Source of the DNA: Armatimonadetes bacterium Uphvl-Ar2
GTDB lineage: Bacteria; Armatimonadota; Fimbriimonadia; Fimbriimonadales; Fimbriimonadaceae
Direction: 5' to 3'
DNA length: 64,000 nucleotides
Assembly (NCBI GenBank): GCA_002162095.1
Contig: CP021424.1
Span: forward strand, 1,550,001-1,614,000
The notes under the pieces were generated by a model. It made no database searches and was not told the DNA's origin. It saw only the letters and a list, made by a program, of their open reading frames with translations. Below, one piece after another: positions 1 through 64,000 of this stretch (position 1 is its first letter; the number at the start of each line of letters is the position of its first letter). The translations under genes were made by a program, and so were the position numbers.

Positions 1-374
1 CCGCGCGGCGGGACGCCGTAATACTGCGTGCGCTGGAACACTGCGTTCGGGCCGGTGGTGGCCGTCGGGCCGAGCGGGTCCACCGAGATGTCCGTGTTCT
101 TAATGTACGGCTGAATGGACTCCTGGAAGGTGGTCGGCCAGGGCTGCGTGGCGCTGCTGATGTGGACCATGAGCGGGAAAATATCGTCGTAGTCCGTCAT
201 GTAAATCATGGTGCCGACGCCCGCTTGCTTAATATTGCTGAGCGAAGCGGTGCCCTTGGCGGCTTCCTTGGCCTTGGCAAAAACCGGGAAGAGGATGGCC
301 GCCAAGATGGCAATGATGGCAATCACAACCAACAATTCAATGAGCGTAAAGGCTCGGTTCCGCGTGTGTTTCAT
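1..374 (-). CDS. Type IV prepilin-like protein (N-terminal methylation motif), truncated by window edge
   Basis: The protein starts MKHTRNRAFTLIELLVV and continues with a hydrophobic helix ending AAILFPVFAKAKEAA. This is a classic class III/prepilin signal: short basic leader, cleavage before F, and Glu at +5 of the mature protein. It would be processed by a PilD-type peptidase and act as a pseudopilin at the cell envelope. The downstream part (SLSNIKQAGVGTMIYMTDYDD) is the usual start of the globular head in DUF1559/SBP-like prepilins. About 124 codons are visible; the C-terminus lies off the left edge. The start at 372-374 follows a stretch on the minus strand with AGGG about 10 nt upstream, and a TATAAT box sits at 441-446. 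Confidence 0.9.
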   Translation of the reverse strand, partial: MKHTRNRAFTLIELLVVIAIIAILAAILFPVFAKAKEAAKGTASLSNIKQAGVGTMIYMTDYDDIFPLMVHISSATQPWPTTFQESIQPYIKNTDISVDPLGPTATTGPNAVFQRTQYYGVPPR

Positions 375-440
375 CGATAAGTGACCCTATGGGAATGAGG
401 AGTGAGGAGACTCGATAAGTTCGAACCCTCCTCAACTTCG

Positions 441-446
441 ATTATA
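441..446 (-). promoter_or_regulatory. -10 box (TATAAT) for the prepilin
   Basis: A perfect TATAAT reads on the minus strand about 67 nt upstream of the prepilin start. No good -35 was found 16-18 bp further up. It implies a leader of about 60 nt, unlike most promoters in this window. Confidence 0.45.
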
Positions 447-477
447 CGGCAACACTCTCTCCATCGTTGCGCGCGGG

Positions 478-483
478 TAAAAC
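478..483 (+). promoter_or_regulatory. -10-like box TAAAAC for the M42 peptidase
   Basis: TAAAAC ends 6 bp before the ATG at 490, the spacing expected when the start codon is the first transcribed base (leaderless mRNA). Confidence 0.4.
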
Positions 484-489
484 CGGAAT

Positions 490-1536
490 ATGCCCCGCAT
501 AGATGTGCCGATTGGCGACGTGCTTCAGATCCTGGAGGACTTGATCCAGACGCCGAGCCCGACCGGATCCACCGAGTGGGCGGTGGCGATGGTGGAAAAC
601 GAACTCGCCGCGATGGGCGTGCCGTTCCAGCGCACCACGAAGGGTGCTGTCGTCGCCTCGGTCGAGGGCCTGCGGCACGATCAACCGCGCGGCATCACCG
701 CCCACCTCGACACGCTCGGGGCGATGGTGGCGCAAATCAAACCCAACGGGCGTTTGCGCATGACGGCACTCAACGGTGTGAACTGGCCGACGGTGGAAAG
801 TGAAGGCGTGACCATCACCACGCGCGCCGGGCAACAGGTTCGGGGCAGCATTGTGCTGACCAACGGGGCCGTGCACGTCAGCCGCCATGCCATTGATTCG
901 CCACGCAATGCGGACACGCTGGAAGTTCGCATTGACGAGCGCACGCTCTCGGCCGAAGAGACCCGTTTGCTGGGTATTGATGTGGGCGATCCCATCGCCT
1001 TTGACCCCCGATTTGAATCCACGCCCAGCGGTTTCGTCCGCTCTCGCTTCTTGGATGACAAGGCGGGGGTGGCGTGCCTCTTGGCCGCACTGAAGGCGCT
1101 GCGCGACCTCGGACTGAGCGCCGGGCAAGACACGCATCTGCTCCTCAGCGTGCACGAAGAGGTGGGTCACGGCGGCAGTGACGGTCTCCCGGCGGACCTC
1201 AGCGAACTGGTGGTGGTGGACATGGCCTGCGTGGGCACCGGCCAGAATGGCGACGAATTCCACTGTTCTATCTGCCTCAAGGACAGTAGCGGCCCCTACA
1301 GCAGCGAACTCTCCAACAAGCTGCGCGGCATGGCCGACCAGGCCGGCATCGAACTCAAGCCGGACATCTACCCCCACTACGGCAGCGATGGCAGCCAGTA
1401 TTGGCGCGCGGGTGGCCGGGCGCAGGTGGCCCTCATCGGCCCGGGCGTGGACACCAGCCACGGCTACGAGCGTACGCACATTGACGCCCTGCGCGATACG
1501 GCGAATCTTCTTGCCGAGTACTTGCTGAGCGAGTAG
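490..1536 (+). CDS. M42 family metallopeptidase (glutamyl/tetrahedral aminopeptidase type)
   Basis: A 348-aa cytosolic di-metal aminopeptidase of the M42 family (FrvX/YsdC/PepA-like), which trims peptides from the N-terminus as a large TET complex. The metal and catalytic pattern is intact: AHLDTLG near residues 71-77 (His72, Asp74), RFLDDKAG near 186-193 (bridging Asp190), SVHEEVGHGG near 220-229 (catalytic base Glu223 and ligand Glu224), VVDMA near 242-246, and a C-terminal TSHGYERTH. The length is normal for the family. It stands alone, divergent from the prepilin and convergent with GAPDH, separated from GAPDH by a bidirectional terminator. Substrate preference cannot be read from sequence. 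Confidence 0.93.
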   Translation: MPRIDVPIGDVLQILEDLIQTPSPTGSTEWAVAMVENELAAMGVPFQRTTKGAVVASVEGLRHDQPRGITAHLDTLGAMVAQIKPNGRLRMTALNGVNWPTVESEGVTITTRAGQQVRGSIVLTNGAVHVSRHAIDSPRNADTLEVRIDERTLSAEETRLLGIDVGDPIAFDPRFESTPSGFVRSRFLDDKAGVACLLAALKALRDLGLSAGQDTHLLLSVHEEVGHGGSDGLPADLSELVVVDMACVGTGQNGDEFHCSICLKDSSGPYSSELSNKLRGMADQAGIELKPDIYPHYGSDGSQYWRAGGRAQVALIGPGVDTSHGYERTHIDALRDTANLLAEYLLSE

Positions 1537-1555
1537 TCGCCCGACCTGAGCGAAA

Positions 1556-1597
1556 GAAAAACCCCGCCACCCGGAAAGGGAAGCGGGGTTTCTTTTT
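1556..1597. terminator. Bidirectional rho-independent terminator
   Basis: AAACCCCGC at the left pairs with GCGGGGTTT at the right, flanked by an A-run on the left and TTTCTTTTT on the right. It can end both the + strand M42 gene and the - strand GAPDH gene. Confidence 0.8.
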
Positions 1598-1612
1598 GCA
1601 AGCTTTAAAGCC

Positions 1613-2623
1613 TTAGAGGCCCCTGTCGCCCAGGAACTTGAGCAAGTCAGCGATGCGGCAGGAATAACCCCACTCGTTGTCGTACCAAGCCACGACCTTG
1701 ATCATATCGTCCAGCACCACGGTGTCCACCGCGCTGAAGATGCTGCTGGCCGGGTTGCCCTTCAGGTCGCTGCTGACCAAGGCTTCTTCGGTGTACTCCA
1801 GGATGCCCTTCAGCGGGCCCTCGGCCGCCGCCTTCATCGCCGCGTTCACTTCTTCGGCGGTGACGGTCCGGTTGAGCAGAGCGGTGAAGTCCACCACGCT
1901 CACGGTCGGTACCGGCACGCGGAACGCCATGCCCGTGAACTTGCCCTTCAGCTCCGGAATCACCAACCCGACGGCCTTGGCCGCCCCGGTGCTACTGGGC
2001 ACCACATTCTCGGCGGCGGCGCGGCTGTCGCGCAGGTCCTTCTTGGCGGTGTCCACCGTGCTTTGGCTGTTGGTGTAGGCGTGCACCGTGGTCAGCAGAC
2101 CTTTTTGGATGCCGAACGAGTCGTGCAGAACCTTGGCCACCGGCGCCAGGCCGTTGGTGGTGCAGCTCGCGTTGCTGATCACGTTGTGGTTAGCCGGGTC
2201 GTACATCCCGTCGTTCACGCCCAGCACCAGGGTCACGTCTTCGTTCTTGGCCGGGGCGCTGATGACGACCTTCTTCACGCTGCCGCCCAGGTGGGCCTTG
2301 GCCAGGTTGGCGTCGGTGTAGCGGCCGGTGGATTCGACCACGATGTCCACGCCCGCATCGGCCCAGGGAATCTTGGCCGGGTCCGGCTCCTTAAAGACCT
2401 TGATGTCGTAGCCACCCACTTGCACGCTATCGTTGTCGTAGCTCACGCTGCCGTTGTAGTTGCCGTAGCAGGTGTCGCGCTGGAAGAGGTACGCGTTGGT
2501 GCCCACGTCGGTCAGGTCATTCAGGGCCACGACTTCGATATCTTTGCCGTGCCGTTCGATGATGGTGCGGAGCGACAAGCGGCCAATGCGGCCAAATCCA
2601 TTAATGCCAACGCGAACTGCCAT
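1613..2623 (-). CDS. gap: Glyceraldehyde-3-phosphate dehydrogenase, type I
   Basis: A 336-aa glycolytic GAPDH that oxidises glyceraldehyde-3-phosphate to 1,3-bisphosphoglycerate with NAD. It begins MAVRVGINGFGRIGR (Rossmann GxGxxG), has an acidic residue at the end of beta-2 (ALND, Asp36) favouring NAD, the catalytic NASCTTN with Cys154, and the WYDNEWGYS signature near the C-terminus. The open frame extends 23 codons further up, but the start at 2621-2623 matches the family and has TATTCT 7 bp upstream. The gene is monocistronic, divergent from tyrS and ends at the shared terminator. Confidence 0.97.
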   Translation of the reverse strand: MAVRVGINGFGRIGRLSLRTIIERHGKDIEVVALNDLTDVGTNAYLFQRDTCYGNYNGSVSYDNDSVQVGGYDIKVFKEPDPAKIPWADAGVDIVVESTGRYTDANLAKAHLGGSVKKVVISAPAKNEDVTLVLGVNDGMYDPANHNVISNASCTTNGLAPVAKVLHDSFGIQKGLLTTVHAYTNSQSTVDTAKKDLRDSRAAAENVVPSSTGAAKAVGLVIPELKGKFTGMAFRVPVPTVSVVDFTALLNRTVTAEEVNAAMKAAAEGPLKGILEYTEEALVSSDLKGNPASSIFSAVDTVVLDDMIKVVAWYDNEWGYSCRIADLLKFLGDRGL

Positions 2624-2630
2624 AAACTTC

Positions 2631-2636
2631 AGAATA
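2631..2636 (-). promoter_or_regulatory. -10 box TATTCT for gap
   Basis: It reads TATTCT on the minus strand and ends 7 bp before the ATG of gap. It supports the shorter start and a leaderless or nearly leaderless transcript. Confidence 0.45.
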
Positions 2637-2695
2637 CACCCTCTCTCCGGGCACGGGCATGACCTCTCGGCACGGGGCGGACTAGGGGCCACCGG

Positions 2696-2701
2696 TATCC
2701 T
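2696..2701 (+). promoter_or_regulatory. -10 box TATCCT for tyrS
   Basis: TATCCT ends 8 bp before the tyrS ATG. No Shine-Dalgarno sequence lies between them, which fits leaderless initiation. Confidence 0.45.
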
Positions 2702-2709
2702 TAAACCCT

Positions 2710-3966
2710 ATGTCGTCGTCGTTCCGATCTGAGTTTGTGCGCACTCTGCACGAGCGCGGATTTATCCACCAATGCACGCACCTTGACGCCCTGGACCAGC
2801 GGGCCGCCGAAGGCCGCATCGTGGGTTATATCGGCTTCGACCTCACCGCCGACAGCCTGCACGTGGGCAGCCTCTTCCCGATCATGCTGCTCCGCATCCT
2901 GCAGCAAACGGGCCACCAGCCCATCGTCGTCCTCGGCGGTGGCACCACCAAGGTAGGCGACCCCAGCGGCAAGGATGAATCGCGGCAACTGATGACCGAC
3001 GAGCGCATCGCCGCCAACAAGGCCAAGCTGCAGACCATTTTTGATCAGTTCTTAACCTTCGGGCCGAACGAAGCCTTAGTGGTGGACAACAGCGAGTGGC
3101 TGGACGAGCTCAAGTACCTCGACATGCTGCGCAGCGTGGGCACGCACTTCACCATCAACCGGATGATGACGTTCGATAGCGTCAAAACCCGCTTGGAACG
3201 TGAGCAGCCGCTCACTTTCCTCGAGTTCAACTACATGATTTTGCAGGCGTATGACTTTGTCGAGCTCAACAAGCGGTACGGCTGCACTCTGCAGATGGGC
3301 GCCAGCGACCAGTGGGGCAACATCGTAAACGGGGTGGAACTCCACCGCCGCATGGTGGGCCGCGAGGATGAAGATGACTCGCTGATCGGCCTCACTTGCC
3401 CCTTGCTCACCGATAGCCAAGGCAAGAAGATGGGCAAGAGTGCGGCGGGGGCGGTGTGGCTGAACCCCGACCGGCTGAGCGACTTCGATTTCTGGCAGTT
3501 CTGGCGCAACGTGGATGATGCGGACGTCGTGCGGTTCCTGCGCCTATTCAGCGAGCTTCCGACTGAAGAAATTGATCGCCTGGCCGCGCTGGAAGGCCGC
3601 GAGATCAACGACGCCAAGAAGGCCTTGGCCACCGCCGTGACCGCGCTGGTGCGCGGGCGTGAGGCGGCTGAGACCTCGGCCCGCACCGCCCAGGAGACCT
3701 TCGAGCAAGGGGCCTCCTCGGAAGGTCTGCCGACCATCGTGGTGGACCTCAGCGAACCCGTGCGCGTAACTGACCTTTTGGTGAAAGCCGGTCTGGCCGA
3801 TAGCAACGGCGCGGCGAAGCGTCTCATCCAAGGCGGCGGGGTCCGCGTCAACGATGCCAAGGTGGCCGACGTCCAGGCCGCCGTCTCCCTTGCCGATTTG
3901 AACGACGGTGTGATGAAACTCAGCAGTGGCAAGAAGCATCACGTCCTCGTTCGCACGTCCGAGTAA
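2710..3966 (+). CDS. tyrS: Tyrosyl-tRNA synthetase
   Basis: A 418-aa class I aminoacyl-tRNA synthetase that charges tRNA-Tyr. Visible features are the N-terminal [16 protein letters not shown] (HIGH-type motif HVGS), the substrate region [10 protein letters not shown] and [10 protein letters not shown], the KMGKS loop near residues 239-243, and a C-terminal S4-like RNA-binding domain ([19 protein letters not shown]...GGVRVND). Length and domain order are standard for bacterial TyrRS. The stop codon abuts the ATG of the next gene, so the two are probably co-transcribed. Confidence 0.97.
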
Positions 3967-4671
3967 ATGAACATGATCAGCACCCTCATCGCCGCGTCCC
4001 TGCTGGCCGCATCGGCTTCTGCCCCCGCCTCGCAGGTTTCTCATCAAGTCAAGAACTCCACCATCGACGCCTCAGCCCGGTATCCGGTACTGGCGGGCAA
4101 CACGCCGCTCATCAAGGGCTTCAACCTGTTGATGAAGAATGCGATCGAACCGGACTACCAACGAGCCCTGAAGGAATCGAAAGAAGGCGAAGCCGAAGCT
4201 CGCAAGTTCGGCTACCCGCACCGCACGTGGTACTTCCACATTCAAGGCCAGGTTTCTCGCCAAGAGAACTGGATGATTAGCGGCTGGACCACCGCCGAAA
4301 CCTACTCCGGGGGCGCGCACGGCTACGCCTACCGCAAGCAGATCAACCTCGCGATCTACCTGGATGAGCATCCGCGCGAGTTTTCGCTTAACGCCCTCAT
4401 CCCGAACGACAACGAACGAAGCCTGTTCTGGGCCGGGGAGGTGCTGAGTCGCCTGAATGCGAGCAAGGCCAAGCGCGAGATGGAGCCCATGGCGGAACTG
4501 GATGAATCGCTGCAAGGCCGCTTTGTGGTGAGCAAGAAGGGATTGGTTTATCAGTTCGACCACTACGAGGTTGGCGCTTACGCCGAGGGCACCTACGAGT
4601 TCACCGTGCCGTGGTCCGCGCTCATGGATTACCAGCCCAGCAACCTGGCCAAGCGACTCTCTATGCCCTAA
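3967..4671 (+). CDS. Exported DUF3298 (RsiV/PdaC-like) domain protein
   Basis: A 234-aa protein with an N-terminal signal peptide (hydrophobic stretch ending SASAPASQ). The body matches the DUF4163/DUF3298 layout seen in the RsiV anti-sigma factor and in PdaC: YSGGAHGY in the middle and the C-terminal signature YQFDHYEVGAYAEGTYEFTV followed by PWSAL. In RsiV this fold binds lysozyme; here there is no sigma-factor neighbour or transmembrane anchor, so the role is open. It starts directly after the tyrS stop (TAA-ATG), with a second in-frame ATG at codon 3. Confidence 0.75.
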   Translation: MNMISTLIAASLLAASASAPASQVSHQVKNSTIDASARYPVLAGNTPLIKGFNLLMKNAIEPDYQRALKESKEGEAEARKFGYPHRTWYFHIQGQVSRQENWMISGWTTAETYSGGAHGYAYRKQINLAIYLDEHPREFSLNALIPNDNERSLFWAGEVLSRLNASKAKREMEPMAELDESLQGRFVVSKKGLVYQFDHYEVGAYAEGTYEFTVPWSALMDYQPSNLAKRLSMP

Positions 4672-4691
4672 GCGTGCCGCACCCTAAGCGG

Positions 4692-4697
4692 TAGATT
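4692..4697 (+). promoter_or_regulatory. -10 box TAGATT that decides the cysS start
   Basis: TAGATT ends 3 bp before the GTG at 4701 but 9 bp before the ATG at 4707. A transcript starting 6-9 nt after the box would exclude the GTG, so the ATG is preferred. Confidence 0.4.
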
Positions 4698-4706
4698 CGA
4701 GTGGCC

Positions 4707-6167
4707 ATGCCACAGTTTCGGCTATACGATACGATGTCGCGCAGCGTGCGTCCGGTAGAGACGCAAGAACCCGAACACCTCCGGTTCTACTGCTGTGGCC
4801 CCACCGTGTATAGCTACGCCCACATTGGCAACTTCCGCACATTTTTGAGTGCGGACCTGGTGGTGCGCACGGCTGAATCCCTCGGCTGGCGCGTCAGCTA
4901 CGCCAGCAACATCACCGACGTCGGTCACCTCACCGAAGATGACGTGGCCGACGCGGGCGGCGAGGACAAGATGGAGCGCGCCCTGCGCAGCAAGGAGGGC
5001 GAAGCCTTCGCCAACGTTTGGGATCTCGCGCGCCACTACGCCGATGCCTTTGAAGAAGATTGGCGATTGCTGAACATGCGGGCTCCCACGGTGCGCCCCC
5101 GCGCCACCGAGCACATGCGTGAGCAGATCCAGGCCGTCGAAGACCTCATCAAGTCGGGCCACGCTTACGAAACGCCGACCGGCGTGTACTTCTCGGTCGA
5201 AAGCTTTGACGGCTACGGCAAGCTCAGCGGCAACAAGGATCAGGACACCCTGATGCGCGCCGTGCGCACCGTGGTGCAAGACGACAACAAGCGCCACCCG
5301 GCCGACTTTGCCCTGTGGAAGAAGGACGACAAGCATTTGATGCAATGGTTCAGCCCGTGGGGCTGGGGCTTCCCGGGCTGGCACATCGAGTGCTCCGTGA
5401 TGGCGCGGCAGTACCTGGGCGACACGATTGACCTCCACGCGGGCGGCGAAGACCTCGTGTTCCCGCACCACGAGTGCGAGATCGCGCAGAGCGAGAGTTG
5501 CACCGGCAAGGCGTTCTCCAACCACTGGATGCACGTGCGGTTCTTGCAGGTGGAAGGTGAGAAGATGGCCAAGAGCAAGGGCAATTTCTTCACGGTACGT
5601 CAGCTCATTGAGGAAGGCCACGACCCGCTCGCGATCCGCCTGGCGCTGATGGGCACGCCCTACGGCAAGCCCATGAACTTCACGATGCAGGGCCTGCGCG
5701 ATGCAGGCGGCATCCTGGCGCGCATCCAAGAAGTGGAACGCCGCGCGGCCAAGGAGGCCGGCACGCCAGGGACCGAAATCCAGCGCATCTACGACGAACT
5801 GCTGGGCGCGATGTGCGAAGACCTCAATACGAGCGTGGCGGTGGCCAAGATGATCGAAGGGATTCGCAGCTTCCTCCGCGAGGACACGCTCTCGGCCGCC
5901 CAGGCCGGGGAAGCGCGCTGGTTCCTGGATCGCATCGAGCAAACGCTAGGGATGCACGGCCGCACCGTCGAGGCCACTGCCGCCCCCGAGGTGCCCGAGA
6001 TCAACGGGGTGCTCATTACCAAGTGGATCGAGGACCGGGCGGAAGCCAAGCGCGCGAAGGACTTTGCCCGCGCCGACGACATCCGCAAACAAATCGAGGC
6101 GGCGGGCTTTGAACTCCGCGATACTCCGCAAGGCACGGAGTGGAAGCGGCTGGCACCGGGAAGTTAA
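4707..6167 (+). CDS. cysS: Cysteinyl-tRNA synthetase
   Basis: A class I synthetase that charges tRNA-Cys, about 486 aa. FYCCGPTVYSYAHIGNFRTF carries the first zinc cysteine and the HIGH motif. GWHIECSVMARQYLG and then HAGGEDLVFPHHECEIAQSE supply the other zinc ligands (Cys, His, Glu). KMAKSKGN is the KMSKS loop. The C-terminus has the CysRS DALR-like helical domain. A GTG two codons upstream is an alternative start, but the -10 box at 4692 lies too close to it. The gene is convergent with the DUF6624 gene, and the two share stop codons in a TTAA. Confidence 0.96.
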   Translation: MPQFRLYDTMSRSVRPVETQEPEHLRFYCCGPTVYSYAHIGNFRTFLSADLVVRTAESLGWRVSYASNITDVGHLTEDDVADAGGEDKMERALRSKEGEAFANVWDLARHYADAFEEDWRLLNMRAPTVRPRATEHMREQIQAVEDLIKSGHAYETPTGVYFSVESFDGYGKLSGNKDQDTLMRAVRTVVQDDNKRHPADFALWKKDDKHLMQWFSPWGWGFPGWHIECSVMARQYLGDTIDLHAGGEDLVFPHHECEIAQSESCTGKAFSNHWMHVRFLQVEGEKMAKSKGNFFTVRQLIEEGHDPLAIRLALMGTPYGKPMNFTMQGLRDAGGILARIQEVERRAAKEAGTPGTEIQRIYDELLGAMCEDLNTSVAVAKMIEGIRSFLREDTLSAAQAGEARWFLDRIEQTLGMHGRTVEATAAPEVPEINGVLITKWIEDRAEAKRAKDFARADDIRKQIEAAGFELRDTPQGTEWKRLAPGS

Positions 6168-6787
6168 AGTGCGCTAGTCACGCCTAGCCCTTGGGCGGGG
6201 GCGTACATCTGCTCGATGAGACGAATGTACTCATCGAGCGGCCCCAGCCCGACTTGCCGCCGGCGTTCATCCACCCGGCGCGGGTCGCGCAGGCGGGTGG
6301 GCACGGCCTTGCCGTTCACCAGCGACATCTGCGTCCCGTAAGTCTGCATCCCGCCCGTGTTGATGGCCACTCGGTCCGTGAGATAGGCAAAGTCGGTGCC
6401 GCTCACCTCGCCCTTGGCCACCAGGGGCTCCATCAGGCGCAGGCAGTGCTTCTGAAACTCGGGGTCCGCATCTTGGTGCTGCACAATCAGCCACGCCATG
6501 TGCCCAGCTTCGCGCCCCACGCGGGTGTAGGTGGGCCACCCCACGCTGGCTACGATGCGCTTCATCCCGGCTCCGTTCAGGCGGTCCTCGCGCATCATGT
6601 CGCCGATCGCCAAATCCATCGCGGGTTTGTCGTCCCTTTGCATCGCCGCCACCAAGCGATTGCGGGCTTCTTGGTCGGCCATGGCCATGGCGATGATCCG
6701 CATCCCGAGGTCGGGATCAAGCGGAGCACTCGCCGATGGAGGGGCCAGCGCGATCGCCAATGCCACCGGAACAAGCGATAGAGCCAT
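6164..6787 (-). CDS. Exported DUF6624 family protein
   Basis: A 207-aa protein with a signal peptide (MALSLVPVALAIALAPPSASA). The mature part matches the DUF6624 pattern: GWPTYTRVGREAGHMAWLIV with QHQDADPEFQ, AYLTDRVAINTGGMQTYGTQ, and a C-terminal DERRRQVGLGPLDEYI. The function of the family is not known to me. Its stop codon overlaps that of cysS on the opposite strand (TTAA at 6164-6167). Confidence 0.75.
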   Translation of the reverse strand: MALSLVPVALAIALAPPSASAPLDPDLGMRIIAMAMADQEARNRLVAAMQRDDKPAMDLAIGDMMREDRLNGAGMKRIVASVGWPTYTRVGREAGHMAWLIVQHQDADPEFQKHCLRLMEPLVAKGEVSGTDFAYLTDRVAINTGGMQTYGTQMSLVNGKAVPTRLRDPRRVDERRRQVGLGPLDEYIRLIEQMYAPAQGLGVTSAL

Positions 6788-6824
6788 ATTCCGATGACGG
6801 CTCAGCTAGGCCGAGAGTTGCGAG

Positions 6825-7742
6825 CTAGATCGGTTCGCCGTCCATCTCTTGGCTGGCGATCATGTTGTTCGGGTCCAGCGTGAGAGCGTGCCGGAAAGCG
6901 CTCTGCGCCTCCGATTCTCGGCCCAATCTGCGCAGCGTAATCCCAATGAGAGCGTAAGAATCGGCGTAACCCGAGTTCAAGCGAGCCGCTTCCTCAAAGG
7001 CCGCAAGCGCCTCTTCGGTCTTGTTGCCCTCGAACAAGGCTTCCCCTAGCCGTACGTGCAGGTCAGGAAAAGTCGGCGCTAATTTAATCGCATCTTTCAT
7101 GCTGCGCTCGGCACGTTCGTGATCCTGCGCCAGCATCGCATTGCGGAACTCTTCCACCAAAGAAGGGATATCAAAGTTGCCGGCCGGACGGAAGGTCAGG
7201 AGCCACTGGGCCACCTCATCCCAATTCTTGGCTTCGGCCTGCTGAACCACACCGTCCCACTCGTCGGATAGCATGTTCCCGAATCGCTCCATGGTGCTCA
7301 TGGCTTGGTTCCAGCCATTCCCCGTGTCGCCAAGTTTCAACAAAATGCCCGCGCGGCGAAGGTGGGCCAGCGCGTAGCGGGGGTTGATTTCCAAGGCAGC
7401 ATCCACGTGGGCCAACGCCTTCGAGAAGTCACCGACCCGAGCATAGGCGGTGGCCAAACTGGCCTGCACGTCGGCAAATCGGGGGCGAAGGCCGGCGGCC
7501 TGCATCAATACGGCGACGGCGTCCTCGTATTGGCCTTCGGCCAGGGCCGCTGTGCCCATCCGGGCGAGGGAACCGGCGAGATAGGAGATGGCTTTCTCGC
7601 GAAGGCGATCGTTGGGCTCGGTTTCTACGGCTTGACTAAAGTGGGCGGCGGCTTCGGCAAACCCCTTGTTTTCGTAGGCTCTTAATCCTCGATCAAAGTG
7701 TTCGTTTTGACCAAATCCGAACCATTTCCCTACAAAAGTCAT
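6825..7742 (-). CDS. Tetratricopeptide-repeat protein
   Basis: A 305-aa TPR protein without a signal peptide. It contains an N-terminal block of repeats (RAYENKGFAEAAAHFSQAVE, GQYEDAVAVLMQAAGLRP, GDFSKALAHVDAALEINP) and a C-terminal block (HERAERSMKDAIKLAP, EEALAAFEEAARLN, RLGRESEAQSAFRHALTLDP) separated by a non-repeat region near residues 125-185. TPR arrays are protein-interaction scaffolds, and the partner is unknown. It lies downstream of the DUF1015 and metallo-beta-lactamase genes on the same strand, with a 114-bp gap full of inverted repeats. Confidence 0.8.
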   Translation of the reverse strand: MTFVGKWFGFGQNEHFDRGLRAYENKGFAEAAAHFSQAVETEPNDRLREKAISYLAGSLARMGTAALAEGQYEDAVAVLMQAAGLRPRFADVQASLATAYARVGDFSKALAHVDAALEINPRYALAHLRRAGILLKLGDTGNGWNQAMSTMERFGNMLSDEWDGVVQQAEAKNWDEVAQWLLTFRPAGNFDIPSLVEEFRNAMLAQDHERAERSMKDAIKLAPTFPDLHVRLGEALFEGNKTEEALAAFEEAARLNSGYADSYALIGITLRRLGRESEAQSAFRHALTLDPNNMIASQEMDGEPI

Positions 7743-7856
7743 TCAATCCCCAAAATCCAGTTGGATTGTGCAATCCAAAGGAGGTGGCCCTCCTTGGCCG
7801 CTCGCCCGCCAGTCCTTTGGCATCATTCAGACGCACGCCAAAGGCAGAAAGGCGCG
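7743..7856. repeat. Intergenic region with three inverted repeats
   Basis: It holds TTGGATTG-TG-CAATCCAA (7761-7778), an overlapping pair AAGGAGG / CCTCCTT (7778-7796), and CCTTTGGC / GCCAAAGG (7814-7821 and 7837-7844). The first two share bases, so the hairpins are mutually exclusive. It lies between the metallo-beta-lactamase and TPR genes and may terminate or attenuate transcription. No U-tract follows any arm. Confidence 0.5.
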
Positions 7857-8666
7857 TTACACTTCCAAAACGAGACCGTCATACCCCACTTGGATGCCGT
7901 GGGGTTCAAACCATTTGACGAGTTCTTCGTGCGTGGCATCCCCGTTGTGGCTGTGGTGGGTGGTAACCACTTGGCTGTCCGGCCCGAGGGTGCCCATCTG
8001 TCGCAGGCGCCCGACCATGGCCAGGCACTCGTGCACATCGAGGTGGCCGTTGTAAGGGGTGTGGACAAACCCTTCCGAGCATTCAATCACCAAAAGGTGG
8101 ACATTGAGCCCCTGTAAGAACCGCCACGTACGTTCATCCCATATGCCCGTATCGGTGGCATAAAGGAGCGTGCGTCCGCCTTGCTCGATCACGAGGTTCT
8201 GAGTGTCTTCAGCGGGGGAACCGTGGTTCGCCTTGATCGGAGTGATGACGTATTCGCCGTGGGTCACGCTGGCAAAACTTTGCGTGGTCACCATCTCCAT
8301 CGGCCAGTCGGGATAGCGCTCGCGCAGTCGCCGAATAATCGTGCCGTTGGCATAAATCGTAAAGGGGCAGGAGTCTTCCGCCGTAAAGGGCACAACGGCG
8401 TATTGCAGTTCTTCGATGGCAAAGTGGTCCGCGTCGCTGTGGGTGAACACCACGGCCGACCAATCGCGCGGGCAGCTGCCCGTGGCAATCACTTGCGAGA
8501 ATGTGTCGGGGCCAAAGTCAATCTTGAGGTCCTCGTTCACCAAGGCGGCGGCGCGGGTGCGCAAGTCGCGTCCTTTGTGCTGGCGGGCGTGTTCGCTCAC
8601 GCGGCTATCGCCGAACAGCCCCGGAATCCCGTCGGCCCCGCCCGTTCCTTGCAAGGTGAGTTTCAT
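7857..8666 (-). CDS. MBL-fold metallohydrolase (PhnP/RNase Z-like)
   Basis: A 269-aa metallo-beta-lactamase-fold protein. It begins MKLTLQGTGGADGIP, the usual beta strand plus glycine turn of the PhnP/RNase Z group, and carries the metal motif FTHSDADHF (HxDxDH), later metal ligands in KANHGSP, the YATDTGIW Asp region and HHSHNG near the C-terminus. It is probably a phosphodiesterase or related hydrolase; the substrate is unknown. The start at 8664-8666 overlaps the upstream DUF1015 stop by 4 bp (ATGA), so the pair is translationally coupled. The open frame reaches further up, but that part is antisense-free shadow of the DUF1015 gene. Confidence 0.85.
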   Translation of the reverse strand: MKLTLQGTGGADGIPGLFGDSRVSEHARQHKGRDLRTRAAALVNEDLKIDFGPDTFSQVIATGSCPRDWSAVVFTHSDADHFAIEELQYAVVPFTAEDSCPFTIYANGTIIRRLRERYPDWPMEMVTTQSFASVTHGEYVITPIKANHGSPAEDTQNLVIEQGGRTLLYATDTGIWDERTWRFLQGLNVHLLVIECSEGFVHTPYNGHLDVHECLAMVGRLRQMGTLGPDSQVVTTHHSHNGDATHEELVKWFEPHGIQVGYDGLVLEV

Positions 8667-9604
8667 CGGTCTCTTCGGCTCCAAAACACCGGCCCCGAGG
8701 GGATGCGCGGCAAGACCTGCGCCATGGCGGGCGCGGATCGGTCGCAAGACTGCAAAGTAAGCGCGGCGGGCCCGGCGTCGTGATCCGGCAGGCGCTCCCA
8801 GCCCGTACCACCCAGCCATTCGCCAAGGGTGGCCCAGAAAGAAGCCTCGCGCGGGCGGGACGCCCACGTGGTGCCATCCGCTTCCGTGACCTTGAGGGTC
8901 GGATCGTTGGGGGCCATGCTTTCGAGTTCTGGACCGCTGAAAATCGTGCCGTGTTCCGCGCACCGGGTCTGCAGGTCCGGTTGGGGATAGCGCTTAAGGC
9001 GGAGGGGCACCGGTTGCGCATGGGCCTCGGCGACAATGGCCACGAGGGCGTGGGTGGCCTTGGGGTTCTCCGCCGTAAAGCTCCGCACCGCACCCAATCG
9101 GTCCGGGCTGTCTACCACGCGCAGGTTGCGGACGGTTACGGGCTCATCCGTGAGTTCGCTCAGCACCGACTCTGCCAGGTTCGATAGGGCCGGGAGATCA
9201 CCCACCGCGACCAGCGGCTCCAAGTAGGTGTCGGTGGACTCCAGCAACCGGAGGCGGTCATCGCCCCGCGAGGGCAGCTCGGCCCCGCGCGGAACGAGTT
9301 CGCTCACCGCCACCAGGCCGTAGAGCACGGGGATGCCTTGCCACATCAGGCCGTAGAGGCGGGGTTCCTCGGCAATAGAGAGGGTGTCGTCGCGCCGCCA
9401 CATTTCGAGCTGCGCCGCCGCCCGGGCGTACTGCACAAACTGGCTGCGGTCGTCGGATTCACGGCGGGGGCGCACCAGATGGATCGCGCTCAGGGGGTTC
9501 TCGCGGTGGCTCTCCACCTCGGCGGGAGTCATCATCTCCACGGGGGGCACCCAGCCGGCAGGCGGAAGCCCACTCAGGCCCCGGAACGGCCTCACTTCCA
9601 CCAT
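8663..9604 (-). CDS. DUF1015-like protein
   Basis: A 313-aa cytosolic protein starting MVEVRPFRGLSGL, which matches the start of DUF1015 proteins (IxPFRGLRY). The next segment PAEVESHRENPLSAIHLVRP and the YARAAAQLEMWRRDDTL region also fit that family. It is shorter than usual (about 400 aa), and I do not see the DGHHRY motif typical of the family, so it may be a divergent or reduced member. The function of the family is unresolved. The start is chosen by the TATGAT box 6 bp upstream. It is the first gene of a DUF1015-MBL-TPR run. Confidence 0.65.
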   Translation of the reverse strand: MVEVRPFRGLSGLPPAGWVPPVEMMTPAEVESHRENPLSAIHLVRPRRESDDRSQFVQYARAAAQLEMWRRDDTLSIAEEPRLYGLMWQGIPVLYGLVAVSELVPRGAELPSRGDDRLRLLESTDTYLEPLVAVGDLPALSNLAESVLSELTDEPVTVRNLRVVDSPDRLGAVRSFTAENPKATHALVAIVAEAHAQPVPLRLKRYPQPDLQTRCAEHGTIFSGPELESMAPNDPTLKVTEADGTTWASRPREASFWATLGEWLGGTGWERLPDHDAGPAALTLQSCDRSAPAMAQVLPRIPSGPVFWSRRDR

Positions 9605-9610
9605 GCGGGA

Positions 9611-9616
9611 ATCATA
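9611..9616 (-). promoter_or_regulatory. -10 box TATGAT for the DUF1015 gene
   Basis: TATGAT on the minus strand ends 6 bp before the start codon at 9604, with no Shine-Dalgarno sequence: a leaderless-type arrangement. Confidence 0.45.
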
Positions 9617-9707
9617 CCGATGCCGTTGCCGATGCAACGGGCCCCCTTTGGGGCACCCCGGTGCCAACGTCCCTGCCGGGATGCACGTAGGCTGAGGGAA
9701 GCATGAG

Positions 9708-9713
9708 TACACT
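9708..9713 (+). promoter_or_regulatory. -10 box TACACT that decides the ispA start
   Basis: TACACT ends 7 bp before the ATG at 9721. It lies inside the longer reading frame that could start at 9703, which argues for the downstream ATG. Confidence 0.4.
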
Positions 9714-9720
9714 GGCTGTG

Positions 9721-10593
9721 ATGAGTCTTCCTCGGCACTTTGCCGATTGGCAGAGCCGCGTGGACGCCCGGATGTCCGTCCTCCTCCCGAGTGAGGACTT
9801 GCCCGCGCCCGCCCTCAGCCAGTCAATGGCCTACAGTGCCTTGGCTCCCGGTAAGCGGGTGCGCCCGCTCCTATGCATGGCCAGTGCCCTCGCCGTCGGG
9901 GGCGACCCGGAAGCGGCGCTGGACGGCGCTTGCTCCCTAGAGTTCCTGCACGTCTTCTCGCTCATCCACGACGACCTGCCGGCGATTGACAACGACGATT
10001 TGCGTCGGGGCCGCCCCACCAACCACAAGGTCTACGGCGAAGGCATGGCGATCTTGGCCGGGGACGCTCTCTTCGCCCTTGCGCTCAAGGTGGCTCTCAC
10101 CAGCCACGCCGAGCCCGCCATCGCCCACCGTGTCGGGCTGTGCTTGGCCGAGTGCGCCGAGGTGCTGGTGCGCGGAGAAGTGCTAGACGTACTGAGTGAA
10201 GGGGAGAACCCGGACCTCGCCCTCGTCCAAGAGATTCACGCCATGAAGACGGGAGCCCTGCTGGGGTGCGCCTGCGAAATGGGCGGTCGCCTGGGCGGCG
10301 CTAACGAGGCCCAAGCCGCTTCCCTCCGCGCTTACGGCCAGCACCTCGGCCTCGCGTTCCAGATCGCTGACGACGTCCTCAACGAAACCGGCAACGAGGA
10401 ACAACTGGGCAAGGCCAGTGGCAGTGACCGTGCCCGAGGCAAGCAAACTTACGTCGCCGTGATGGGCGTGGACGGAGCCCGCGCGGCCGCCGAACGGGAA
10501 ATCAGTGCCGCCCTCGCCGCATTGGATGACATGCCCGGCGAGACCGACACGCTGCGCACCTTCGCGCGCTACGTCATCGATCGGCAGCACTAG
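9721..10593 (+). CDS. ispA: Polyprenyl (farnesyl/geranylgeranyl) diphosphate synthase
   Basis: A 290-aa trans-prenyltransferase that condenses IPP with allylic diphosphates to make C15-C20 chains for quinones and cell-wall lipids. The first aspartate motif is DDLPAIDNDDLRRGRP (bacterial FPPS type, DDxxxxD), followed by NHKVYGEG and then FQIADDVLNETG. In the second motif the usual last Asp of DDxxD is Asn (DDVLN), a mild deviation. GKASGSD and GKQTY near the end are family-typical. The product chain length cannot be set from sequence alone. An ATG at 9703 is in frame, but the promoter box lies between the two ATGs. Confidence 0.9.
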   Translation: MSLPRHFADWQSRVDARMSVLLPSEDLPAPALSQSMAYSALAPGKRVRPLLCMASALAVGGDPEAALDGACSLEFLHVFSLIHDDLPAIDNDDLRRGRPTNHKVYGEGMAILAGDALFALALKVALTSHAEPAIAHRVGLCLAECAEVLVRGEVLDVLSEGENPDLALVQEIHAMKTGALLGCACEMGGRLGGANEAQAASLRAYGQHLGLAFQIADDVLNETGNEEQLGKASGSDRARGKQTYVAVMGVDGARAAAEREISAALAALDDMPGETDTLRTFARYVIDRQH

Positions 10594-10624
10594 ACCGACC
10601 GGGGGCAAGCCGAACCCCGCGCGG

Positions 10625-10630
10625 TATCCT
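10625..10630 (+). promoter_or_regulatory. -10 box TATCCT
   Basis: TATCCT ends 10 bp before the ATG at 10641 and only 1 bp before an in-frame GTG, so the ATG is the likely start of the downstream small gene. Confidence 0.35.
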
Positions 10631-10640
10631 AGTGGGCGAC

Positions 10641-10967
10641 ATGGCGTTCCAAGAAGGCGATCGCGTACGCATCCAGACCCCTGACCTCGGGGCCGGAGCG
10701 GAGCTCAGCGGGGTCTACCCCCACATGCAAGGGCTGACGGGCAAGATCGCGAACATCTATAACAACGATGAGATCGCCGTCGAGATCGACCTGGATCAGC
10801 TGAAGGGCGTGGCGCAAGACGTGCATGCCATTTCCACCCAGCGCATGCGCGACAAGCTCGACAAGAACCTGCCGCAAGAAGACCGCAAGCTGCTGACGAA
10901 GGAAGAAATCCAGTTCACGCCGCACTACGTGCTACTTGTGCGCGCCAAAGACCTGCAAAAGGTATAA
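10641..10967 (+). CDS. Small hypothetical protein with KOW/SH3-like start
   Basis: A 108-aa soluble protein, not recognised with certainty. The first 60 residues (MAFQEGDRVRIQTPD, GLTGKIANIYNNDEIAVEID) have the spacing of a small SH3/KOW-type beta barrel: a G-D-x-V-x-I strand, then G-x-x-G-x-I. The second half is charged and helical (RMRDKLDKNLPQEDRKLLTKEE), ending with a beta strand (HYVLLVRAKDL). It stands alone between ispA and a membrane protein gene and has its own -10 box. Function unknown. Confidence 0.7.
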   Translation: MAFQEGDRVRIQTPDLGAGAELSGVYPHMQGLTGKIANIYNNDEIAVEIDLDQLKGVAQDVHAISTQRMRDKLDKNLPQEDRKLLTKEEIQFTPHYVLLVRAKDLQKV

Positions 10968-10996
10968 GTTCTTCACCCTAAGCTGGGGGAGGCGCA

Positions 10997-11839
10997 ATGG
11001 AAATCTATCTGGCGCAGGCGGTCCGCGAGCTGATGGTCAGCCAAGCGATGGCCATCATGATCTCCATCCCGTTCGTGGGGATTTGCGGCGTCGTCCTGCT
11101 CCACTGGTGGATTGATGGCGAGATCCACTGGTCGGTGGCCATCGGGGGTTTCCTCTTTTGCCTGGCCATGTTCGCGGTGGCGCTTTTCTGGCCCGACCCG
11201 ACGGTGCTCGCCCCCACCCTGCTCTCCATGATCATCACGGTGGTCTTCTTCCCTTATGCCCGGGAGAAGGTCGCCGAATCGGAAATCCGCCACATTTCCA
11301 CCCGCCAACTCGACCAGGCGCACCAAGCGGTGGTGGAGCGCCCCGACAACATGACGGCCTGGTTCGCCATCACCAGCCTGCTCTACGAGCACGGCCTGAA
11401 GGGGCCGGCCATTGCCGTGCGAGAACGCCTGCTCAACGGCCTGAGCAACGACATGGACCCGATCAAGAACCAGTCCGTGCGCGGGATGTATGCCGCCGAA
11501 GAGCGGATGCTGAAGGTGTGGCGTCGAAACCTGAAGGGCAAGAAAGACCCCTTCGCGCCGCTCAAGTGCCGATCGTGCGGGCACATCAACCCTTGTAACG
11601 AGATTGCCTGCATGAAGTGCAAGGCGCCGTACCTGCTGGAGTACGCCCGCCGCGCCCGCGCCAAGGAGCGGATGACGACCCGGCTCATCATCGGGTGGGC
11701 GACGCTCGTGGGCTTTCTCGTGGCAACGATGGCGGTGATGGTGCAAAACGACCAACTGGGCTGGCCGATGCTCTTTGGGGGCATTCTTGTTTGCGGCGGG
11801 GTGCTGACCTGGGTGTTTCGAGCTCCGCGCATGGCCTGA
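10997..11839 (+). CDS. Membrane protein with cytosolic helical region and zinc ribbon
   Basis: A 280-aa protein of unknown function. Three hydrophobic segments lie in the first 85 residues, followed by a soluble helical part (ISTRQLDQAHQAVVERPDNM) that resembles a TPR-like hairpin. A rubredoxin-like zinc ribbon with two CxxC pairs follows (LKCRSCGHINPCNEIACMKC), and two more membrane segments sit near the C-terminus (LIIGWATLVGFLVATMAVMV and the next). A GGAGG-type Shine-Dalgarno precedes the ATG. Membrane-anchored zinc ribbons are often assembly or sensing modules, but nothing here fixes the role. Confidence 0.75.
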   Translation: MEIYLAQAVRELMVSQAMAIMISIPFVGICGVVLLHWWIDGEIHWSVAIGGFLFCLAMFAVALFWPDPTVLAPTLLSMIITVVFFPYAREKVAESEIRHISTRQLDQAHQAVVERPDNMTAWFAITSLLYEHGLKGPAIAVRERLLNGLSNDMDPIKNQSVRGMYAAEERMLKVWRRNLKGKKDPFAPLKCRSCGHINPCNEIACMKCKAPYLLEYARRARAKERMTTRLIIGWATLVGFLVATMAVMVQNDQLGWPMLFGGILVCGGVLTWVFRAPRMA

Positions 11840-11891
11840 ACGGGGCTCCTCCCCCGCTTCCACCGTCAACGTGCCAAAATGAAGCCAACTT

Positions 11892-12641
11892 ATGGCCGGC
11901 CATAGTAAATGGAAGAACATCCGCATCCGCAAGGGCAAGCAAGACGCGATTCGCGGCAAGCTCTTCACCAAGCTCTCCCGTGAAATCATCGTGGCGGCGA
12001 AGATGGGCGGCGCGGACCCCGAGACGAACGTGCGACTTCGCCTCGCCATCGCTAAGGCCAAAGAAAGTTCTGTGCCCCGCGACAACATCGAACGCGCACT
12101 GGCCAAGGGCGCGGGCAACGTCGAGGGTGAAAATTACGAAGAGCTGTGCTACGAGGGCGTCGGCCCGGCGGGCGTGGCCTTCATGGTCGAGGTCTACAGC
12201 GAGAACAAGAACCGCACCGTCTCCGAACTCCGCCACGCCTTTAACAAGCACGGCGGCGGCCTGACGGAAAACGGCTCGGTGGCCTGGCAGTTCAAGTCGT
12301 GCGGCATGATCGTGATTGACAAGTCCGCGGGCGATGAAGACACCGTCACGATGGCGGCTCTTGAAGCTGGCGCCTCGGACGTGCTGGCCGACGACGAGGA
12401 CACCTACACCATTTACACGGCGGTAGAAGACCTCCACCAAACGAACAACGCTCTAAATGAAGCCGGGTTCGCCACCAAGGATGTGGGCCTCACCCGCATC
12501 CCCACCAACATGGCCAGCCCCGGCGACGATGACTGGGCCAAGATCATCCGCCTCTACGATGCGCTTGAGGACCTCGACGACACGAAGGAAGTGTTCATGA
12601 ACGTCGAGATTCCGGAAAGCGCCTACGACTCGGTCGACTAA
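11892..12641 (+). CDS. yebC: YebC/PmpR/TACO1 family protein
   Basis: A 249-aa member of the universal YebC family. It opens MAGHSKWKNIRIRKGKQD, continues with KLFTKLSREIIVAAKMGGADPETN and RLRLAIAKAKESSVPRDNIERA, and ends with the acidic domains of the family. YebC proteins are known as DNA-binding regulators (PmpR) and, in the TACO1 branch, as translation factors that help at proline runs. In other bacteria the gene often sits next to ruvC; here ruvC is 50 kb away. The rhomboid gene follows after 11 bp. Confidence 0.95.
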   Translation: MAGHSKWKNIRIRKGKQDAIRGKLFTKLSREIIVAAKMGGADPETNVRLRLAIAKAKESSVPRDNIERALAKGAGNVEGENYEELCYEGVGPAGVAFMVEVYSENKNRTVSELRHAFNKHGGGLTENGSVAWQFKSCGMIVIDKSAGDEDTVTMAALEAGASDVLADDEDTYTIYTAVEDLHQTNNALNEAGFATKDVGLTRIPTNMASPGDDDWAKIIRLYDALEDLDDTKEVFMNVEIPESAYDSVD

Positions 12642-12652
12642 TCGGAGCCCCC

Positions 12653-13762
12653 ATGTCGAATCGCGCCCCGGTGCCCGTTGTCACATTGAGCCTGATTGGC
12701 CTCAATTTGGCGGCGGCCGTGGCGACGACGCTCGATCCGACCCTGGCGGACCGGTACGGGTTCTGGGCGGTGCGTCCGGATGGTTTCCGGGCCTTCACTT
12801 CGCTCTTTCTCCACGCCAACTTGCTGCACCTGGCGGGCAACCTCGTCTTCCTTGCGGCAGTCGGTCCGCTGGTGGAGTTTCATGCCCGGGCGTGGCGGCT
12901 CGGCACGGTTTACATTGCGAGTGGCCTGGCCGGCGTGGGAGCGCACTACCTGGTGGCGCGCTCATTAGAGTTTTCGCCGCCGCTCGTTGGGGCCAGCGGT
13001 GCCATTGCCGGGGTGGTGGCCTACGCCACGCTGCTGTACATGGGCATGAAGGTGCCCGTCGCGCCCAAGCTGGGCCTCAAGGTTTCCGTGCTGACCCTGG
13101 TGTGGGTGGCGTTGCAAGGCGTCGGGGCCCTGATGGCCAACAATGCCGAGGCCGGGAGCACCGCCTACTGGTCGCACCTCGCGGGGTTCTTTGTGGGTTT
13201 GGTGTTGGCGTTCCTGTTCCGTGCGCCCAAGCAAGCGAGCTTGCGGATCGGGCACGAGGCACTCGACCGCATGAATCAGCGCAGCCCGGCGGCCGTGCTG
13301 GCGACGGCCGAAGCGATTTTGGCGAAGCACCCCTCCGACCCCCGCGCGCTGCGTGACCGCGCGATTGCCTACGGCGACCTGCACGAGCCGGACAAGGAGG
13401 CCGCCGCCATCCGGGAGTGGGTGGAGCGCACTCAGGGGGAACCGCAGCGGGAATCCCTGGCCTACATCCGCGATCACCGGCTCTGGCAAGCTCTGGAGCC
13501 TCTCGACCGCGCGCGCTTGGCCCACGCCTACCAAGAGGATTCATTAGGTGAGGCCTTGCTAGAAAGTCTCGTCAAAGGCCCGGACAACCCGCAACGCGCC
13601 GACGCCCTGCTGAGCCTGGCCGAGTGCCTGAGCGACCGCGACCCGGTGCGCAGCCAAGCTCTGCTGACGGAGTTGGCCGAAAAGTACAGTGGCCACGGCG
13701 CGTTTCAGCTGGCGCAACAGAGAGGGCACTGGCCGCTGCCCAAATCTGGGGCCAAATCGTGA
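12653..13762 (+). CDS. Rhomboid-family intramembrane serine protease with C-terminal helical extension
   Basis: A 369-aa membrane protease. The rhomboid core occupies about residues 1-190 with six hydrophobic segments. HANLLHLAGNLVF gives the oxyanion Asn63, GASGAIAG holds the nucleophile Ser115 and YWSHLAGFFVG the catalytic His175. The remaining 180 residues are soluble, helical and TPR-like (SPAAVLATAEAILAKHPSDP, RALRDRAIAYGDLHEPDKEA), a cytosolic tail that may recruit substrates. The start ATG is preceded by GGAG. Its stop overlaps the GTG start of the next gene (GTGA). Confidence 0.9.
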   Translation: MSNRAPVPVVTLSLIGLNLAAAVATTLDPTLADRYGFWAVRPDGFRAFTSLFLHANLLHLAGNLVFLAAVGPLVEFHARAWRLGTVYIASGLAGVGAHYLVARSLEFSPPLVGASGAIAGVVAYATLLYMGMKVPVAPKLGLKVSVLTLVWVALQGVGALMANNAEAGSTAYWSHLAGFFVGLVLAFLFRAPKQASLRIGHEALDRMNQRSPAAVLATAEAILAKHPSDPRALRDRAIAYGDLHEPDKEAAAIREWVERTQGEPQRESLAYIRDHRLWQALEPLDRARLAHAYQEDSLGEALLESLVKGPDNPQRADALLSLAECLSDRDPVRSQALLTELAEKYSGHGAFQLAQQRGHWPLPKSGAKS

Positions 13763-14424
13763 GCCAATCCCGACTCAAGAGCTGGTGGCGCGGCGTGCGC
13801 CCCCGGGTGCTGGCGTTCCCGATCTACTGCATCGTGCGCTTGTTGCTGGCTACTGTCCGCATCGAGGTTGTAGGTCGCGAGAAGTACACCGGCGGTCCCT
13901 ATCTGCTGGCCGGGTGGCACGGCCGCACCATGCTGGCGACCAAGGTGTTTCGCGGCGACGGCATCTGGACGATCATCAGCCTCAGCAACGATGGCAACAT
14001 GCAGACGCGCATCTTTCAGCGCTTTGGGTTCCGCGTGATTCGGGGCAGCACGGGGCGGGGCGGTGCCCGCGCCCTCGCCGAGAGCATCAAGGTGTTGCGT
14101 CAAGGCGGGTGGATGGCCTTCACGCCCGATGGCCCGCGCGGCCCCAGCCAAGTCGTGCAACCGGGCATCGTGCGGATGTCGCAAAAGGCGCAAGCCCCGA
14201 TGGTGCCCATGGGCGTGAGCGCCAACCGTCGCTGGCTCATCAACTCCTGGGATCGCTACATGGTGCCGAAACCCTTTAGCCGTGCGGTGATGATCTTCGG
14301 CGATGCGGTGACCGTGCCTGCCGACGCCGACGAAGAGACCCTTGAAGCCGCCCGCCTTCAACTCGAAGCCGAAATCAAGCGCGTGGAAGCCGAAGCCGAA
14401 GCCCGCATGGGCCACGCCCACTAG
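13759..14424 (+). CDS. DUF374 lysophospholipid acyltransferase family protein
   Basis: A 221-aa membrane-associated acyltransferase of the DUF374 group. Visible features are an N-terminal hydrophobic helix (VLAFPIYCIVRLLLATVRIE), the acceptor region LLAGWHGRTMLATKVF (the H-x4-D motif is replaced by a WHGR type typical of DUF374), SLSNDGNMQTRIFQRFGF, RGSTGRGGARAL, and FTPDGPRGPSQVV, the phosphate-binding block. It probably transfers an acyl chain to a lipid precursor at the inner membrane. The frame is open 45 codons further up inside the rhomboid gene, but the GTG at 13759 in the GTGA overlap fits the family start. Confidence 0.88.
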   Translation: MSQSRLKSWWRGVRPRVLAFPIYCIVRLLLATVRIEVVGREKYTGGPYLLAGWHGRTMLATKVFRGDGIWTIISLSNDGNMQTRIFQRFGFRVIRGSTGRGGARALAESIKVLRQGGWMAFTPDGPRGPSQVVQPGIVRMSQKAQAPMVPMGVSANRRWLINSWDRYMVPKPFSRAVMIFGDAVTVPADADEETLEAARLQLEAEIKRVEAEAEARMGHAH

Positions 14425-14450
14425 TCGGCCCATCCGGAGAGGGAAGGCGT

Positions 14451-14456
14451 CATAAT
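14451..14456 (+). promoter_or_regulatory. -10 box CATAAT for the pyr operon
   Basis: CATAAT ends 7 bp before the pyrR ATG. It leaves no room for a leader RNA, hence none for a PyrR-bound attenuator upstream of pyrR. Confidence 0.45.
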
Positions 14457-14463
14457 TCGGGGC

Positions 14464-14997
14464 ATGAGTGTCGTCCTGATGGATGCGGCGGCCATGCGCC
14501 GAACCTTGGGGCGCATGGCGCACGAGATACTGGAAGCCAACGAGGGCGGCCAAGACCTAGTCGTGGTCGGGATTCTGAACGGGGGCGTCCCCATTGCCCG
14601 GCGCCTGGCCTTCCTGATGACCCAAGTCGAAGGCTTCACCATCCCTTGCGGCAGCGTGGATATTGCGGGCTACCGCGACGACCGCCCCGCCAACGGTGAC
14701 GACCGCACCGACATCCCGTTCAGCCTCAAGGACAAGACGCTGATTTTGGTGGACGAAGTGGTGTTCTCCGGACGCACGGTGCGGGCCGCCATGGACGCCA
14801 TCCTGCACCACGGCCGGCCGAAGTGCATCCAACTCGCCACCCTCATTGATCGCGGGCACCGCGAGCTTCCCATCCAGCCGGATTACTGCGGCGTGACCTT
14901 CCACACCGAAGCCTCGGACCACATCCGGGTCACCACCAAGGAGCAAGGCGACGCCGACGACTGCGTGGTGCTGATCGAGGCTGAGGAGCGCGAATGA
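14464..14997 (+). CDS. pyrR: PyrR: pyr regulator / uracil phosphoribosyltransferase
   Basis: A 177-aa type I phosphoribosyltransferase. The PRPP loop LILVDEVVFSGRTVRAAMDA near residues 94-113 is diagnostic (PyrR consensus ILVDDVLYTGRT); VVVGILNGGVPIARRLA is the second PRPP contact region and PIQPDYCG lies near the end. PyrR converts uracil plus PRPP to UMP and in many bacteria binds pyr mRNA. It heads the pyrR-pyrB-pyrC operon, overlapping pyrB by 4 bp. Confidence 0.95.
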   Translation: MSVVLMDAAAMRRTLGRMAHEILEANEGGQDLVVVGILNGGVPIARRLAFLMTQVEGFTIPCGSVDIAGYRDDRPANGDDRTDIPFSLKDKTLILVDEVVFSGRTVRAAMDAILHHGRPKCIQLATLIDRGHRELPIQPDYCGVTFHTEASDHIRVTTKEQGDADDCVVLIEAEERE

Positions 14998-15917
14998 ACC
15001 GCAACCTCCTGGCCATGCGCCACCTGGATGTGGACGACATCCAGTATTTGCTGGCCATGGCCCAGATGCACAAGGACAACGTAGAGGCGGGTGACTACCC
15101 CGCGCCCCCGAGTGTGCGCCGCAGCGTAGGCCTGCTGTTTTTTGAAAACTCCACCCGCACCCGGGTCTCGTTCGAGAAAGCCTGCCACTACTTGGGCTAC
15201 CAGCCGGTGAACTTCTCCGGCGACGGCAGCAGCATGAGCAAGGGCGAAACCCTGCGCGACACGATTTTCACGCTCAAGCACGAACGGCTGGATGCCCTGG
15301 TGATGCGGCACCGCTCGTCGGGCGCGGCCAACCTCGCGGCGGAATACTTTGGCGGGCCCACGGTGAATGCCGGCGATGGTCAGCACGAGCACCCCACCCA
15401 GGCCCTGAGCGATGCCCTCACCGTTCTCTCCCGCAAGGGGCAAATCGAAGGACTGAACGTGGCGATCGTGGGGGACATCCTCCACTCGCGGGTGGCCCGC
15501 AGCGACGCCTGGATATTCAGCAAGCTTGGCGCCCATGTGCGCTTTGTGGGGCCGAACACGCTCCTACCCAGCGTGATGAGCGGCCTGCCCGGCAGTGTGC
15601 ACTACGACCTGAAGGAGGGCCTGGACGGCGCGGACGTGGTGATCTGCCTGCGCCTACAACGCGAGCGAATGCGCGGTCCGCACCTCAGTTCTAGCCGGGA
15701 ATACACCAAGCTGTACCAAGTCAATCGCGCTGCCCTGCGGGTAGCGAACCCGGAGGCAATCGTGATGCACCCCGGTCCGATGAACCGAGGCGTGGAACTG
15801 GATGACGCCACCGCCGACGGCCCGCAATGCGCGGTGCTGGAGCAAGTCACCAACGGCATTTTTGTTCGCATGGCCGCCCTGCAGTGGGCGCTGGGCGACG
15901 ACCGAGGTGACGCATGA
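14994..15917 (+). CDS. pyrB: Aspartate carbamoyltransferase catalytic subunit
   Basis: A 307-aa enzyme joining carbamoyl phosphate and aspartate in UMP synthesis. The carbamoyl-phosphate loop FFENSTRTRVSFEKA is intact, as are MRHRSSGAANLAAEY, DGQHEHPTQALSDALTV (HPTQ motif) and the C-terminal MHPGPMNRGVE. No regulatory subunit gene (pyrI) is visible here, as in class B/C ATCases that work with PyrC. It overlaps pyrR and pyrC by 4 bp each. Confidence 0.97.
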   Translation: MNRNLLAMRHLDVDDIQYLLAMAQMHKDNVEAGDYPAPPSVRRSVGLLFFENSTRTRVSFEKACHYLGYQPVNFSGDGSSMSKGETLRDTIFTLKHERLDALVMRHRSSGAANLAAEYFGGPTVNAGDGQHEHPTQALSDALTVLSRKGQIEGLNVAIVGDILHSRVARSDAWIFSKLGAHVRFVGPNTLLPSVMSGLPGSVHYDLKEGLDGADVVICLRLQRERMRGPHLSSSREYTKLYQVNRAALRVANPEAIVMHPGPMNRGVELDDATADGPQCAVLEQVTNGIFVRMAALQWALGDDRGDA

Positions 15918-17239
15918 AAACCGTATTCAAGAATGGTCGCATCCTCGACCCGAGTCAGGATCTCGACGTCGTCGGGCACGTCGTCGTTGAGGACGCCCAG
16001 ATCGTGGCGTGCGGACCGGATGTAGACATCAGCGACGCCACCTCGGAGTACGACTGCACTGGCCTCTGGATCACTCCGGGCTTGGTAGACATGCACGTCC
16101 ACCTCCGCGAACCGGGCGAGGATTACCGCGAGACCATCAAGACGGGAACGCGAGCGGCCGCCGCCGGTGGTTTCACCACCATTTGCTGCCTGCCCAACAC
16201 TACCCCGCCGCTGGACACGCCGGCCCTGATTGACTTCATTCTCGATAAGAGCGCGGCCCCCGATGCAGGCGGTGTCTTTGTGGCGCCGGTGGGCGCGCTT
16301 ACCACGGTGAAGGACGGCCAAACCCGGATGGCGAACCTGGCCAGCCTCAAGAGCGCGGGCATTGTGGCCGCCAGCGATGAGGGCGTGCCGGTACAGGACG
16401 CGAACCTAATGCTCCACGCGATGGAGTACTGCCGCCAGATGGACCTGCCGATCATGGCGCACTGCGAGGACCTTTCCCTCAGCGCGAACGGGCAGATCAA
16501 CGACGGGGCCATTAGCGCCCTGCTTGGCCTTGCCGGGATGCCGCGCACCGCCGAAGAGGTGATGGTGATGCGCAACTGCCTGCTGAGCTTGCAGACGGGT
16601 TGCCGCGTGCACATTCTCCGGGTCAGCAGCTGGGGTTCGGTGGAGCTCATCCGCCAGGCCAAGTACCTGGGCGCTCCCGTGACCGCCGAAGTCTGCCCGC
16701 ACCACTTCTGCCTCACCGAAAACGACCTCGGCGAGTTCGATACGAACTTCAAGACCACGCCGCCCCTCCGCACGGAACTGGACGTGGACATGGTGTTGCA
16801 AGGGCTTTCTGATGGCACCATTGATGCCATCGCGAGCGACCACAGCCCCTATGCGGCTCACGAAGTCCGGGTGCCTTTTGACGAGGCCCCGTTTGGGTGC
16901 GTAGGTTTGGAATCGGCCTTGGGCGTCACACTCACCTTTGTCACTCACAAGGGTGTGCTGAGTCCTTACGAAACCGTCCGCCGACTCTCGACCGCGCCGT
17001 CGCAGATTCTGGGCCTAGATGCGGGCACACTGCGCCCCGAAACCACAGCCCTCGCCCAGGTGACGGTGATTGACCCCGAGGTGGACTGGACTTTCGACGT
17101 CAAAAAGACCTTCTCGCGTGGGAAGAACAGCCCCTTCGATGGAATGAAATTGAAGGGCAAAGCGGTTCTCACTTATTGTGGGACGGAAATCTACCGGGAT
17201 GCGCTCTGGGATTCGAGTCGGGATAACGCGGCCCTCTAA
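15914..17239 (+). CDS. pyrC: Dihydroorotase, class I
   Basis: A 441-aa zinc amidohydrolase that cyclises carbamoyl aspartate to dihydroorotate. PGLVDMHVHLREPGEDYRET holds the HxH zinc motif. GGFTTICCLPNTTPPLD, MAHCEDLSLSANGQIN and DAIASDHSPYAAHEV (metal-binding Asp) follow in the standard order for class I enzymes. Its 3' end overlaps the start of the lipoprotein gene by about 40 bp in another frame. Confidence 0.96.
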   Translation: MKTVFKNGRILDPSQDLDVVGHVVVEDAQIVACGPDVDISDATSEYDCTGLWITPGLVDMHVHLREPGEDYRETIKTGTRAAAAGGFTTICCLPNTTPPLDTPALIDFILDKSAAPDAGGVFVAPVGALTTVKDGQTRMANLASLKSAGIVAASDEGVPVQDANLMLHAMEYCRQMDLPIMAHCEDLSLSANGQINDGAISALLGLAGMPRTAEEVMVMRNCLLSLQTGCRVHILRVSSWGSVELIRQAKYLGAPVTAEVCPHHFCLTENDLGEFDTNFKTTPPLRTELDVDMVLQGLSDGTIDAIASDHSPYAAHEVRVPFDEAPFGCVGLESALGVTLTFVTHKGVLSPYETVRRLSTAPSQILGLDAGTLRPETTALAQVTVIDPEVDWTFDVKKTFSRGKNSPFDGMKLKGKAVLTYCGTEIYRDALWDSSRDNAAL

Positions 17240-18008
17240 TCTCGGGCTGACGACGCTGGGGCTTGCCCTGGCCGTCCTGGTCTCGGGGTGCCAGACGGGG
17301 GTGATGGCGTATCCCCTTGACCCTGAGCAGGTCGGCCAAGTGGATGCGGATCTGGTGTTGCGCACCTACAATGCCCACCGTGAGCGGCTGGAAGTGAGGG
17401 TGGCCAAGCAGGGTTTGGATCCGAAAGAGAAGGATCGCCTCCTGCGCGAGTTTCTCAAAACCTTTACTGACACCACGGACACCGGCAACATACCGATTGA
17501 GCAGGCGTACCAGTACGCCGACATGTTCCGGCTGGTGGGAGACTGGAAGACGGCCGAGAACCTCTACGGCGCGAGCGTGAAGTGGGCGGAGGGCCGCAAG
17601 GATTACGACCGATTCACCAACGATGCCCTTCGGCAAGCCTGGTGTTTGGCCGAACTCGGGCAAGTGAAGCCGGCGCTGGAACTCGCTCGTCGCACGTACA
17701 AGGTGCCTCCGGCGGCCAAGGCTCCCATCCTCTTCGCGGTGCTGTACGAAATCACGCCGGCCGCGCGGGGCAAGGGTCACGACCAAGAACTCGCCGAGCT
17801 CATTGCTGACGCTTGCGCCCAGCACGTGCAGGTCCGCGTGGACCCCGCTTCGGCCAGTGGGCAAGCGCTCATCCAGGGCCGCGCGTACCATATGGGCGTG
17901 GCGATGAACAAAGTCATCGAACTCTTTGGCAACGACGCCCGCAGCCCCAAGGCCCGCGAGCTCGTCGGTGATATTGCCACCCTCCTGGCGTCGGAGCGGC
18001 GCTTCTAA
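17199..18008 (+). CDS. Predicted lipoprotein of unknown function
   Basis: A 269-aa protein with a lipoprotein signal: basic start, hydrophobic run LGLTTLGLALAVLVSGC, acylated Cys at about residue 31. The mature part is helical and resembles TPR-type scaffolds (IEQAYQYADMFRLVGDWKTA, EGRKDYDRFTNDALRQAWCL, AELGQVKPALELARRTYKVP). The start at 17199 gives a signal peptide of normal length and lies inside the pyrC 3' end; an ATG at 17178 would add seven residues. It is followed 3 bp later by lgt, the enzyme that would lipidate it. Confidence 0.7.
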   Translation: MRSGIRVGITRPSNLGLTTLGLALAVLVSGCQTGVMAYPLDPEQVGQVDADLVLRTYNAHRERLEVRVAKQGLDPKEKDRLLREFLKTFTDTTDTGNIPIEQAYQYADMFRLVGDWKTAENLYGASVKWAEGRKDYDRFTNDALRQAWCLAELGQVKPALELARRTYKVPPAAKAPILFAVLYEITPAARGKGHDQELAELIADACAQHVQVRVDPASASGQALIQGRAYHMGVAMNKVIELFGNDARSPKARELVGDIATLLASERRF

Positions 18009-18011
18009 ATC

Positions 18012-18815
18012 ATGCTTCCCGAATTCTTCCAAATCGGCAATTTTCCGGTCCGCTCCTTCGGCGTGTTGATGATGATCGCCGTACTGGTGGGGGCGTATCT
18101 GGCCATGCGGCGCGCACCGCGCTACGGCTTGGACAAGGACGCCGTCATCGAGCTGATGTCTTGGTTGGTCTTGCCAGGCATCCTCGGGGCGCGGCTGGCT
18201 TACATTATCTTCAACTGGCAAACCGAGTTCGCTGGTCACCCGGAACGCCTGTGGACGCTCCGTTTTGAAGGCCTCACTTCATTTGGGGCGCTCGTGCTGG
18301 GCGGGCTGGGGGCGTACCTGTGGGCGCGCCGCCGCAAGATGGCCGCCGCCCAAGTGCTGGACATGATGGCCGTGCCCATGCTGGTGGGCTGGGCGATCGG
18401 CCGCGTAGGCTGCCTGCTCAATGGATGTTGCTTTGGGCGGGTGTGCCACGAGGGGTTCTGCGCGCACTTTGTCGACGTGGGCTACCGCGTGCCGGCGCAG
18501 TGGGTGGATATCGTTCTGCTCAGCATCGCGGCGGTGCTGGTGGCGTGGTCGGAGCGGATCGCGCTCGGCAAGGGCCAGGTGTGGCGTGTGGGCACGTCGT
18601 TCACGCTGGCGGTCATAGCCTTTGCCATCAGTCGGTTTGGCTACGAATTTTTGCGGGCCGGCACGGCCGAGGAGTATGAGCTTGGCTTGGCCAGTGGTCG
18701 CGTCATTCCCAGCCTGGGCGTGACGGAAGCGCAGATTGCTTCGCTCGTTCTGGCCGCGATTGGGGTGGTCTGGCTGCTGGTGCGGCGGACTCAAAAGGGA
18801 CGTTCGCCAACATGA
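18012..18815 (+). CDS. lgt: Prolipoprotein diacylglyceryl transferase
   Basis: A 267-aa polytopic inner-membrane enzyme that adds diacylglycerol to the lipobox Cys of prolipoproteins. It has seven hydrophobic segments; PVRSFGVLMMIAVLVGAYLA, LVLPGILGARLAYIIFNW, the conserved SFGALVLGG, and the Lgt signature GRVGCLLNGCCFGRVC near residues 130-145. RFGYEFLRAGTAEEY near the end is the conserved RxxxExxR-like region. It works with LspA, which lies at 38.5 kb. Confidence 0.95.
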   Translation: MLPEFFQIGNFPVRSFGVLMMIAVLVGAYLAMRRAPRYGLDKDAVIELMSWLVLPGILGARLAYIIFNWQTEFAGHPERLWTLRFEGLTSFGALVLGGLGAYLWARRRKMAAAQVLDMMAVPMLVGWAIGRVGCLLNGCCFGRVCHEGFCAHFVDVGYRVPAQWVDIVLLSIAAVLVAWSERIALGKGQVWRVGTSFTLAVIAFAISRFGYEFLRAGTAEEYELGLASGRVIPSLGVTEAQIASLVLAAIGVVWLLVRRTQKGRSPT

Positions 18816-18935
18816 ATGCTTCAGCAAGCCGGTCTAGATAGGCATCGGCGACCACGCACGGAACATAGACGTACGTACACTCCTTTTTCCCCATGTTCGC
18901 TTGATCGAAGCAAATTCCTCTGGTAAGATCAAAAT
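18816..18935. other. Boundary region before the restriction-modification pair
   Basis: About 120 bp without a convincing gene. It marks the change from GC-rich backbone to AT-richer DNA. A minus-strand frame starting MGKKECTYVYVPCVV runs back over the lgt 3' end and is judged a shadow. Confidence 0.4.
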
Positions 18936-19769
18936 GTGATTCGAGAAGAGGTCCGATTCGGTGAAGCCGAATACGTCGATCAGATATTGCACGGTGACAA
19001 CGTGCAGGTGCTGTCCTCGCTGCCGTCTGAGGTAATTGACCTCTCAGTATTTTCTCCGCCGTATGATGGGATCAGAGATTACAACTCAGATTGGGCCTTG
19101 GATGTGATCGGCCTTGGACGGGAGTTGTATCGCACAACTAAGGATGGCGGAATAGCAGCAATGGTGATTGGTGATGCGACCAAAGACTTCGCCAAGTCGC
19201 TAACTTCCTTTAGGTGGGCTTTGGATTGGTGTGACCATTGTGGTTGGCGGATGTTTGAAACATGCATCTATCAACGTGCTGGTAATCCCGGCGCTTGGTG
19301 GAATCGAAGGTTTCGTGTAGATCATGAGTACATCATGATCTTCTTGAAAGGGGGGCGACCTCGCCATTTCGATAAGTCAAAGTTAATGATCCCATCAAAG
19401 CATGCAGGCAAAATTTATTCGGGGACGGATAGGTTGACGAATGGTGGGACAAGGCAGATTGAACCCAAAGAAGTCAACGCTATGAAGTGCCGAGGTACGG
19501 TGTGGCCTTATAGCACTAGCAACACGGAGGGTAATCGGACGAAACTTCGGCACCCTGCTACTTTTCCGGATAAGCTTGCAGAGGACTTAATAGGTTGCTT
19601 CTCTGAGCCGGGGGACTTGATCGCCGATCCTTTTTCTGGCAGCGGCACAACCTGTGTCATGGCAAGAAACGCTGGACGGCGATACCTCGGTATTGATGTG
19701 TCTGCGGAGTATGTTTCGATTGCAAATGAAAGACTTGTAAACGAAACGCAGTTGAGGATGGTTCAGTAA
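18936..19769 (+). CDS. Beta-class DNA methyltransferase (N4-cytosine or N6-adenine)
   Basis: A 277-aa site-specific DNA methyltransferase. The catalytic motif IV, VFSPPYDGIRDYN, lies near residues 38-50. SPPY is typical of N4-cytosine enzymes, although some N6-adenine enzymes also have it. The SAM-binding motif DPFSGSGTTCVMARNAGR lies at about residues 231-248, C-terminal to the catalytic motif; this order defines the beta class. YLGIDVSAEYVSIANERL follows. GTG at 18936 is the only reasonable start. The next gene begins inside its stop codon (TAATG). AT-richer base use than the neighbours suggests acquisition by transfer. Confidence 0.92.
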   Translation: MIREEVRFGEAEYVDQILHGDNVQVLSSLPSEVIDLSVFSPPYDGIRDYNSDWALDVIGLGRELYRTTKDGGIAAMVIGDATKDFAKSLTSFRWALDWCDHCGWRMFETCIYQRAGNPGAWWNRRFRVDHEYIMIFLKGGRPRHFDKSKLMIPSKHAGKIYSGTDRLTNGGTRQIEPKEVNAMKCRGTVWPYSTSNTEGNRTKLRHPATFPDKLAEDLIGCFSEPGDLIADPFSGSGTTCVMARNAGRRYLGIDVSAEYVSIANERLVNETQLRMVQ

Positions 19770-20416
19770 TGAGTATGCAGGGAGATGTGAAAATCTTGCT
19801 CCACCATTTGAAGGGCATGCCCGTAATATGGGATGGCAAGTCCTGTATTCAGGAGATGAAGGAGCAAGACTATCAATGGCGGCAGATGGAATGGTGGGCC
19901 TTTTACTTTGAGTTAAAGAGCCGAAATCTTCTCGAGACAGAATTTGAATTCCCAGGGGATCGGGTGGGCCGTGTTGGGTTTGACCTGAAAAGAAGTGTCA
20001 ATTGGGACTTAAAGTGCAAGGCAATAAAGTCCGATGAACATAAGGCAATTCTGAACGACAAGGAGGCCATGAAGGATTCTATACAGAGGTATGGTGAGCA
20101 TGGAGTTATCCTGGCCCTATGTGATGTCGAGTACAACGATGTGGATCGGACTTTTCAGAAGTGGCATGCAAAATTGATGGAGAAGCCTTCGAAGTACACA
20201 GTCGAAAGGGAAAAGCGCACTAGCAATTCTAGGTACAGAAAAACCAGCGCAACTCTCGACGAGATCCTCTTACTACGGATCACCGAAGATAACCTTCAGT
20301 ATCTTTCAACGTTCAAGCAAGGTCGTAACTCCAACGGCAATCCTCGGCGAGAAAAGTATATGCTTGATCTTGAAGAAGTGGATCGATTCCTCATCGATAC
20401 AATATCTTTTCGATGA
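19769..20416 (+). CDS. Putative type II restriction endonuclease partner
   Basis: A 215-aa protein with no family I can name. It is coupled to the methyltransferase gene (start overlaps the stop), is similarly AT-rich, and has features of a PD-(D/E)xK nuclease: VGRVGFDLKRSVNWDLKCKA, where Asp72 precedes WDLK (Asp80-x-Lys82), a D...DxK layout, after an acidic residue in QMEWWAFYFELK. ALCDVEYND may form a later core strand. The expected role is cleavage of the sequence protected by the neighbouring methylase. The assignment rests on context and this motif only. Confidence 0.6.
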   Translation: MSMQGDVKILLHHLKGMPVIWDGKSCIQEMKEQDYQWRQMEWWAFYFELKSRNLLETEFEFPGDRVGRVGFDLKRSVNWDLKCKAIKSDEHKAILNDKEAMKDSIQRYGEHGVILALCDVEYNDVDRTFQKWHAKLMEKPSKYTVEREKRTSNSRYRKTSATLDEILLLRITEDNLQYLSTFKQGRNSNGNPRREKYMLDLEEVDRFLIDTISFR

Positions 20417-20520
20417 TTGTGTGCGGACTGCGTCGACATGTAGTGCATCTATCTGTGTTTAGCGCCTAAGTCGATTACGAAGGCCTCTAGCGTCCAGTGT
20501 CCTTATTTATTTGGAGAGTC

Positions 20521-21030
20521 ATGGTGTTTGCAGGCAAGTTTTGTGCAAGTCATGACGGCATCAAATGGCACACGGCGTTGAAGATTGCCGATGTCCAAAT
20601 CAATGCCCACGCGGAGGCGTGGCTGAATCAACCGGACTTTCCATACGGGACGGTGCCGCCGGTTGAACTAGTCTTCGCGACCGTCAGCGAATTGGGCTTA
20701 CCCCACGGCGGCACACGCGCCGAACTCGAGGCTGCTGCCCAAACGCAGGGGCTGAAGCCGTGTTCGGTCATGGCCGCGTTGGCTTTGCGCCTCGCCTGGA
20801 CCGACCAACCCGAGGGCCGCCTGGCCCGCGAGCACCGCGCCCCCGACGGCTCGGTCACCGTCATGAGCCTGCCATTCCTCTCCGAGCCCCCCGGTGAGCC
20901 CGGGGACCATTACGGCTTCTATCTCCTCCAAGCTGAAGGCCAACTCTGGATGCGCGGCTACGTCGCCCCCGCCGACCACATTTGGGCGCCGCAAGACGTC
21001 CTCGCCTGGTCCAAAGTCAGCTCCCATTAG
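20521..21030 (+). CDS. Hypothetical protein
   Basis: A 169-aa soluble protein that I do not recognise. Base use returns to the GC-rich backbone after about the first 40 codons. It begins MVFAGKFCASHDGIKWHTAL and ends with an alternating aromatic/charged region (HYGFYLLQAEGQLWMRGYVA) that looks like beta strands. GGAGAG lies just before the ATG at 20521, which supports this start over an in-frame start at 20497. Its left end lies at the right boundary of the AT-rich segment. No catalytic motif is visible. Confidence 0.55.
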   Translation: MVFAGKFCASHDGIKWHTALKIADVQINAHAEAWLNQPDFPYGTVPPVELVFATVSELGLPHGGTRAELEAAAQTQGLKPCSVMAALALRLAWTDQPEGRLAREHRAPDGSVTVMSLPFLSEPPGEPGDHYGFYLLQAEGQLWMRGYVAPADHIWAPQDVLAWSKVSSH

Positions 21031-21093
21031 GCCACCCGCACGCCAAGCCGAGCAGGGAGGTAAACTCGAAGGCTCTTACCCACGGGAAGTTTT

Positions 21094-21309
21094 ATGCGAG
21101 TTCGGAACAAAGAATTGCGAGCACGGCGCAACCGCAAGGCCAAGCGCGTGAAGGAGCTGATTAAGGAAGCTATCGCGGCCAAGAAGTCGGGCGCGACCAA
21201 GAAGGCCCCCAAGGCCACGGCCGTCGAAGCTAAGCCCAAGAAGGCTGCGGCTCCGAAGGCTGCTCCCAAGAAGAAGAAGGAAGAAGCGGCTCCCGAAGCC
21301 GCCGAGTAA
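21094..21309 (+). CDS. Small lysine/alanine-rich basic protein
   Basis: A 71-aa very basic protein: MRVRNKELRARRNRKAKRVK followed by KELIKEAIAAKK and a low-complexity Lys/Ala/Pro tail ending in Glu-rich residues. The tail is like histone H1 C-terminal domains, and the N-terminus is a dense Arg/Lys helix. It may bind DNA or RNA. A GGGAAG motif precedes the ATG. Its frame is the same as that of lipB downstream, separated by a TAA stop. Confidence 0.65.
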   Translation: MRVRNKELRARRNRKAKRVKELIKEAIAAKKSGATKKAPKATAVEAKPKKAAAPKAAPKKKKEEAAPEAAE

Positions 21310-21375
21310 CTTCAAGGATTCAACCCTACGTCGTCTCCCGCCGTCCCCGCCTTTCAGGTTCGCGACCTCGGTCGC

Positions 21376-21972
21376 ATGGGATACCACCCCGCGTGGGATG
21401 TGCAGCGAGATGTCATGGAGAGTGTCCGGGCCGGTGGTCCGGACACGCTTTTGTTTGTGGAGCACGACCCCGTTTACACCCTGGGGGCGGCGTTCCAGAC
21501 CCAGAACCTCAAGTGGTCCGAAGCGGAGTGCGCCGCGCGGGGCATTGAGCTCGTCGTCACCGATCGCGGGGGCGATGCCACCTATCACGGCCCTGGCCAA
21601 GTGGTGGCCTATCCGATTTTCAACCTCGAGAATCGCGGCCGCGACCTCCATCGCTGGATTCGGAGCATCGAAGAAGCTGTGATTTTGGCGATCGCCGAAT
21701 TCGGGATAGAAGGCCGTCGGTTTCCCCCGCACACCGGGGTCTGGGTGGATGACGCCAAGGTATGCGCCATCGGCATCAAGGTCAAGCGCTGGGTGAACCT
21801 GCACGGCCTTGCGCTCAATGTCCACACCGACATGACGCACTTCGAAGGCATCATCCCGTGCGGCATCCAAGGCTACGGCGTGACGAGCCTGCATGAACTC
21901 CTGGACCCGGCCCCAAGCATGGAGCAGGTCAAAGCCGCGCTGGTGCGCGGTTTCGAGGCGCTTTCGTCTTAA
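21376..21972 (+). CDS. lipB: Lipoyl(octanoyl) transferase
   Basis: A 198-aa cofactor-transfer enzyme that moves octanoate from ACP to lipoyl domains. LLFVEHDPVYTLGAAF, DRGGDATYHGPGQVVAYP (RGGxxTYHGPGQ signature), CAIGIKVKRWVNLHGLALNV (catalytic Lys) and GIIPCGIQGYGVTS (catalytic Cys) are intact. The first ATG gives MGYHPAWDVQ. Immediately upstream, in the same frame, the translated bases read QVRDLGR, which matches the normal LipB N-terminus (vrdLGrmxY), yet no ATG, GTG or TTG lies between there and the TAA at 21307. The start is therefore either noncanonical or truncated. The 3' end shares a TTAA with the DUF1501 gene. Confidence 0.92.
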   Translation: MGYHPAWDVQRDVMESVRAGGPDTLLFVEHDPVYTLGAAFQTQNLKWSEAECAARGIELVVTDRGGDATYHGPGQVVAYPIFNLENRGRDLHRWIRSIEEAVILAIAEFGIEGRRFPPHTGVWVDDAKVCAIGIKVKRWVNLHGLALNVHTDMTHFEGIIPCGIQGYGVTSLHELLDPAPSMEQVKAALVRGFEALSS

Positions 21973-23207
21973 GATTTAATGAGGTCGAGGGTCGGGAATT
22001 CCGAGCCCAGCACCAATCCCGCATCGTTCCCCAGCCAGTTTTCAAGCGTGGTGGCATAGACGCTGCGGAAGTCCGTCTTCCAGGGCACGTCACCTCGGCT
22101 GAGGTTGGTCAAGTCCGGATTCGGGCCGTGGAATCCGCCCTTTACGCGGCTACCAATCAGGAACATCGGGGCGGCCTCGCCGTGGTCGGTGCCCAGGCTG
22201 CCGTTCTCTTCCACGCGGCGACCAAATTCACTGAAGACCAAGAGCGTCACCTTCTTATCCAGCCCGGCGGCTTCCATTTCGCGCTGGAAGGCCAGCACCG
22301 CATCCGAAAACTCTTGCATCAGCTTGGCGTGGGCGTCCTTCTGCCGGGAGTGGGTGTCGAATCCGCCGTGGCTAAAGTAGACGACCCGCGTTTGCGGGGA
22401 GGCCATCAAGAGCTGGCTGATCTGAGCGAACCCGCGCCCGAATCCGTTCTCGCCGTACGTTTGCTTGGGCTTCGCGCCGTCGAGTTTGGCGTTCAGCAGG
22501 TTCATGGCATCCAACGCCGCTCGGTTGGCATCCTGGATCGTGCGGATCGCGGAACCCTGTTCGGCGTCACGCCCTTGGATTTGGCGGAGCAGCTTCTCCG
22601 CATCGGCGTTGCCCACCAGGGACTTAATGTCGGCCAGGCTGGCAAAGCAGGGGATGCTGGCATCCTTAGCCTGCAGGGCGAGTGGACGCTCGGTGCTGAG
22701 GCCCACGCACGCCACCGGGTTGTACATCTGCTGCGCCAGGCGCTCGTCCATGCTGCGGCCGATCCAGCCGTACGGGAGCTTGGCGTCGGGGCTGGCAGAC
22801 TGCCAGATGTCCATGGACTTAAAGTGCGAGCGGTTGGGGTTGGGGTAGCCCACGTTTTGCACGATGGCTACCTTGCCTTCCTTGTAAAGCGTGGCGAGGC
22901 CACCCATGGTGGGGTGCAGACCCATCGCTTCGTTGAGATGCAGAACCTCGTCCCCCTTTAGCGCCAGGGTGGGGCGGGCTTTGGCGTAGAGTGAGTCGGC
23001 GAAGGGCACCACGGTGTTCAGGCCGTCGTTGCCACCGCTCAGCTGGCACACCACCAGGATGTTGTCCGGGTCCACTTTGCGGCCACCGGCGGCGCGAATG
23101 AGGTCGCCGTGCGCTACGGCCGCCAGCCACCGGGGGGTGCTGAGGCCCACCGCAATCATGGTGCCCTTGGCTAAGAGTTCTCGACGGGTCAAATTGTTTT
23201 CACTCAT
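21969..23207 (-). CDS. Tat-exported DUF1501 family protein
   Basis: A 412-aa member of DUF1501, a sulfatase/alkaline-phosphatase-fold family common in planctomycetes and Armatimonadota. The N-terminus LTRRELLAKGTMIAVGLS is a twin-arginine signal. LVVCQLSGGNDGLNTVVPF is the family start, YFSHGGFDTHSRQK and LLVFSEFGRRVEENGSLGTD with HGEAAPMFLIG are the conserved central and C-terminal blocks. It is probably periplasmic; the substrate is unknown. It is divergent from the gene at 23237 with only 29 bp between start codons. Confidence 0.88.
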   Translation of the reverse strand: MSENNLTRRELLAKGTMIAVGLSTPRWLAAVAHGDLIRAAGGRKVDPDNILVVCQLSGGNDGLNTVVPFADSLYAKARPTLALKGDEVLHLNEAMGLHPTMGGLATLYKEGKVAIVQNVGYPNPNRSHFKSMDIWQSASPDAKLPYGWIGRSMDERLAQQMYNPVACVGLSTERPLALQAKDASIPCFASLADIKSLVGNADAEKLLRQIQGRDAEQGSAIRTIQDANRAALDAMNLLNAKLDGAKPKQTYGENGFGRGFAQISQLLMASPQTRVVYFSHGGFDTHSRQKDAHAKLMQEFSDAVLAFQREMEAAGLDKKVTLLVFSEFGRRVEENGSLGTDHGEAAPMFLIGSRVKGGFHGPNPDLTNLSRGDVPWKTDFRSVYATTLENWLGNDAGLVLGSEFPTLDLIKS

Positions 23208-23236
23208 GGCGACCTACAAGGTAGTGTACGGCAAGT

Positions 23237-23677
23237 TTGGACGAATTACAACCGCCCAAGTTCAGTAGAAGGCCGGCAGATATTCCAATATCTTCGGTCG
23301 TTGCCGCCTTGTGCTTGTCCATTTTGACCCTCGCGGTGTTCGGTCAGGCCCAAAACACGGGGCCGGAGAGCGCCATCCGGCAGTACCACCAAGCCTTGTT
23401 GGCCTCGCCCGCCGGGGAAGATCTTGGGCCGGTGATTCCGCAGCAAAACCCTGGGGCTACGCAGCCGTTCAATCAGCTTATCGGCCAGCTGTTGCGGGCG
23501 GGAGCGCAGGTTCGGTTTGGGCGCATTACCAAACAGCTACCGGATGCCACGGTGGAGGTCGCCTACCTGCGGCCCAACGGCGAAACCTGGGCGTTCCTCT
23601 ACGTTCTGCGCCGCGAGCAAGGGGTGTGGCGGGTGGATGTAGAGCAGACGGCCCGGGGCAGTCTGAACCGGAGTTAG
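23237..23677 (+). CDS. Small membrane-anchored or exported hypothetical protein
   Basis: A 146-aa protein with one hydrophobic segment (ISSVVAALCLSILTLAVFG) near residues 18-36, then a soluble domain with alternating strands (VRFGRITKQLPDATVEVAYL, WAFLYVLRREQGVWRVDVEQ). This looks like an NTF2/DUF4878-type small domain, but that is only an impression. The start is TTG at 23237; a TAGTGT box ends 9 bp before it. The next gene has a similar layout, so the two may be related. Confidence 0.55.
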   Translation: MDELQPPKFSRRPADIPISSVVAALCLSILTLAVFGQAQNTGPESAIRQYHQALLASPAGEDLGPVIPQQNPGATQPFNQLIGQLLRAGAQVRFGRITKQLPDATVEVAYLRPNGETWAFLYVLRREQGVWRVDVEQTARGSLNRS

Positions 23678-23704
23678 CCCCTTTTGGGGTTCAATGGAGG
23701 CGGT

Positions 23705-24139
23705 ATGCGCCAAGCGGGACGCGTTCACTGGATTGTGTTGCTCGGGATCATCGGGGCCGTTGTGGTCGCGGTGGGCTTCTTTGCCACTTTCTTCTTTGGA
23801 TCGTCCCCGGAAGTTCAGGCGAACCGATTCCTTGTGGCCTTGGCCAAGGGCGATAAAGCCGGGCTGATGAAATACGGGGCGTCCGACATGGACCCCGCCG
23901 AGCTCGAAAAGGCTTGGGAGGTCACCCTGGATCGAGGGGAGTACTACCGCTTCGCCTGGAAGATTCAAGGCTCTACCAAGCAGTCGGAAGATTCCGCCGT
24001 GGTGAGTATCCTCATCAACAAGGGCATGAACAGCCAGAGCTACGACGAGCCCATGAGCATCCCCATGATCAAGCAGGACGGGGAATGGAAAGTCGCGGTC
24101 GGCGAACTCAGCCGAAAGATGTATCCGTCGCTACCCTAA
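23705..24139 (+). CDS. Membrane-anchored protein with DUF4878/NTF2-like domain
   Basis: A 144-aa protein with one N-terminal membrane segment (WIVLLGIIGAVVVAVGFFAT). A soluble domain of the DUF4878 style follows: SSPEVQANRFLVALAKGDKA, then a beta-rich part (YRFAWKIQGSTKQSEDSAVV, GEWKVAVGELSRKMY). Such domains are usually periplasmic or extracellular. The ATG at 23705 has an excellent Shine-Dalgarno (GGAGGCGGT) and is preferred over the longer frame. Confidence 0.7.
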   Translation: MRQAGRVHWIVLLGIIGAVVVAVGFFATFFFGSSPEVQANRFLVALAKGDKAGLMKYGASDMDPAELEKAWEVTLDRGEYYRFAWKIQGSTKQSEDSAVVSILINKGMNSQSYDEPMSIPMIKQDGEWKVAVGELSRKMYPSLP

Positions 24140-24192
24140 ACGGCGGGTTGCTGATTTTACAAACCATTAACCCGTTTTCCGGGAGGCGCGGG

Positions 24193-24198
24193 TAAACC
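24193..24198 (+). promoter_or_regulatory. -10 box TAAACC for the phosphoesterase pair
   Basis: TAAACC ends 6 bp before the GTG start at 24205; no Shine-Dalgarno is present. A leaderless GTG start is likely. Confidence 0.4.
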
Positions 24199-24204
24199 TC
24201 TGCC

Positions 24205-25152
24205 GTGCCCAAACTCTCGCGACGTGACCTGATGAAAGCCGGCGCCCTTACCGCCACTTCGGCCCTGGGAGCGGCGGCGTTGCCCAAGTTCCAAGAGAAA
24301 CCGGATGCCGAGCGCGTCCTGCGGATCGCTCACCTCACGGATATCCACGTACAGCCGGAGCGCAAAGCGGCCGAAGGCATGACCAAGACGCTGGAGATCG
24401 TGAACGGTCTGAGTGACAAGCCCGACTTGATCCTCACCGGGGGCGACCTCATCATGGATGCCTTCGGCCAATCCAAAGATCGGGTCAAAACGCAGTGGGA
24501 CATCTTCACCCGCGTGCTGCGGGAGAGCAACAAGATTCCGGTGCGGCACTGCGTGGGCAACCACGACTTCTGGAACGGCGCGGGCGGCCAGGGCAAGGAA
24601 GACCCGATGTTCGGGCACCAATGGGCGCAAGACGTGCTGGAGCTCGAGAAACCGTACTACGAGTTTGATCAAGCCGGTTGGAAGTTCATCGTGCTCCAAA
24701 GCACCTCTCCCGAAGGAGGTGGCTACAAGGGCCGTCTCGATGAAGAGCAGTTCGAGTGGCTGACCGGGGTTTTGCAAAGCACGCCCAAAACCACTCCCGT
24801 GCTGGTGCTCTCGCACATCCCGATCCTCAGCGCGTCCACCTTCTTTGATGGCGACAACGAGAAGTCGGGCAACTGGGTGGTGCCGGGGGCGTGGATGCAC
24901 ATTGACGCGCGCCGCATCAAGGACCTCTTCTTGAAGCACCCGAACGTGAAGGTTTGCGTCAGTGGTCACGTGCATCTGGTGGATGTCACCGAGTATCTGG
25001 GGGTGAGCTACGTGTGCAATGGGGCCGTCAGTGGCGGCTGGTGGGGTGGCAACTACCAGGAGTTCGGCCCGGGCTACACCATCATTGACCTGTTCGCGGA
25101 TGGCACCTTCCGCAACACGTACACCGAAACCGGCTGGGTCGCGCAAAGCTAA
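24205..25152 (+). CDS. Tat-exported calcineurin-like metallophosphoesterase (copy 1)
   Basis: A 315-aa exported phosphoesterase. The twin-arginine signal is SRRDLMKAGALTATSALGAA. The metal motifs of the calcineurin-like family are intact: [10 protein letters not shown] (Asp46, His48), LTGGDLIMD (Asp81), VGNHDFWNG (Asn119, His120), LSHIPI and SGHVHLVD. The substrate could be a phospho- or pyrophosphodiester outside the cytoplasm. It overlaps the next gene by 1 bp (TAATG); that gene is a close paralogue, so this is a tandem duplication. Confidence 0.92.
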   Translation: MPKLSRRDLMKAGALTATSALGAAALPKFQEKPDAERVLRIAHLTDIHVQPERKAAEGMTKTLEIVNGLSDKPDLILTGGDLIMDAFGQSKDRVKTQWDIFTRVLRESNKIPVRHCVGNHDFWNGAGGQGKEDPMFGHQWAQDVLELEKPYYEFDQAGWKFIVLQSTSPEGGGYKGRLDEEQFEWLTGVLQSTPKTTPVLVLSHIPILSASTFFDGDNEKSGNWVVPGAWMHIDARRIKDLFLKHPNVKVCVSGHVHLVDVTEYLGVSYVCNGAVSGGWWGGNYQEFGPGYTIIDLFADGTFRNTYTETGWVAQS

Positions 25153-26111
25153 TGGCCACCAAATCCACGCGAAGAGAACTCCTGGCGGCGGGCGGGGCCC
25201 TGGGCGGCTCGCTCCTGGCTTCCAAGGTGCTGGGAACCTGGCCGGGCAACCAAGATGCCGCGCTCAAGCGCGTGCTTCGCATCGCTCACCTCACCGATAT
25301 TCACGTTCAGCCCGAGCGCAAAGGGGGAGAGGGCATGGCCCACGCGCTGGAACAAGTGAACGGTCTGGCCGATAAGCCCGACCTGATCCTGACCGGAGGT
25401 GACCTCATCATGGACTCGTTCGGGGCCGACAAGGACCGCACCAAGGTGCAGTGGGATCTCTTCGACTCGGTCATCCGCAACCACAACGATCTGCCCGTGC
25501 GGCATTGCCTGGGCAACCACGATTACTGGAATGGCGCGGGCGGCGGCGGCAAGAACGACCCCATGTTCGGCTGGAAGTGGGCGGAAGATGTCTTGAAGCT
25601 TGAAGCGCCGTACTACGCCTTCCGTCAGGCTGGGTGGCAGTTCATTGTTTTGCAAAGCACCATGCCGTTGGGTGGCGGCTACACGGCCAAGCTCGATGAT
25701 GCCCAGTTTGAGTGGCTAGAGGACACCTTGGCGAAGACCCCCAAGGAGATGCCGGTGCTCGTGCTCTCCCACATCCCCATCCTCAGCATCTGCGCCGCGC
25801 TCGCCGGCGACACCGAGAAAACCGGCAACTGGGTGACGCCGGGCTCGTGGATGCACATTGATGCTCGCAAGCTCAAAGACCTGTTCTATAAGAACCCCAA
25901 CGTCAAGGTGTGCCTCAGCGGGCACGAGCATCTTGTGGATCGTGTGGAGTACCTCGGGGTGAACTATCTGTGCAGCGGTGCCGTGAGTGGCGGCTGGTGG
26001 GGTGGCAACTTCATGGAGTTCGGTCCGGGTTACGCGCTGGTGGACCTCTTTGAAGACGGCACCTTCCGCAATGAGTTCGTCCCCTCGGGTTGGGTCTCGG
26101 CGGCGGAGTAA
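25152..26111 (+). CDS. Tat-exported calcineurin-like metallophosphoesterase (copy 2)
   Basis: A 319-aa paralogue of the preceding gene; the two are clearly similar along their whole length. It has the signal [19 protein letters not shown] and the same metal motifs ([42 protein letters not shown]). The last His motif is GHEH instead of GHVH. The largest differences lie near the central substrate-facing loop, so the copies may differ in specificity. Confidence 0.92.
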
Positions 26112-26159
26112 GGCGGGCCGTTTGCGGCAAGTTCCCGAGGCGGAAACCAGAGCGATAGG

Positions 26160-26165
26160 TACAAC
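26160..26165 (+). promoter_or_regulatory. -10 box TACAAC for typA
   Basis: TACAAC ends 9 bp before the typA ATG at 26175. No clear Shine-Dalgarno is present. Confidence 0.35.
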
Positions 26166-26174
26166 CGAAGGCGC

Positions 26175-28001
26175 ATGAGCGCCCCGAACCTCCGCAATAT
26201 CGGCATCATTGCCCACGTTGACCACGGCAAAACCACCCTGGTCGACGCCCTGTTTCGCCAGTCGGGGCTGTTCCGCGAGAACGAATCGGTCCAAGACCGA
26301 GTAATGGACCGCAACGACTTGGAGCGCGAGCGCGGCATCACCATTCTTAGTAAGGTGGCCAGCACCAAGTTCCAGGGCACCAAGATCAACATCGTGGATA
26401 CGCCGGGCCACGCCGACTTCGGGGGCGAAGTCGAGCGCGTGCTCAGCATGGTGGACGGCGCCCTGCTGGTGGTGGACGCCAACGAAGGCCCGATGCCGCA
26501 GACCCGGTTTGTGCTGAAGAAGGCGCTGGCTAACGGCCTCAAGATCGTGGCCGTCATCAACAAAGTAGACCGTGAGGGCGCGCGCCCCATGGAAGCCTAC
26601 GACAAGCTTCTCGACCTCTTCATTGACCTCGGTGCCAACGAGGAAGACCTCGAATTTCCCTACGTATTTGCCAGCGGGGCCTCGGGCTGGGCGCGCCGTA
26701 GCCTGGACGACACCGACATGGACATGCGGGTGCTGTTCGAGACCATCGTTGAGCACATCCCTGCTCCGAAGGTGCAGAGCGATGGCCCGGCGCAATTCCA
26801 GGTCAACAACCTGGACTACAACGACTACGTGGGCCGCATGTTTGGGGGCAAGCTCCTTCGCGGCCGCCTGCGCGTCGGCGACCGCCTGACGAGCGTGGGC
26901 GAAGGCGGCAAGCTGCAGTCCTTTAACACCACCAAGGTGTGGACGTACGCCGGTTTGCAACTCCAAGAGTGCGACATGGTGGAAGCCGGTGAGATCGTCA
27001 TGGTTTCGGGCTTGGATGACGTCCTCATCGGTGACTCGGTGTGCGATGCCCAGTTCGTAGATCCGCTGCCGCGCATCGAAGTTGAGCCCAGCACGCTCAC
27101 CATGAGCTTCTTTGCCAACACCAGCCCGCTCTCGGGCAAGGACGGCGGCAAGTTCCTCACCATCCACAAGATTCGCGAGCGGATGGAGAAGGAGGAGAAG
27201 GTCAGCGTCACGCTCAAGATTGACCGCGATGCCCCCGCCGACACCGTGAAGGTGGCCGCGCGCGGCGAAATGCAGCTCTCGGTGCTGATTGAGACGATGC
27301 GCCGCGAGGGCTTCGAAATGGCCATCGCCCGCCCGGAAGTCATCTTCAAGGAGAACGACCGCGGCCAACGGCTCGAACCGATTGAGCTCCTGATCCTCGA
27401 ATTGCCCGATGAAGCCATGGGCGGCACGCTAGAAGAACTCAGCCGCCGCAAGGGCGAGATGACCGGGATGACCCAGATCGGCAACGACCGCTCGCGGGTG
27501 GAGGCCACTATCCCGACCCGCGGTCTCATCGGTTTCCGCAGCGTCTTCCTCACTCTCACCCGGGGTACGGGCACCATCAGCAGCTTGTTTGAAGGCTACG
27601 AAGCCTTCCGCGGTCCGGTGCAGAGCCGCGCCACCGGTTCGCTCATCGCCAAGGACGACGGGAAGATGACCCGCTACGCCTACGAAGACGTGCAAGAGCG
27701 GGGCACCCTGTTCTATCCCGTCGGCACCGACGTGTACGGGGGGATGATTGTGGGGCAGTGCAGTCGCGACGAGGACATGGTGGTGAACATCACCAAGACC
27801 AAGGCCGCCACCAACATGCGCAGCGCCAATGCGGACGCCACCACGGTGCTGGACGCCCACATTGATTTCTCGCTGGAACAGGCACTTTCCTGGCTTCGCG
27901 ATGACGAACTTCTGGAAGTGACGCCCAAGATGCTTCGCTTCCGCAAGAAGGTGCTGGACCACAGCATGCGCAAGGTCAGCGAACGCAAGGCTCAGGTCTA
28001 A
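26175..28001 (+). CDS. typA: Ribosome-associated translational GTPase BipA/TypA
   Basis: A 608-aa translational GTPase, full length. The G domain has [15 protein letters not shown] (P-loop), ERGITI (switch I), [12 protein letters not shown] (G3) and [11 protein letters not shown] (G4). EF-G-like domains II, III and V follow, with [17 protein letters not shown] in domain II and [19 protein letters not shown] in domain V. The BipA-specific C-terminal domain ends [20 protein letters not shown] plus a basic tail. It acts on the 70S ribosome or 50S assembly under stress and cold. Confidence 0.97.
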
Positions 28002-28021
28002 TCCGCGCCTTCACTAACCGC

Positions 28022-28064
28022 CAGACAAAAAAATGGACGCAAGTCTCCTTGCGTCCGATGTCTG
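28022..28064. terminator. Compound hairpin after typA
   Basis: An inner perfect stem GGACGCAAG / CTTGCGTCC (28035-28043, 28048-28056) lies within an outer CAGACA / TGTCTG pairing. The A-run lies to the left, so the U-tract is on the minus-strand transcript. On the plus strand it is a strong hairpin without a good U-tract. Confidence 0.6.
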
Positions 28065-28281
28065 CTTGTTGTGATCGCAAACCCGACTTGTCCATCAGGC
28101 GTTACGTCACTATCAATGATGGCGAAGCCCGTGTTAAGAATTAGTGAACCAAGCCAAAAGGTCTAGGCGAAATGGCTTCAAATCCCCCGCAAAAGTGCGG
28201 GTGGGGAAAGACAAACCCCGTTGTTGTAACAGCCTTGACTGGGCAAAGGTATTCATTGCGGGGTTTTGGTAGAATGCCCGC
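28065..28281. other. Intergenic region with alternative hairpins
   Basis: About 215 bp with no gene seen. It contains CCCCCGC / GCGGGTGGGG (28183-28207), GGGG-AAAGACAAA-CCCC, and AAACCCCG / CGGGGTTT (28213-28220 and 28259-28266), which compete for the same bases. A TTGACT at 28235 has no -10 at normal spacing. No known riboswitch consensus matched by eye. Confidence 0.35.
28270..28275 (+). promoter_or_regulatory. -10 box TAGAAT
   Basis: TAGAAT ends 6 bp before the ATG at 28282: leaderless-type spacing. Confidence 0.45.
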
Positions 28282-29964
28282 ATGAACCGTCTTTTCCTCC
28301 TGCTGGTGATGGGCCTTTGGGTGGCCCTGGCCGGGGCGCAGACCCGCGTTGTCTTGCAGGGTCCGCTACGGACGCTTGAGGATGGGGGCAAGGTGTACCG
28401 GGTCACGCTGAAGGAAGCCCCCTCCGGTGTTCCCATGACGCTGGGCATCACCGCCGAGCCGCGCGAGGCCGCCGCCGTGCGCCCGCTGCCCGGTCGCGCC
28501 CAGGCCACTTGGTTCACCGATGCGGCACGCGGACAAGTTCTGGAAGCCGCCGTTTACGTGCGCCCGGATACACTCGGGGCCGTCAAGGTCGTCGGTTTTG
28601 CCAATCCCACCGGCTTCTTCTGGAATGCAGCGTCGGACTTCAGCTGGCTCCCGGTGGCGGCGCTACCGGCCCCGACCCTCAGTTCGCCTATCAGTGGGCG
28701 CATCGTGTCGGCCTCGCCGGTGTTCCGAGTGCGCATCGACACCCCCACCACGGTGACGGCGACCTACGAAATCGAAGTTACCAACGGCTCGACCATCAAC
28801 CGTACCTACACCGTGCTAGGTACCACCAACGCCTTTGGCCTCTATTACACGCCGTGGACGGCCGGATTCCCCTTGGGCGTCTACCAGTGGCGAGCACGCG
28901 GCATCGATGGCGCGGGCGTGCCGGGGCCGTGGTCGGCTTCACGGAGCTTTACGGCTTCGGGCGGCATTGACGCGGCGGGCGGCATCTCGCAGACGGCTTT
29001 CAACAACCTCCGCGCGGCGGGGTGGATGAACCACTTCGCGGCCAGCTGGGGTGGCTACAACGTGTGGCCGGCGGCCCGGCAGAACATGATCAACGCCACC
29101 AACGCGGGCATGGAAGTGGCGATGTACGTCTTCCTCAATTTCGATAACGGCAGCACCATTAGCGGGGCTCCGGCCAACCAAACCGGGCAGTGGCAGGTGG
29201 ACCGTGCGCTGGCCAACGTGGGCTACACCGGGCTGGGCTCGCTCCCGTTTGACCTCAAATACATCATGATCGACATCGAGAACCGGTTCTGGGGAACGAT
29301 GTCGCAGGCCGACCGTGTGCAACGGATCGCCGAAGCCGTGCAGCGGGTGCGCAACCTGGGCTTCCGTCCGATGATCTACACCCGGAACGAAGGCTTCAAC
29401 CCCTGGTGGAACGACGCCACGGGCAGCAGCCGAGACTTCAAGGAGCTGTACCTGTGGGGCAGCAAACCCGAAACGGAAACGGCCGTGTTCCAAGACGACC
29501 TGCTTCTGGATGTGGGCAACAACTGGGTGCGATTTGGCGGCTGGACCTCGCGCGGGGGCAAGCAGCACCTGCTGGACAAAACCGTGTTCGGGGCTCGCAT
29601 TGACATGAACGTGTGGGATCCGGCGGTGTGGGATCAACCGGCGCTCAGCCCGGGCGCGGTGAACTTTTCGGCCCCCACTCACAACATCGTGCGCCTTGCC
29701 GACGGTTCCTATCGCCTCACCATGACCCTGCGCAACACCGGGAATGTGGAAGCCTACGCGGTGCGCGTCGACCAACCCCGCCTCGCCTTCACCACCCTGC
29801 CGGGCAGATTCTCAATGGGCATGATCCCGCCGGGGCAATCCAGTTCGCTGGTGTTCACCTTCCCGGCTAGCACGGGCGTGCCGGGCACGCGCACGGTGGG
29901 GCAGTTTAGGGTCCTGACGGGCGATGGCCCGCGCTTCTTGGCCGCCAGTGTGACGTTGCCGTGA
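28282..29964 (+). CDS. Secreted protein with Ig/FN3-like region and GH25-like barrel
   Basis: A 560-aa exported protein with signal peptide MNRLFLLLVMGLWVALAGAQ. Residues 130-230 resemble a fibronectin-type beta domain (LPAPTLSSPISGRIVSASPV, YQWRARGIDGAGVPGPWSAS). Residues 235-450 look like a TIM barrel of the GH25 lysozyme type: GYNVWPAARQNMINATNAGM, then KYIMIDIENRFWG near 327 (a D-x-E at a strand end, as in GH25 catalytic sites), IAEAVQRVRNLGFRPMIYT, and NEGFNPWW. A C-terminal domain (VRLADGSYRLTMTLRNTGNV) resembles a CARDB/NPCBM-like beta sandwich. It may act on cell-wall or other glycans; the family match is by eye only. The pabA start overlaps its stop. Confidence 0.6.
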   Translation: MNRLFLLLVMGLWVALAGAQTRVVLQGPLRTLEDGGKVYRVTLKEAPSGVPMTLGITAEPREAAAVRPLPGRAQATWFTDAARGQVLEAAVYVRPDTLGAVKVVGFANPTGFFWNAASDFSWLPVAALPAPTLSSPISGRIVSASPVFRVRIDTPTTVTATYEIEVTNGSTINRTYTVLGTTNAFGLYYTPWTAGFPLGVYQWRARGIDGAGVPGPWSASRSFTASGGIDAAGGISQTAFNNLRAAGWMNHFAASWGGYNVWPAARQNMINATNAGMEVAMYVFLNFDNGSTISGAPANQTGQWQVDRALANVGYTGLGSLPFDLKYIMIDIENRFWGTMSQADRVQRIAEAVQRVRNLGFRPMIYTRNEGFNPWWNDATGSSRDFKELYLWGSKPETETAVFQDDLLLDVGNNWVRFGGWTSRGGKQHLLDKTVFGARIDMNVWDPAVWDQPALSPGAVNFSAPTHNIVRLADGSYRLTMTLRNTGNVEAYAVRVDQPRLAFTTLPGRFSMGMIPPGQSSSLVFTFPASTGVPGTRTVGQFRVLTGDGPRFLAASVTLP

Positions 29965-30563
29965 TTCTGGTTATTGACAACTACGATAGCTTCACTTACA
30001 ACCTGGTCCAGTACCTCGGCATCCTCGGGGCCGAGCTGGACGTGCGCCGCAATGATGAAGTGACGCTGGAGGAAGTGGTGGCGATGCGCCCGGAGCGCAT
30101 CTTGCTTTCCCCGGGGCCGTGCACGCCCAACGAAAGCGGCGTTTGCTTGGAAGTGCTGCAAGAAGCGCTGGACGGAACGCGACTGGCCGGGGTGCCGATC
30201 TTCGGTGTATGTCTGGGGATGCAAGCGATGGGGTTGGTGGCCGGGGCCGAAATCCGGCGGGCCCGCACCATTCGGCACGGCAAGACTTCGCCCGTGGAGC
30301 ACGATGGCGCGGGGGTCTTTGCGGGCGTGCCGAACCCCGTGGCCGCCATCCGCTACCACTCGCTCGTCATCGAGCCCACCACGCTCAACGACGACTGGAA
30401 AACCACAGCCTTCACCACGGACGACCAGGAACTGATGGGCATCCGGCATCGCACGTTGCCGTTAGAAGGGGTGCAGTTCCACCCGGAGAGCGTCCTCACC
30501 GAATCGGGCCTCCGAATGATGGAGAATTTCCTCGCTACCCCTGCCCAGAAAGTTTTATTATAG
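29961..30563 (+). CDS. pabA: Anthranilate/aminodeoxychorismate synthase glutamine amidotransferase
   Basis: A 200-aa class I glutamine amidotransferase that supplies ammonia to the TrpE or PabB partner. DNYDSFTYNLVQYLG is the signature N-terminus; LLSPGPCTPNESG, PIFGVCLGMQA (catalytic Cys84) and VQFHPES (His and Glu of the triad) are present. TrpG and PabA are not separable by sequence, and many bacteria use one protein for both; no partner gene is nearby. The GTG start overlaps the preceding stop by 4 bp. Confidence 0.92.
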   Translation: MILVIDNYDSFTYNLVQYLGILGAELDVRRNDEVTLEEVVAMRPERILLSPGPCTPNESGVCLEVLQEALDGTRLAGVPIFGVCLGMQAMGLVAGAEIRRARTIRHGKTSPVEHDGAGVFAGVPNPVAAIRYHSLVIEPTTLNDDWKTTAFTTDDQELMGIRHRTLPLEGVQFHPESVLTESGLRMMENFLATPAQKVLL

Positions 30564-30624
30564 TTATCCCTAACATATTTTAAGAAATCTGGCGTTTGTC
30601 CGCCCGAGGGGAGTAGAGAAGAAT

Positions 30625-30948
30625 GTGGCGGACAATATGAAACAAAACCTCGAAGACGTGACCAACAAAGTCGGAGGACCCGGAGCGACGGACAAGGTCG
30701 AAGGGAAGATGCAGGAAGTGGGCGGCCACATTAAGGAAGCCGCTGGCAACCTGACCGGAAACGAGAAGCTGGAAGCCGAAGGCAAAGCTGATCAAGTCAA
30801 GGGCATCGGCAAGCAGTGGGTCGGCGAAGTCAAGGAAAAGGCCGCATCGGCCGTTGACCACGTCGTCGGCGGTGCCAAAGCCGTAGTCGAAACCGCGAAG
30901 GAAATGAAGGACGGAAAGGACTGCAAGGACGGCAAGTCCGGTCCGTAG
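30625..30948 (+). CDS. CsbD family stress protein
   Basis: A 107-aa hydrophilic helical protein of the CsbD type: [20 protein letters not shown], then [21 protein letters not shown] and [15 protein letters not shown]. CsbD proteins are general-stress proteins with no known enzymatic role. The C-terminal tail here is short and Lys/Asp-rich. Start is GTG at 30625, or the ATG four codons later; GAGGGGAG lies upstream. It is followed by a DUF1328 membrane peptide, a frequent neighbour of CsbD genes. Confidence 0.88.
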
Positions 30949-30964
30949 TCGGGGGAGGCAACAC

Positions 30965-31123
30965 TTGCTCAGTTACGCTGTACTCTTCTTGATCATAGCG
31001 ATCGTGGCCGGAGTCCTCGGATTCGGCGGCGTCAGCGGCATTGCCGCAACAATCGCACAGGTTTGCTTTGTGCTCTTCCTGATCTTAGCGATCTTCAGCT
31101 TTATGAACAAGCGCAAGGTTTAG
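30965..31123 (+). CDS. DUF1328 / UPF0391 small membrane protein
   Basis: A 52-aa protein read directly from the sequence, too short for usual ORF cut-offs. It starts TTG and translates as [20 protein letters not shown] followed by [15 protein letters not shown] and [17 protein letters not shown]. This is the standard DUF1328 pattern: two membrane helices around a short G-rich turn with a basic end. GGGGGAGGC lies about 6 bp before the TTG. It is probably co-transcribed with the CsbD gene as a stress pair and is followed by a good terminator. Confidence 0.88.
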
Positions 31124-31149
31124 CCTCCTCGGTCTCGACGACCAAAACG

Positions 31150-31178
31150 AAAGGCCCGCGCCTCATCGCGGGCTTTTT
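31150..31178 (+). terminator. Rho-independent terminator after the CsbD/DUF1328 pair
   Basis: The stem GCCCGCG / CGCGGGC (31154-31160, 31167-31173) is flanked by AAAG and CTTTTT, so it could also work for the minus-strand gene. Confidence 0.85.
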
Positions 31179-31196
31179 CGTATCTGCGACGGCCAT

Positions 31197-31748
31197 TTAG
31201 TCTGTTTCGAGAGACACCTGGAGGCGGGCGGCAAACTCCCGGGTGGCCGCCGGTGATGTCAGGTGAATCCACTGCTTGCCCGCGTAGCGTGGTTCTTGGC
31301 GCATGGCCGTGTATTGACGGCGACGCCGAAAATAGGTACGGAAAAACCAAATCCATAGCCCATCCGGCCATTTGATGAGCTCCCACAAGCGCTGCTGGTT
31401 GCCGTTGCAGATGGGTCGTCCTGTGCGACAGTCCACCCAAGTGCGGCGGAAGAGTTGCCGCGCGTTTACGGTAAAGGGCAAGTCAATCCAGACGATGGTG
31501 TCGGCCCGCTCCCAGATCATTTCGCGCACCGCGCGGTAGTTGCCCTCCATTACCCAGCGGTCAGCGCCAATGGTGGCCTGCACATCTCGGACAAATTCCT
31601 CCTGGGGGGCGGGTTGCCAGTTCGGTCGCCAGTGGAGGGTATCCAGGCTGGTGTGGGGGAGGTTATAGGCTTGGGCCAGCGCCCGTGCGAGCGTCGTTTT
31701 CCCGCTTCCGGTAGTCCCCACCACCACCACGCGATTCGGCGCCTCCAT
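31197..31748 (-). CDS. P-loop kinase, FlaR/adenylate-kinase-like
   Basis: A 183-aa P-loop NTPase with Walker A VVVGTTGSGKTTLARALAQ near residues 8-26. The segment LPHTSLDTLHWRPNWQPAPQ followed by WVMEGNYRAVREMIWERAD and TIVWIDLPF matches 'DNA topology modulation protein' FlaR-like and shikimate-kinase-like small kinases (LDxLxW...W...GNY). The true substrate of this family is not established. The start follows a TAGACT box 7 bp upstream. Confidence 0.8.
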   Translation of the reverse strand: MEAPNRVVVVGTTGSGKTTLARALAQAYNLPHTSLDTLHWRPNWQPAPQEEFVRDVQATIGADRWVMEGNYRAVREMIWERADTIVWIDLPFTVNARQLFRRTWVDCRTGRPICNGNQQRLWELIKWPDGLWIWFFRTYFRRRRQYTAMRQEPRYAGKQWIHLTSPAATREFAARLQVSLETD

Positions 31749-31755
31749 GCCCGGG

Positions 31756-31761
31756 AGTCTA
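31756..31761 (-). promoter_or_regulatory. -10 box TAGACT
   Basis: It reads TAGACT on the minus strand and ends 7 bp before the kinase start codon. Confidence 0.4.
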
Positions 31762-31789
31762 TCTCAGGGCAAATGAGGTATCAGAGGTC

Positions 31790-32347
31790 ATGTTTCGGTC
31801 GTTACGGACCATCCACAAGTGGGCGGGGCTCATCAGTTCGCTCATTCTCATGACCATTGCGGTCACGGGGTTCTTCCTGGCGGTGAAGGGCAAAGTGAGC
31901 TGGATGCGGCCCCCCGTGGTGCCCGCCACTGAGGTCAAAGACTTCAAAACCGTGGTGAGCCCGGGGTTGGCCATGGAGATTGCGTTCGCTCAGAACCTCG
32001 CCGACCTCAAGGACCCGAGCGATGTGGACCGCGTGGATTACCGGCCCAAAGACAACACCTTTAAGGTGCTGAGCAAGAAGGGTTACCACGAGGTGCAGGT
32101 GGATGGCAGCACCGGGCAGGTGCTGCAGGTGGCCACTCGCAACGACTCGTTGATGGAGGACATCCACGACCTCAGCTTCTTCGCCGAATGGACGCACGAA
32201 TGGCTGCTACCGTCGGTGGCGGTGATCCTCTTTATGCTCAGCACGAGCGGGGTGGTGATGTTCTTCACGCCGGTGGTGCGGCGGTGGAAATTTAAGCGCC
32301 AGGGCCAAGCGGCAAAAGGGCCGCCCACCGGCAAGAGCCCCGCGTAA
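31790..32347 (+). CDS. PepSY-associated transmembrane protein
   Basis: A 185-aa inner-membrane protein. RTIHKWAGLISSLILMTIAV is the start typical of PepSY_TM proteins (a His in the first helix). A periplasmic PepSY-like domain follows (DRVDYRPKDNTFKVLSKKGY, HEVQVDGSTGQVLQVATRND), then a second helix after DIHDLSFFAEWTHEWLLPSV. It is a short one-domain version. Some relatives act in iron uptake or as ferric/flavin reductase partners; no such gene is adjacent. Confidence 0.82.
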   Translation: MFRSLRTIHKWAGLISSLILMTIAVTGFFLAVKGKVSWMRPPVVPATEVKDFKTVVSPGLAMEIAFAQNLADLKDPSDVDRVDYRPKDNTFKVLSKKGYHEVQVDGSTGQVLQVATRNDSLMEDIHDLSFFAEWTHEWLLPSVAVILFMLSTSGVVMFFTPVVRRWKFKRQGQAAKGPPTGKSPA

Positions 32348-32350
32348 AAT
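32345..32350 (+). promoter_or_regulatory. -10 box TAAAAT
   Basis: TAAAAT overlaps the stop of the PepSY gene and ends 7 bp before the lipoprotein ATG at 32358. Confidence 0.45.
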
Positions 32351-32357
32351 AGGCGTT

Positions 32358-32939
32358 ATGCAAAAGTTTTGCGTTTTGGCCTTAGGCCTCGTTCTCCTCG
32401 CCGGGTGCACGTCCTCGCCGACGATGGCCGAGGAGCCCGCCGCGAATAACGCAACGACGCCGGCCGCCGGAACTCCAGAAGCCACGGCCCCCGAAGCCGC
32501 GCCCAAGGATGAGACCGTGAAGATGCCCGAGGAAGGCGCTGCGGAGCCCGCTCCGGCTCCGATTCCGGCCGCCCTCACCGGTGAGTTCAAGGTCATTGGC
32601 AATGAGTCCATTATTGCGGCCATCACGCAGCGCGAAGGCGAACTGACCGACGCGGACAAGAAGGATAAGAAGTTCAATACGCTCCGCGAAGCCTATGCCA
32701 ACGCGGGCATGATGATCAGCGCCAACGGGGCGTTTGTGCTCAGCGAGCCGCAGAACCTGAAGGCCTCCCTGCGCAAGGAAGGCACGCTCTCCATCGAGGG
32801 CAACAAGGTCATCCTCAAGGTGGCGAAGGTGGACGGCAAGGACAAGGCCGAAACCATGACCGGCACTCTCCTGCCCGACGGCCACATCGTGCTAACGCTG
32901 GGCGGCATCGAGACCGAACTGACCAACCACAACCACTAA
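32358..32939 (+). CDS. Lipoprotein with Ala/Glu/Pro-rich linker (paralogue A)
   Basis: A 193-aa predicted lipoprotein: VLALGLVLLAGC gives the lipobox Cys at about residue 16. A long low-complexity linker follows (TTPAAGTPEATAPEAAPKDE). The C-terminal domain (KVIGNESIIAAITQREGELT ... EGTLSIEGNKVILKVAKVDG ... GHIVLTLGGIETELTNHNH) is strand-rich and shows the same design as the next gene, which suggests a duplication. Function unknown; the pattern of a reported residual 'GxxTL' strand repeat is structural only. Confidence 0.72.
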   Translation: MQKFCVLALGLVLLAGCTSSPTMAEEPAANNATTPAAGTPEATAPEAAPKDETVKMPEEGAAEPAPAPIPAALTGEFKVIGNESIIAAITQREGELTDADKKDKKFNTLREAYANAGMMISANGAFVLSEPQNLKASLRKEGTLSIEGNKVILKVAKVDGKDKAETMTGTLLPDGHIVLTLGGIETELTNHNH

Positions 32940-33002
32940 GGTCAGCCCTAAGGAATCGCTCGGGCCGAAGTTCGGTTACGTGCGATTCCGACCCATAGCG
33001 AC

Positions 33003-33029
33003 TTGTACACAGAGGAATGTGTGTACAAT
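33003..33029 (+). promoter_or_regulatory. Symmetric operator-like site with embedded -10
   Basis: The perfect inverted repeat TTGTACAC - 10 bp - GTGTACAA spans 33003-33028. Its right arm contains the -10 box TACAAT (33024-33029), which ends 7 bp before the ATG at 33037, and its left arm TTGTAC lies 15 bp upstream of that box. A dimeric regulator bound here would block the promoter. Confidence 0.5.
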
Positions 33030-33036
33030 GCCCGCG

Positions 33037-33567
33037 ATGAAGATGAAATCTTTCATTCCCCTCGTGGGCTCGCTTGTGCTGGCTTGGGCGTTGTTTGGTT
33101 GTGCTCCCTCCGCCACGGCGGAAGGTGAAACGGGGACCGGCACCGGCACCTCGACGGAGGCTCCCAAGAAGGAAGCTCCCGCGCACGTGGGCAGCTACAA
33201 GATCGCTCTTTCGGCTGAGCAAGAGAAGCAGATGGCGGAAGCTGACAAGGCTCTGGCTGACCTGAAGGCGAAGGATCCGAAGATGGCCGAAGGCATGCCG
33301 AATCCGCGCGAGATGATGGACAAGATGGTGATGGAACTGAAGGAAGACGGTACGTTCTCGATCGCCATTCCGGGTGCCAACGGGATTTCTACCGCCACCG
33401 GTAAGTACACCATCGAAGGCGACAAGATCACCATGACGGCGGAAATGCTGGACGGCAAGAAGGCCGAAGGCAACGATGCGAAGCCGGAATCGGCCAAGTA
33501 CGATGCCGCTGCGGGCACCATCACTCTGGGTGAAGGCGCCAACCAAGCCACCTTCAAGAAGGCCTAA
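33037..33567 (+). CDS. Lipoprotein (paralogue B)
   Basis: A 176-aa predicted lipoprotein: MKMKSFIPLVGSLVLAWALF then GC, with acylation at Cys22. A short Gly/Thr/Glu linker precedes a helical stretch (LSAEQEKQMAEADKALADLK) and a strand-rich domain (KEDGTFSIAIPGANGISTAT, GKYTIEGDKITMTAEMLDGK, GTITLGEGANQATFKKA). The domain order resembles the upstream lipoprotein. The frame also has an ATG at 33028, but that ATG lies within the -10 box, so 33037 is the likely leaderless start. Function unknown. Confidence 0.75.
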   Translation: MKMKSFIPLVGSLVLAWALFGCAPSATAEGETGTGTGTSTEAPKKEAPAHVGSYKIALSAEQEKQMAEADKALADLKAKDPKMAEGMPNPREMMDKMVMELKEDGTFSIAIPGANGISTATGKYTIEGDKITMTAEMLDGKKAEGNDAKPESAKYDAAAGTITLGEGANQATFKKA

Positions 33568-33596
33568 GCCCCCTTTCGTCTCTTCATACAAAAACC

Positions 33597-33640
33597 AACG
33601 ACCCGGACGGCGATGGAGCGCCAACCGGGTCGTTTTCTTT
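33597..33640. terminator. Rho-independent terminator
   Basis: AACGACCCGG (33597-33606) pairs with CCGGGTCGTT (33625-33634), followed by TTCTTTT. It serves the lipoprotein gene and, less well, the convergent hydrolase gene. Confidence 0.8.
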
Positions 33641-33656
33641 TGCCTAGCCCTCGTGG

Positions 33657-35489
33657 TTAGCGGGCCGGGGGCATCACGCCCAACTCCAGTCGGCTGGCGT
33701 AGTTGCCGCCGGTCAGCACGCGGATGGTGGCGCGCTTGTAGTCTTCCGGCTTAGCCTCCGCGCGGCTCACAAACGTGTTCGGGTTGCGATCCACGATGGG
33801 GAACCAGTGGCTTTGCACTTGCACCTTGATGCGGTGCCCCTTCTTGAACGTGTGGAACACGTCGTTGAGATCGAACTTCACCTGCGTGGGGCGGCCCGGG
33901 ATGATAGGAATCGGTCGCTCGAAGCTCTCCCGGAACTTCGCCCGGATCACTTCGCCGCGCACCATGTGCTGGTAGCCCGCCATGGTGCCGTTGCCAGTGG
34001 CCCGGGGTTCCGTGCTGTCCGACGGATACTCGTCAATCAGCTTCACGATCAGGTCGCAGTCGGTGCCGCTGGTGGCAATCCACATATCGGCGGTCACCGG
34101 CCCCGCCACGCGCAGGTCCTCGCCAATCACACCGAGATCAAAAGTCACCGAGTCACCGCGCCGGGTGGAGAAGCTCTGGTCGTGAGCGAGCCAGTCGCCC
34201 GGGGCGCGGGTGCTGGTCAGGTAATCGGCGAGGTAAGGCATCGGTTGGGCGGGGTCGGCCACATAGAGGTGGTCCCCGGATTCACGCGGAGCCTGCCAAG
34301 TGAGCTGTTTGTTGCGGTCGAGGTAGAGAGACCGCTTGCGGGATTCCTTAGGCGGCCACTGCGCCAGGCGGTGCCACATGTTGGCCCCGGTTTCGAACAT
34401 CGTCACCTCGCTGATTGGCTTGGCGTTCTGGTCGCCGCGTAGGTAGCGCTCAAAGAACGGGAATTCAATCTCTTCTTGATAGAACTGGCCGGTGCGGCTG
34501 CCAAAGCTAAGACCGCTGAGGCTGGACCCGTTGCCGCTGGCCCACTGCCCGTGCGACCACGGCCCCATCACCAGGTAGTTGGAGATCCCGGGGTTCTGCA
34601 CTTCGCCAGCGCGATAGAGCTGCAAGGCCCCGTACATGTCTTCCTTGTCGTACCAACCGCCCACGGTCAGCACCGCGCAATCCACCTTGTGGAACGCCCG
34701 CCACAGCGCGCGCGACTTCCAAAAGTCGTTGTAGGTGTCGTTGGCCACCACTTCGTTCCAGAACGGCACCTTGCCGCTCAGGTACTTGGCGTCGAATTGA
34801 CTGGGCGGCCCGGCTTGCAGGAAGAACTTATACGCGGGCAACCCCATGCGGTCGATCTGTGGGGGCGTGTCGCCACGCCGCACATCAAAGAACAGCATGA
34901 AGTCGAACATCTCCTGCAGGAACAAGGCGCCCCGGTGGTGGACGTCATCGCCCAGGAACCAGTCGTTGACCGGGGCTTGGGGTGAAACCGCCTTCAGGGC
35001 CGGGTGGTTGCGCACCGCGCCCGCGCCGGCATAGAAGCCCGGGTACGAGATGCCCCACAAGCCCACGCTGCCGTTGTGCTTCGGCACGTTCTTCAGCAGG
35101 TAATCGATGGTGTCGTAGGTGTCCGTAGACTCATCCACGCCGCTCTGCCCGTCGGGGAGGAGCGGACGCACGTTCACATAGTCGCCTTGGCTCTTGCCTT
35201 TGCCCCGCACGTCTTGGTAGGCAAAAATGTAGCCCGCTTCGGCCATCTTGGGGTTGGTGCGGCGCGGCGGGCGCGTGGGGCTGCCCGCACCGTAGGGCGT
35301 GCGCTCCATGATGATGGGGAACGGTCCCGGCTTATCCTTGGGGATATAGACGACAGTGTAAAGCTCGGTGCCGTCGCGGGCGGGGATGGAGAACTCGCGC
35401 GCATCCCACTGGTCTTGCCAAGACTGGGCGAACGAAAACGTGGCGGAGAGGGCGAGGACCGCGCCGAGGGCGCATCGCCAAACGGACAT
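33657..35489 (-). CDS. Exported CocE/NonD-type S15 hydrolase
   Basis: A 610-aa exported alpha/beta hydrolase of the X-Pro dipeptidyl-peptidase (S15)/CocE family. Signal peptide about residues 1-22 (ending FSFAQS). The catalytic core has [26 protein letters not shown], and the nucleophile elbow [12 protein letters not shown] (Ser148). The C-terminal jelly-roll domain (X-Pro_dipeptid_C) begins near [20 protein letters not shown]. Such enzymes act as peptidases, esterases or beta-lactam acylases; specificity is unresolved. The start at 35489 lacks the usual -10 spacing: the only nearby box, GATAAT, ends 2 bp before it. Confidence 0.9.
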
Positions 35490-35545
35490 GGATTATCTTG
35501 GCCCAAAACGGGCCCCCCGATGCTATTGTCGCAAGAAGATTGCGA

Positions 35546-35707
35546 TTACGCGGCTTTGGGTTGCGAAGCGAGCACGAGCGCGGTAATCACGCCCGGCACC
35601 CACCCAAGTACCGTCAGGATGGTCGTGATCACAACCGCCTTGGGTCCCCGGTCCAGGACGCCCAGGGGCGGGATAACGCAGCAGACGATGGCGCGAAGCG
35701 GATTCAC
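35546..35707 (-). CDS. YqaE/Pmp3 family small membrane protein
   Basis: A 53-aa proteolipid of the YqaE/Pmp3 (UPF0057) family. It reads [40 protein letters not shown] and [13 protein letters not shown]: two helices with the family's IPPLGV turn and PG-x-I-x-A motif. These peptides help with membrane potential and salt or cold stress. Start is GTG at 35705-35707, placed 6 bp after the TACACT of the shared inverted repeat. A longer in-frame ATG start exists but would run into the ileS gene. Confidence 0.88.
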
Positions 35708-35713
35708 GTTCCC

Positions 35714-35748
35714 AGTGTACCGGGCGGGCCAACCTCGCCCGGTACACT
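35714..35748. promoter_or_regulatory. Perfect 13-bp inverted repeat with two divergent -10 boxes
   Basis: AGTGTACCGGGCG (35714-35726) and CGCCCGGTACACT (35736-35748) are exact reverse complements around 9 bp. The outer end of each arm is TACACT in outward orientation: rightward it ends 11 bp before the ileS ATG, leftward 6 bp before the yqaE GTG. It looks like a shared divergent promoter/operator. Confidence 0.6.
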
Positions 35749-35759
35749 CGCGACTTCGC

Positions 35760-38516
35760 ATGGACTTTAAGCAGACCCTCAATTTGCCGGATCCGGATTT
35801 CACCATCCCCATGCGTGCGCAGCTTGGTCAGCGCGAACCTGAGTGGCAACGAGCATGGAACGAGGCGGATGCTTACCGCGCCATGCAGGATGCCCGGCGC
35901 AACGACCCCGCTTATGTTTTGCACGATGGACCGCCCTATACCAATAGTGCGATTCACATTGGCACTGCGCTGAACAAGATTCTCAAGGACTTCGTAGTGA
36001 AGAGCCGCCACATGATGGGGTTCCGCGCCCCCTACGTGCCGGGCTACGACAACCACGGTCTGCCGATCGAGCAGGCGGTGATGAAGAAGTTTGCCGAGCG
36101 CAAGGAGACGCCGGACCTGAAGGCGCTGCGCGAGGCCTGCCGCGCCCACGCCGAGGAGTACATCGCGCTCCAAACCACGCAGTTCTCGCGGCTCGGGATT
36201 CTCGGGACGTGGGATCACCCCTACACCTCGATGGAGTTCACCTACGAGGCCGAGATCATCCGCGTGTTTAAGCGGTTGGTGGAGGGTGGCTACGTCTACC
36301 GGGGTCTGCGCCCCGTGCTGTGGTCGCCGACCAGCCGCACGGCTCTGGCCGATACCGAAATCGTCTACCAAGACTACGTAAGCCGTAGCATCTACGTGCG
36401 GTTCCCGCTCAAGTCCGATCCGGACGGCGTCTTTGCCGGGCTGGAGGCCGTGCACTGCGTGATCTGGACGACAACCCCCTGGACGATCCCCGCGAACCTG
36501 GCGGTGGCGTTCCACCCTGAGCTGGAGTACGCCGTGGTGGCGCACGAAGGCGCGCACTACGTGGTGCTGGCCGACCTGAAGGACCGCGTGCTGAAGAAGC
36601 TGGGGTGGGCCGACGCCCCCACCGTGCGCACGCTCAAGGGCCGCGAAATTGAGAACGCGGTATTTGCCCATCCGGTGTACGGGCGAGATTCCCGGGCGGT
36701 GCTGGCGGACTACGTGACTACCGAAGACGGCACTGGCGTGGTGCACACGGCTCCGGGGCATGGTCGCGAGGACTTCATGACCGGTCAGAAGTACGGCCTA
36801 CCCGTGCTAAACCCCGTGAACGACGCGGGAGTGCTGACCGAAGAAGCGGGCGAATTCGCGGGCGTCTATTACAAGAAAGCGGACACCGTGGTGGTTGACC
36901 GTTTGGATGAATTGGGCCACCTGCTGAAGGCCGAAGACTATCACCACAGCTACCCGCACGCCGAGCGCGACGGGATGCCCGTGATCTTCCGCGCCACTGA
37001 GCAGTGGTTCATCCGCATTGACCATGCCGACCTGCGCCAGCGCATGCTGGCCCATATTGATAACCCCGCCACGGTGTTTGTGCCCGAGAGCGGACGCGGG
37101 CGCCTGCGCGGGATGATCGAGAATCGCCCGGATTGGTGCATCAGCCGCCAACGACCGTGGGGGGTGGGGATCCCGATCTTCTTCGGCGCGGAATCCGGCG
37201 AACCGGTGCTGGACCCGGTCGCGATTGAGGCCGTGGCGAGCCTGGTGGAGCGCGAGGGCAGTGATGCCTGGTACGTGCGGACGCCGGAGGAGATCCTCCC
37301 GGCGGGCTACCAGCACCCGGTGACGGGCGAGACAAGCTTCATCAAGGAGGCCGACGTCTTCGACGTGTGGTTTGATAGCGGCAGCACCGCCATGTGCGTG
37401 CTGGGCGGCAAGGTGGACCCGGAGTGGAAGGAGGAGATCCCCTGCGACCTCTATCTGGAAGGGAGTGACCAGCATCGCGGCTGGTTCAATGTCTCGCTGA
37501 TCTTGACGATGGCGTGCCTGGGCACTGCGCCGTACAAGGGCGTGGTGACGCACGGCTTTGTAACCGACGAGAAGGGCCAAAAGATGTCGAAGCGGCTGGG
37601 CAATGTGATTGACCCGGTGACGACGTGCGACACCCACGGCGCGGACGTGCTGCGGTGGTGGGTGGCCAGTGTCAACTTTGCCGACGATATGCCGTGCGGT
37701 GAATCGCTGCTGGCGAGCGCGGGCGAGCACTATCGCACGGTGCGGAACACACTGCGCTTCTTGCTTGGCAACCTAGCCGACTTTGAGCCTTCGATGTCCG
37801 TGCCCACCTCGGGCATCCATCAGTGGGTGATCGACCGCGCCAACCAAGTGGTGAAAGAAGTATGGGCGGCGTTTGATGAGTTCGACTTCCGCGCGGCGGG
37901 GACGGCCATCCACCAGTTCTGCGTGCAGGACTTGTCTCGCTTCTACCTGGATGCCATCAAGGACTCGATGTACTGTGATGGCGCGGATTGGTCCAGTCGC
38001 CGCCAAGCTCAGACGGCCTGCTACCACGTCGCGAAGACGTTGGCGCTGCTGATCTTCCCGATCTTGCCGCACACGGCTTACGAGGTGTGGGATCGTATCC
38101 CCGGGCAAACGGAAACCATCTTTGAGGCCCGTTGGCCGCGCTTGGACGTGACGCCCAGCACACTGGCGGTGGAAACCCTGCTGCGGGTGCGCCAAGAGGT
38201 TTTTGCCCAGATGGAAGCCTGGCGCGCCCAGGCGGGGGTGAAGGACTCGCAGGATATCGCGATTCACCTTACGGTGGATTTACCGACAATGCAAGACCTG
38301 CAATCGCTAGAGGGGCTGGAAAACCTGTTCCGGGTGGCCGAAGTGCACCTCACGGAGAGCGAAAGCGAGGCCATTGCGGTGCGATTTGAACCCAGTACCC
38401 TGCCGAAGTGTGACCGCAGCCGCGTCCGCCGCCCGGATGTGGCTACGGTGGAGTATCAGGGTGAGCAAGTTCAACTCTCGGCACGAGACCGCCGCGCCCT
38501 TGGCTTGGAAGCATGA
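35760..38516 (+). CDS. ileS: Isoleucyl-tRNA synthetase
   Basis: A 918-aa class I synthetase for tRNA-Ile. [20 protein letters not shown] carries the HIGH motif near residues 70-73. CP1 editing-domain motifs [14 protein letters not shown] and [12 protein letters not shown] are present, DVWFDSGST lies further on, and [15 protein letters not shown] is the KMSKS loop at about residue 607. The anticodon-binding domain follows. The C-terminal zinc finger is reduced: only [10 protein letters not shown] is seen. The frame is open to 35004, but this upstream part is antisense to the hydrolase gene; the start [18 protein letters not shown] fits the family. lspA overlaps the end by 4 bp. Confidence 0.96.
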
Positions 38517-39109
38517 AGTTCAACCGCCTGTTCCTTGCGATCTTTGGCTTCACCCTCATCCTTGACCAATTGGTGAAGGGGTGGGCTCGGGCCGCATTGA
38601 ATAACGGAGACTTCTTCGCTAACACCGAGGTGATTGGCAACCTCAGCCCGTTGCCGTGGCCGGGAGTCTTTGAGCTCAAGCTCATATACAACCGGGGGGT
38701 TGCGTTTGGTCTGCTGGACGGCAAGGGTTACCTCATGGCTCCGGTCGGCATCCTGATCGCCGGGTTCTGCCTTTGGTACAGCGGAAAGATGCCCGCCCGC
38801 CCCCGGTTGCCGCACGTTGCGCTCTCGCTGGTGGCGAGCGGCGCAGTGGGGAATCTGATCGACCGCGTATGGAAGCAGAAGGTCACCGACATGTTCTGGT
38901 TCCGGGCTATCGATTTCCCGGTTTTCAATATCGCGGACGCCTGCATCAGCGTGGGGGTGGTGCTGCTGTTCATCGCCGGTTTCCTGCCCGGGGCGTTGCC
39001 TGCGGAAACCCCAACGGAACCCGAACCCCAAACCGACCCCCAGCCCGAGACCGCCCCCGAGGCCCCAGAAGTGCAACCTTCGCCCGAAACCCAACGTGAA
39101 GAATCCTAA
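38513..39109 (+). CDS. lspA: Lipoprotein signal peptidase II
   Basis: A 198-aa inner-membrane aspartic protease that cleaves the signal peptide of diacylglyceryl-prolipoproteins. [11 protein letters not shown] gives the conserved DQxxK start, [17 protein letters not shown] the N-R-G-x-x-F-x-L motif, [20 protein letters not shown] the first catalytic Asp, and [17 protein letters not shown] the second. The typical protein ends near residue 165. This one adds about 35 residues of Pro/Glu/Thr-rich tail ([20 protein letters not shown]), probably disordered. It is coupled to ileS, a common arrangement. Confidence 0.95.
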
Positions 39110-39112
39110 GCG

Positions 39113-39568
39113 ATGAGCAATTTGTTGCGAAATGGACGCCTGTTGGTGCTGGCCGCTGCGGCCACGCCCCTGGTCATCAAGTACGCCCGGCCCCTGGCCC
39201 GGCGAGTGGGCGACGGCCTGCGCAAGGCCGGAGAAACCATCGAAAAAGCGGTGGCCGAAGAGGATCGCCGCGATGCTGCCAAGGCGACCGAAGAAGCCAA
39301 GAACGCTGAAACGGTCGTCGAAACCACGGTGGAAGAAGCTGCCGAACCGGAACCGGTGAAGACCGAGATTCCGACCCGCACCGCCCCGCGCCAGCGGCAA
39401 GCCCAGCGACGCGACGCGGCCGCACCGGCCCCCGAAGCCGCCCAAGCAACGGCCACGGAAGCCGCCCCCAAGGCCGCCACCAAGCCCAAGCCGAGGGCCA
39501 AAGCGAAAGCCGAACCCAAAGCCGACGCCAAGCCGAAAGGCAAAGGCAAGCCCAAGGCCACCGGCTAA
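39113..39568 (+). CDS. Low-complexity Ala/Lys/Glu-rich hypothetical protein
   Basis: A 151-aa protein. A short hydrophobic stretch near residues 9-22 (RLLVLAAAATPLVIKYARPL) could anchor it. The rest is charged and low in complexity: a helical segment (ETIEKAVAEEDRRDAAKATE), then a Pro/Ala/Lys tail (KPKPRAKAKAEPKADAKPKG). It follows lspA by 3 bp and is probably co-transcribed. Not recognised; it may be a membrane-tethered nucleic-acid- or envelope-binding protein. Confidence 0.6.
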   Translation: MSNLLRNGRLLVLAAAATPLVIKYARPLARRVGDGLRKAGETIEKAVAEEDRRDAAKATEEAKNAETVVETTVEEAAEPEPVKTEIPTRTAPRQRQAQRRDAAAPAPEAAQATATEAAPKAATKPKPRAKAKAEPKADAKPKGKGKPKATG

Positions 39569-39586
39569 GCCCCGCGCTTAGCCGGT
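39560..39586. terminator. Perfect 11-bp hairpin between convergent genes
   Basis: ACCGGCTAAGC (39560-39570) and GCTTAGCCGGT (39576-39586) form a perfect stem with a 5-nt loop. It starts in the last codons of the upstream gene. No U-tract follows; it probably serves both convergent transcripts. Confidence 0.6.
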
Positions 39587-39592
39587 AAGGGC

Positions 39593-40659
39593 TCAACCGG
39601 AATACGTGCGGCCCTTCCAGGTTATGGAGCGGCGCCGATACCAAATCTGCGACCGCAACAGCGTGAACGCCCCCACCAAAAGGTCAATGGGATACAGCAA
39701 GGCATAGACCATGCCCCGCTTGACAATCCCCAGCGCAATCGCCGCCGGGAAGGCCGCCGCAAAGTAGCCCCAAATGCGCCACTGCGTGGCCAATCCGAAC
39801 CCGCTGAGCGCCCACGCCACAAAGAACAGCACCAGCAAAGGCGTGGCGCGCCCGGCAATGGCATAGCCGTTCTTGCTCATGCCGTCCAGCCCCTGCCGGA
39901 AGGTGTCGTACATCCGCACGGTGCCCACGGCGGTCAGGTCGGCCACCAGCACCGGCACCCGCTGCCGCGCCAGCAGCCGCCCTATCGCCACGTCGTCCAG
40001 AACTTCGCCTCGCACGCTCTCGTGAGGGTTCACCTCCAGGTACGTGCTGGATTTCCAGAGCTGGATCTGCCCGTTGGTAAAGCGGTTGTGCCCCAGCCGG
40101 GTGCGGCTAACCAGACCAAACGGGTTGGTGGCCAGCAATATCTCCCACACCCAGTTAGTGGCCCAGAACTCCAGTCCCCGGCCCGGCGCGGTGGTCAAGA
40201 AGCCCGTAATCACCGGCCACCGCACCCCCTGCCGCTCAATCAAGAAGTTGAGATAGCCCGCCGCATAGGGTTTCAGCTCCACATCGGCGTCCAGGAACAG
40301 CCACCAGTCGCCCGGATGCACCTCCGCCGCCACCTTGCTCAGTTGGTAGCAGGCGTAGTTCTTGCCCGTCCAGCCTTCCGGGGGCCGCTCCCGCGCATCA
40401 CTTGGGCGCCGGCGGCCGCCGCTTCCTCGCCCGTGCCGTCGGTGCTGTCGTCGTCATAGACCACCACATTCACGCGCATCTCGCGTAGCTGCGCCACCAG
40501 GGGGCCAATCTTTCCGGCCTCGTTGCGCGCGGGGATGAGGGCGATGAACTGCCGCGCGGTGCTGGCCCGCCGCGGCCGAATCATGAGCAGGTCATTGCTG
40601 AACGCCACGAAGGTGAGCAGAATCACCAGACCCAAGGAAAGACCGAAGACGACGCCCAT
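39593..40659 (-). pseudogene. Family 2 glycosyltransferase, frameshifted
   Basis: A membrane GT2 glycosyltransferase split into two frames. The N-terminal part (40339-40659) has an N-terminal helix and FIALIPARNEAGKIGPLVAQ plus VVVYDDDSTDGTGEEAAAAG, the nucleotide-sugar core. The C-terminal part (39593-40333) has DWWLFLDADVELKP (DxD), the QxxRW-like region and three membrane helices. The break is at the G-run 40380-40384: adding one base restores SGPPEGWTGKNYACYQLSKV across the join. Whether the gene is truly broken or the read is wrong cannot be decided here. A TAAAGT box lies 6 bp before the start. Confidence 0.8.
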
Positions 40660-40665
40660 GCTGTG

Positions 40666-40671
40666 ACTTTA
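40666..40671 (-). promoter_or_regulatory. -10 box TAAAGT for the glycosyltransferase
   Basis: It ends 6 bp before the start codon at 40659 on the minus strand. Confidence 0.4.
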
Positions 40672-40726
40672 CTGGCCCCTAGCCTGAAATTGGGGCATAC
40701 TGGGCCTGCGCGCAACTGAGGAATTC

Positions 40727-41287
40727 ATGGATCTGAAATCAATTGTGATCGGCTTTGTTGGCGGGTGGCTCGTGCAATGGGCGCTCGACATGATGTTCTA
40801 CCGACGGGAATCCGGCACCGCCGATACCGCCGAGTGGCAACGCCGCCTGGAGGCCGCCCAGGCCGAAACCGCCCGCCTGCGGGTGCAAATGGAAGGCGTG
40901 CAGCCCCAACTGGACGAACTGAAGGCCCTGAAATCCGAGGCCGGGGTGAGCAACCTGGAAGCCGAGCGCGACCGCCTGCGCGTGGACCTGGTGAACGCCC
41001 AGGCCGAAGCCCAGTCTCTGCGCGCCCAGCTGGACCGCGCCACCGCCGGTGCCGTGAGCGCCAGCACCAGCCCCGTGACCGTGGCCACCAAGAGCACCGA
41101 CCCCCTGGCCGCCATTGTGGGATTCGGGGAAGACCGCCGCGCCAAGCTCCACGCCGCTGGCGTCACCTCGCTGGCCGATGTGGCCGCGCTGGAACCCGCC
41201 CGTTTGCTGGAAATTCTGGGCCTGGGCGATGACCATAGCGAAGTCGCCGAAGCCTGGATCGAAGAAGCCCGAGGCCACCAAGGATGA
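40727..41287 (+). CDS. Membrane-anchored coiled-coil protein with C-terminal helix-hairpin-helix
   Basis: A 186-aa protein: an N-terminal hydrophobic helix (KSIVIGFVGGWLVQWALDMM), a long coiled coil over about residues 35-110 (EWQRRLEAAQAETARLRVQM and following heptads), a Ser/Thr linker, and a DUF4332/helix-hairpin-helix-like end (VGFGEDRRAKLHAAGVTSLA, DVAALEPARLLEILGLGDDH). The same combination occurs in proteins that carry 'LRI association' HhH modules and bind other proteins or DNA. CTGAGGAA precedes the ATG. The next gene overlaps by 4 bp. Confidence 0.7.
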   Translation: MDLKSIVIGFVGGWLVQWALDMMFYRRESGTADTAEWQRRLEAAQAETARLRVQMEGVQPQLDELKALKSEAGVSNLEAERDRLRVDLVNAQAEAQSLRAQLDRATAGAVSASTSPVTVATKSTDPLAAIVGFGEDRRAKLHAAGVTSLADVAALEPARLLEILGLGDDHSEVAEAWIEEARGHQG

Positions 41288-42309
41288 GCTCCGGCCCCAC
41301 GCAAGCCACCGTGCGGGGCCGCACCCGCGACCAAGTGATGGCCTACGATGTCTTCAAGGGCATCGTGGCGGCGGGCCTGGTGGGCCTCCTTCTGTTCCTC
41401 ATGCGCCCCGCGCCCGCCCACGGCGATGAGCACGGCGGCGACCATGGCGGCGAGAAGCACGCGGTGAGTGCCGACGCCCACGGCAGCGACGGCCACGATT
41501 CCGAAGAGCACAAGGACACCCCCAAGAGCTCTCCCGCGCCCGCCCCGGCCGGCCTGGCCGTGACCAATGTGGGCGCCGATGCCAGCTTCAAGCCCGGCGA
41601 TTTCACCCTGCGCGGCACCAGCCCCGCCCTGGCCACCATCAAGGCCATGCGCGGCGAAGACCTGGTGGGCGAAGTGCAAGCCGACGACAAGGGCAACTGG
41701 GCCCTGCCGCTCAAGCTGGAGCCCGGCCGCATGGAACTGAACCTGACTAGCGAGGGCGCCCCCGCCCTGCCCGTGGTGATGACGGTGGCCGAAGCCGATG
41801 ACGCCGCCCGCGCCCTGGCCCTCACCGAACCCCGCGACGGCGTGGCCCTCAAGGCCGGACGCCTGACCCTGCGCGGCACCGCCCAAGCCGGCGAACTGGT
41901 GCAGATCCGCCAGGGCGACCGCATCCTGGGCGAGGCCAAGGCCGACGCCGAGGGCAAGTGGAGCTTCCCCATGGACTTCACCGGCGGGCAAAGCGAACTG
42001 ACGTTTGTGTCCCTGGGCAGCAATGAGACCGTGCAGGTGCGCCTGGGCGCGGCGGACGCCAAGGCCGTGGTGCCCCTGGCCCTGACGAACCCGACGAGCG
42101 GCGCCAGCCTGACGAGCGGGACCCTGACCCTGCGCGGCACCGCCCCCGCCGGCAGCACCGTGCGCCTCACGCGCAACGGGCAGGCCCTGGGCGAGGCGAA
42201 GGCCGACGAGGCGGGCAAGTGGGAGCTGGCCGTGCCGCACCGTGCGGCGCCGAGCGTGTTTGTGGCCGAAGCGGGCCGCGAGCGCGTGACCGTGAGCACC
42301 CGGCGTTAG
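41284..42309 (+). CDS. Exported or membrane-anchored protein with Ig-like repeats
   Basis: A 341-aa protein coupled to the preceding gene. One hydrophobic segment (FKGIVAAGLVGLLLFLMRPA) lies near residues 24-43, followed by a His/Asp/Glu-rich stretch (HGDEHGGDHGGEKH) that could bind metal. Three tandem beta domains then follow, each about 80 residues, recognisable by the repeated phrases DFTLRGTSPALATIKAMRGE, RLTLRGTAQAGELVQIRQGD and TLTLRGTAPAGSTVRLTRNG with a GEAKADxxGKW turn. This is a bacterial Ig/'Big'-like or 'Ig-like domain with omega loop' repeat. Codon use is extremely GC-rich. Possibly a surface or envelope structural protein. Confidence 0.68.
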   Translation: MSSGPTQATVRGRTRDQVMAYDVFKGIVAAGLVGLLLFLMRPAPAHGDEHGGDHGGEKHAVSADAHGSDGHDSEEHKDTPKSSPAPAPAGLAVTNVGADASFKPGDFTLRGTSPALATIKAMRGEDLVGEVQADDKGNWALPLKLEPGRMELNLTSEGAPALPVVMTVAEADDAARALALTEPRDGVALKAGRLTLRGTAQAGELVQIRQGDRILGEAKADAEGKWSFPMDFTGGQSELTFVSLGSNETVQVRLGAADAKAVVPLALTNPTSGASLTSGTLTLRGTAPAGSTVRLTRNGQALGEAKADEAGKWELAVPHRAAPSVFVAEAGRERVTVSTRR

Positions 42310-42352
42310 GCTGGGATTTGGCCGGTTTGGGCGGGCGAAAGGCCGCCCCGGC

Positions 42353-42381
42353 TTGACTTTCCGCCCCCGGCGGGGGATACT
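42353..42381 (+). promoter_or_regulatory. Sigma-70-type promoter of tRNA-Val
   Basis: TTGACT (42353-42358) and GATACT (42376-42381) are separated by 17 bp, placing the start about 5-6 nt before the mature tRNA 5' end. The spacer contains CCCCC-GGC-GGGGG, a palindrome that could fold or bind a protein. Confidence 0.7.
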
Positions 42382-42393
42382 GGCATCCCCGGC

Positions 42394-42468
42394 GGGCGGT
42401 TAGCTCAGTGGTAGAGCACTACAATGACACTGTAGGGGTCACAGGTTCAAATCCTGTACCGCCCACCA
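42394..42468 (+). tRNA. tRNA-Val (anticodon GAC)
   Basis: It folds as a cloverleaf: acceptor GGGCGGT / ACCGCCC, D-stem GCTC / GAGC, anticodon stem CTACA / TGTAG around the loop ATGACAC (anticodon GAC), T-stem ACAGG / CCTGT around TTCAAAT, and an encoded CCA. The region 3' of it is an AT-rich island, so this gene may have been an integration site. Confidence 0.95.
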
Positions 42469-42735
42469 TTTTCTTCGCAGAATTTCCCGGAGGAATCGAC
42501 AGGGATATCTGAGACCCGATACAAGTCGGCACTTGTGCTTCCCGAGGGTCACTTACTTCAGTTACTGATCGCCGCGGACACCCGCTAGACGCTCCTAAGC
42601 GCGACCGTCAATGGGTGTCCAGAACTCCTAACAAATCAGATCATCATGGACAGTTCATCAGCCTCTTGGAGTTGACTGGAAAGAATGCATCGCGACTAAC
42701 GGTCACTTGATCCGAACCGCGAAACTCGTGATCTC
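42469..42735. other. Gene-free start of the AT-rich island
   Basis: About 270 bp without a convincing gene. It holds an inverted repeat GGACACCC / GGGTGTCC (42576-42583, 42613-42620) enclosing a smaller stem CGCT / AGCG, like a structured RNA or a site for a DNA-binding protein. No integrase or excisionase is seen. Confidence 0.45.
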
Positions 42736-42774
42736 GTGATCGGCTATGCTAACGAAGCAAAAGCGAAATGTCCT

Positions 42775-43353
42775 ATGCGGGCTGACAAGTACTCAATTCC
42801 AGAATATGAAGAAGCTTATACAGCACTGGTTCGCGACATCCTAAATGGCGCTGTCGCGTCACACCCGCTGTTTGGTGGGATTCGAATATTCCGTACTAAG
42901 CATTCCGGGCCAAGCAAAGTCGTAGCTGACGAAAGTACTCTTGAACTGCCCATGGAGCTGATCGAGTCAGAGACTCGATTAACATTCGTTGCTGCCCAGA
43001 CACTGGATGTTGAATCCCATACTGTAGCCATGGCTGAGCTTATGGAGTCACACTTAGACAGTATGATGCGCTCGTTTATCCCTGTAGTTGAAAGATCTCT
43101 GGACTTTTCGAACGGGGCAGCTGTAAGGATCTCCACTGAGCCTGGCGAATTTCAGGCCAGCTACTTGGAGGCGCTGGACTCCATGACAATCCAATTTGAC
43201 GAGAACGGAATGCCTGCGAACATAGCTGTTCTTGGCGGCCCTGAGATCCAGTTAAGACTGACAGAAGCAATGCATGACGAGAGTTTTAGGGCCGGCTTGG
43301 AGAGAATTCTAACCAAGAAGCGAAGGGAGTACTATGCTGCGGGTAATTATTGA
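42775..43353 (+). CDS. Island gene 1: hypothetical protein coupled to nuclease gene
   Basis: A 192-aa acidic soluble protein that I do not recognise. It starts MRADKYSIPEYEEAYTALVR, has a beta-rich middle (GGIRIFRTKHSGPSKVVADE, ESETRLTFVAAQTLDVESHT) and helical ends (AMHDESFRAGLERILTKKRR). Base use is AT-rich compared with the flanks. The next gene starts 20 bp before its stop with its own GGGAG Shine-Dalgarno, so the two are translationally coupled and probably act together. A GTG at 42736 would add 13 residues. No signal peptide or membrane helix. Confidence 0.7.
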   Translation: MRADKYSIPEYEEAYTALVRDILNGAVASHPLFGGIRIFRTKHSGPSKVVADESTLELPMELIESETRLTFVAAQTLDVESHTVAMAELMESHLDSMMRSFIPVVERSLDFSNGAAVRISTEPGEFQASYLEALDSMTIQFDENGMPANIAVLGGPEIQLRLTEAMHDESFRAGLERILTKKRREYYAAGNY

Positions 43354-44956
43354 GGACTATCTCGCTAGCATCAAGGACGAAAGGGCTTTTGACTTGCCGT
43401 TCATTGCTTTGCTTGCCGGCTTGGGATACTTCGACATCCACAAGACTCACGGTTCAAATGAGAAAGGGAAAGATTTTATTGCAAAGTTTAAAACCCTGGA
43501 AGGGGTCGAGCAGTGGGTATTTCAAAGCAAATGTGGAAATATCACGAAGGGAGATTGGGGCGGTGGGCTAAATAGTCAGATGTTCGCATGCGAATTCTAC
43601 GGATTAGAGCATCCATCGTTCTGCGCTGACCTTCCGAGGCAATCAGTAATCGTAGCCACTGGTACAGTCAAGCAACATGCACTAAATGAAATTGACAGTT
43701 TCAACAAAGACACTGTTGTGAAAGCGGGAAGAAAACCGCTGATCATTTGGGATAGATTGAAACTGGTCGAATACTTTGTAGAAAGTGTGGAGGCAACAAT
43801 ATATCTAGGTGAATATGGCGGAATTAGTCGTATGGGGGATTTCCTCTCACGACTAGGGGATGCGATCAAGGGAAAAGCTTGCACGGACCAGATAGAGCTG
43901 TACTCCCGCTCTTGGTACCGCTCAGATACCGAAGCCTCAAAGAGACTACTTAATGCAGCCAGCGAATCTGCTGTGCTAGCGTGGAGATTAAGGGAGTCGG
44001 TGTCACCTTATGAGGCACTACATTCACATCTGGGTTTTATTAGGAGCGTGGCAGTCCAATTGTATGAGGACCAAGAAGGCGATAATATTTCATGGTTGCG
44101 GCAGGTTTACGGCTCGGCAGCCGCAGAAGTGTGTGTTCTTGCCGTTGATTACAATCGTATGCTTGAGTACCTGAGTGTTCAACAGGGTGGTGAACTCTCT
44201 CGCATCTTTTCAGGTACTTCAGCCATCGTCGCTTACCCTGTAACATGTATGAGGCTCCTTGAGTGTTTTGCGCTAAGATATTTCTTGTCTCCAGATGAGT
44301 TGGAGAGAGGTGACTTGTGCGATGCGATCGTGAACTTGTTGACTAGTGAAAGTGGATGCTCATCGCCGATATCCGATCGATACGCAGTCAGCATTGTATG
44401 GTCGTGCCTAGTGCTTGTCATTGCCGGTCGATCAGAGGTGGTAGATCAACATTTGAGAAAGGTAACCAAATGGATCTGTGATAGATATGTGCTTGGATTT
44501 GGCTTGGCAGGTGTATCTGCCGACGCTTATGAGGAGGTGTGTTCCTTACTGGGCTATCCATTTGAAAGCATTCAGGTTAGTAGAACAAATGGTTCATTCA
44601 TAGCAACGGCCATATGTGATTTAGCGGCTTTCATGAGTGATGTTGAATTATATGAGCATGTAACTACTGCATTTAGGACGGCCGGTGTATATACTGAGTA
44701 TTATCAGTGCGATGACTCATTGTCGCAGTTTGAAGTAGATGGTCTTGGTGTCGCTTATTTCCCTTCCGTTAGATTTTCAATGGTAGAAGCAGGAAGACTG
44801 CCTGTTGAGTATGCGGATCACATGCGAACGGAAGTGGTGGGCGGCTCGTCATTAAGCAATGTTGATGCGAGTATATATGTTTGCGTCAGCATTCTTCTAA
44901 GGGACAGATATTTTCCGCTCTTGTGGACTCAGCTAAGAAAGTCTTGTGCTGGGTAA
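43334..44956 (+). CDS. Island gene 2: Mrr-like PD-(D/E)xK nuclease domain protein
   Basis: A 540-aa soluble protein. Residues 15-150 look like a restriction-endonuclease fold of the Mrr/type IV class: RAFDLPFIALLAGLGYFDIH, then HGSNEKGKDFIAKFK with Asp47, and WVFQSKCGNITKGDW with Gln64-x-Lys66 (the D...QxK variant used by Mrr-type enzymes). SVIVATGTVKQHALNEIDSF fits a following core strand and helix. The remaining 390 residues are mainly helical and match nothing I know. The gene is AT-rich, and its start is translationally coupled to the gene before it. No methyltransferase is near, so it is not a classic restriction partner. Defence or abortive-infection roles are inference. Confidence 0.65.
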   Translation: MLRVIIEDYLASIKDERAFDLPFIALLAGLGYFDIHKTHGSNEKGKDFIAKFKTLEGVEQWVFQSKCGNITKGDWGGGLNSQMFACEFYGLEHPSFCADLPRQSVIVATGTVKQHALNEIDSFNKDTVVKAGRKPLIIWDRLKLVEYFVESVEATIYLGEYGGISRMGDFLSRLGDAIKGKACTDQIELYSRSWYRSDTEASKRLLNAASESAVLAWRLRESVSPYEALHSHLGFIRSVAVQLYEDQEGDNISWLRQVYGSAAAEVCVLAVDYNRMLEYLSVQQGGELSRIFSGTSAIVAYPVTCMRLLECFALRYFLSPDELERGDLCDAIVNLLTSESGCSSPISDRYAVSIVWSCLVLVIAGRSEVVDQHLRKVTKWICDRYVLGFGLAGVSADAYEEVCSLLGYPFESIQVSRTNGSFIATAICDLAAFMSDVELYEHVTTAFRTAGVYTEYYQCDDSLSQFEVDGLGVAYFPSVRFSMVEAGRLPVEYADHMRTEVVGGSSLSNVDASIYVCVSILLRDRYFPLLWTQLRKSCAG

Positions 44957-44984
44957 CAGTCACAGTTGCGTGCTTCTGGTTTGT

Positions 44985-45000
44985 AATGGTCTCACCATTT
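44985..45000. repeat. Possible right end of the island (CACCATTT copy)
   Basis: CACCATTT at 44993-45000 matches CACCATTT at 42464-42471, which spans the 3' CCA end of tRNA-Val. The right copy is also part of an inverted repeat AATGGT-CTC-ACCATT. An 8-bp match is short for an att site. Confidence 0.3.
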
Positions 45001-45031
45001 GGAGAGCATGGATATGAGGCTAAGGTGAGAA

Positions 45032-45037
45032 TATCCG
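45032..45037 (+). promoter_or_regulatory. -10 box TATCCG for the DinB-like gene
   Basis: TATCCG ends 6 bp before the GTG at 45044, which favours that GTG over the ATG at 45053. Confidence 0.35.
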
Positions 45038-45043
45038 AGTAAC

Positions 45044-45526
45044 GTGTCCCCCATGACCCTCGAAGACATCCAGTGCGCTTGGCGCACCAACAACGAGGTG
45101 AACCTGCGCCTGCTGGCCCTGTGCCCGGACGAGGCGATGGACCTGAAGCCCGGCAAGGGCAAGACCATCCGCTCCAACTACGTCCACATCCTGGGGGTGC
45201 GCCGCATGCGCCTGGAGGAGCACCTCCGCGCCGAAGCCCAGACCCTCGCCAAGCTCGACTGGAAAACCGCCACCCGCGAGGAGATCACCACCGAACTCCA
45301 CCGCTCTTCCGCCCTGATGGAGCGCCTGTGGGCGCACTTCGAAGCCCGCACCCGCCCCCATCGCTGGTCCACCGCCCTTCTGCTCTCCTATTGCATCGCC
45401 CACGAGGCGCACCACCGCTCCCAAGTCGAAATCGCCCTGCGCCTGGGCGGCCACGAACCCGACGAGATGGACCTCTACGCCCTGTGGGACTGGACCAAGC
45501 TCGCCCCCTCTGACCCCACCGACTAA
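45044..45526 (+). CDS. DinB/DfsB family protein (copy 1)
   Basis: A 160-aa four-helix-bundle protein of the DinB_2/DUF664-like superfamily, many of which are metal-dependent thiol-utilising enzymes. The family pattern includes TIRSNYVHILGVRRMRLEEH (first His region), then AHFEARTRPHRWSTALLLSY and the C-terminal metal motif IAHEAHHRSQVEIALRLGG (HxxxH). A second DinB-like gene lies 1.5 kb downstream on the other strand, but they are not closely similar. Confidence 0.82.
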   Translation: MSPMTLEDIQCAWRTNNEVNLRLLALCPDEAMDLKPGKGKTIRSNYVHILGVRRMRLEEHLRAEAQTLAKLDWKTATREEITTELHRSSALMERLWAHFEARTRPHRWSTALLLSYCIAHEAHHRSQVEIALRLGGHEPDEMDLYALWDWTKLAPSDPTD

Positions 45527-45530
45527 GCAC

Positions 45531-45566
45531 AAAAACGCCCCGCCAGCCACGTGGCCAGCAGGGCGT
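45531..45566 (-). terminator. Terminator of uspA (minus strand)
   Basis: ACGCCC / GGGCGT stem with an inner GCCAC-GTGGC palindrome. The AAAAA at its left gives a U-tract on the minus-strand transcript. Confidence 0.75.
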
Positions 45567-45588
45567 CATCCCGGAAACCCCTTACAAC

Positions 45589-46485
45589 TTAGGACCCGAA
45601 TTCAGGGCGCAGCACCAGAACGGAGTGCGGCTCGCTCACCACTTGATGGAAAGACTTGCTCCCCAGCGTCAGGCGGGCAAAGAATCCGTGCCCTTGCGCC
45701 CCCATGATGAGCAGGTCGGCCCCGGTTTCGTCCATCACCTTGCGAATCGCTTTATTGGTGTGTCCTTCCACAATCCGCGACTCAAAGCGTGCATTGAGCG
45801 GCACCAGCTTCTCGCAAATGGCTTGGTTGCGGGCTTCCAGTTGCTCCTCCACCCAATTCGCGCCAAGGTTCTTGCGGTCTTCAATCCCCTCGGTCATCAG
45901 CTTGGCCACTTCATCCGAAAGTTCGTTGACCGTCAGCACGATCAGGTGTTCGATACCCTGCGGGGCCATTTCGGCCAGGAGATCCACACACGCATCGCAA
46001 TACGGCGAGTGGTCGCTGGCGAAAACGACCTTCAGCTTCTTGTCAGCCGGGATTTCGCCCTTCACGATGAGCAGGCTTTGGTGCGCCCCATTCAGGAGCC
46101 CCTTGGCCACACTGCCGAAGAATAGGGAACCGAAGTAGCCCTTGGAGGTGGTGCGGGCGACGATGAGATCGCAGCCTTCTTGATCGGCGTGTTGGATCAG
46201 CTTCAGAGGCGCATCGCCATGCTTGACGAGGGTGCGCGCGGGGATCTTGGCCTCGGCAAACTTCGAGGCGGCTAGGTCCAGGGCCGCTAATGCGACCCGT
46301 TCCTTTTCCTTGTACATCAGCGCGAGCGGGTGCGATTCGCCGACTTGCGGGAAGGAGCCGTCCGGGAGGACCGACTCGATGACGTGCACAAGGTCCAACT
46401 CTGCGTCCGGGAACTTCAGATTCAGAATCATGGGGATCGCCGGCGGAAAGGCGTCCCCTGTGTCAATACCAAGTAATATCCTCAC
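45589..46485 (-). CDS. Tandem-domain universal stress protein
   Basis: A 298-aa cytosolic protein with two UspA domains. Domain 1 begins MRILLGIDTGDAFPPAIPMI (GTG start) and ends with ARTTSKGYFGSLFFGSVAKG. Domain 2 (LKVVFASDHSPYCDACVDLL) ends with MGAQGHGFFARLTLGSKSFH, which retains the ATP-binding G-x2-G-x9-G pattern; domain 1 is less clear. It is likely a stress-response ATP-binding protein. The upstream open frame is rejected because TATACT ends exactly 6 bp before the GTG. Confidence 0.88.
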   Translation of the reverse strand: MRILLGIDTGDAFPPAIPMILNLKFPDAELDLVHVIESVLPDGSFPQVGESHPLALMYKEKERVALAALDLAASKFAEAKIPARTLVKHGDAPLKLIQHADQEGCDLIVARTTSKGYFGSLFFGSVAKGLLNGAHQSLLIVKGEIPADKKLKVVFASDHSPYCDACVDLLAEMAPQGIEHLIVLTVNELSDEVAKLMTEGIEDRKNLGANWVEEQLEARNQAICEKLVPLNARFESRIVEGHTNKAIRKVMDETGADLLIMGAQGHGFFARLTLGSKSFHQVVSEPHSVLVLRPEFGS

Positions 46486-46491
46486 GTCCTC

Positions 46492-46497
46492 AGTATA
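46492..46497 (-). promoter_or_regulatory. -10 box TATACT for uspA
   Basis: TATACT on the minus strand ends 6 bp before the GTG start. The transcript is probably leaderless. Confidence 0.5.
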
Positions 46498-46675
46498 CAG
46501 GTGAAAATTGGGGCGATTTGGAAGGCGCCTCGCGGGGCCTGCGACTTTTTTGGCCTGCGGGTACTTTCCCATTTCTGCTGACGTCGTCCCCGTCCTGACT
46601 TGCGGGATTTTCAGCTCAAAAACACTCCATGCGGGCCTAGAAATCAATCCGTACTTTTATGTCATGATTTACGGC

Positions 46676-47080
46676 ATGTCTTCTTCCGGTGTGACGCCCG
46701 CTCCCGGCCCGACCCACATTGCCCCCGGTTGCTGCGGCCTGCTGCAGCTGTGCCAGCCCGGCTTTGTCGCCATCAACACCATCCACTGCCAGCCGCAGTA
46801 CGTGGACCGCTTCCGCGACCTTTTCGGCTCCCGCGCGCACGCCATTGACCGCATCCCGGGGTTCCTGGGGATGTACGTGTTGGAACCCAAAACCGAAGGC
46901 GAGGCTTACCTAGTGGTGAGCCACTGGGTGAACGAGGCGGCTTTTGACAGCTGGACGGGCTCGGAAGAGTTCCTGGAAGGGCACCGCCGCGCCTTCGAGG
47001 ACATGCGCTTGGCCAAAGAGCGAGGCGAGGAACCCCCGATGAAATCGGAGTTCCGCACCTATTCGCTCCTTACCACCTAA
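46676..47080 (+). CDS. Antibiotic-biosynthesis-monooxygenase / heme-oxygenase-like protein
   Basis: A 134-aa protein with one ABM ferredoxin-like domain of the HmoB/IsdG kind: FVAINTIHCQPQYVDRFRDL, RIPGFLGMYVLEPKTEGEAY, LVVSHWVNEAAFDSWTGSEE and FLEGHRRAFEDM. The Trp and His layout fits heme-degrading monooxygenases. Before it lies a Gly/Pro/Cys-rich 30-residue stretch (PTHIAPGCCGLLQLCQPG) not usual in IsdG. Start at 46676 or the ATG four codons up. Related enzymes release iron from heme or oxidise small aromatics; which applies here is unknown. Confidence 0.78.
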   Translation: MSSSGVTPAPGPTHIAPGCCGLLQLCQPGFVAINTIHCQPQYVDRFRDLFGSRAHAIDRIPGFLGMYVLEPKTEGEAYLVVSHWVNEAAFDSWTGSEEFLEGHRRAFEDMRLAKERGEEPPMKSEFRTYSLLTT

Positions 47081-47089
47081 GGCTTCGGC

Positions 47090-47587
47090 TTACTTGGCCC
47101 GCGAGAGCCAGTTCACGTCCACCCCAGCCCCCATCAGCAGCTCCTGCAGTTGCCCCACGTGGATGCCCAGGTGGCGCAGGTTGAGGAACTGGTGCTCCAG
47201 CTTGGTGAAGCCGGGGTACCAGTGGTAGCCGCTCTCGGGAGCCTCCAGGTCCAGGGCTTCCACCCGCGCGGGGAGCCCCGCCATCACCTCGTCGATGTAG
47301 GCCAGCACCTCGTCGGGGGTTAGCGTGCGCGGCTGCACGCCGTCTTTGGGCTCCGCCCACAGGTTGGTGGCTTCTTCTTGGTAGTGCGGCGGATCGGTGA
47401 AGTCGGCTTCCGTTTGCGCCAGGTACAGGTCGGTGTAATACGTGGCGTGATAGGCGATGCGCCAGAACTGGCGCGGCCGCATGCCGGCCGTCTTTTCCCA
47501 CAGGTCGGCGGGGCATCGTTCCACACTTTGGCGCAGCATGGCCAGGGTGCCGAGATATTGCGCGGTCAGCGCAGCCGTGGTAGACAT
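47090..47587 (-). CDS. DinB-like four-helix protein (copy 2)
   Basis: A 165-aa protein of the DinB superfamily. QFWRIAYHATYYTDLYLAQT gives the first metal His, LEHQFLNLRHLGIHVGQLQE the C-terminal His motif (HxxxH). It differs from the DinB-like gene at 45.0 kb. TATACA ends 7 bp before the ATG on the minus strand. It is convergent with the ABM gene, with 9 bp between them. Confidence 0.85.
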   Translation of the reverse strand: MSTTAALTAQYLGTLAMLRQSVERCPADLWEKTAGMRPRQFWRIAYHATYYTDLYLAQTEADFTDPPHYQEEATNLWAEPKDGVQPRTLTPDEVLAYIDEVMAGLPARVEALDLEAPESGYHWYPGFTKLEHQFLNLRHLGIHVGQLQELLMGAGVDVNWLSRAK

Positions 47588-47608
47588 AAGTCTATGTATA
47601 CCACGCGG

Positions 47609-49474
47609 TTACGCCAATTCGCCATCCAGGAACATGCGAATCTGCTCGGCCTGGGTGCGCGTGAGCGTCGGCACCGCCGCGATTTCCTCCACCGTGGCGC
47701 GGCGGATGCCCTCCACACTGCCGAAGGTGCGCAGTAGCATGCGCCGCCGCTTGGGGCCGATTCCCGGAATCTCGTCAAGCAGGCTTCCGTGCATCCGCTT
47801 ATCGCGCACTTTGCGGTGGAAAGTCAGCGCAAATCGGTGCGCCTCATCTCTCAGGCGCCGCAGCAGCAATAGCCCCGGCGAGGTGAGGGGGAGCTCAATC
47901 TCCTTGAAGGCGTAGGTGCCGTCCTCGTTCGGCACCGGTACGTAGATCAGCTCCATGCGTTTGGCCAGGCCCACCATCGGCACTTGGATCTCCAGCTTGT
48001 CGCGCGCTTCCAGCGCCGCGCTTAGTTGCCCTTTGCCCCCATCAATCATGATGAGATCGGGGAGCTTAAGAAACTTCGGATCTTCATCAAGATACCGCCG
48101 CAACCTACGCAAAAGGACTTCGTTCATCATCGCAAAGTCGTTCGGGCTCTCCGGGTGCCATTTAATCTGAAAACGTCGGTACTCTTGCTTATTCGGTTCT
48201 CCGTTTTCCGTCACCACCATGGATCCCACCGGGGACGTGCCCTGAATGTTAGAAATATCGTAACCCTCTATCCGCATGGGAAGGGTGGGGAGTTCTAAGG
48301 CTTCCGCCAGTTGCGTCATGGCTTGTTCGGCCCATGCCTCCTTCTCTTCCAACTCCATCGCAAAGGTGCGCAGGGCCTGCTCGGCGTTGTCCATCGCCAG
48401 TTCCACCAGTCGCAGGCCCTCGCCGCCGTTGGGCACTTCCACGCTCACCGCCGCGCCCCGTCGCTGGCGCAGCCACTGCTGCACAATCTGCCGTTCTTCA
48501 ATCTCCACGGGCAGCAGCACCTCGCGCGGCACCTCGGGGGCATCGCTGTAATACTGCTTCACAAACTCCTGTACGGCCTCGGTTGGTGAGCTGTCTTTGC
48601 TCCCATCCAGCATGAACTGACGCTGCCCAATCAGACGCCCGCCCCGGATGTAGAGCATCTGCACGGCCGCGCCCCGGTCGTCCTTCACCACCGCCACCAC
48701 GTCGCGGTCGCCGCCGTCGTCGCTCAGCACCTTTTGGCGCTCGCGGATGTGCTCCATCTTCTGGATCTGGTCGCGCAGCGTGGCGGCCCGCTCGAAGTTC
48801 AGGTCCTCGGCACATTGCTCCATCTCGGCCTTCAGCTCGTCAATAATTTGCAAGTCCTTTCCTTGCAAAAAACTACGAACCTTTGCAATCACTTGCCGGT
48901 ATTCTTGCTGGGTAACCAAACCCGCACAAGGGGCTAAGCATTGCTGCATATGATAATAGAGGCAGGGGCGCTGCTCCGCTTCACCACTCCAGCTCTTGCC
49001 GCAGGGGATAAGTGGGAAGGCTTTGTGCAAAATCTGTAAGGTTTCTCGCACCGCCCATGCGTTTGTGTAGGGGCCAAACGATTCTCCCCAACCTTTGCGC
49101 GGATTTCTTGTAAACATCACGCGCGGAAACTTTTCCTTCGTAATCGCGATGAAGGGGTAACTCTTGTCATCGCGCATCCTTACGTTAAAGGGTGGGCGGT
49201 GCTCCTTGATTAAATTGCACTCAAGGACGAGGGCCTCCACCTCGGTGTCCACCACGATCCATTCGATGTCCCGCACCCGGTACACCAGCCGCTCAATCCG
49301 AGCGGTGTGTTGCGCACTCTTGCGGAAGTAGCTCCGCACCCGATTGCGCAGGTTGATGGCCTTGCCCACGTACAGAACCGTCCCCTGCTCATCGCGGTAG
49401 ATGTAGCAGCCAGGGAGCGTGGGCAGCGCCTTCAGGCGCTCCGTCACATGGTCCGTCAGGGCCGGGCGGGGCAT
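47609..49474 (-). CDS. uvrC: UvrABC system protein C
   Basis: A 621-aa nucleotide-excision-repair nuclease that makes both incisions in the UvrB-DNA complex. The N-terminal GIY-YIG domain is LPGCYIYRDEQGTVLYVGKA followed by INLRNRVRSYF. A UVR motif (LQIIDELKAEMEQCAEDLNF) lies near residue 210. The C-terminal RNase H-like endonuclease domain is seen at RIEGYDISNIQGTSPVGSMV, with the conserved DGGKGQLS, and a tandem helix-hairpin-helix (IPGIGPKRRRMLLRTFGSVE) ends the protein. All expected parts are present. Confidence 0.97.
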   Translation of the reverse strand: MPRPALTDHVTERLKALPTLPGCYIYRDEQGTVLYVGKAINLRNRVRSYFRKSAQHTARIERLVYRVRDIEWIVVDTEVEALVLECNLIKEHRPPFNVRMRDDKSYPFIAITKEKFPRVMFTRNPRKGWGESFGPYTNAWAVRETLQILHKAFPLIPCGKSWSGEAEQRPCLYYHMQQCLAPCAGLVTQQEYRQVIAKVRSFLQGKDLQIIDELKAEMEQCAEDLNFERAATLRDQIQKMEHIRERQKVLSDDGGDRDVVAVVKDDRGAAVQMLYIRGGRLIGQRQFMLDGSKDSSPTEAVQEFVKQYYSDAPEVPREVLLPVEIEERQIVQQWLRQRRGAAVSVEVPNGGEGLRLVELAMDNAEQALRTFAMELEEKEAWAEQAMTQLAEALELPTLPMRIEGYDISNIQGTSPVGSMVVTENGEPNKQEYRRFQIKWHPESPNDFAMMNEVLLRRLRRYLDEDPKFLKLPDLIMIDGGKGQLSAALEARDKLEIQVPMVGLAKRMELIYVPVPNEDGTYAFKEIELPLTSPGLLLLRRLRDEAHRFALTFHRKVRDKRMHGSLLDEIPGIGPKRRRMLLRTFGSVEGIRRATVEEIAAVPTLTRTQAEQIRMFLDGELA

Positions 49475-49537
49475 GGATACAAAGTTCTACCGGTTTTCGG
49501 CCCGCCCCGTGCGCAAGCCCCACCCGAACTCCGGACC

Positions 49538-49574
49538 AAAAAAGCGCCCCCATCCGGCAAGGATGAGGGCGCCT
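49538..49574 (-). terminator. Terminator of pspA (minus strand)
   Basis: GCGCCCCCATCC / GGATGAGGGCGC stem (49544-49555, 49561-49572). The A-run to the left becomes a U-tract on the minus strand. Confidence 0.85.
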
Positions 49575-49593
49575 CTGCGACCAAGAACGAGGC

Positions 49594-50361
49594 TTACTGG
49601 CCTTGATTCAGGCGCTTTTCCAGCGCGTCGAGTTCGGAATCCACGGCGGTTTCGTCCACCGGCGTGGCGTTCTCCACGGTCTCGGTGCTCAGCGGCGCGC
49701 CCAGGCCCATCTTCTCTTCCAGCTTGCGAAGTTCTTCGTCAGCGGCAAAGTCCATGGCTTGGTCTTCCATCTGCATCATCTTGCCGCTCAGGCTGCCGGC
49801 CATCATCTCGTTGCGAGCGGAGGCTTCGGCTTGCTTGTCCGCAATGCGATCGCGGGCGGCGGCAAAGGAGCCTTCGTATTCGTTTTCGAAAGTCAGGCCG
49901 CTCAGCGTCTTGCCAATGGCATCTTGAATCTGGGCTTGCTTCCACTGCGCCTTCAGGGCCAGGGCCTCGGCCGTCTTGCGGCGGACCTCTTCTTCCTGGC
50001 GCTTAATGGCGACCTTCACCTGTTCCACCGTCTCGCTGGCGGCGGCCAGGGTCGGCTTCAGGCTTTCAATCGTCGCGTCCACATTGGCCTTCTCGCGCAG
50101 GAACTGGCGGGCCAGGTCGCGGTTGCCGTTCTTCAGGGCGGTGGCGGCTTGGCTTTCCAGTTGCGCGCTCTTGGCCACCGACTCGTCGAACATCCTTTGC
50201 AGGCGGTTGCGCTGCGTGATGGCTTGCACGGCCTTTTCTCGGTTGCCCGAGAGGGCCGACTGCATATCACGCTTGGCCTGATCCAGCATCAGCTCGGGAT
50301 CTTCCAAATTGTCCATTCCGCGGTGGAAAACTGCGCGGAGCCAGGCAAAGAATCGCTTCAT
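49594..50361 (-). CDS. pspA: Phage-shock protein A / IM30 (ESCRT-III-like)
   Basis: A 255-aa coiled-coil protein of the PspA/Vipp1 family. It opens MKRFFAWLRAVFHRGMDNLE with the conserved DPELMLDQAKRDMQSAL, then long coiled coils (residues 30-190) and an acidic C-terminus (DSELDALEKRLNQGQ). The family polymerises on stressed inner membranes. GAGGCG lies upstream of the ATG, and a TATCCT box lies about 30 nt upstream. No pspF or pspBC is nearby. Confidence 0.92.
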   Translation of the reverse strand: MKRFFAWLRAVFHRGMDNLEDPELMLDQAKRDMQSALSGNREKAVQAITQRNRLQRMFDESVAKSAQLESQAATALKNGNRDLARQFLREKANVDATIESLKPTLAAASETVEQVKVAIKRQEEEVRRKTAEALALKAQWKQAQIQDAIGKTLSGLTFENEYEGSFAAARDRIADKQAEASARNEMMAGSLSGKMMQMEDQAMDFAADEELRKLEEKMGLGAPLSTETVENATPVDETAVDSELDALEKRLNQGQ

Positions 50362-50519
50362 TCTGTGAGTCGCCTCAAAAAAGGTTTACGGAGGATACCT
50401 CTGGGGTCCGGGCCTTCTGTCCACCTGGCGTTCCGGTCCTGCCTCGCGCGGCCCGTGGCAGGGGCGGCAAATGTCCCCATTGGGGGTTGCGGAAGTCTAG
50501 GCCCCTCCGATGGCGTCGG

Positions 50520-50525
50520 TATACT
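50520..50525 (+). promoter_or_regulatory. -10 box TATACT for atpD
   Basis: TATACT lies about 60 bp upstream of the atpD ATG, giving a leader of roughly 55 nt; GAAGG precedes the ATG. No -35 at proper spacing was found. Confidence 0.4.
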
Positions 50526-50574
50526 CCGACCCGATATTGCCCTGCCTTGCCATGCGGTGAGAATGGGCGTTTGA

Positions 50575-52020
<1,446 letters not shown>

Positions 52021-52043
52021 GGCACCGGGGGTACCAACGAAGA

Positions 52044-52075
52044 AACGACCTCGCCCGTGCGGCGGGGTCGTTTTG
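52044..52075 (+). terminator. Rho-independent terminator of atpD
   Basis: AACGACCtCGCC pairs with GGCGgGGTCGTT, followed by TTGCTTT. Confidence 0.85.
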
Positions 52076-52077
52076 CT

Positions 52078-52467
52078 TTAAGCGGCGACTTTTGTCTTCG
52101 CTGGAAACCGCTCTCGATCAAGCCAGAGGCTGGTAAGAGTGGTCGCAATTGTGAGTGAGCTGATCACTGCTAAATCGTTCTGGAGAAAGCTTGGACCCAA
52201 GTTCCCTTTGCTGGCCGAATCCAAAACGAAAATGACAGAGGATAATGTAAAGAAGAATGCAGGGATTTGAGGCCAAGTTCTCAATCCTTTGCGAGAGTAG
52301 ACACCCAACGGAATCAAGCAAAGCAAACCTATACCGGTCCAAAACATAAGATTGGCCGGCTGCAAGATGTAGCTCCCGCCGCCTGTCCAGCGCCATAGAA
52401 ACCAGCAGGCCTCTCCCACGAGAATCTGGATCGGGACATGGCTGAGGAGTGGCGTCGATTTGCTCAT
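52078..52467 (-). CDS. Small polytopic membrane protein
   Basis: A 129-aa protein with four predicted membrane helices: IQILVGEACWFLWRW, NLMFWTGIGLLCLIPLGVYS, IPAFFFTLSSVIFVLDSA, and DLAVISSLTIATTLTSLWL. It ends with a basic tail. It follows the prepilin-like gene by 4 bp on the same strand. The codon use of both is less GC-rich than that of the flanking backbone. Not recognised. Confidence 0.65.
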   Translation of the reverse strand: MSKSTPLLSHVPIQILVGEACWFLWRWTGGGSYILQPANLMFWTGIGLLCLIPLGVYSRKGLRTWPQIPAFFFTLSSVIFVLDSASKGNLGPSFLQNDLAVISSLTIATTLTSLWLDRERFPAKTKVAA

Positions 52468-52471
52468 TGTC

Positions 52472-53134
52472 CTACTTGAACCACTTAGCTGGATCGCAAA
52501 AAGTGCCTCGGCCGCCGGGTACCTTCTCGGCCTTGAAGTCAACCCAGTGTGAGGTGAGAGAACCGCTATCAGTTACGCGAAAATGCGAACCCCAAACGCC
52601 AACAGGATTTGGTGGACACCGTGAAGCTTCGTACGAATGGTGCATGACCATAACAACCGCGTTCGGATCGCCGCTGCTCCAGAGGGTCATCTCACCTCGA
52701 AAAATGTCTCGGAAGTGAATAACACTGTCAAAGAACTTTGTTTCGCCGAAGAAGTATTTGTGCTGCGGATTAGCTGGCGTGCTGAGACCCCATAGTCGCA
52801 CGGCATTTCCCATTCCAGTTTTGTAAGGGTCGTGCTGATGAGCGAATAGTCGTTGTAATGATTCAGTTCTTGCAAATGCAGACTGATGCGGGAACTCATT
52901 CAGGTCATGGTCAATTCTGTAAAGCTCTCCTGCCGCGTAGATCTGACGGAGATTTGCCGCCGCAGGAGCAGCGTATGCTGCTTTCTTACTTTTTTGGATC
53001 GATGGAAACAAGAGGGCTGTAAGAATAGCGACGATAGCGATGGCAGTCAAAAGCTCGGCCACGGAAAAGCCGCAGTTGCATCTCTCTCGGTGTCCACAAC
53101 TTTGTGAAGTCACAAGCAGGTGTCCTTTGGCCAT
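52472..53134 (-). CDS. Type IV prepilin-like protein (second)
   Basis: A 220-aa protein whose N-terminal leader is long (about 22 residues, ending RCNCG) before the methylation site GFSVAELLTAIAIVAILTAL. Glu at +5 and the hydrophobic helix are present. The body has a DUF1559-like head with YAAPAAANLRQIYAAGELYR, WSSGDPNAVVMVMHHSYEAS and a C-terminal TFCDPAKWFK. The AT-richer composition and two Cys pairs set it apart from the prepilin at the left edge. Co-transcribed with the small membrane protein downstream. Confidence 0.8.
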   Translation of the reverse strand: MAKGHLLVTSQSCGHRERCNCGFSVAELLTAIAIVAILTALLFPSIQKSKKAAYAAPAAANLRQIYAAGELYRIDHDLNEFPHQSAFARTESLQRLFAHQHDPYKTGMGNAVRLWGLSTPANPQHKYFFGETKFFDSVIHFRDIFRGEMTLWSSGDPNAVVMVMHHSYEASRCPPNPVGVWGSHFRVTDSGSLTSHWVDFKAEKVPGGRGTFCDPAKWFK

Positions 53135-53171
53135 AAACTACGAGACTCGGTTACAGAACCACGGAAAGCGC

Positions 53172-53225
53172 TCAGGCCACGAAGCCGAGACAGGCGGCAA
53201 TCATGAGCACTTTCGCGTCACCCAT
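53172..53225 (-). CDS. Possible 17-aa leader peptide
   Basis: A very short frame, MGDAKVLMIAACLGFVA, that begins 6 bp after a CAAAAT box and ends 37 bp before the prepilin gene. It would be the first translated part of this mRNA. It may be a regulatory leader peptide or mere chance; there is no conservation evidence. Confidence 0.3.
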   Translation of the reverse strand: MGDAKVLMIAACLGFVA

Positions 53226-53231
53226 GCGTCC

Positions 53232-53261
53232 ATTTTGTTCTCGCACCCCCCGCGCTGTCAA
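53232..53261 (-). promoter_or_regulatory. Promoter TTGACA-18-CAAAAT for the prepilin operon
   Basis: On the minus strand a perfect -35 (TTGACA) precedes CAAAAT by 18 bp. It has the best -35 of any promoter in the window apart from the tRNA gene. Confidence 0.6.
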
Positions 53262-53270
53262 GCCCATTGC

Positions 53271-53301
53271 GAAAAAAAGTATATAGTTGCGCCGCAAACT
53301 A
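53271..53301 (-). terminator. Terminator of apbE (minus strand)
   Basis: The hairpin ATAGTTTGCG / CGCAACTAT overlaps the stop codon of apbE; ATACTTTTTTT follows on the minus-strand transcript. Confidence 0.75.
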
Positions 53302-54182
53302 TCCGGAATGCGGTGCATCCCGCCCGACCCGCAACCGGATGTCAAGCTCCGGGTACGCCTTCAGCAGCCGCACTTTCATCGCGTAGCCCCCGGCGCTTAG
53401 GGCCGTGGCCAGGGCGTCCGTCGTCGTCGCATCCAGGCCAATCACGGTCGCCATCACCCGCTGGGTGCTCCCCAGTCCGGTGCGCAGGTCCACCACGTGC
53501 GAATATCGCCGCCCGCCCACCTCAACAAACTGTTCCGTATCCCCGCTCGTGCTCACGCCGCAGTTGTGCAGTTGCACACTCTCACCGGTGGTGGTCAGCA
53601 GCACCCGCCAGCCCGCTTTTCCGGGCGGGGCATCGCCCAGGGCGATATCGCCCCCCATCTCCACCAGGCAGGCCGGTGCCCCCGCATTCCGCATCGCCTG
53701 CACCGCCGCATCGCAGGCGTACCCCTTCGCAATCCCCCGAAGTCCAGCCGCACCCCCGGCCGGATGATCTCCACCGTGCCCGCGTCGGGCTCAATGATGA
53801 CCGCCTCCATGCCCACGTTGCGCCGCGCCGCCTGCACCGCCTCGTGGGTGGGCAGCACGCCCGTGCGCCGGGATTCGCGCCACAGGCGCACCAGCGGCCC
53901 CGCCGTCACATCAAACAGCCCGCCCGAGTGGAAGTGGAACTGCTCGCTCCGTAGCAATAAGTTCATCAGGGTCGGGCTCACGCGCACCGGCCCTTGCCTC
54001 GCTCGGTCGCATAGGCGCATGGCTTCGCTGTCCGGGCGGTAGTCGCTGGCGATGGCCTCAATCCCGGCGATTTCATCAAACGCAGCCTGCGCCGCGCGCT
54101 CGGCGGCGGCTCGGTCGGGCGCGTACAATGAAACATCGACGCGAACGCCCATATGAGCCTGGGTAAAGTCGTACCGGGACAT
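53299..54182 (-). pseudogene. apbE: FAD:protein FMN transferase, frameshifted
   Basis: An ApbE-type flavin transferase, which attaches FMN to Thr/Ser of target proteins, in two frames. The N-terminal part (to about 53740) runs from MSRYDFTQAHMGVRVDVSLY through SDYRPDSEAMRL and GGLFDVTAGPLVRLWRESRR to VRLDFGGL. The C-terminal part, in another frame, carries GAPACLVEMGGDIALGDAPP, VSTSGDTEQFVEVGGRRYSH and VVDLRTG (H-x-x-D/N catalytic block). One extra base in the C-run 53734-53738 restores LDFGGIAKGYACDAAVQAMR, the family consensus. No lipobox or signal peptide is obvious. Confidence 0.85.
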
Positions 54183-54216
54183 GTTCAATGGGGAACTCCC
54201 AATCGTTAAGTAAGCA

Positions 54217-54999
54217 ATGATCGCTGCGTACATCGCTCTCGCCCTCCCTATTGTAACGCCGATGCCCGAGTCGTATACCGAACGCCTACCCGACCACCTC
54301 GTTGAGTTCAAGATGATCTACGTCCCCGCGGGGAAGGTCAACATTCGGGGCAAAGAGGTCGAAGTCAAGGCGTTCTACATCTCGGAAACCGAAGTCACGT
54401 GGGATCTGTACGACGTCTATTACCTGCGCTTGGACATGACGCCCGAGCAGCGAGAAGCCAACCACGACGCCGCCAGCCGCCCGAGCCGCCCCTACGGCGC
54501 GGTGGACCGAGGCTACGGCCACAAGGGTTACCCCGCCATTGGCGTGGCCGCCCCGGCCAGTGAAGTTTTCTGCAAGTGGCTGGAAGGGAAGTTCAACCGC
54601 CCCTACCGCATCCCCAACGAAGCCGAGTGGGAGTATGCCGCGCGCGCCAACGCCCCCCTGCCGGAGAAGTGGGATGACTACGCCGTGTTCTGGGATACCA
54701 GCGAGGACAAAACCGAGGCCGTGAAGAGCAAGAAGCCGAACGCCTGGGGCCTCTTCGACATGATCGGCAACGCCAGCGAATGGGTGAAGAGCCTGGATGA
54801 CCCGAGCGTGATGACCACCGCCGGCGGCCACTTTAACTACGAAGGACCGGATCTCGGCCCCTCCCTCCGCGAGCCCTACACCATCAAGTGGCAGGACCGC
54901 GACCCGCAAGTCCCCAAGAGCCGCTGGTGGCTCTCGGACGGACCCCAAGTCGGATTTCGAATCGTCGTCAGTGCAGACCAAGTCAACTTAGAACAATAA
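54217..54999 (+). CDS. SUMF1/FGE-like domain protein without catalytic cysteine
   Basis: A 260-aa protein with an N-terminal hydrophobic segment (MIAAYIALALPIVTPMPESY) and one FGE-sulfatase (SUMF1) fold: FKMIYVPAGKVNIRGKEVEV, FYISETEVTWDLYDVYYLRL, GYPAIGVAAPASEVFCKWLE, NRPYRIPNEAEWEYAARANA, NAWGLFDMIGNASEW, GFRIVVSA. Active formylglycine-generating enzymes have two Cys in the last third; none is seen here (only one Cys, near residue 111). It is probably a binding or structural version. It starts an operon with the Gfo/Idh/MocA and sugar-isomerase genes. Confidence 0.85.
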   Translation: MIAAYIALALPIVTPMPESYTERLPDHLVEFKMIYVPAGKVNIRGKEVEVKAFYISETEVTWDLYDVYYLRLDMTPEQREANHDAASRPSRPYGAVDRGYGHKGYPAIGVAAPASEVFCKWLEGKFNRPYRIPNEAEWEYAARANAPLPEKWDDYAVFWDTSEDKTEAVKSKKPNAWGLFDMIGNASEWVKSLDDPSVMTTAGGHFNYEGPDLGPSLREPYTIKWQDRDPQVPKSRWWLSDGPQVGFRIVVSADQVNLEQ

Positions 55000-55003
55000 G
55001 CCC

Positions 55004-56262
55004 ATGGAAGATCTCGCGTTATCTCGTCGCTCTTTTCTCGCTGCCACCAGTGCGGTGGCCATGACTGCCCTCGGAGCGGGTACCTTCGCCAATGTGATGG
55101 GACAAGACCGACTGCGCGTGGGCGTGGTAGGGTGCGGCGGCCGGGGAACGGGCGCCGCATTTGACTGTTTGAATGCCGATCCGGCCGTGACCGTGGTGGC
55201 CCTCGGCGATATGTTTGCCGACCGCGCCGCTGGCGCGCGCAAGTCGCTGACCGACAACTTTAAGGAGCGCGTTCAGATCACCGATGACCACGTGTTCACC
55301 GGTTTTGATGCCTATAAAGGCGTGCTGGCCAGCGACATTGACCTGGTCATCCTCGCCACTCCCCCGGGCTTCCGCCCCTATCACTTCGAAGCCGCCATCA
55401 ACGCGGGCAAGCACGTGTTTATGGAAAAGCCGGTGGCCACCGATGCCCCGGGCGTCCGCCGCGTGATTGCCGCCGCCCAGGCCGCCAAGGCCAAGAATCT
55501 GAGCGTGGTGGCCGGGACGCAGCGCCGCCACGAAACCGCCTACAACGAGGTGATGAAGCGCATCCACGACGGCGCGATCGGCGACATTGTCAGCGCCAGC
55601 TGCTACTGGAACCAGGGTTCGCTGTGGTCTGTGCCGCGCCAAGAAGGCTGGAGCGACGTGGAATGGCAGCTCAAGAACTGGCTCTACTTCACCTACCTCA
55701 GCGGTGACCACATCTGCGAGCAGCACATCCACAACATCGACGTAGTCAACTGGGCGAAGAAGGCGCACCCGGTGAAGGCCGTGGCCCTGGGCGGTCGCGA
55801 AGTCCGCAAGGCCGAGGTTTACGGGCACATCTTCGACCACTTTGCCGTGGAGTTCGAATACGAAGACGGCTGTCTCATGCACAGCTACTGCCGCCAAATT
55901 GACGGCTGCGCCAACAACGTGAGCGAGCGACTGGTCGGCACCAAGGGACGCGCCAACCCCGCGAACCGCATCTTCGGGAGAACGAGTACCGCTTCAGCGG
56001 CGAGAATCTCAACCCGTACATGCTGGAGCACCGCCACCTCATCGAGAGCATTCGCGGTACCCGCGCCTACCTCAACGAAGGCGAGCAAGTGGCGCACAGC
56101 ACCCTCACCGCTATCATGGGACGCATGGCCGCCTACACCGGCACCAGCGTGACGTGGGATGCGGCGATGGCAAGCGAAGAGACGCTGATGCCGGCAGATC
56201 TGGCCTTCGGCAGCCGAACGGTGCCGGCCGTGGCCGTGCCGGGCGTAAGCAAGCTGGTCTAA
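55004..56262 (+). pseudogene. Tat-exported Gfo/Idh/MocA oxidoreductase, frameshifted
   Basis: A nucleotide-dependent sugar dehydrogenase of the planctomycete/Armatimonadota exported type. The signal is LSRRSFLAATSAVAMTALGA. The Rossmann motif RVGVVGCGGRGTG, MEKPVATDAPGVRRVI (the family EKP) and GTQRRHETAYNEVMKRIHDG are intact. The 5' frame ends in nonsense after NPANRIFG. The correct protein continues in another frame: ENEYRFSGENLNPYMLEHRH, then SLTAIMGRMAAYTG-like text and the end VPGVSKLV at 56262. One missing base at the G-run 55976-55978 explains it. Operon partner: the isomerase 3 bp downstream. Confidence 0.85.
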
Positions 56263-56265
56263 GCC

Positions 56266-57195
56266 ATGAGCATGGATCGACGTGACTTCATCCGGTCGGG
56301 GCTTGCCGTAGGGGCAGGCCTGGCCGGCGGCTTGGCCGTTGCCAAGGAGACGATGACCTTGAACTTTGACGATTCCACTCCGTTCAACTGCGACTTTGCG
56401 CCGCATTTCGGCATGTTTGGCAATCACGCGGGCAACAACCCGATTGATGAGCTGAAGTTCATGCACGACCACGGCTTCCGCTCGCTGGAAGACAACGGCA
56501 TGAAGGGCCGGTCGGTGGAGCAGCAAGAGGCCATCGCCAAAGAAATGACCCGCCTGGGCATGCGCATGGGCGTCTTTGTGGTGAACCCCAGCACGGCTTG
56601 GGAAACCTCCCTCGCCAGTGGCCGCCAGGAGATGATCGACAAGTTCCTGGACGAAGTCCGCACCTCCGTGGACATCGCCAAGCGCGTCAACGCAAAGTGG
56701 ATGACCGTGGTGTGCGGCACCATAGACCCGCGCCAAAACATCGCCTACAACACGGCGCATGTGGTGGAGTGCCTGCGCCGCGCCAGCGAAATCTTTGAGC
56801 CGCACGGCTTGGTGATGGTGCTGGAGCCGCTGAACTTCCGTGACCACCCCAACCTGTTCCTGAGCGAAATCCCGCAGGCGTACCAAGTGTGCCGCGCGGT
56901 GAACAGCCCGGCCTGCAAGATCCTGTTTGATATCTATCACCAGCAGATCCAGGAAGGGAACCTCATCCCGAACATGGACGCCGCTTGGAGCGAAATTGCG
57001 TACTTCCAGATTGGCGACAATCCGGGCCGCCGCGAGCCCACCACCGGCGAAATCAACTACGGCAATGTGTTCAAGCACATCCGTAGCATGGGTTTCACCG
57101 GCATTTACGGCATGGAGCACGGCAAGTCGCAGGGCGGGAAGGAGGGCGAAATCGCGCTCATCAACGCCTACCGCTCGGTGGACGCCCCTCAGTAA
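56266..57195 (+). CDS. Tat-exported hydroxypyruvate-isomerase-like sugar isomerase/epimerase
   Basis: A 309-aa TIM-barrel protein of the xylose-isomerase-like/hydroxypyruvate isomerase group. Twin-arginine signal DRRDFIRSGLAVGAGLAGGL. The barrel has FGMFGNHAGNNPIDELKFMH, VCGTIDPRQNIAYNTAHVVE, GLVMVLEPLNFRDHPNLFL (metal Glu), KILFDIYHQQIQEGNLI (metal Asp and His) and FTGIYGMEHGKSQGG. It follows the oxidoreductase gene by 3 bp, suggesting a joint pathway for oxidised sugars or polyols, in the periplasm if the signals are used. Confidence 0.88.
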   Translation: MSMDRRDFIRSGLAVGAGLAGGLAVAKETMTLNFDDSTPFNCDFAPHFGMFGNHAGNNPIDELKFMHDHGFRSLEDNGMKGRSVEQQEAIAKEMTRLGMRMGVFVVNPSTAWETSLASGRQEMIDKFLDEVRTSVDIAKRVNAKWMTVVCGTIDPRQNIAYNTAHVVECLRRASEIFEPHGLVMVLEPLNFRDHPNLFLSEIPQAYQVCRAVNSPACKILFDIYHQQIQEGNLIPNMDAAWSEIAYFQIGDNPGRREPTTGEINYGNVFKHIRSMGFTGIYGMEHGKSQGGKEGEIALINAYRSVDAPQ

Positions 57196-57217
57196 GTCGC
57201 GAGCCTCTCGCGAAAGC

Positions 57218-57257
57218 AAAACCCCCGAACCTGGTCGCCAGGTCTCGGGGGTTTTCT
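57218..57257. terminator. Long bidirectional terminator
   Basis: AAAACCCCCGA / TCGGGGGTTTT (outer) and ACCTGG / CCAGGT (inner, loop TCG) form an almost perfect stem between convergent genes. Confidence 0.9.
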
Positions 57258-57275
57258 CTTGTCTGTGGCTCGCGC

Positions 57276-58646
57276 TTAGAGCGGTCCACGCAGGCGGCGG
57301 GTGCCGCTACGGCTGGTAATCACGTCCGGGCGGGCCGGCTGGCTGAGCGAGGCTTCCAGCAGGTAGTTCTTGCGGAAGACCAGGGCTTGAATCAAGAGGA
57401 ACTCAAGCTGCGCCGCATCCTTTACGGAGGCGAGGTCGTACTCCCGCACGGTTTGGCCCACCAGGTCGTTCATCCGCCCCAAGTTGCCGGTGTTCACCTT
57501 GCGGTCCATAAGCGTGGCGAGGCCTGCTTCGGTGCGGAACACGTCGCCCACGCGACCGGTCATCGTCGTACCATTCACATCCACTCGGATCACATCGTCC
57601 GCCGGGTAGTACATCGCCTTGGCCGTCTTGAGTTGGGCTACGCGGAAGGCCTCGCTGATTCGCCCCGCGCGCTGGAAGGCGGCAATCAGCTGCTTATCTT
57701 CAATAATCTGCTGGTTGGCCTCGGGGCCAATGCGGGTCGCGCCCGATTCCAGGTCCGCCGCCATCAGCAGTCCGTTATCGGTCACGTCCAGACCAAACTT
57801 ACGGAAGTGGGTGCGGAACTCCTCCGGGTCCTCCTGCTTCATGCGCAGCATCACTTGGCCGAGACTGTGCCCGCCCTCCTTGAGGGTCGCAAACTGGATG
57901 AGGCCGACCGAGACGAAGCCCGTGTCGTAGGTGTTCACCGAATCAAAGCCCCCTTCGAGCATCGATACGGCGGCAAAAACGTTCTGTTCGGTCTTGTTGA
58001 GCCCGGCTTTCTGGAAGAGGCCCTGGAGCTCGCGCTCCGGCAGCGTCTTCACGCGCTGACCCATGCTTTGCACCCCTTGCGGCCACCGGAAGTACGCAAA
58101 CGTCTTGCGCATCGGCACGTGAGTGTTGTAGGTCAGCTTCATGCCGTCCTGGAAAGTAAGCGTGTGTTGCTCCGGCCGGGCGGGCGCCGCAAATGCAGGC
58201 GGATTTCCGGCCAGGTTCACCAGATCTGCCGGGCACGGGCCGGGGTTCGGCACGCGCACGGCGGGGGCGGGCTGGCGGTTGCGCTGGGCGGCTTGCACGG
58301 CGGCCTGCGCGTAATCCCACTCAATGCGGGCGTTGATCCAGTTGGTCCAGACGGTCTCGCGCTGCGAGTTGGCACTCAGCGGAGAACCGGGATCGCCCTT
58401 GGCCAAGCCCCGAGCTTTGTTGTAGTTCCACAGCCACTGGCTGCCCTCGACGGTTTGGCGAACGGAGAATTCGCGGCCGTTTTCGTTCAGGAGTTGGACT
58501 TGGACACGTCCCGGCGCACTCCAGTAAGAGCGGAGCGCACGGATCTCATCGGCGGAGAAATTCGAATCGTTCATTGCGGTTCGAGACTCGCTGAAACCGG
58601 GAGTCGCCAACACGGCCACCAATGCCCACGCGCTTCGCCATTCCAT
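57276..58646 (-). CDS. Exported lysozyme-like domain protein of unknown family
   Basis: A 456-aa protein with signal peptide MEWRSAWALVAVLATPGFSE. Residues 30-180 are a variable, Gln/Pro-rich region with an YW-type repeat. The C-terminal half looks like a lysozyme-like fold: QNVFAAVSMLEGGFDSVNTY, followed by DTGFVSVGLIQFATLKEGG: a Glu at the end of a helix with a downstream G-x-x-Q-F motif, as in transglycosylases and the peptidoglycan hydrolases of phage. Later segments (RISEAFRVAQLKTAKAMYYP) are helical. I cannot name the family. An AACAAT box ends 7 bp before the ATG at 58646. Confidence 0.65.
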   Translation of the reverse strand: MEWRSAWALVAVLATPGFSESRTAMNDSNFSADEIRALRSYWSAPGRVQVQLLNENGREFSVRQTVEGSQWLWNYNKARGLAKGDPGSPLSANSQRETVWTNWINARIEWDYAQAAVQAAQRNRQPAPAVRVPNPGPCPADLVNLAGNPPAFAAPARPEQHTLTFQDGMKLTYNTHVPMRKTFAYFRWPQGVQSMGQRVKTLPERELQGLFQKAGLNKTEQNVFAAVSMLEGGFDSVNTYDTGFVSVGLIQFATLKEGGHSLGQVMLRMKQEDPEEFRTHFRKFGLDVTDNGLLMAADLESGATRIGPEANQQIIEDKQLIAAFQRAGRISEAFRVAQLKTAKAMYYPADDVIRVDVNGTTMTGRVGDVFRTEAGLATLMDRKVNTGNLGRMNDLVGQTVREYDLASVKDAAQLEFLLIQALVFRKNYLLEASLSQPARPDVITSRSGTRRLRGPL

Positions 58647-58653
58647 GGGCTCT

Positions 58654-58659
58654 ATTGTT
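58654..58659 (-). promoter_or_regulatory. -10 box AACAAT
   Basis: It ends 7 bp before the start of the lysozyme-like gene on the minus strand. It supports the ATG at 58646 over a longer frame. Confidence 0.35.
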
Positions 58660-58679
58660 GCCCAAAATGTCGGCAAAAT

Positions 58680-59087
58680 TTAGCGCATTCGCGCAGCTTT
58701 TAGCCGAACCATAGCGCGATTCAGCGCTTCGGTGGCTTGTTCGGGCGTCATGTCGACTTCTTCGCCTCGCAGCGCGCGGCGGGCCTTGTCCAATTCGGCC
58801 TCGGCCTTCTCGATGGAAATCTCGGTACTGATCTCGGCGTCTTCGGCCAGGATGATGGCGCGCTCCCCGCTGATTTCCATAAAACCGCCCATCGTGGCGA
58901 CGAACGTGCGCTGGCCGTTCTTGTCTTCGTACTCCACCAGGCCCGGCTTGAGGGCGACAATTTGGGGTTCATGGCCGGCCATCACGCCGAGATAACCTTC
59001 CACGCCCGGGGCAATCACACTCGTGACTTGGTCATCAAAGACCGTGCGTTCGGGCGAAACCACCGAAAGCTGAAACGGGCGCGGCAT
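58680..59087 (-). CDS. atpC: F1 ATP synthase epsilon subunit
   Basis: A 135-aa subunit. It starts MPRPFQLSVVSPERTVFDDQ and continues VTSVIAPGVEGYLGVMAGHE, the standard beta-sandwich start. GFMEISGERAIILAEDAEIS ends the sandwich, and a C-terminal helical hairpin follows (EKAEAELDKARRALRGEEVD). A GTG at 59096 lies 1 bp from the TAAAAT box and is excluded as a leaderless start. The gene is isolated from atpD. Confidence 0.93.
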   Translation of the reverse strand: MPRPFQLSVVSPERTVFDDQVTSVIAPGVEGYLGVMAGHEPQIVALKPGLVEYEDKNGQRTFVATMGGFMEISGERAIILAEDAEISTEISIEKAEAELDKARRALRGEEVDMTPEQATEALNRAMVRLKAARMR

Positions 59088-59096
59088 AACTCTCAC

Positions 59097-59102
59097 ATTT
59101 TA
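59097..59102 (-). promoter_or_regulatory. -10 box TAAAAT for atpC
   Basis: TAAAAT ends 9 bp before the ATG at 59087 on the minus strand. Confidence 0.4.
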
Positions 59103-59154
59103 CTCGCAAGATCAGGCCCGGGGCCGGACCCACGCCCTGAGCGGCCCGACCTGC

Positions 59155-59451
59155 CTAGTGCGAGGCAGCGCGAACTTCGGCTTCCACGAGTAGCTGCGCG
59201 TGGACCACGCCCACAAACCACGGAGCGTCCGGGCGATCCGGCGATTCATGCCAATCGTAGAGGTAGCCCTCCATCAACTGGGGGTCGGACAGGCGCGCGT
59301 CAATCTCGTACATGGGCACCCACACTTCTTTAAGGACGGGGTAGCAATCCATGGGCACCGGCCCTTGGCTGAGTCGATAGTCGTCCGTGACGTCCAGCAC
59401 GATAATGCGGGCGAAGTTGTATTCCCAGAGGTTTCCGGCGATGGTAGCCAT
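59155..59451 (-). CDS. Small hypothetical protein
   Basis: A 98-aa acidic soluble protein, not recognised: MATIAGNLWEYNFARIIVLD and a mid-region rich in Pro and Asp (LSQGPVPMDCYPVLKEVWVP) ending in HAQLLVEAEVRAASH. It shares the direction of motB and atpC and lies between them with modest gaps. It may be the end of the motAB transcription unit. A short GGGG-GAAA-CCCC hairpin lies between it and motB. Confidence 0.6.
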   Translation of the reverse strand: MATIAGNLWEYNFARIIVLDVTDDYRLSQGPVPMDCYPVLKEVWVPMYEIDARLSDPQLMEGYLYDWHESPDRPDAPWFVGVVHAQLLVEAEVRAASH

Positions 59452-59549
59452 AAGCGACGTCCGTGTCGTTCAAGGGTCCAGACGGGGCACCTTTGCCGAA
59501 AGACGCGCCGCCGGGCCGAGATTCCTGGGGGAAACCCCTCTCGCCCTGA

Positions 59550-60467
59550 TTACTCTTCTTCCGCGTCCGGGTCGAGGTTCACGGGTTCGGGGCCGGGCGA
59601 CGAGAAACTGGGGGCCGTGGGAACACGGAACATGCCTTCGATCGACTGATTCAGTTCATCCACTGGCAGGCGGCGATCCTCGGGCTTCGTCATCGCGAAC
59701 GGCAGCAGAACGCTGACGCGGCGGTTGCTAAAGTGCAGGGGGTCCATGCTGTTGCGCGGGCGCGTGTCGGCGTAGCCCACCACCTGCAGGATCTGCTTTG
59801 GCTGCACACCATTCCCCACCATCAAGCGGCGGACGGCGTGGGCGCGCTCGGTACTCAGGTCAAAGTTGTCGCGGCCGGTACCCGGGAACGGGCGTCGGTC
59901 GGTGTGGCCTTCAATCTGCATGGGGCGGCGACTCTGGGCCAGGAGCGGGGCCACCTTGGCGATCAGAGACCGAGCCGCCGGGCGTATCGTGGCCGAGCCG
60001 ATCTTGAAGAACACTTCGCCGTTGGCTTCATTTTCGATGAATTCCACCAGCACACCTTCGCTGCTCACGCTCACTTCCACCTTGTCACTCATCAACAGGC
60101 CCTTGAGTTCCGGGTCACCTTCGATGGACTTCTGAATCATGTTCTTGAGCTTGACGGCGGCGTCAATCTCCTTCTCTTCCTCGGTGGTGCCAGTACCGGC
60201 CTTGCCGGTCTTCTTGCTTTGCGGGCCACCGGTGATGCCGATGTTGAGCGCGGAGCGCGGCATCGTAGTTTCAAATCCCGTGGGGTCGTTGAAGTAGGCC
60301 TCGATGATTTCGCGATCCTCTTGGCTCATCCCGACGATCCACATAACCATGAAGAAGGCCATCATCGAGGTCATAAAGTCGGCCAGGGCGACCTTCCAGC
60401 CCCCACCATGGTGGCCGTGTCCGCCCTTTTTGACCTTCTTGATGATGATCGGTGCGCCGTCTTGCAT
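59550..60467 (-). CDS. motB: Flagellar motor stator protein MotB
   Basis: A 305-aa stator subunit. The MotB plug/TM region is GWKVALADFMTSMMAFFMVM with Asp30 as the proton-binding residue. The C-terminal OmpA domain is MQIEGHTDRRPFPGTGRDNF, LSTERAHAVRRLMVGNGVQP and FSNRRVSVLLPF, which anchors to peptidoglycan. The N-terminal tail is Lys/His-rich (KKVKKGGHGHHGGG). A Pro/Glu-rich tail ends the protein. motA precedes it by 15 bp. Confidence 0.96.
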   Translation of the reverse strand: MQDGAPIIIKKVKKGGHGHHGGGWKVALADFMTSMMAFFMVMWIVGMSQEDREIIEAYFNDPTGFETTMPRSALNIGITGGPQSKKTGKAGTGTTEEEKEIDAAVKLKNMIQKSIEGDPELKGLLMSDKVEVSVSSEGVLVEFIENEANGEVFFKIGSATIRPAARSLIAKVAPLLAQSRRPMQIEGHTDRRPFPGTGRDNFDLSTERAHAVRRLMVGNGVQPKQILQVVGYADTRPRNSMDPLHFSNRRVSVLLPFAMTKPEDRRLPVDELNQSIEGMFRVPTAPSFSSPGPEPVNLDPDAEEE

Positions 60468-60482
60468 GGATCTTCTTCAGGC

Positions 60483-61340
60483 TTAGGCCGCGTCCTTTTC
60501 CTTCACGGAGGTTTCCATTTCGGCAAATCCGGGGCGGAGCGACGGCTCAATGTTGCGGCGAGCGAACTCGACGCAGGTGATGGGCGATTCGCCCCGCGCA
60601 AAGCTAAAGAGCGCGTGGCGGATGCAGTTCATGTAGTGGCCTTCGGCCTTAATGCGGAGTTCGATGGACCGGGCGATGGGCGCGTAGACCCCGTAGCCCA
60701 GGAGAATCCCGAGGAACGTCCCGACGAGGGCTTGGGCGACGGACTTCCCGATGACGGCGGCTTCACCGCCAATCTTGCCCATCGTGATAACGATCCCCAA
60801 AACGGCCGCGATAATCCCGATGGCGGGCATCGCATCGCCGGTGCCTTGCCAGGCGTCCACCAGCAGGTGCTCTTCGTCGTGGGCGACCTCAAGGTCCAGT
60901 TCCATCATTTCGCTGAGGTCATGCGGGCCCACCGAGCCGGTGAGGATCACCTTCATCGTGTCGCAAAAGAAATCGCAAGCGTGGTGGTTGGTCAGGAACG
61001 ACGGGTTTTTGCTGATGATCGCCGAATCCTTCGGGTTCTCGACGTGCTGTTCCAGGCCAAGGAGGCCTTCCTTACGGGCCACGGAGAACAGCTGGAACAT
61101 CATCTTCAGCAGGTCCATGTACTGCTTTTGGGTCGGCGGCGGCTTGAGAAGCCCGATGGCGGCCTTGATCGCTTTGATTGTGGTCGGAAGACCGTTGTTG
61201 GCGATCATGATGCCAAAACCCATGCCTGCCACCGTGATGTATTCGGAAGGCACAATCAGGGCCGCAATTTTGCCGTGGTGCATCGTGTAACCCACGAGCA
61301 TCATCACGACGGCGAGCACGATCCCGATGAAAGTAAACAT
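60483..61340 (-). CDS. motA: Flagellar motor stator protein MotA
   Basis: A 285-aa membrane protein with four helices: the first two at the N-terminus (FIGIVLAVVMMLVGYTMHHG, TVAGMGFGIMIANNG), the last two at PAIGIIAAVLGIVITMGKIG and ALVGTFLGILLGYGVYAPIA. The cytoplasmic loop carries ARKEGLLGLEQHVENPKDSA, the conserved MotA segment with the charged rotor-contact residues. It forms the 5:2 stator with MotB. A GATACT box lies about 40 bp upstream. Confidence 0.96.
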   Translation of the reverse strand: MFTFIGIVLAVVMMLVGYTMHHGKIAALIVPSEYITVAGMGFGIMIANNGLPTTIKAIKAAIGLLKPPPTQKQYMDLLKMMFQLFSVARKEGLLGLEQHVENPKDSAIISKNPSFLTNHHACDFFCDTMKVILTGSVGPHDLSEMMELDLEVAHDEEHLLVDAWQGTGDAMPAIGIIAAVLGIVITMGKIGGEAAVIGKSVAQALVGTFLGILLGYGVYAPIARSIELRIKAEGHYMNCIRHALFSFARGESPITCVEFARRNIEPSLRPGFAEMETSVKEKDAA

Positions 61341-61543
61341 GAGGGGGCAGTCCGTCCAGAAAACCTGGTCTTGCTAACAGTATCGGGACGTTCACCCGTG
61401 AACCTGTAGCCCCGTTTTCAGACTTCGGGACCGCGGCGCATCGGCGGGTGGGCGGCGGGCGTCCTATTCTTGGGAGGAGAAAGGGAAACGCGCCCCCATC
61501 GGCGTAAACTAAACTGATCCCTTGAGGTTCATCCTCGCACTTT

Positions 61544-63481
61544 ATGGCTGACCCCGCCGTTGCTCGCTCTGGTTTTCATCTTCCGGCTCCGGAGGGTGAG
61601 GCGGGTGGGCGCCCGGAGGGAACCGGCCACCTACCGGTGATTCGTCGCCTCGATTCGCAGACCATCAACCAGATTGCGGCGGGCGAGGTGGTGGAGCGAC
61701 CCGCTTCGGCGGTCAAAGAGCTGGTCGAGAACGCGCTCGACGCCGGAGCCACTCGTATCGAGATTGACCTCGAGCGGGCCGGACGGGCGTTGATCCGAGT
61801 TTCGGATAACGGCATCGGGATGACGGAAGATCAGGTGTTGCTGGCCCTAGAGCGCCACGCCACCAGCAAGATCACCCGCGCCGAGGACTTGCTGGCCGTC
61901 TCCACCATGGGGTTCCGGGGCGAGGCGCTACCCACGCTGGCGTCGGTCTCCAAGTTTCGGCTGAGTTCGGGGGTGGCGCACGGCGCCCGGGTGGTGGTGA
62001 CGGCCCACGGCGGGCAAGTGCAGGTCAGTTCGGGCGACGTGGGCCCGCGCGGCACCACCGTCTCGATGGAGGACTTGTTCTTTAACGTCCCGGCGCGGCT
62101 CAAGTTCCTGCGGACCGACGCCACCGAGCTCTCCGCCATCGTCGATGCTGTCTCCCGCCACGCCATCGCTCGCCCCGATGTGGCCTTTACTTTGCGGCAC
62201 GCGGCCGGTGGCCCCGCCCACGAGGCTCTGCGCACCAGTGGATCGGGCGATTTTGCCACCACATTGCAAGAGGTCTGGGGGCGAGACCTCACCGCCGCGC
62301 TGTTGCTAGTGGATCACTACCAAGACGGCGTGCGCCTGACCGGGATGGTCAGCCCGCCCCACGTCAGCCGGGCTACTCGCACCCACCAGTGGCTGTGGGT
62401 CAACGGCCGCCCGGTGCGCAGCAAGACTCTGATGGCCGCGATTGACCAAGCCTTCCGGGCGTGGACCCCCGAGCGCCGCTACCCCCTGGCCGCGCTGATG
62501 ATCTGGACGGACCCGGCGGGGGTGGACGTCAATGTCTCGCCCACCAAGAGTGAGGTCAAGTTCCGGGATGAAAGCACCGTCTTCCGGGCAATGGTCTCGG
62601 CGATCAAGCGGGCGGTCGCGGCCAGCGGGATGGTGCCGGGCGCCGAGGCCGTGCACCTGGCCAATGAGGCGGCGCGGGATGCCCGGGGCGATTCGCCGGC
62701 GGGGAGCCCGCCCGAGATGCCGTGGGGGCCGGGGGCGTTTGGCATGTCCCAGCGGGCGCAGGCTCCGCTGGGCGGTGAAGAGAGCACGGCTTGGCTAGGG
62801 GCAGGCACTTTGTTTGCGCGCCCCTTTGCGGGGGGCTCGAACGGCCTGGCGGACGGGGTTTCGCTGGGCGCGGCGGGGGGCGTCACCGGGGTCCTTCCCG
62901 ATCTGCTCCACGAGTTTCGTCTCATTGGTCAGTGGGCGGCCACGTTTATCCTCGGCGATTCCCCGCACGGGCTGATCGTGATCGACCAGCACGTGGCGCA
63001 CGAGCGCATCCTTTACGAGCGCCTGTGGGCCGAGCGCGCCCGCGACGGCGTGCCCGTGCAGCCCCTTCTTTCGCCAGAGACCTTACATTTGAGCCGCGCT
63101 TCGGCGCTCATCGCCCAGCAAAACCTCGCCGAGCTGGCCCGGGCGGGCTTTGATGTGGAGCCGTTTGGGCCGGAGTCGTTCCTGGTGCGCGGGGTGCCCG
63201 CGATTTGGCGCGGCCGCTCGCCGTTGTCTGTTTTGCGGGATGTCCTGGATGAACTCGCCGAGGGCCGGGCTGCCGGGTGTCTCGGCACCGGCACCGCCGA
63301 CGTCTTTGCCATGGCCGCTTGCAAGATGGCCGTCAAGGCGGGCGATCCGCTCGCCGAGGCCGAGATGAAGAAGCTGGTGGAGGACCTCGCCACGTTGGAT
63401 AACCCCTTCTTCTGTCCGCATGGTCGTCCCATCACGATTCTCATCCCTACGTCCGACATCGCCCGGCGATTCAAGCGGTAA
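61544..63481 (+). CDS. mutL: DNA mismatch repair protein MutL (endonuclease type)
   Basis: A 645-aa MutL. The GHKL ATPase domain has IRRLDSQTINQIAAGEVVER, ELVENALDAGATRIEID, VSDNGIGMTEDQ and GFRGEALPTLAS. The C-terminal domain retains DQHVAHERILYE (the DQHA(x)2E(x)4E endonuclease motif, Ala changed to Val), an ACK-type motif (ACKMAVKAG) and FFCPHGRPITI (CPHGRP zinc motif), so it should have latent nicking activity, consistent with no visible mutH. The ATG at 61544 adds about 31 residues before the conserved start; a GTG at 61637 (VIRRLD) is an alternative start. Confidence 0.96.
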   Translation: MADPAVARSGFHLPAPEGEAGGRPEGTGHLPVIRRLDSQTINQIAAGEVVERPASAVKELVENALDAGATRIEIDLERAGRALIRVSDNGIGMTEDQVLLALERHATSKITRAEDLLAVSTMGFRGEALPTLASVSKFRLSSGVAHGARVVVTAHGGQVQVSSGDVGPRGTTVSMEDLFFNVPARLKFLRTDATELSAIVDAVSRHAIARPDVAFTLRHAAGGPAHEALRTSGSGDFATTLQEVWGRDLTAALLLVDHYQDGVRLTGMVSPPHVSRATRTHQWLWVNGRPVRSKTLMAAIDQAFRAWTPERRYPLAALMIWTDPAGVDVNVSPTKSEVKFRDESTVFRAMVSAIKRAVAASGMVPGAEAVHLANEAARDARGDSPAGSPPEMPWGPGAFGMSQRAQAPLGGEESTAWLGAGTLFARPFAGGSNGLADGVSLGAAGGVTGVLPDLLHEFRLIGQWAATFILGDSPHGLIVIDQHVAHERILYERLWAERARDGVPVQPLLSPETLHLSRASALIAQQNLAELARAGFDVEPFGPESFLVRGVPAIWRGRSPLSVLRDVLDELAEGRAAGCLGTGTADVFAMAACKMAVKAGDPLAEAEMKKLVEDLATLDNPFFCPHGRPITILIPTSDIARRFKR

Positions 63482-63483
63482 CC

Positions 63484-63969
63484 GTGCTGATTCTCGGCAT
63501 TGACCCGGGTTTGGAACGCATGGGCTACGGCCTCATCCGGCGTTCAGGGAGCCGCATCGAACCCGTGGCCTACGGTCTCTTCCACACGCCGCCCGGGCCG
63601 CTCGGTCCGCGTCTGGTCTCGCTGGCCGATCAAGCCCGCGAACTCATCGAGGCGCATCCCATCGATCGTCTGGTGACCGAGCGCCTGTTCTTCAATCGGA
63701 ACTCCACCACGGCGATGGACGTCGCGAAGGCCCTCGGGGCGGTGCTGTGCGAAGCCGCGCGCTCCGGCCTGGAAACGTACGAAATCACACCCCCCGAAGT
63801 CAAGAAAGCGGTGGTAGGGCAGGGCAACGCCGACAAGAAGCAGGTGGAGTTCATGGTCACCCGCCTGCTGGGCCTGGCGCAAGCCCCCAAGCCGGACGAC
63901 GTTTGCGACGCCCTCGCGGTGGCCATCGCCGGCGCGTGGATGATCCCGGATCGCCCCCTTCCTCGTTAG
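63484..63969 (+). CDS. ruvC: Crossover junction endodeoxyribonuclease RuvC
   Basis: A 161-aa Holliday-junction resolvase. The RNase H-fold active site is complete: LILGIDPGLERMGYGLI (Asp7), VTERLFFNRNSTTAMDVAKA (Glu), and KKQVEFMVTRLL with PDDVCDALAVAIA (the last two Asp). It starts with GTG 2 bp after the mutL stop and probably shares its transcript. No ruvA or ruvB is visible before the window ends. Confidence 0.96.
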   Translation: MLILGIDPGLERMGYGLIRRSGSRIEPVAYGLFHTPPGPLGPRLVSLADQARELIEAHPIDRLVTERLFFNRNSTTAMDVAKALGAVLCEAARSGLETYEITPPEVKKAVVGQGNADKKQVEFMVTRLLGLAQAPKPDDVCDALAVAIAGAWMIPDRPLPR

Positions 63970-64000
63970 CTCGACTTCACCCACCGCACCGGGGCTTCGC

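Follow-up and report, generated by a model that had tools for sequence, protein, structure and literature searches.

Outward-facing leaderless promoters as the probable basis of a perfect inverted repeat between yqaE and ileS in a Fimbriimonadaceae genome

The short region between a Pmp3/YqaE-type gene and ileS carries a perfect inverted repeat that very probably represents two outward-facing -10 boxes of leaderless or nearly leaderless genes, that is, an ordinary divergent promoter pair with some extra symmetry that is not conserved. Two housekeeping-type boxes (GGTACACT) would lie back to back and each would direct a leaderless or nearly leaderless transcript, the left-going one for Pmp3/yqaE and the right-going one for ileS. 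We suggest that the mirror symmetry results mainly from the use of one strong -10 sequence on both strands. The additional 5 bp on the inner side of each arm (CGCCC/GGGCG) most likely reflect a coincidence favoured by the C-rich sequence before the boxes, or else a template switch that locally corrected an imperfect palindrome.

Results

The window, meaning the whole 64-kb stretch analysed, comes from a genome of the Fimbriimonadaceae (Armatimonadota) that we label G000; its relatives carry other G numbers. Sequence reading and a repeat search located the repeat within 35705-35762 and bore out its perfection, as had been claimed: the left arm, AGTGTACCGGGCG (35714..35726), and the right arm, CGCCCGGTACACT (35736..35748), are exact reverse complements of 13 nt, separated by a 9-nt loop, GGCCAACCT (35727..35735), in which one base is changed in G001 (arms and loop have no strand). 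No other perfect repeat in the window has arms of at least 13 nt and a loop of at most 30 nt, and in forty sequences simulated with a first-order Markov model the mean number of repeats was 0.0 for 13-nt arms and 0.225 for 12-nt arms.

On the minus strand to the left lies the gene for a 53-aa Pmp3/YqaE-type membrane protein with a GTG start (35546..35707; PF01679, 34.9 bits against a cut-off of 22.9). The gene to the right, on the plus strand, is ileS, encoding an isoleucyl-tRNA synthetase of 918 aa with its ATG at 35760 (35760..38516; TIGR00392 equivalog, 836 bits; PF00133). Both arms end outwardly in TACACT. The putative yqaE box (35714..35719, minus strand) stands 6 nt before the GTG and the putative ileS box (35743..35748, plus strand) 11 nt before the ATG.

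These positions fit a genome-wide rule. Among about 770 genes predicted by a simple codon-usage caller in 800 kb of the G000 chromosome, TANNNT peaks 6-11 nt before the predicted start codons. The bin at 6-8 nt holds 57 occurrences, compared with 9.5 per bin in the background; for TANANT the corresponding figures are 28 and 1.3. A sharp peak of this kind is, judged from sequence, the signature of leaderless genes. When 92 such predicted promoters were aligned, there was a mild preference for G directly before the box and no information at a -35 element, and we therefore rejected the idea of a shared -35 within the arms. The yqaE box lies at the genome mode (6 nt) and the ileS box at the edge of the range (11 nt), so that both genes have a box at a genome-typical start distance with no -35. 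A generic sigma-70 scan called no promoter at the locus, as expected where no -35 is present. By the same rule, yqaE would be transcribed from about 35707, the first base of its GTG, and ileS from about 35755, some 48 bp away, and the latter transcript would have a leader of a few nt.

The box sequence itself is associated with gene starts. Of the 14 distinct GGTACACT sites read in G000, ten immediately precede an ORF start and one more immediately precedes a tRNA; the genes behind them, named from their translations, include pheT, asnS, smpB and ileS. The base before GGTACACT is usually C in G000, the whole of CGCCCGGTACACT also occurs before pheT, and GGCCCGGTACACT occurs before a tRNA. The symmetry of the repeat therefore appears to be largely a matter of promoter composition.

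Further sequence sharing was seen around these sites. A 17-mer, CCTCGCCCGGTACACTC, is common to the promoters of ileS (window 35733-35749) and pheT (G000:C1:268179-268191, locus L001); pheT was identified as PheRS beta from its sequence, and GGTACACT is also present at asnS-like and smpB-like genes and at a tRNA. A separate sequence, CGCCCGGTACTCT, is found at four places in G000 (C1:12302, 13754, 2610066 and 2621986), two near each contig end. The first two copies stand before leaderless starts that are nearly identical, suggesting that these genes are duplicates.

Conservation was strongest on the ileS side. We read 30 ileS upstream regions (G000 and 29 relatives, representing about 30 genera), and in all 30 a TA[ACG]A[AC]T box precedes the ATG by about 9-15 nt, with GG in front of it in almost every case. 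Pmp3 is present in only 13 of 85 family genomes and diverges from ileS in eight of these, in five genera (G000, G001, G003, G009, G061, G016, G065 and G023), so the proposed link between a stress membrane peptide and IleRS is not a conserved feature. All eight genomes with the divergent pair retain the ileS box. Six retain a Pmp3 box: in G023 (AGTGTACC-10-GGTACACT) and G003 (AGTTTA...TAGAAT) its spacing differs, and in G016 and G065 it is the imperfect TACAAC. No matching box was found close to the Pmp3 start in G009 and G061. Pmp3 genes located away from ileS mostly have a box of their own a few nt before the start. Taken with the genome-wide signal, the conservation of the ileS box gives good support to the original prediction that the two TACACT sequences are divergent promoters.

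The inner part of the arms behaves differently. The proposed search for the repeat in relatives recovered the ileS box in every region read, but the inner arm was kept in G001 only; CGCCC is absent from the six other genomes with the divergent pair and from the other ileS upstream regions. G001 is a very close relative (IleRS 99% identical) that keeps both arms, and we did not take this as evidence of function, given that identity across the entire locus is about 94%.

Mirrored boxes are not confined to this locus. The pattern AGTKTACC-N-GGTAMAMT recurs across the family and the order above a backward-read control, and most family cases are flanked on each side by a start codon at a leaderless distance. 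Examples are an ispA-like/DUF1015-like pair in several genera and a metG-like/ileS pair in G020 and G093, with variable spacing (the names ispA-like, DUF1015-like and metG-like come from reading translations, not from a family search). In G000, roughly ten predicted divergent pairs in 800 kb have boxes separated by under 60 bp, and their arms measure 1-6 nt.

The ispA-like/DUF1015-like pair keeps its mirrored boxes across several genera of family f1 (loci L049, L050, L055-L057, L101-L106, L109 and L114), usually with a span of 35-37 bp, although some have 24 or 41. A preferred span of 34-38 bp was considered and dropped, since most family cases there represent this one conserved pair and the spans are broadly spread in the neighbouring family f2. 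Mirrored AGTGTACC...GGTACAMT pairs are much commoner in f2 (G041-G060, G109-G112), a family of the same order, than in the family of the window, and reach 12 strand-hits per genome.

Discussion

An eye-catching palindrome can arise simply from two strong outward-facing -10 boxes in a genome of leaderless genes. Leaderless promoters in which TANNNT is placed about 12 bp ahead of the start codon have been described (PMC3160421), as has a -10 motif in Deinococcus-Thermus (PMC12340547). The yqaE-ileS promoters resemble these in having a -10 box at the expected start distance and no detectable -35 in a high-GC genome, but they differ from those of PMC3160421 in that two stand back to back, and Armatimonadota are unmentioned in that study. 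Our analysis adds evidence at the sequence level that Fimbriimonadaceae use -10-adjacent leaderless promoters, aminoacyl-tRNA synthetase genes included. A literature search found no mapped transcription starts in Fimbriimonas.

The length of the arms was compared with chance expectation. Two random leaderless promoters of G000 would match over 13 nt with a probability of about 2e-5 in an independent-column model, but pairing the real promoters at random gave one 13-nt and one 12-nt match in 4186 pairs. It is possible, though we think it distinctly less likely than not, that template switching during replication copied one arm of an imperfect palindrome onto the other and extended the match to 13 nt, in which case the repeat would still function as two promoters. 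Homogenisation of arms by this route is an established process (PMC7202029, PMC8604942), and quasipalindrome template-switch mutation would likewise yield perfect arms around a short loop. The ispA-like/DUF1015-like locus of another genus (G061, G076) also has perfect 13-nt arms, with the inner sequence CCAAAGG, and in G009 the arms between these two genes are only 8 nt long, as this account would allow. However, no mutational intermediate was seen at the Pmp3-ileS repeat, only 2 of 24 cases in the family, and none of 65 in the neighbouring one, were extended by at least 5 nt, and the C-rich stretch ahead of GGTACACT makes a longer match more likely by chance.

Two divergent promoters so close together raise the question of competition, and the original prediction had polymerases colliding at one site. 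The geometry makes this plausible; mutual exclusion itself is our inference. Given the roughly 48 bp between the predicted starts, there is probably no room for two polymerases on the DNA at once and, by analogy with known systems, the two sites probably exclude each other sterically. The closest such system is the bidirectional promoters described by Warman, Grainger and colleagues (PMC12825309), in which one symmetric -10 is shared and starts are mostly 10, 18 or 23 bp apart. The yqaE-ileS pair shares with these a mirrored -10 sequence, predicted divergent transcription and probable exclusive polymerase binding. In contrast, its two hexamers are distinct and lie 23 bp apart, and its predicted starts are more widely spaced, where the known systems have one shared or overlapping -10 with starts about 10-23 bp apart. 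Steric exclusion was argued for those promoters too, but at basal activity competition between polymerases was reported to be too low to matter, which cautions against presuming a regulatory link here. A broader proposal, that back-to-back leaderless promoters in Fimbriimonadales are kept symmetrical by selection or recurrent template switching, with mutually exclusive sites tying the two gene outputs together, seems to us improbable.

The palindrome had also been proposed to bind a dimeric regulator of both genes, its arms serving as half-sites that overlap both -10 boxes. A perfect 13-nt dyad is longer than the column model predicts, and its position would let a bound repressor block both promoters. 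Nevertheless, we consider an operator very improbable: the dyad occurs once only in G000, its inner arm bases are missing from all the same-pair genomes beyond one close relative and from other ileS upstream regions, and retention in that relative is uninformative at a locus so nearly identical. Least credible of all, and close to negligible, is a structured element such as a DNA cruciform (another earlier suggestion), RNA hairpin or terminator. The repeat segment has a strong predicted fold as single-stranded DNA (-19.9 kcal/mol, z = -6.05), but the inner stem pairs are not conserved past G001, both predicted transcripts would begin beyond the repeat, to its left and to its right, and so lack it, and the repeat shows no T run and no called terminator; an RNA element was rejected for want of an Rfam match.

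One further observation concerns the small gene beside the repeat. Between G000 and G001 (locus L010), yqaE (window 35538-35696) has 36 differences in about 159 bp, mostly at third codon positions, whereas ileS and most of the DNA flanking yqaE differ by about 5%, with a sharp edge near 35696. This sequence contrast suggests recombination of the small gene.
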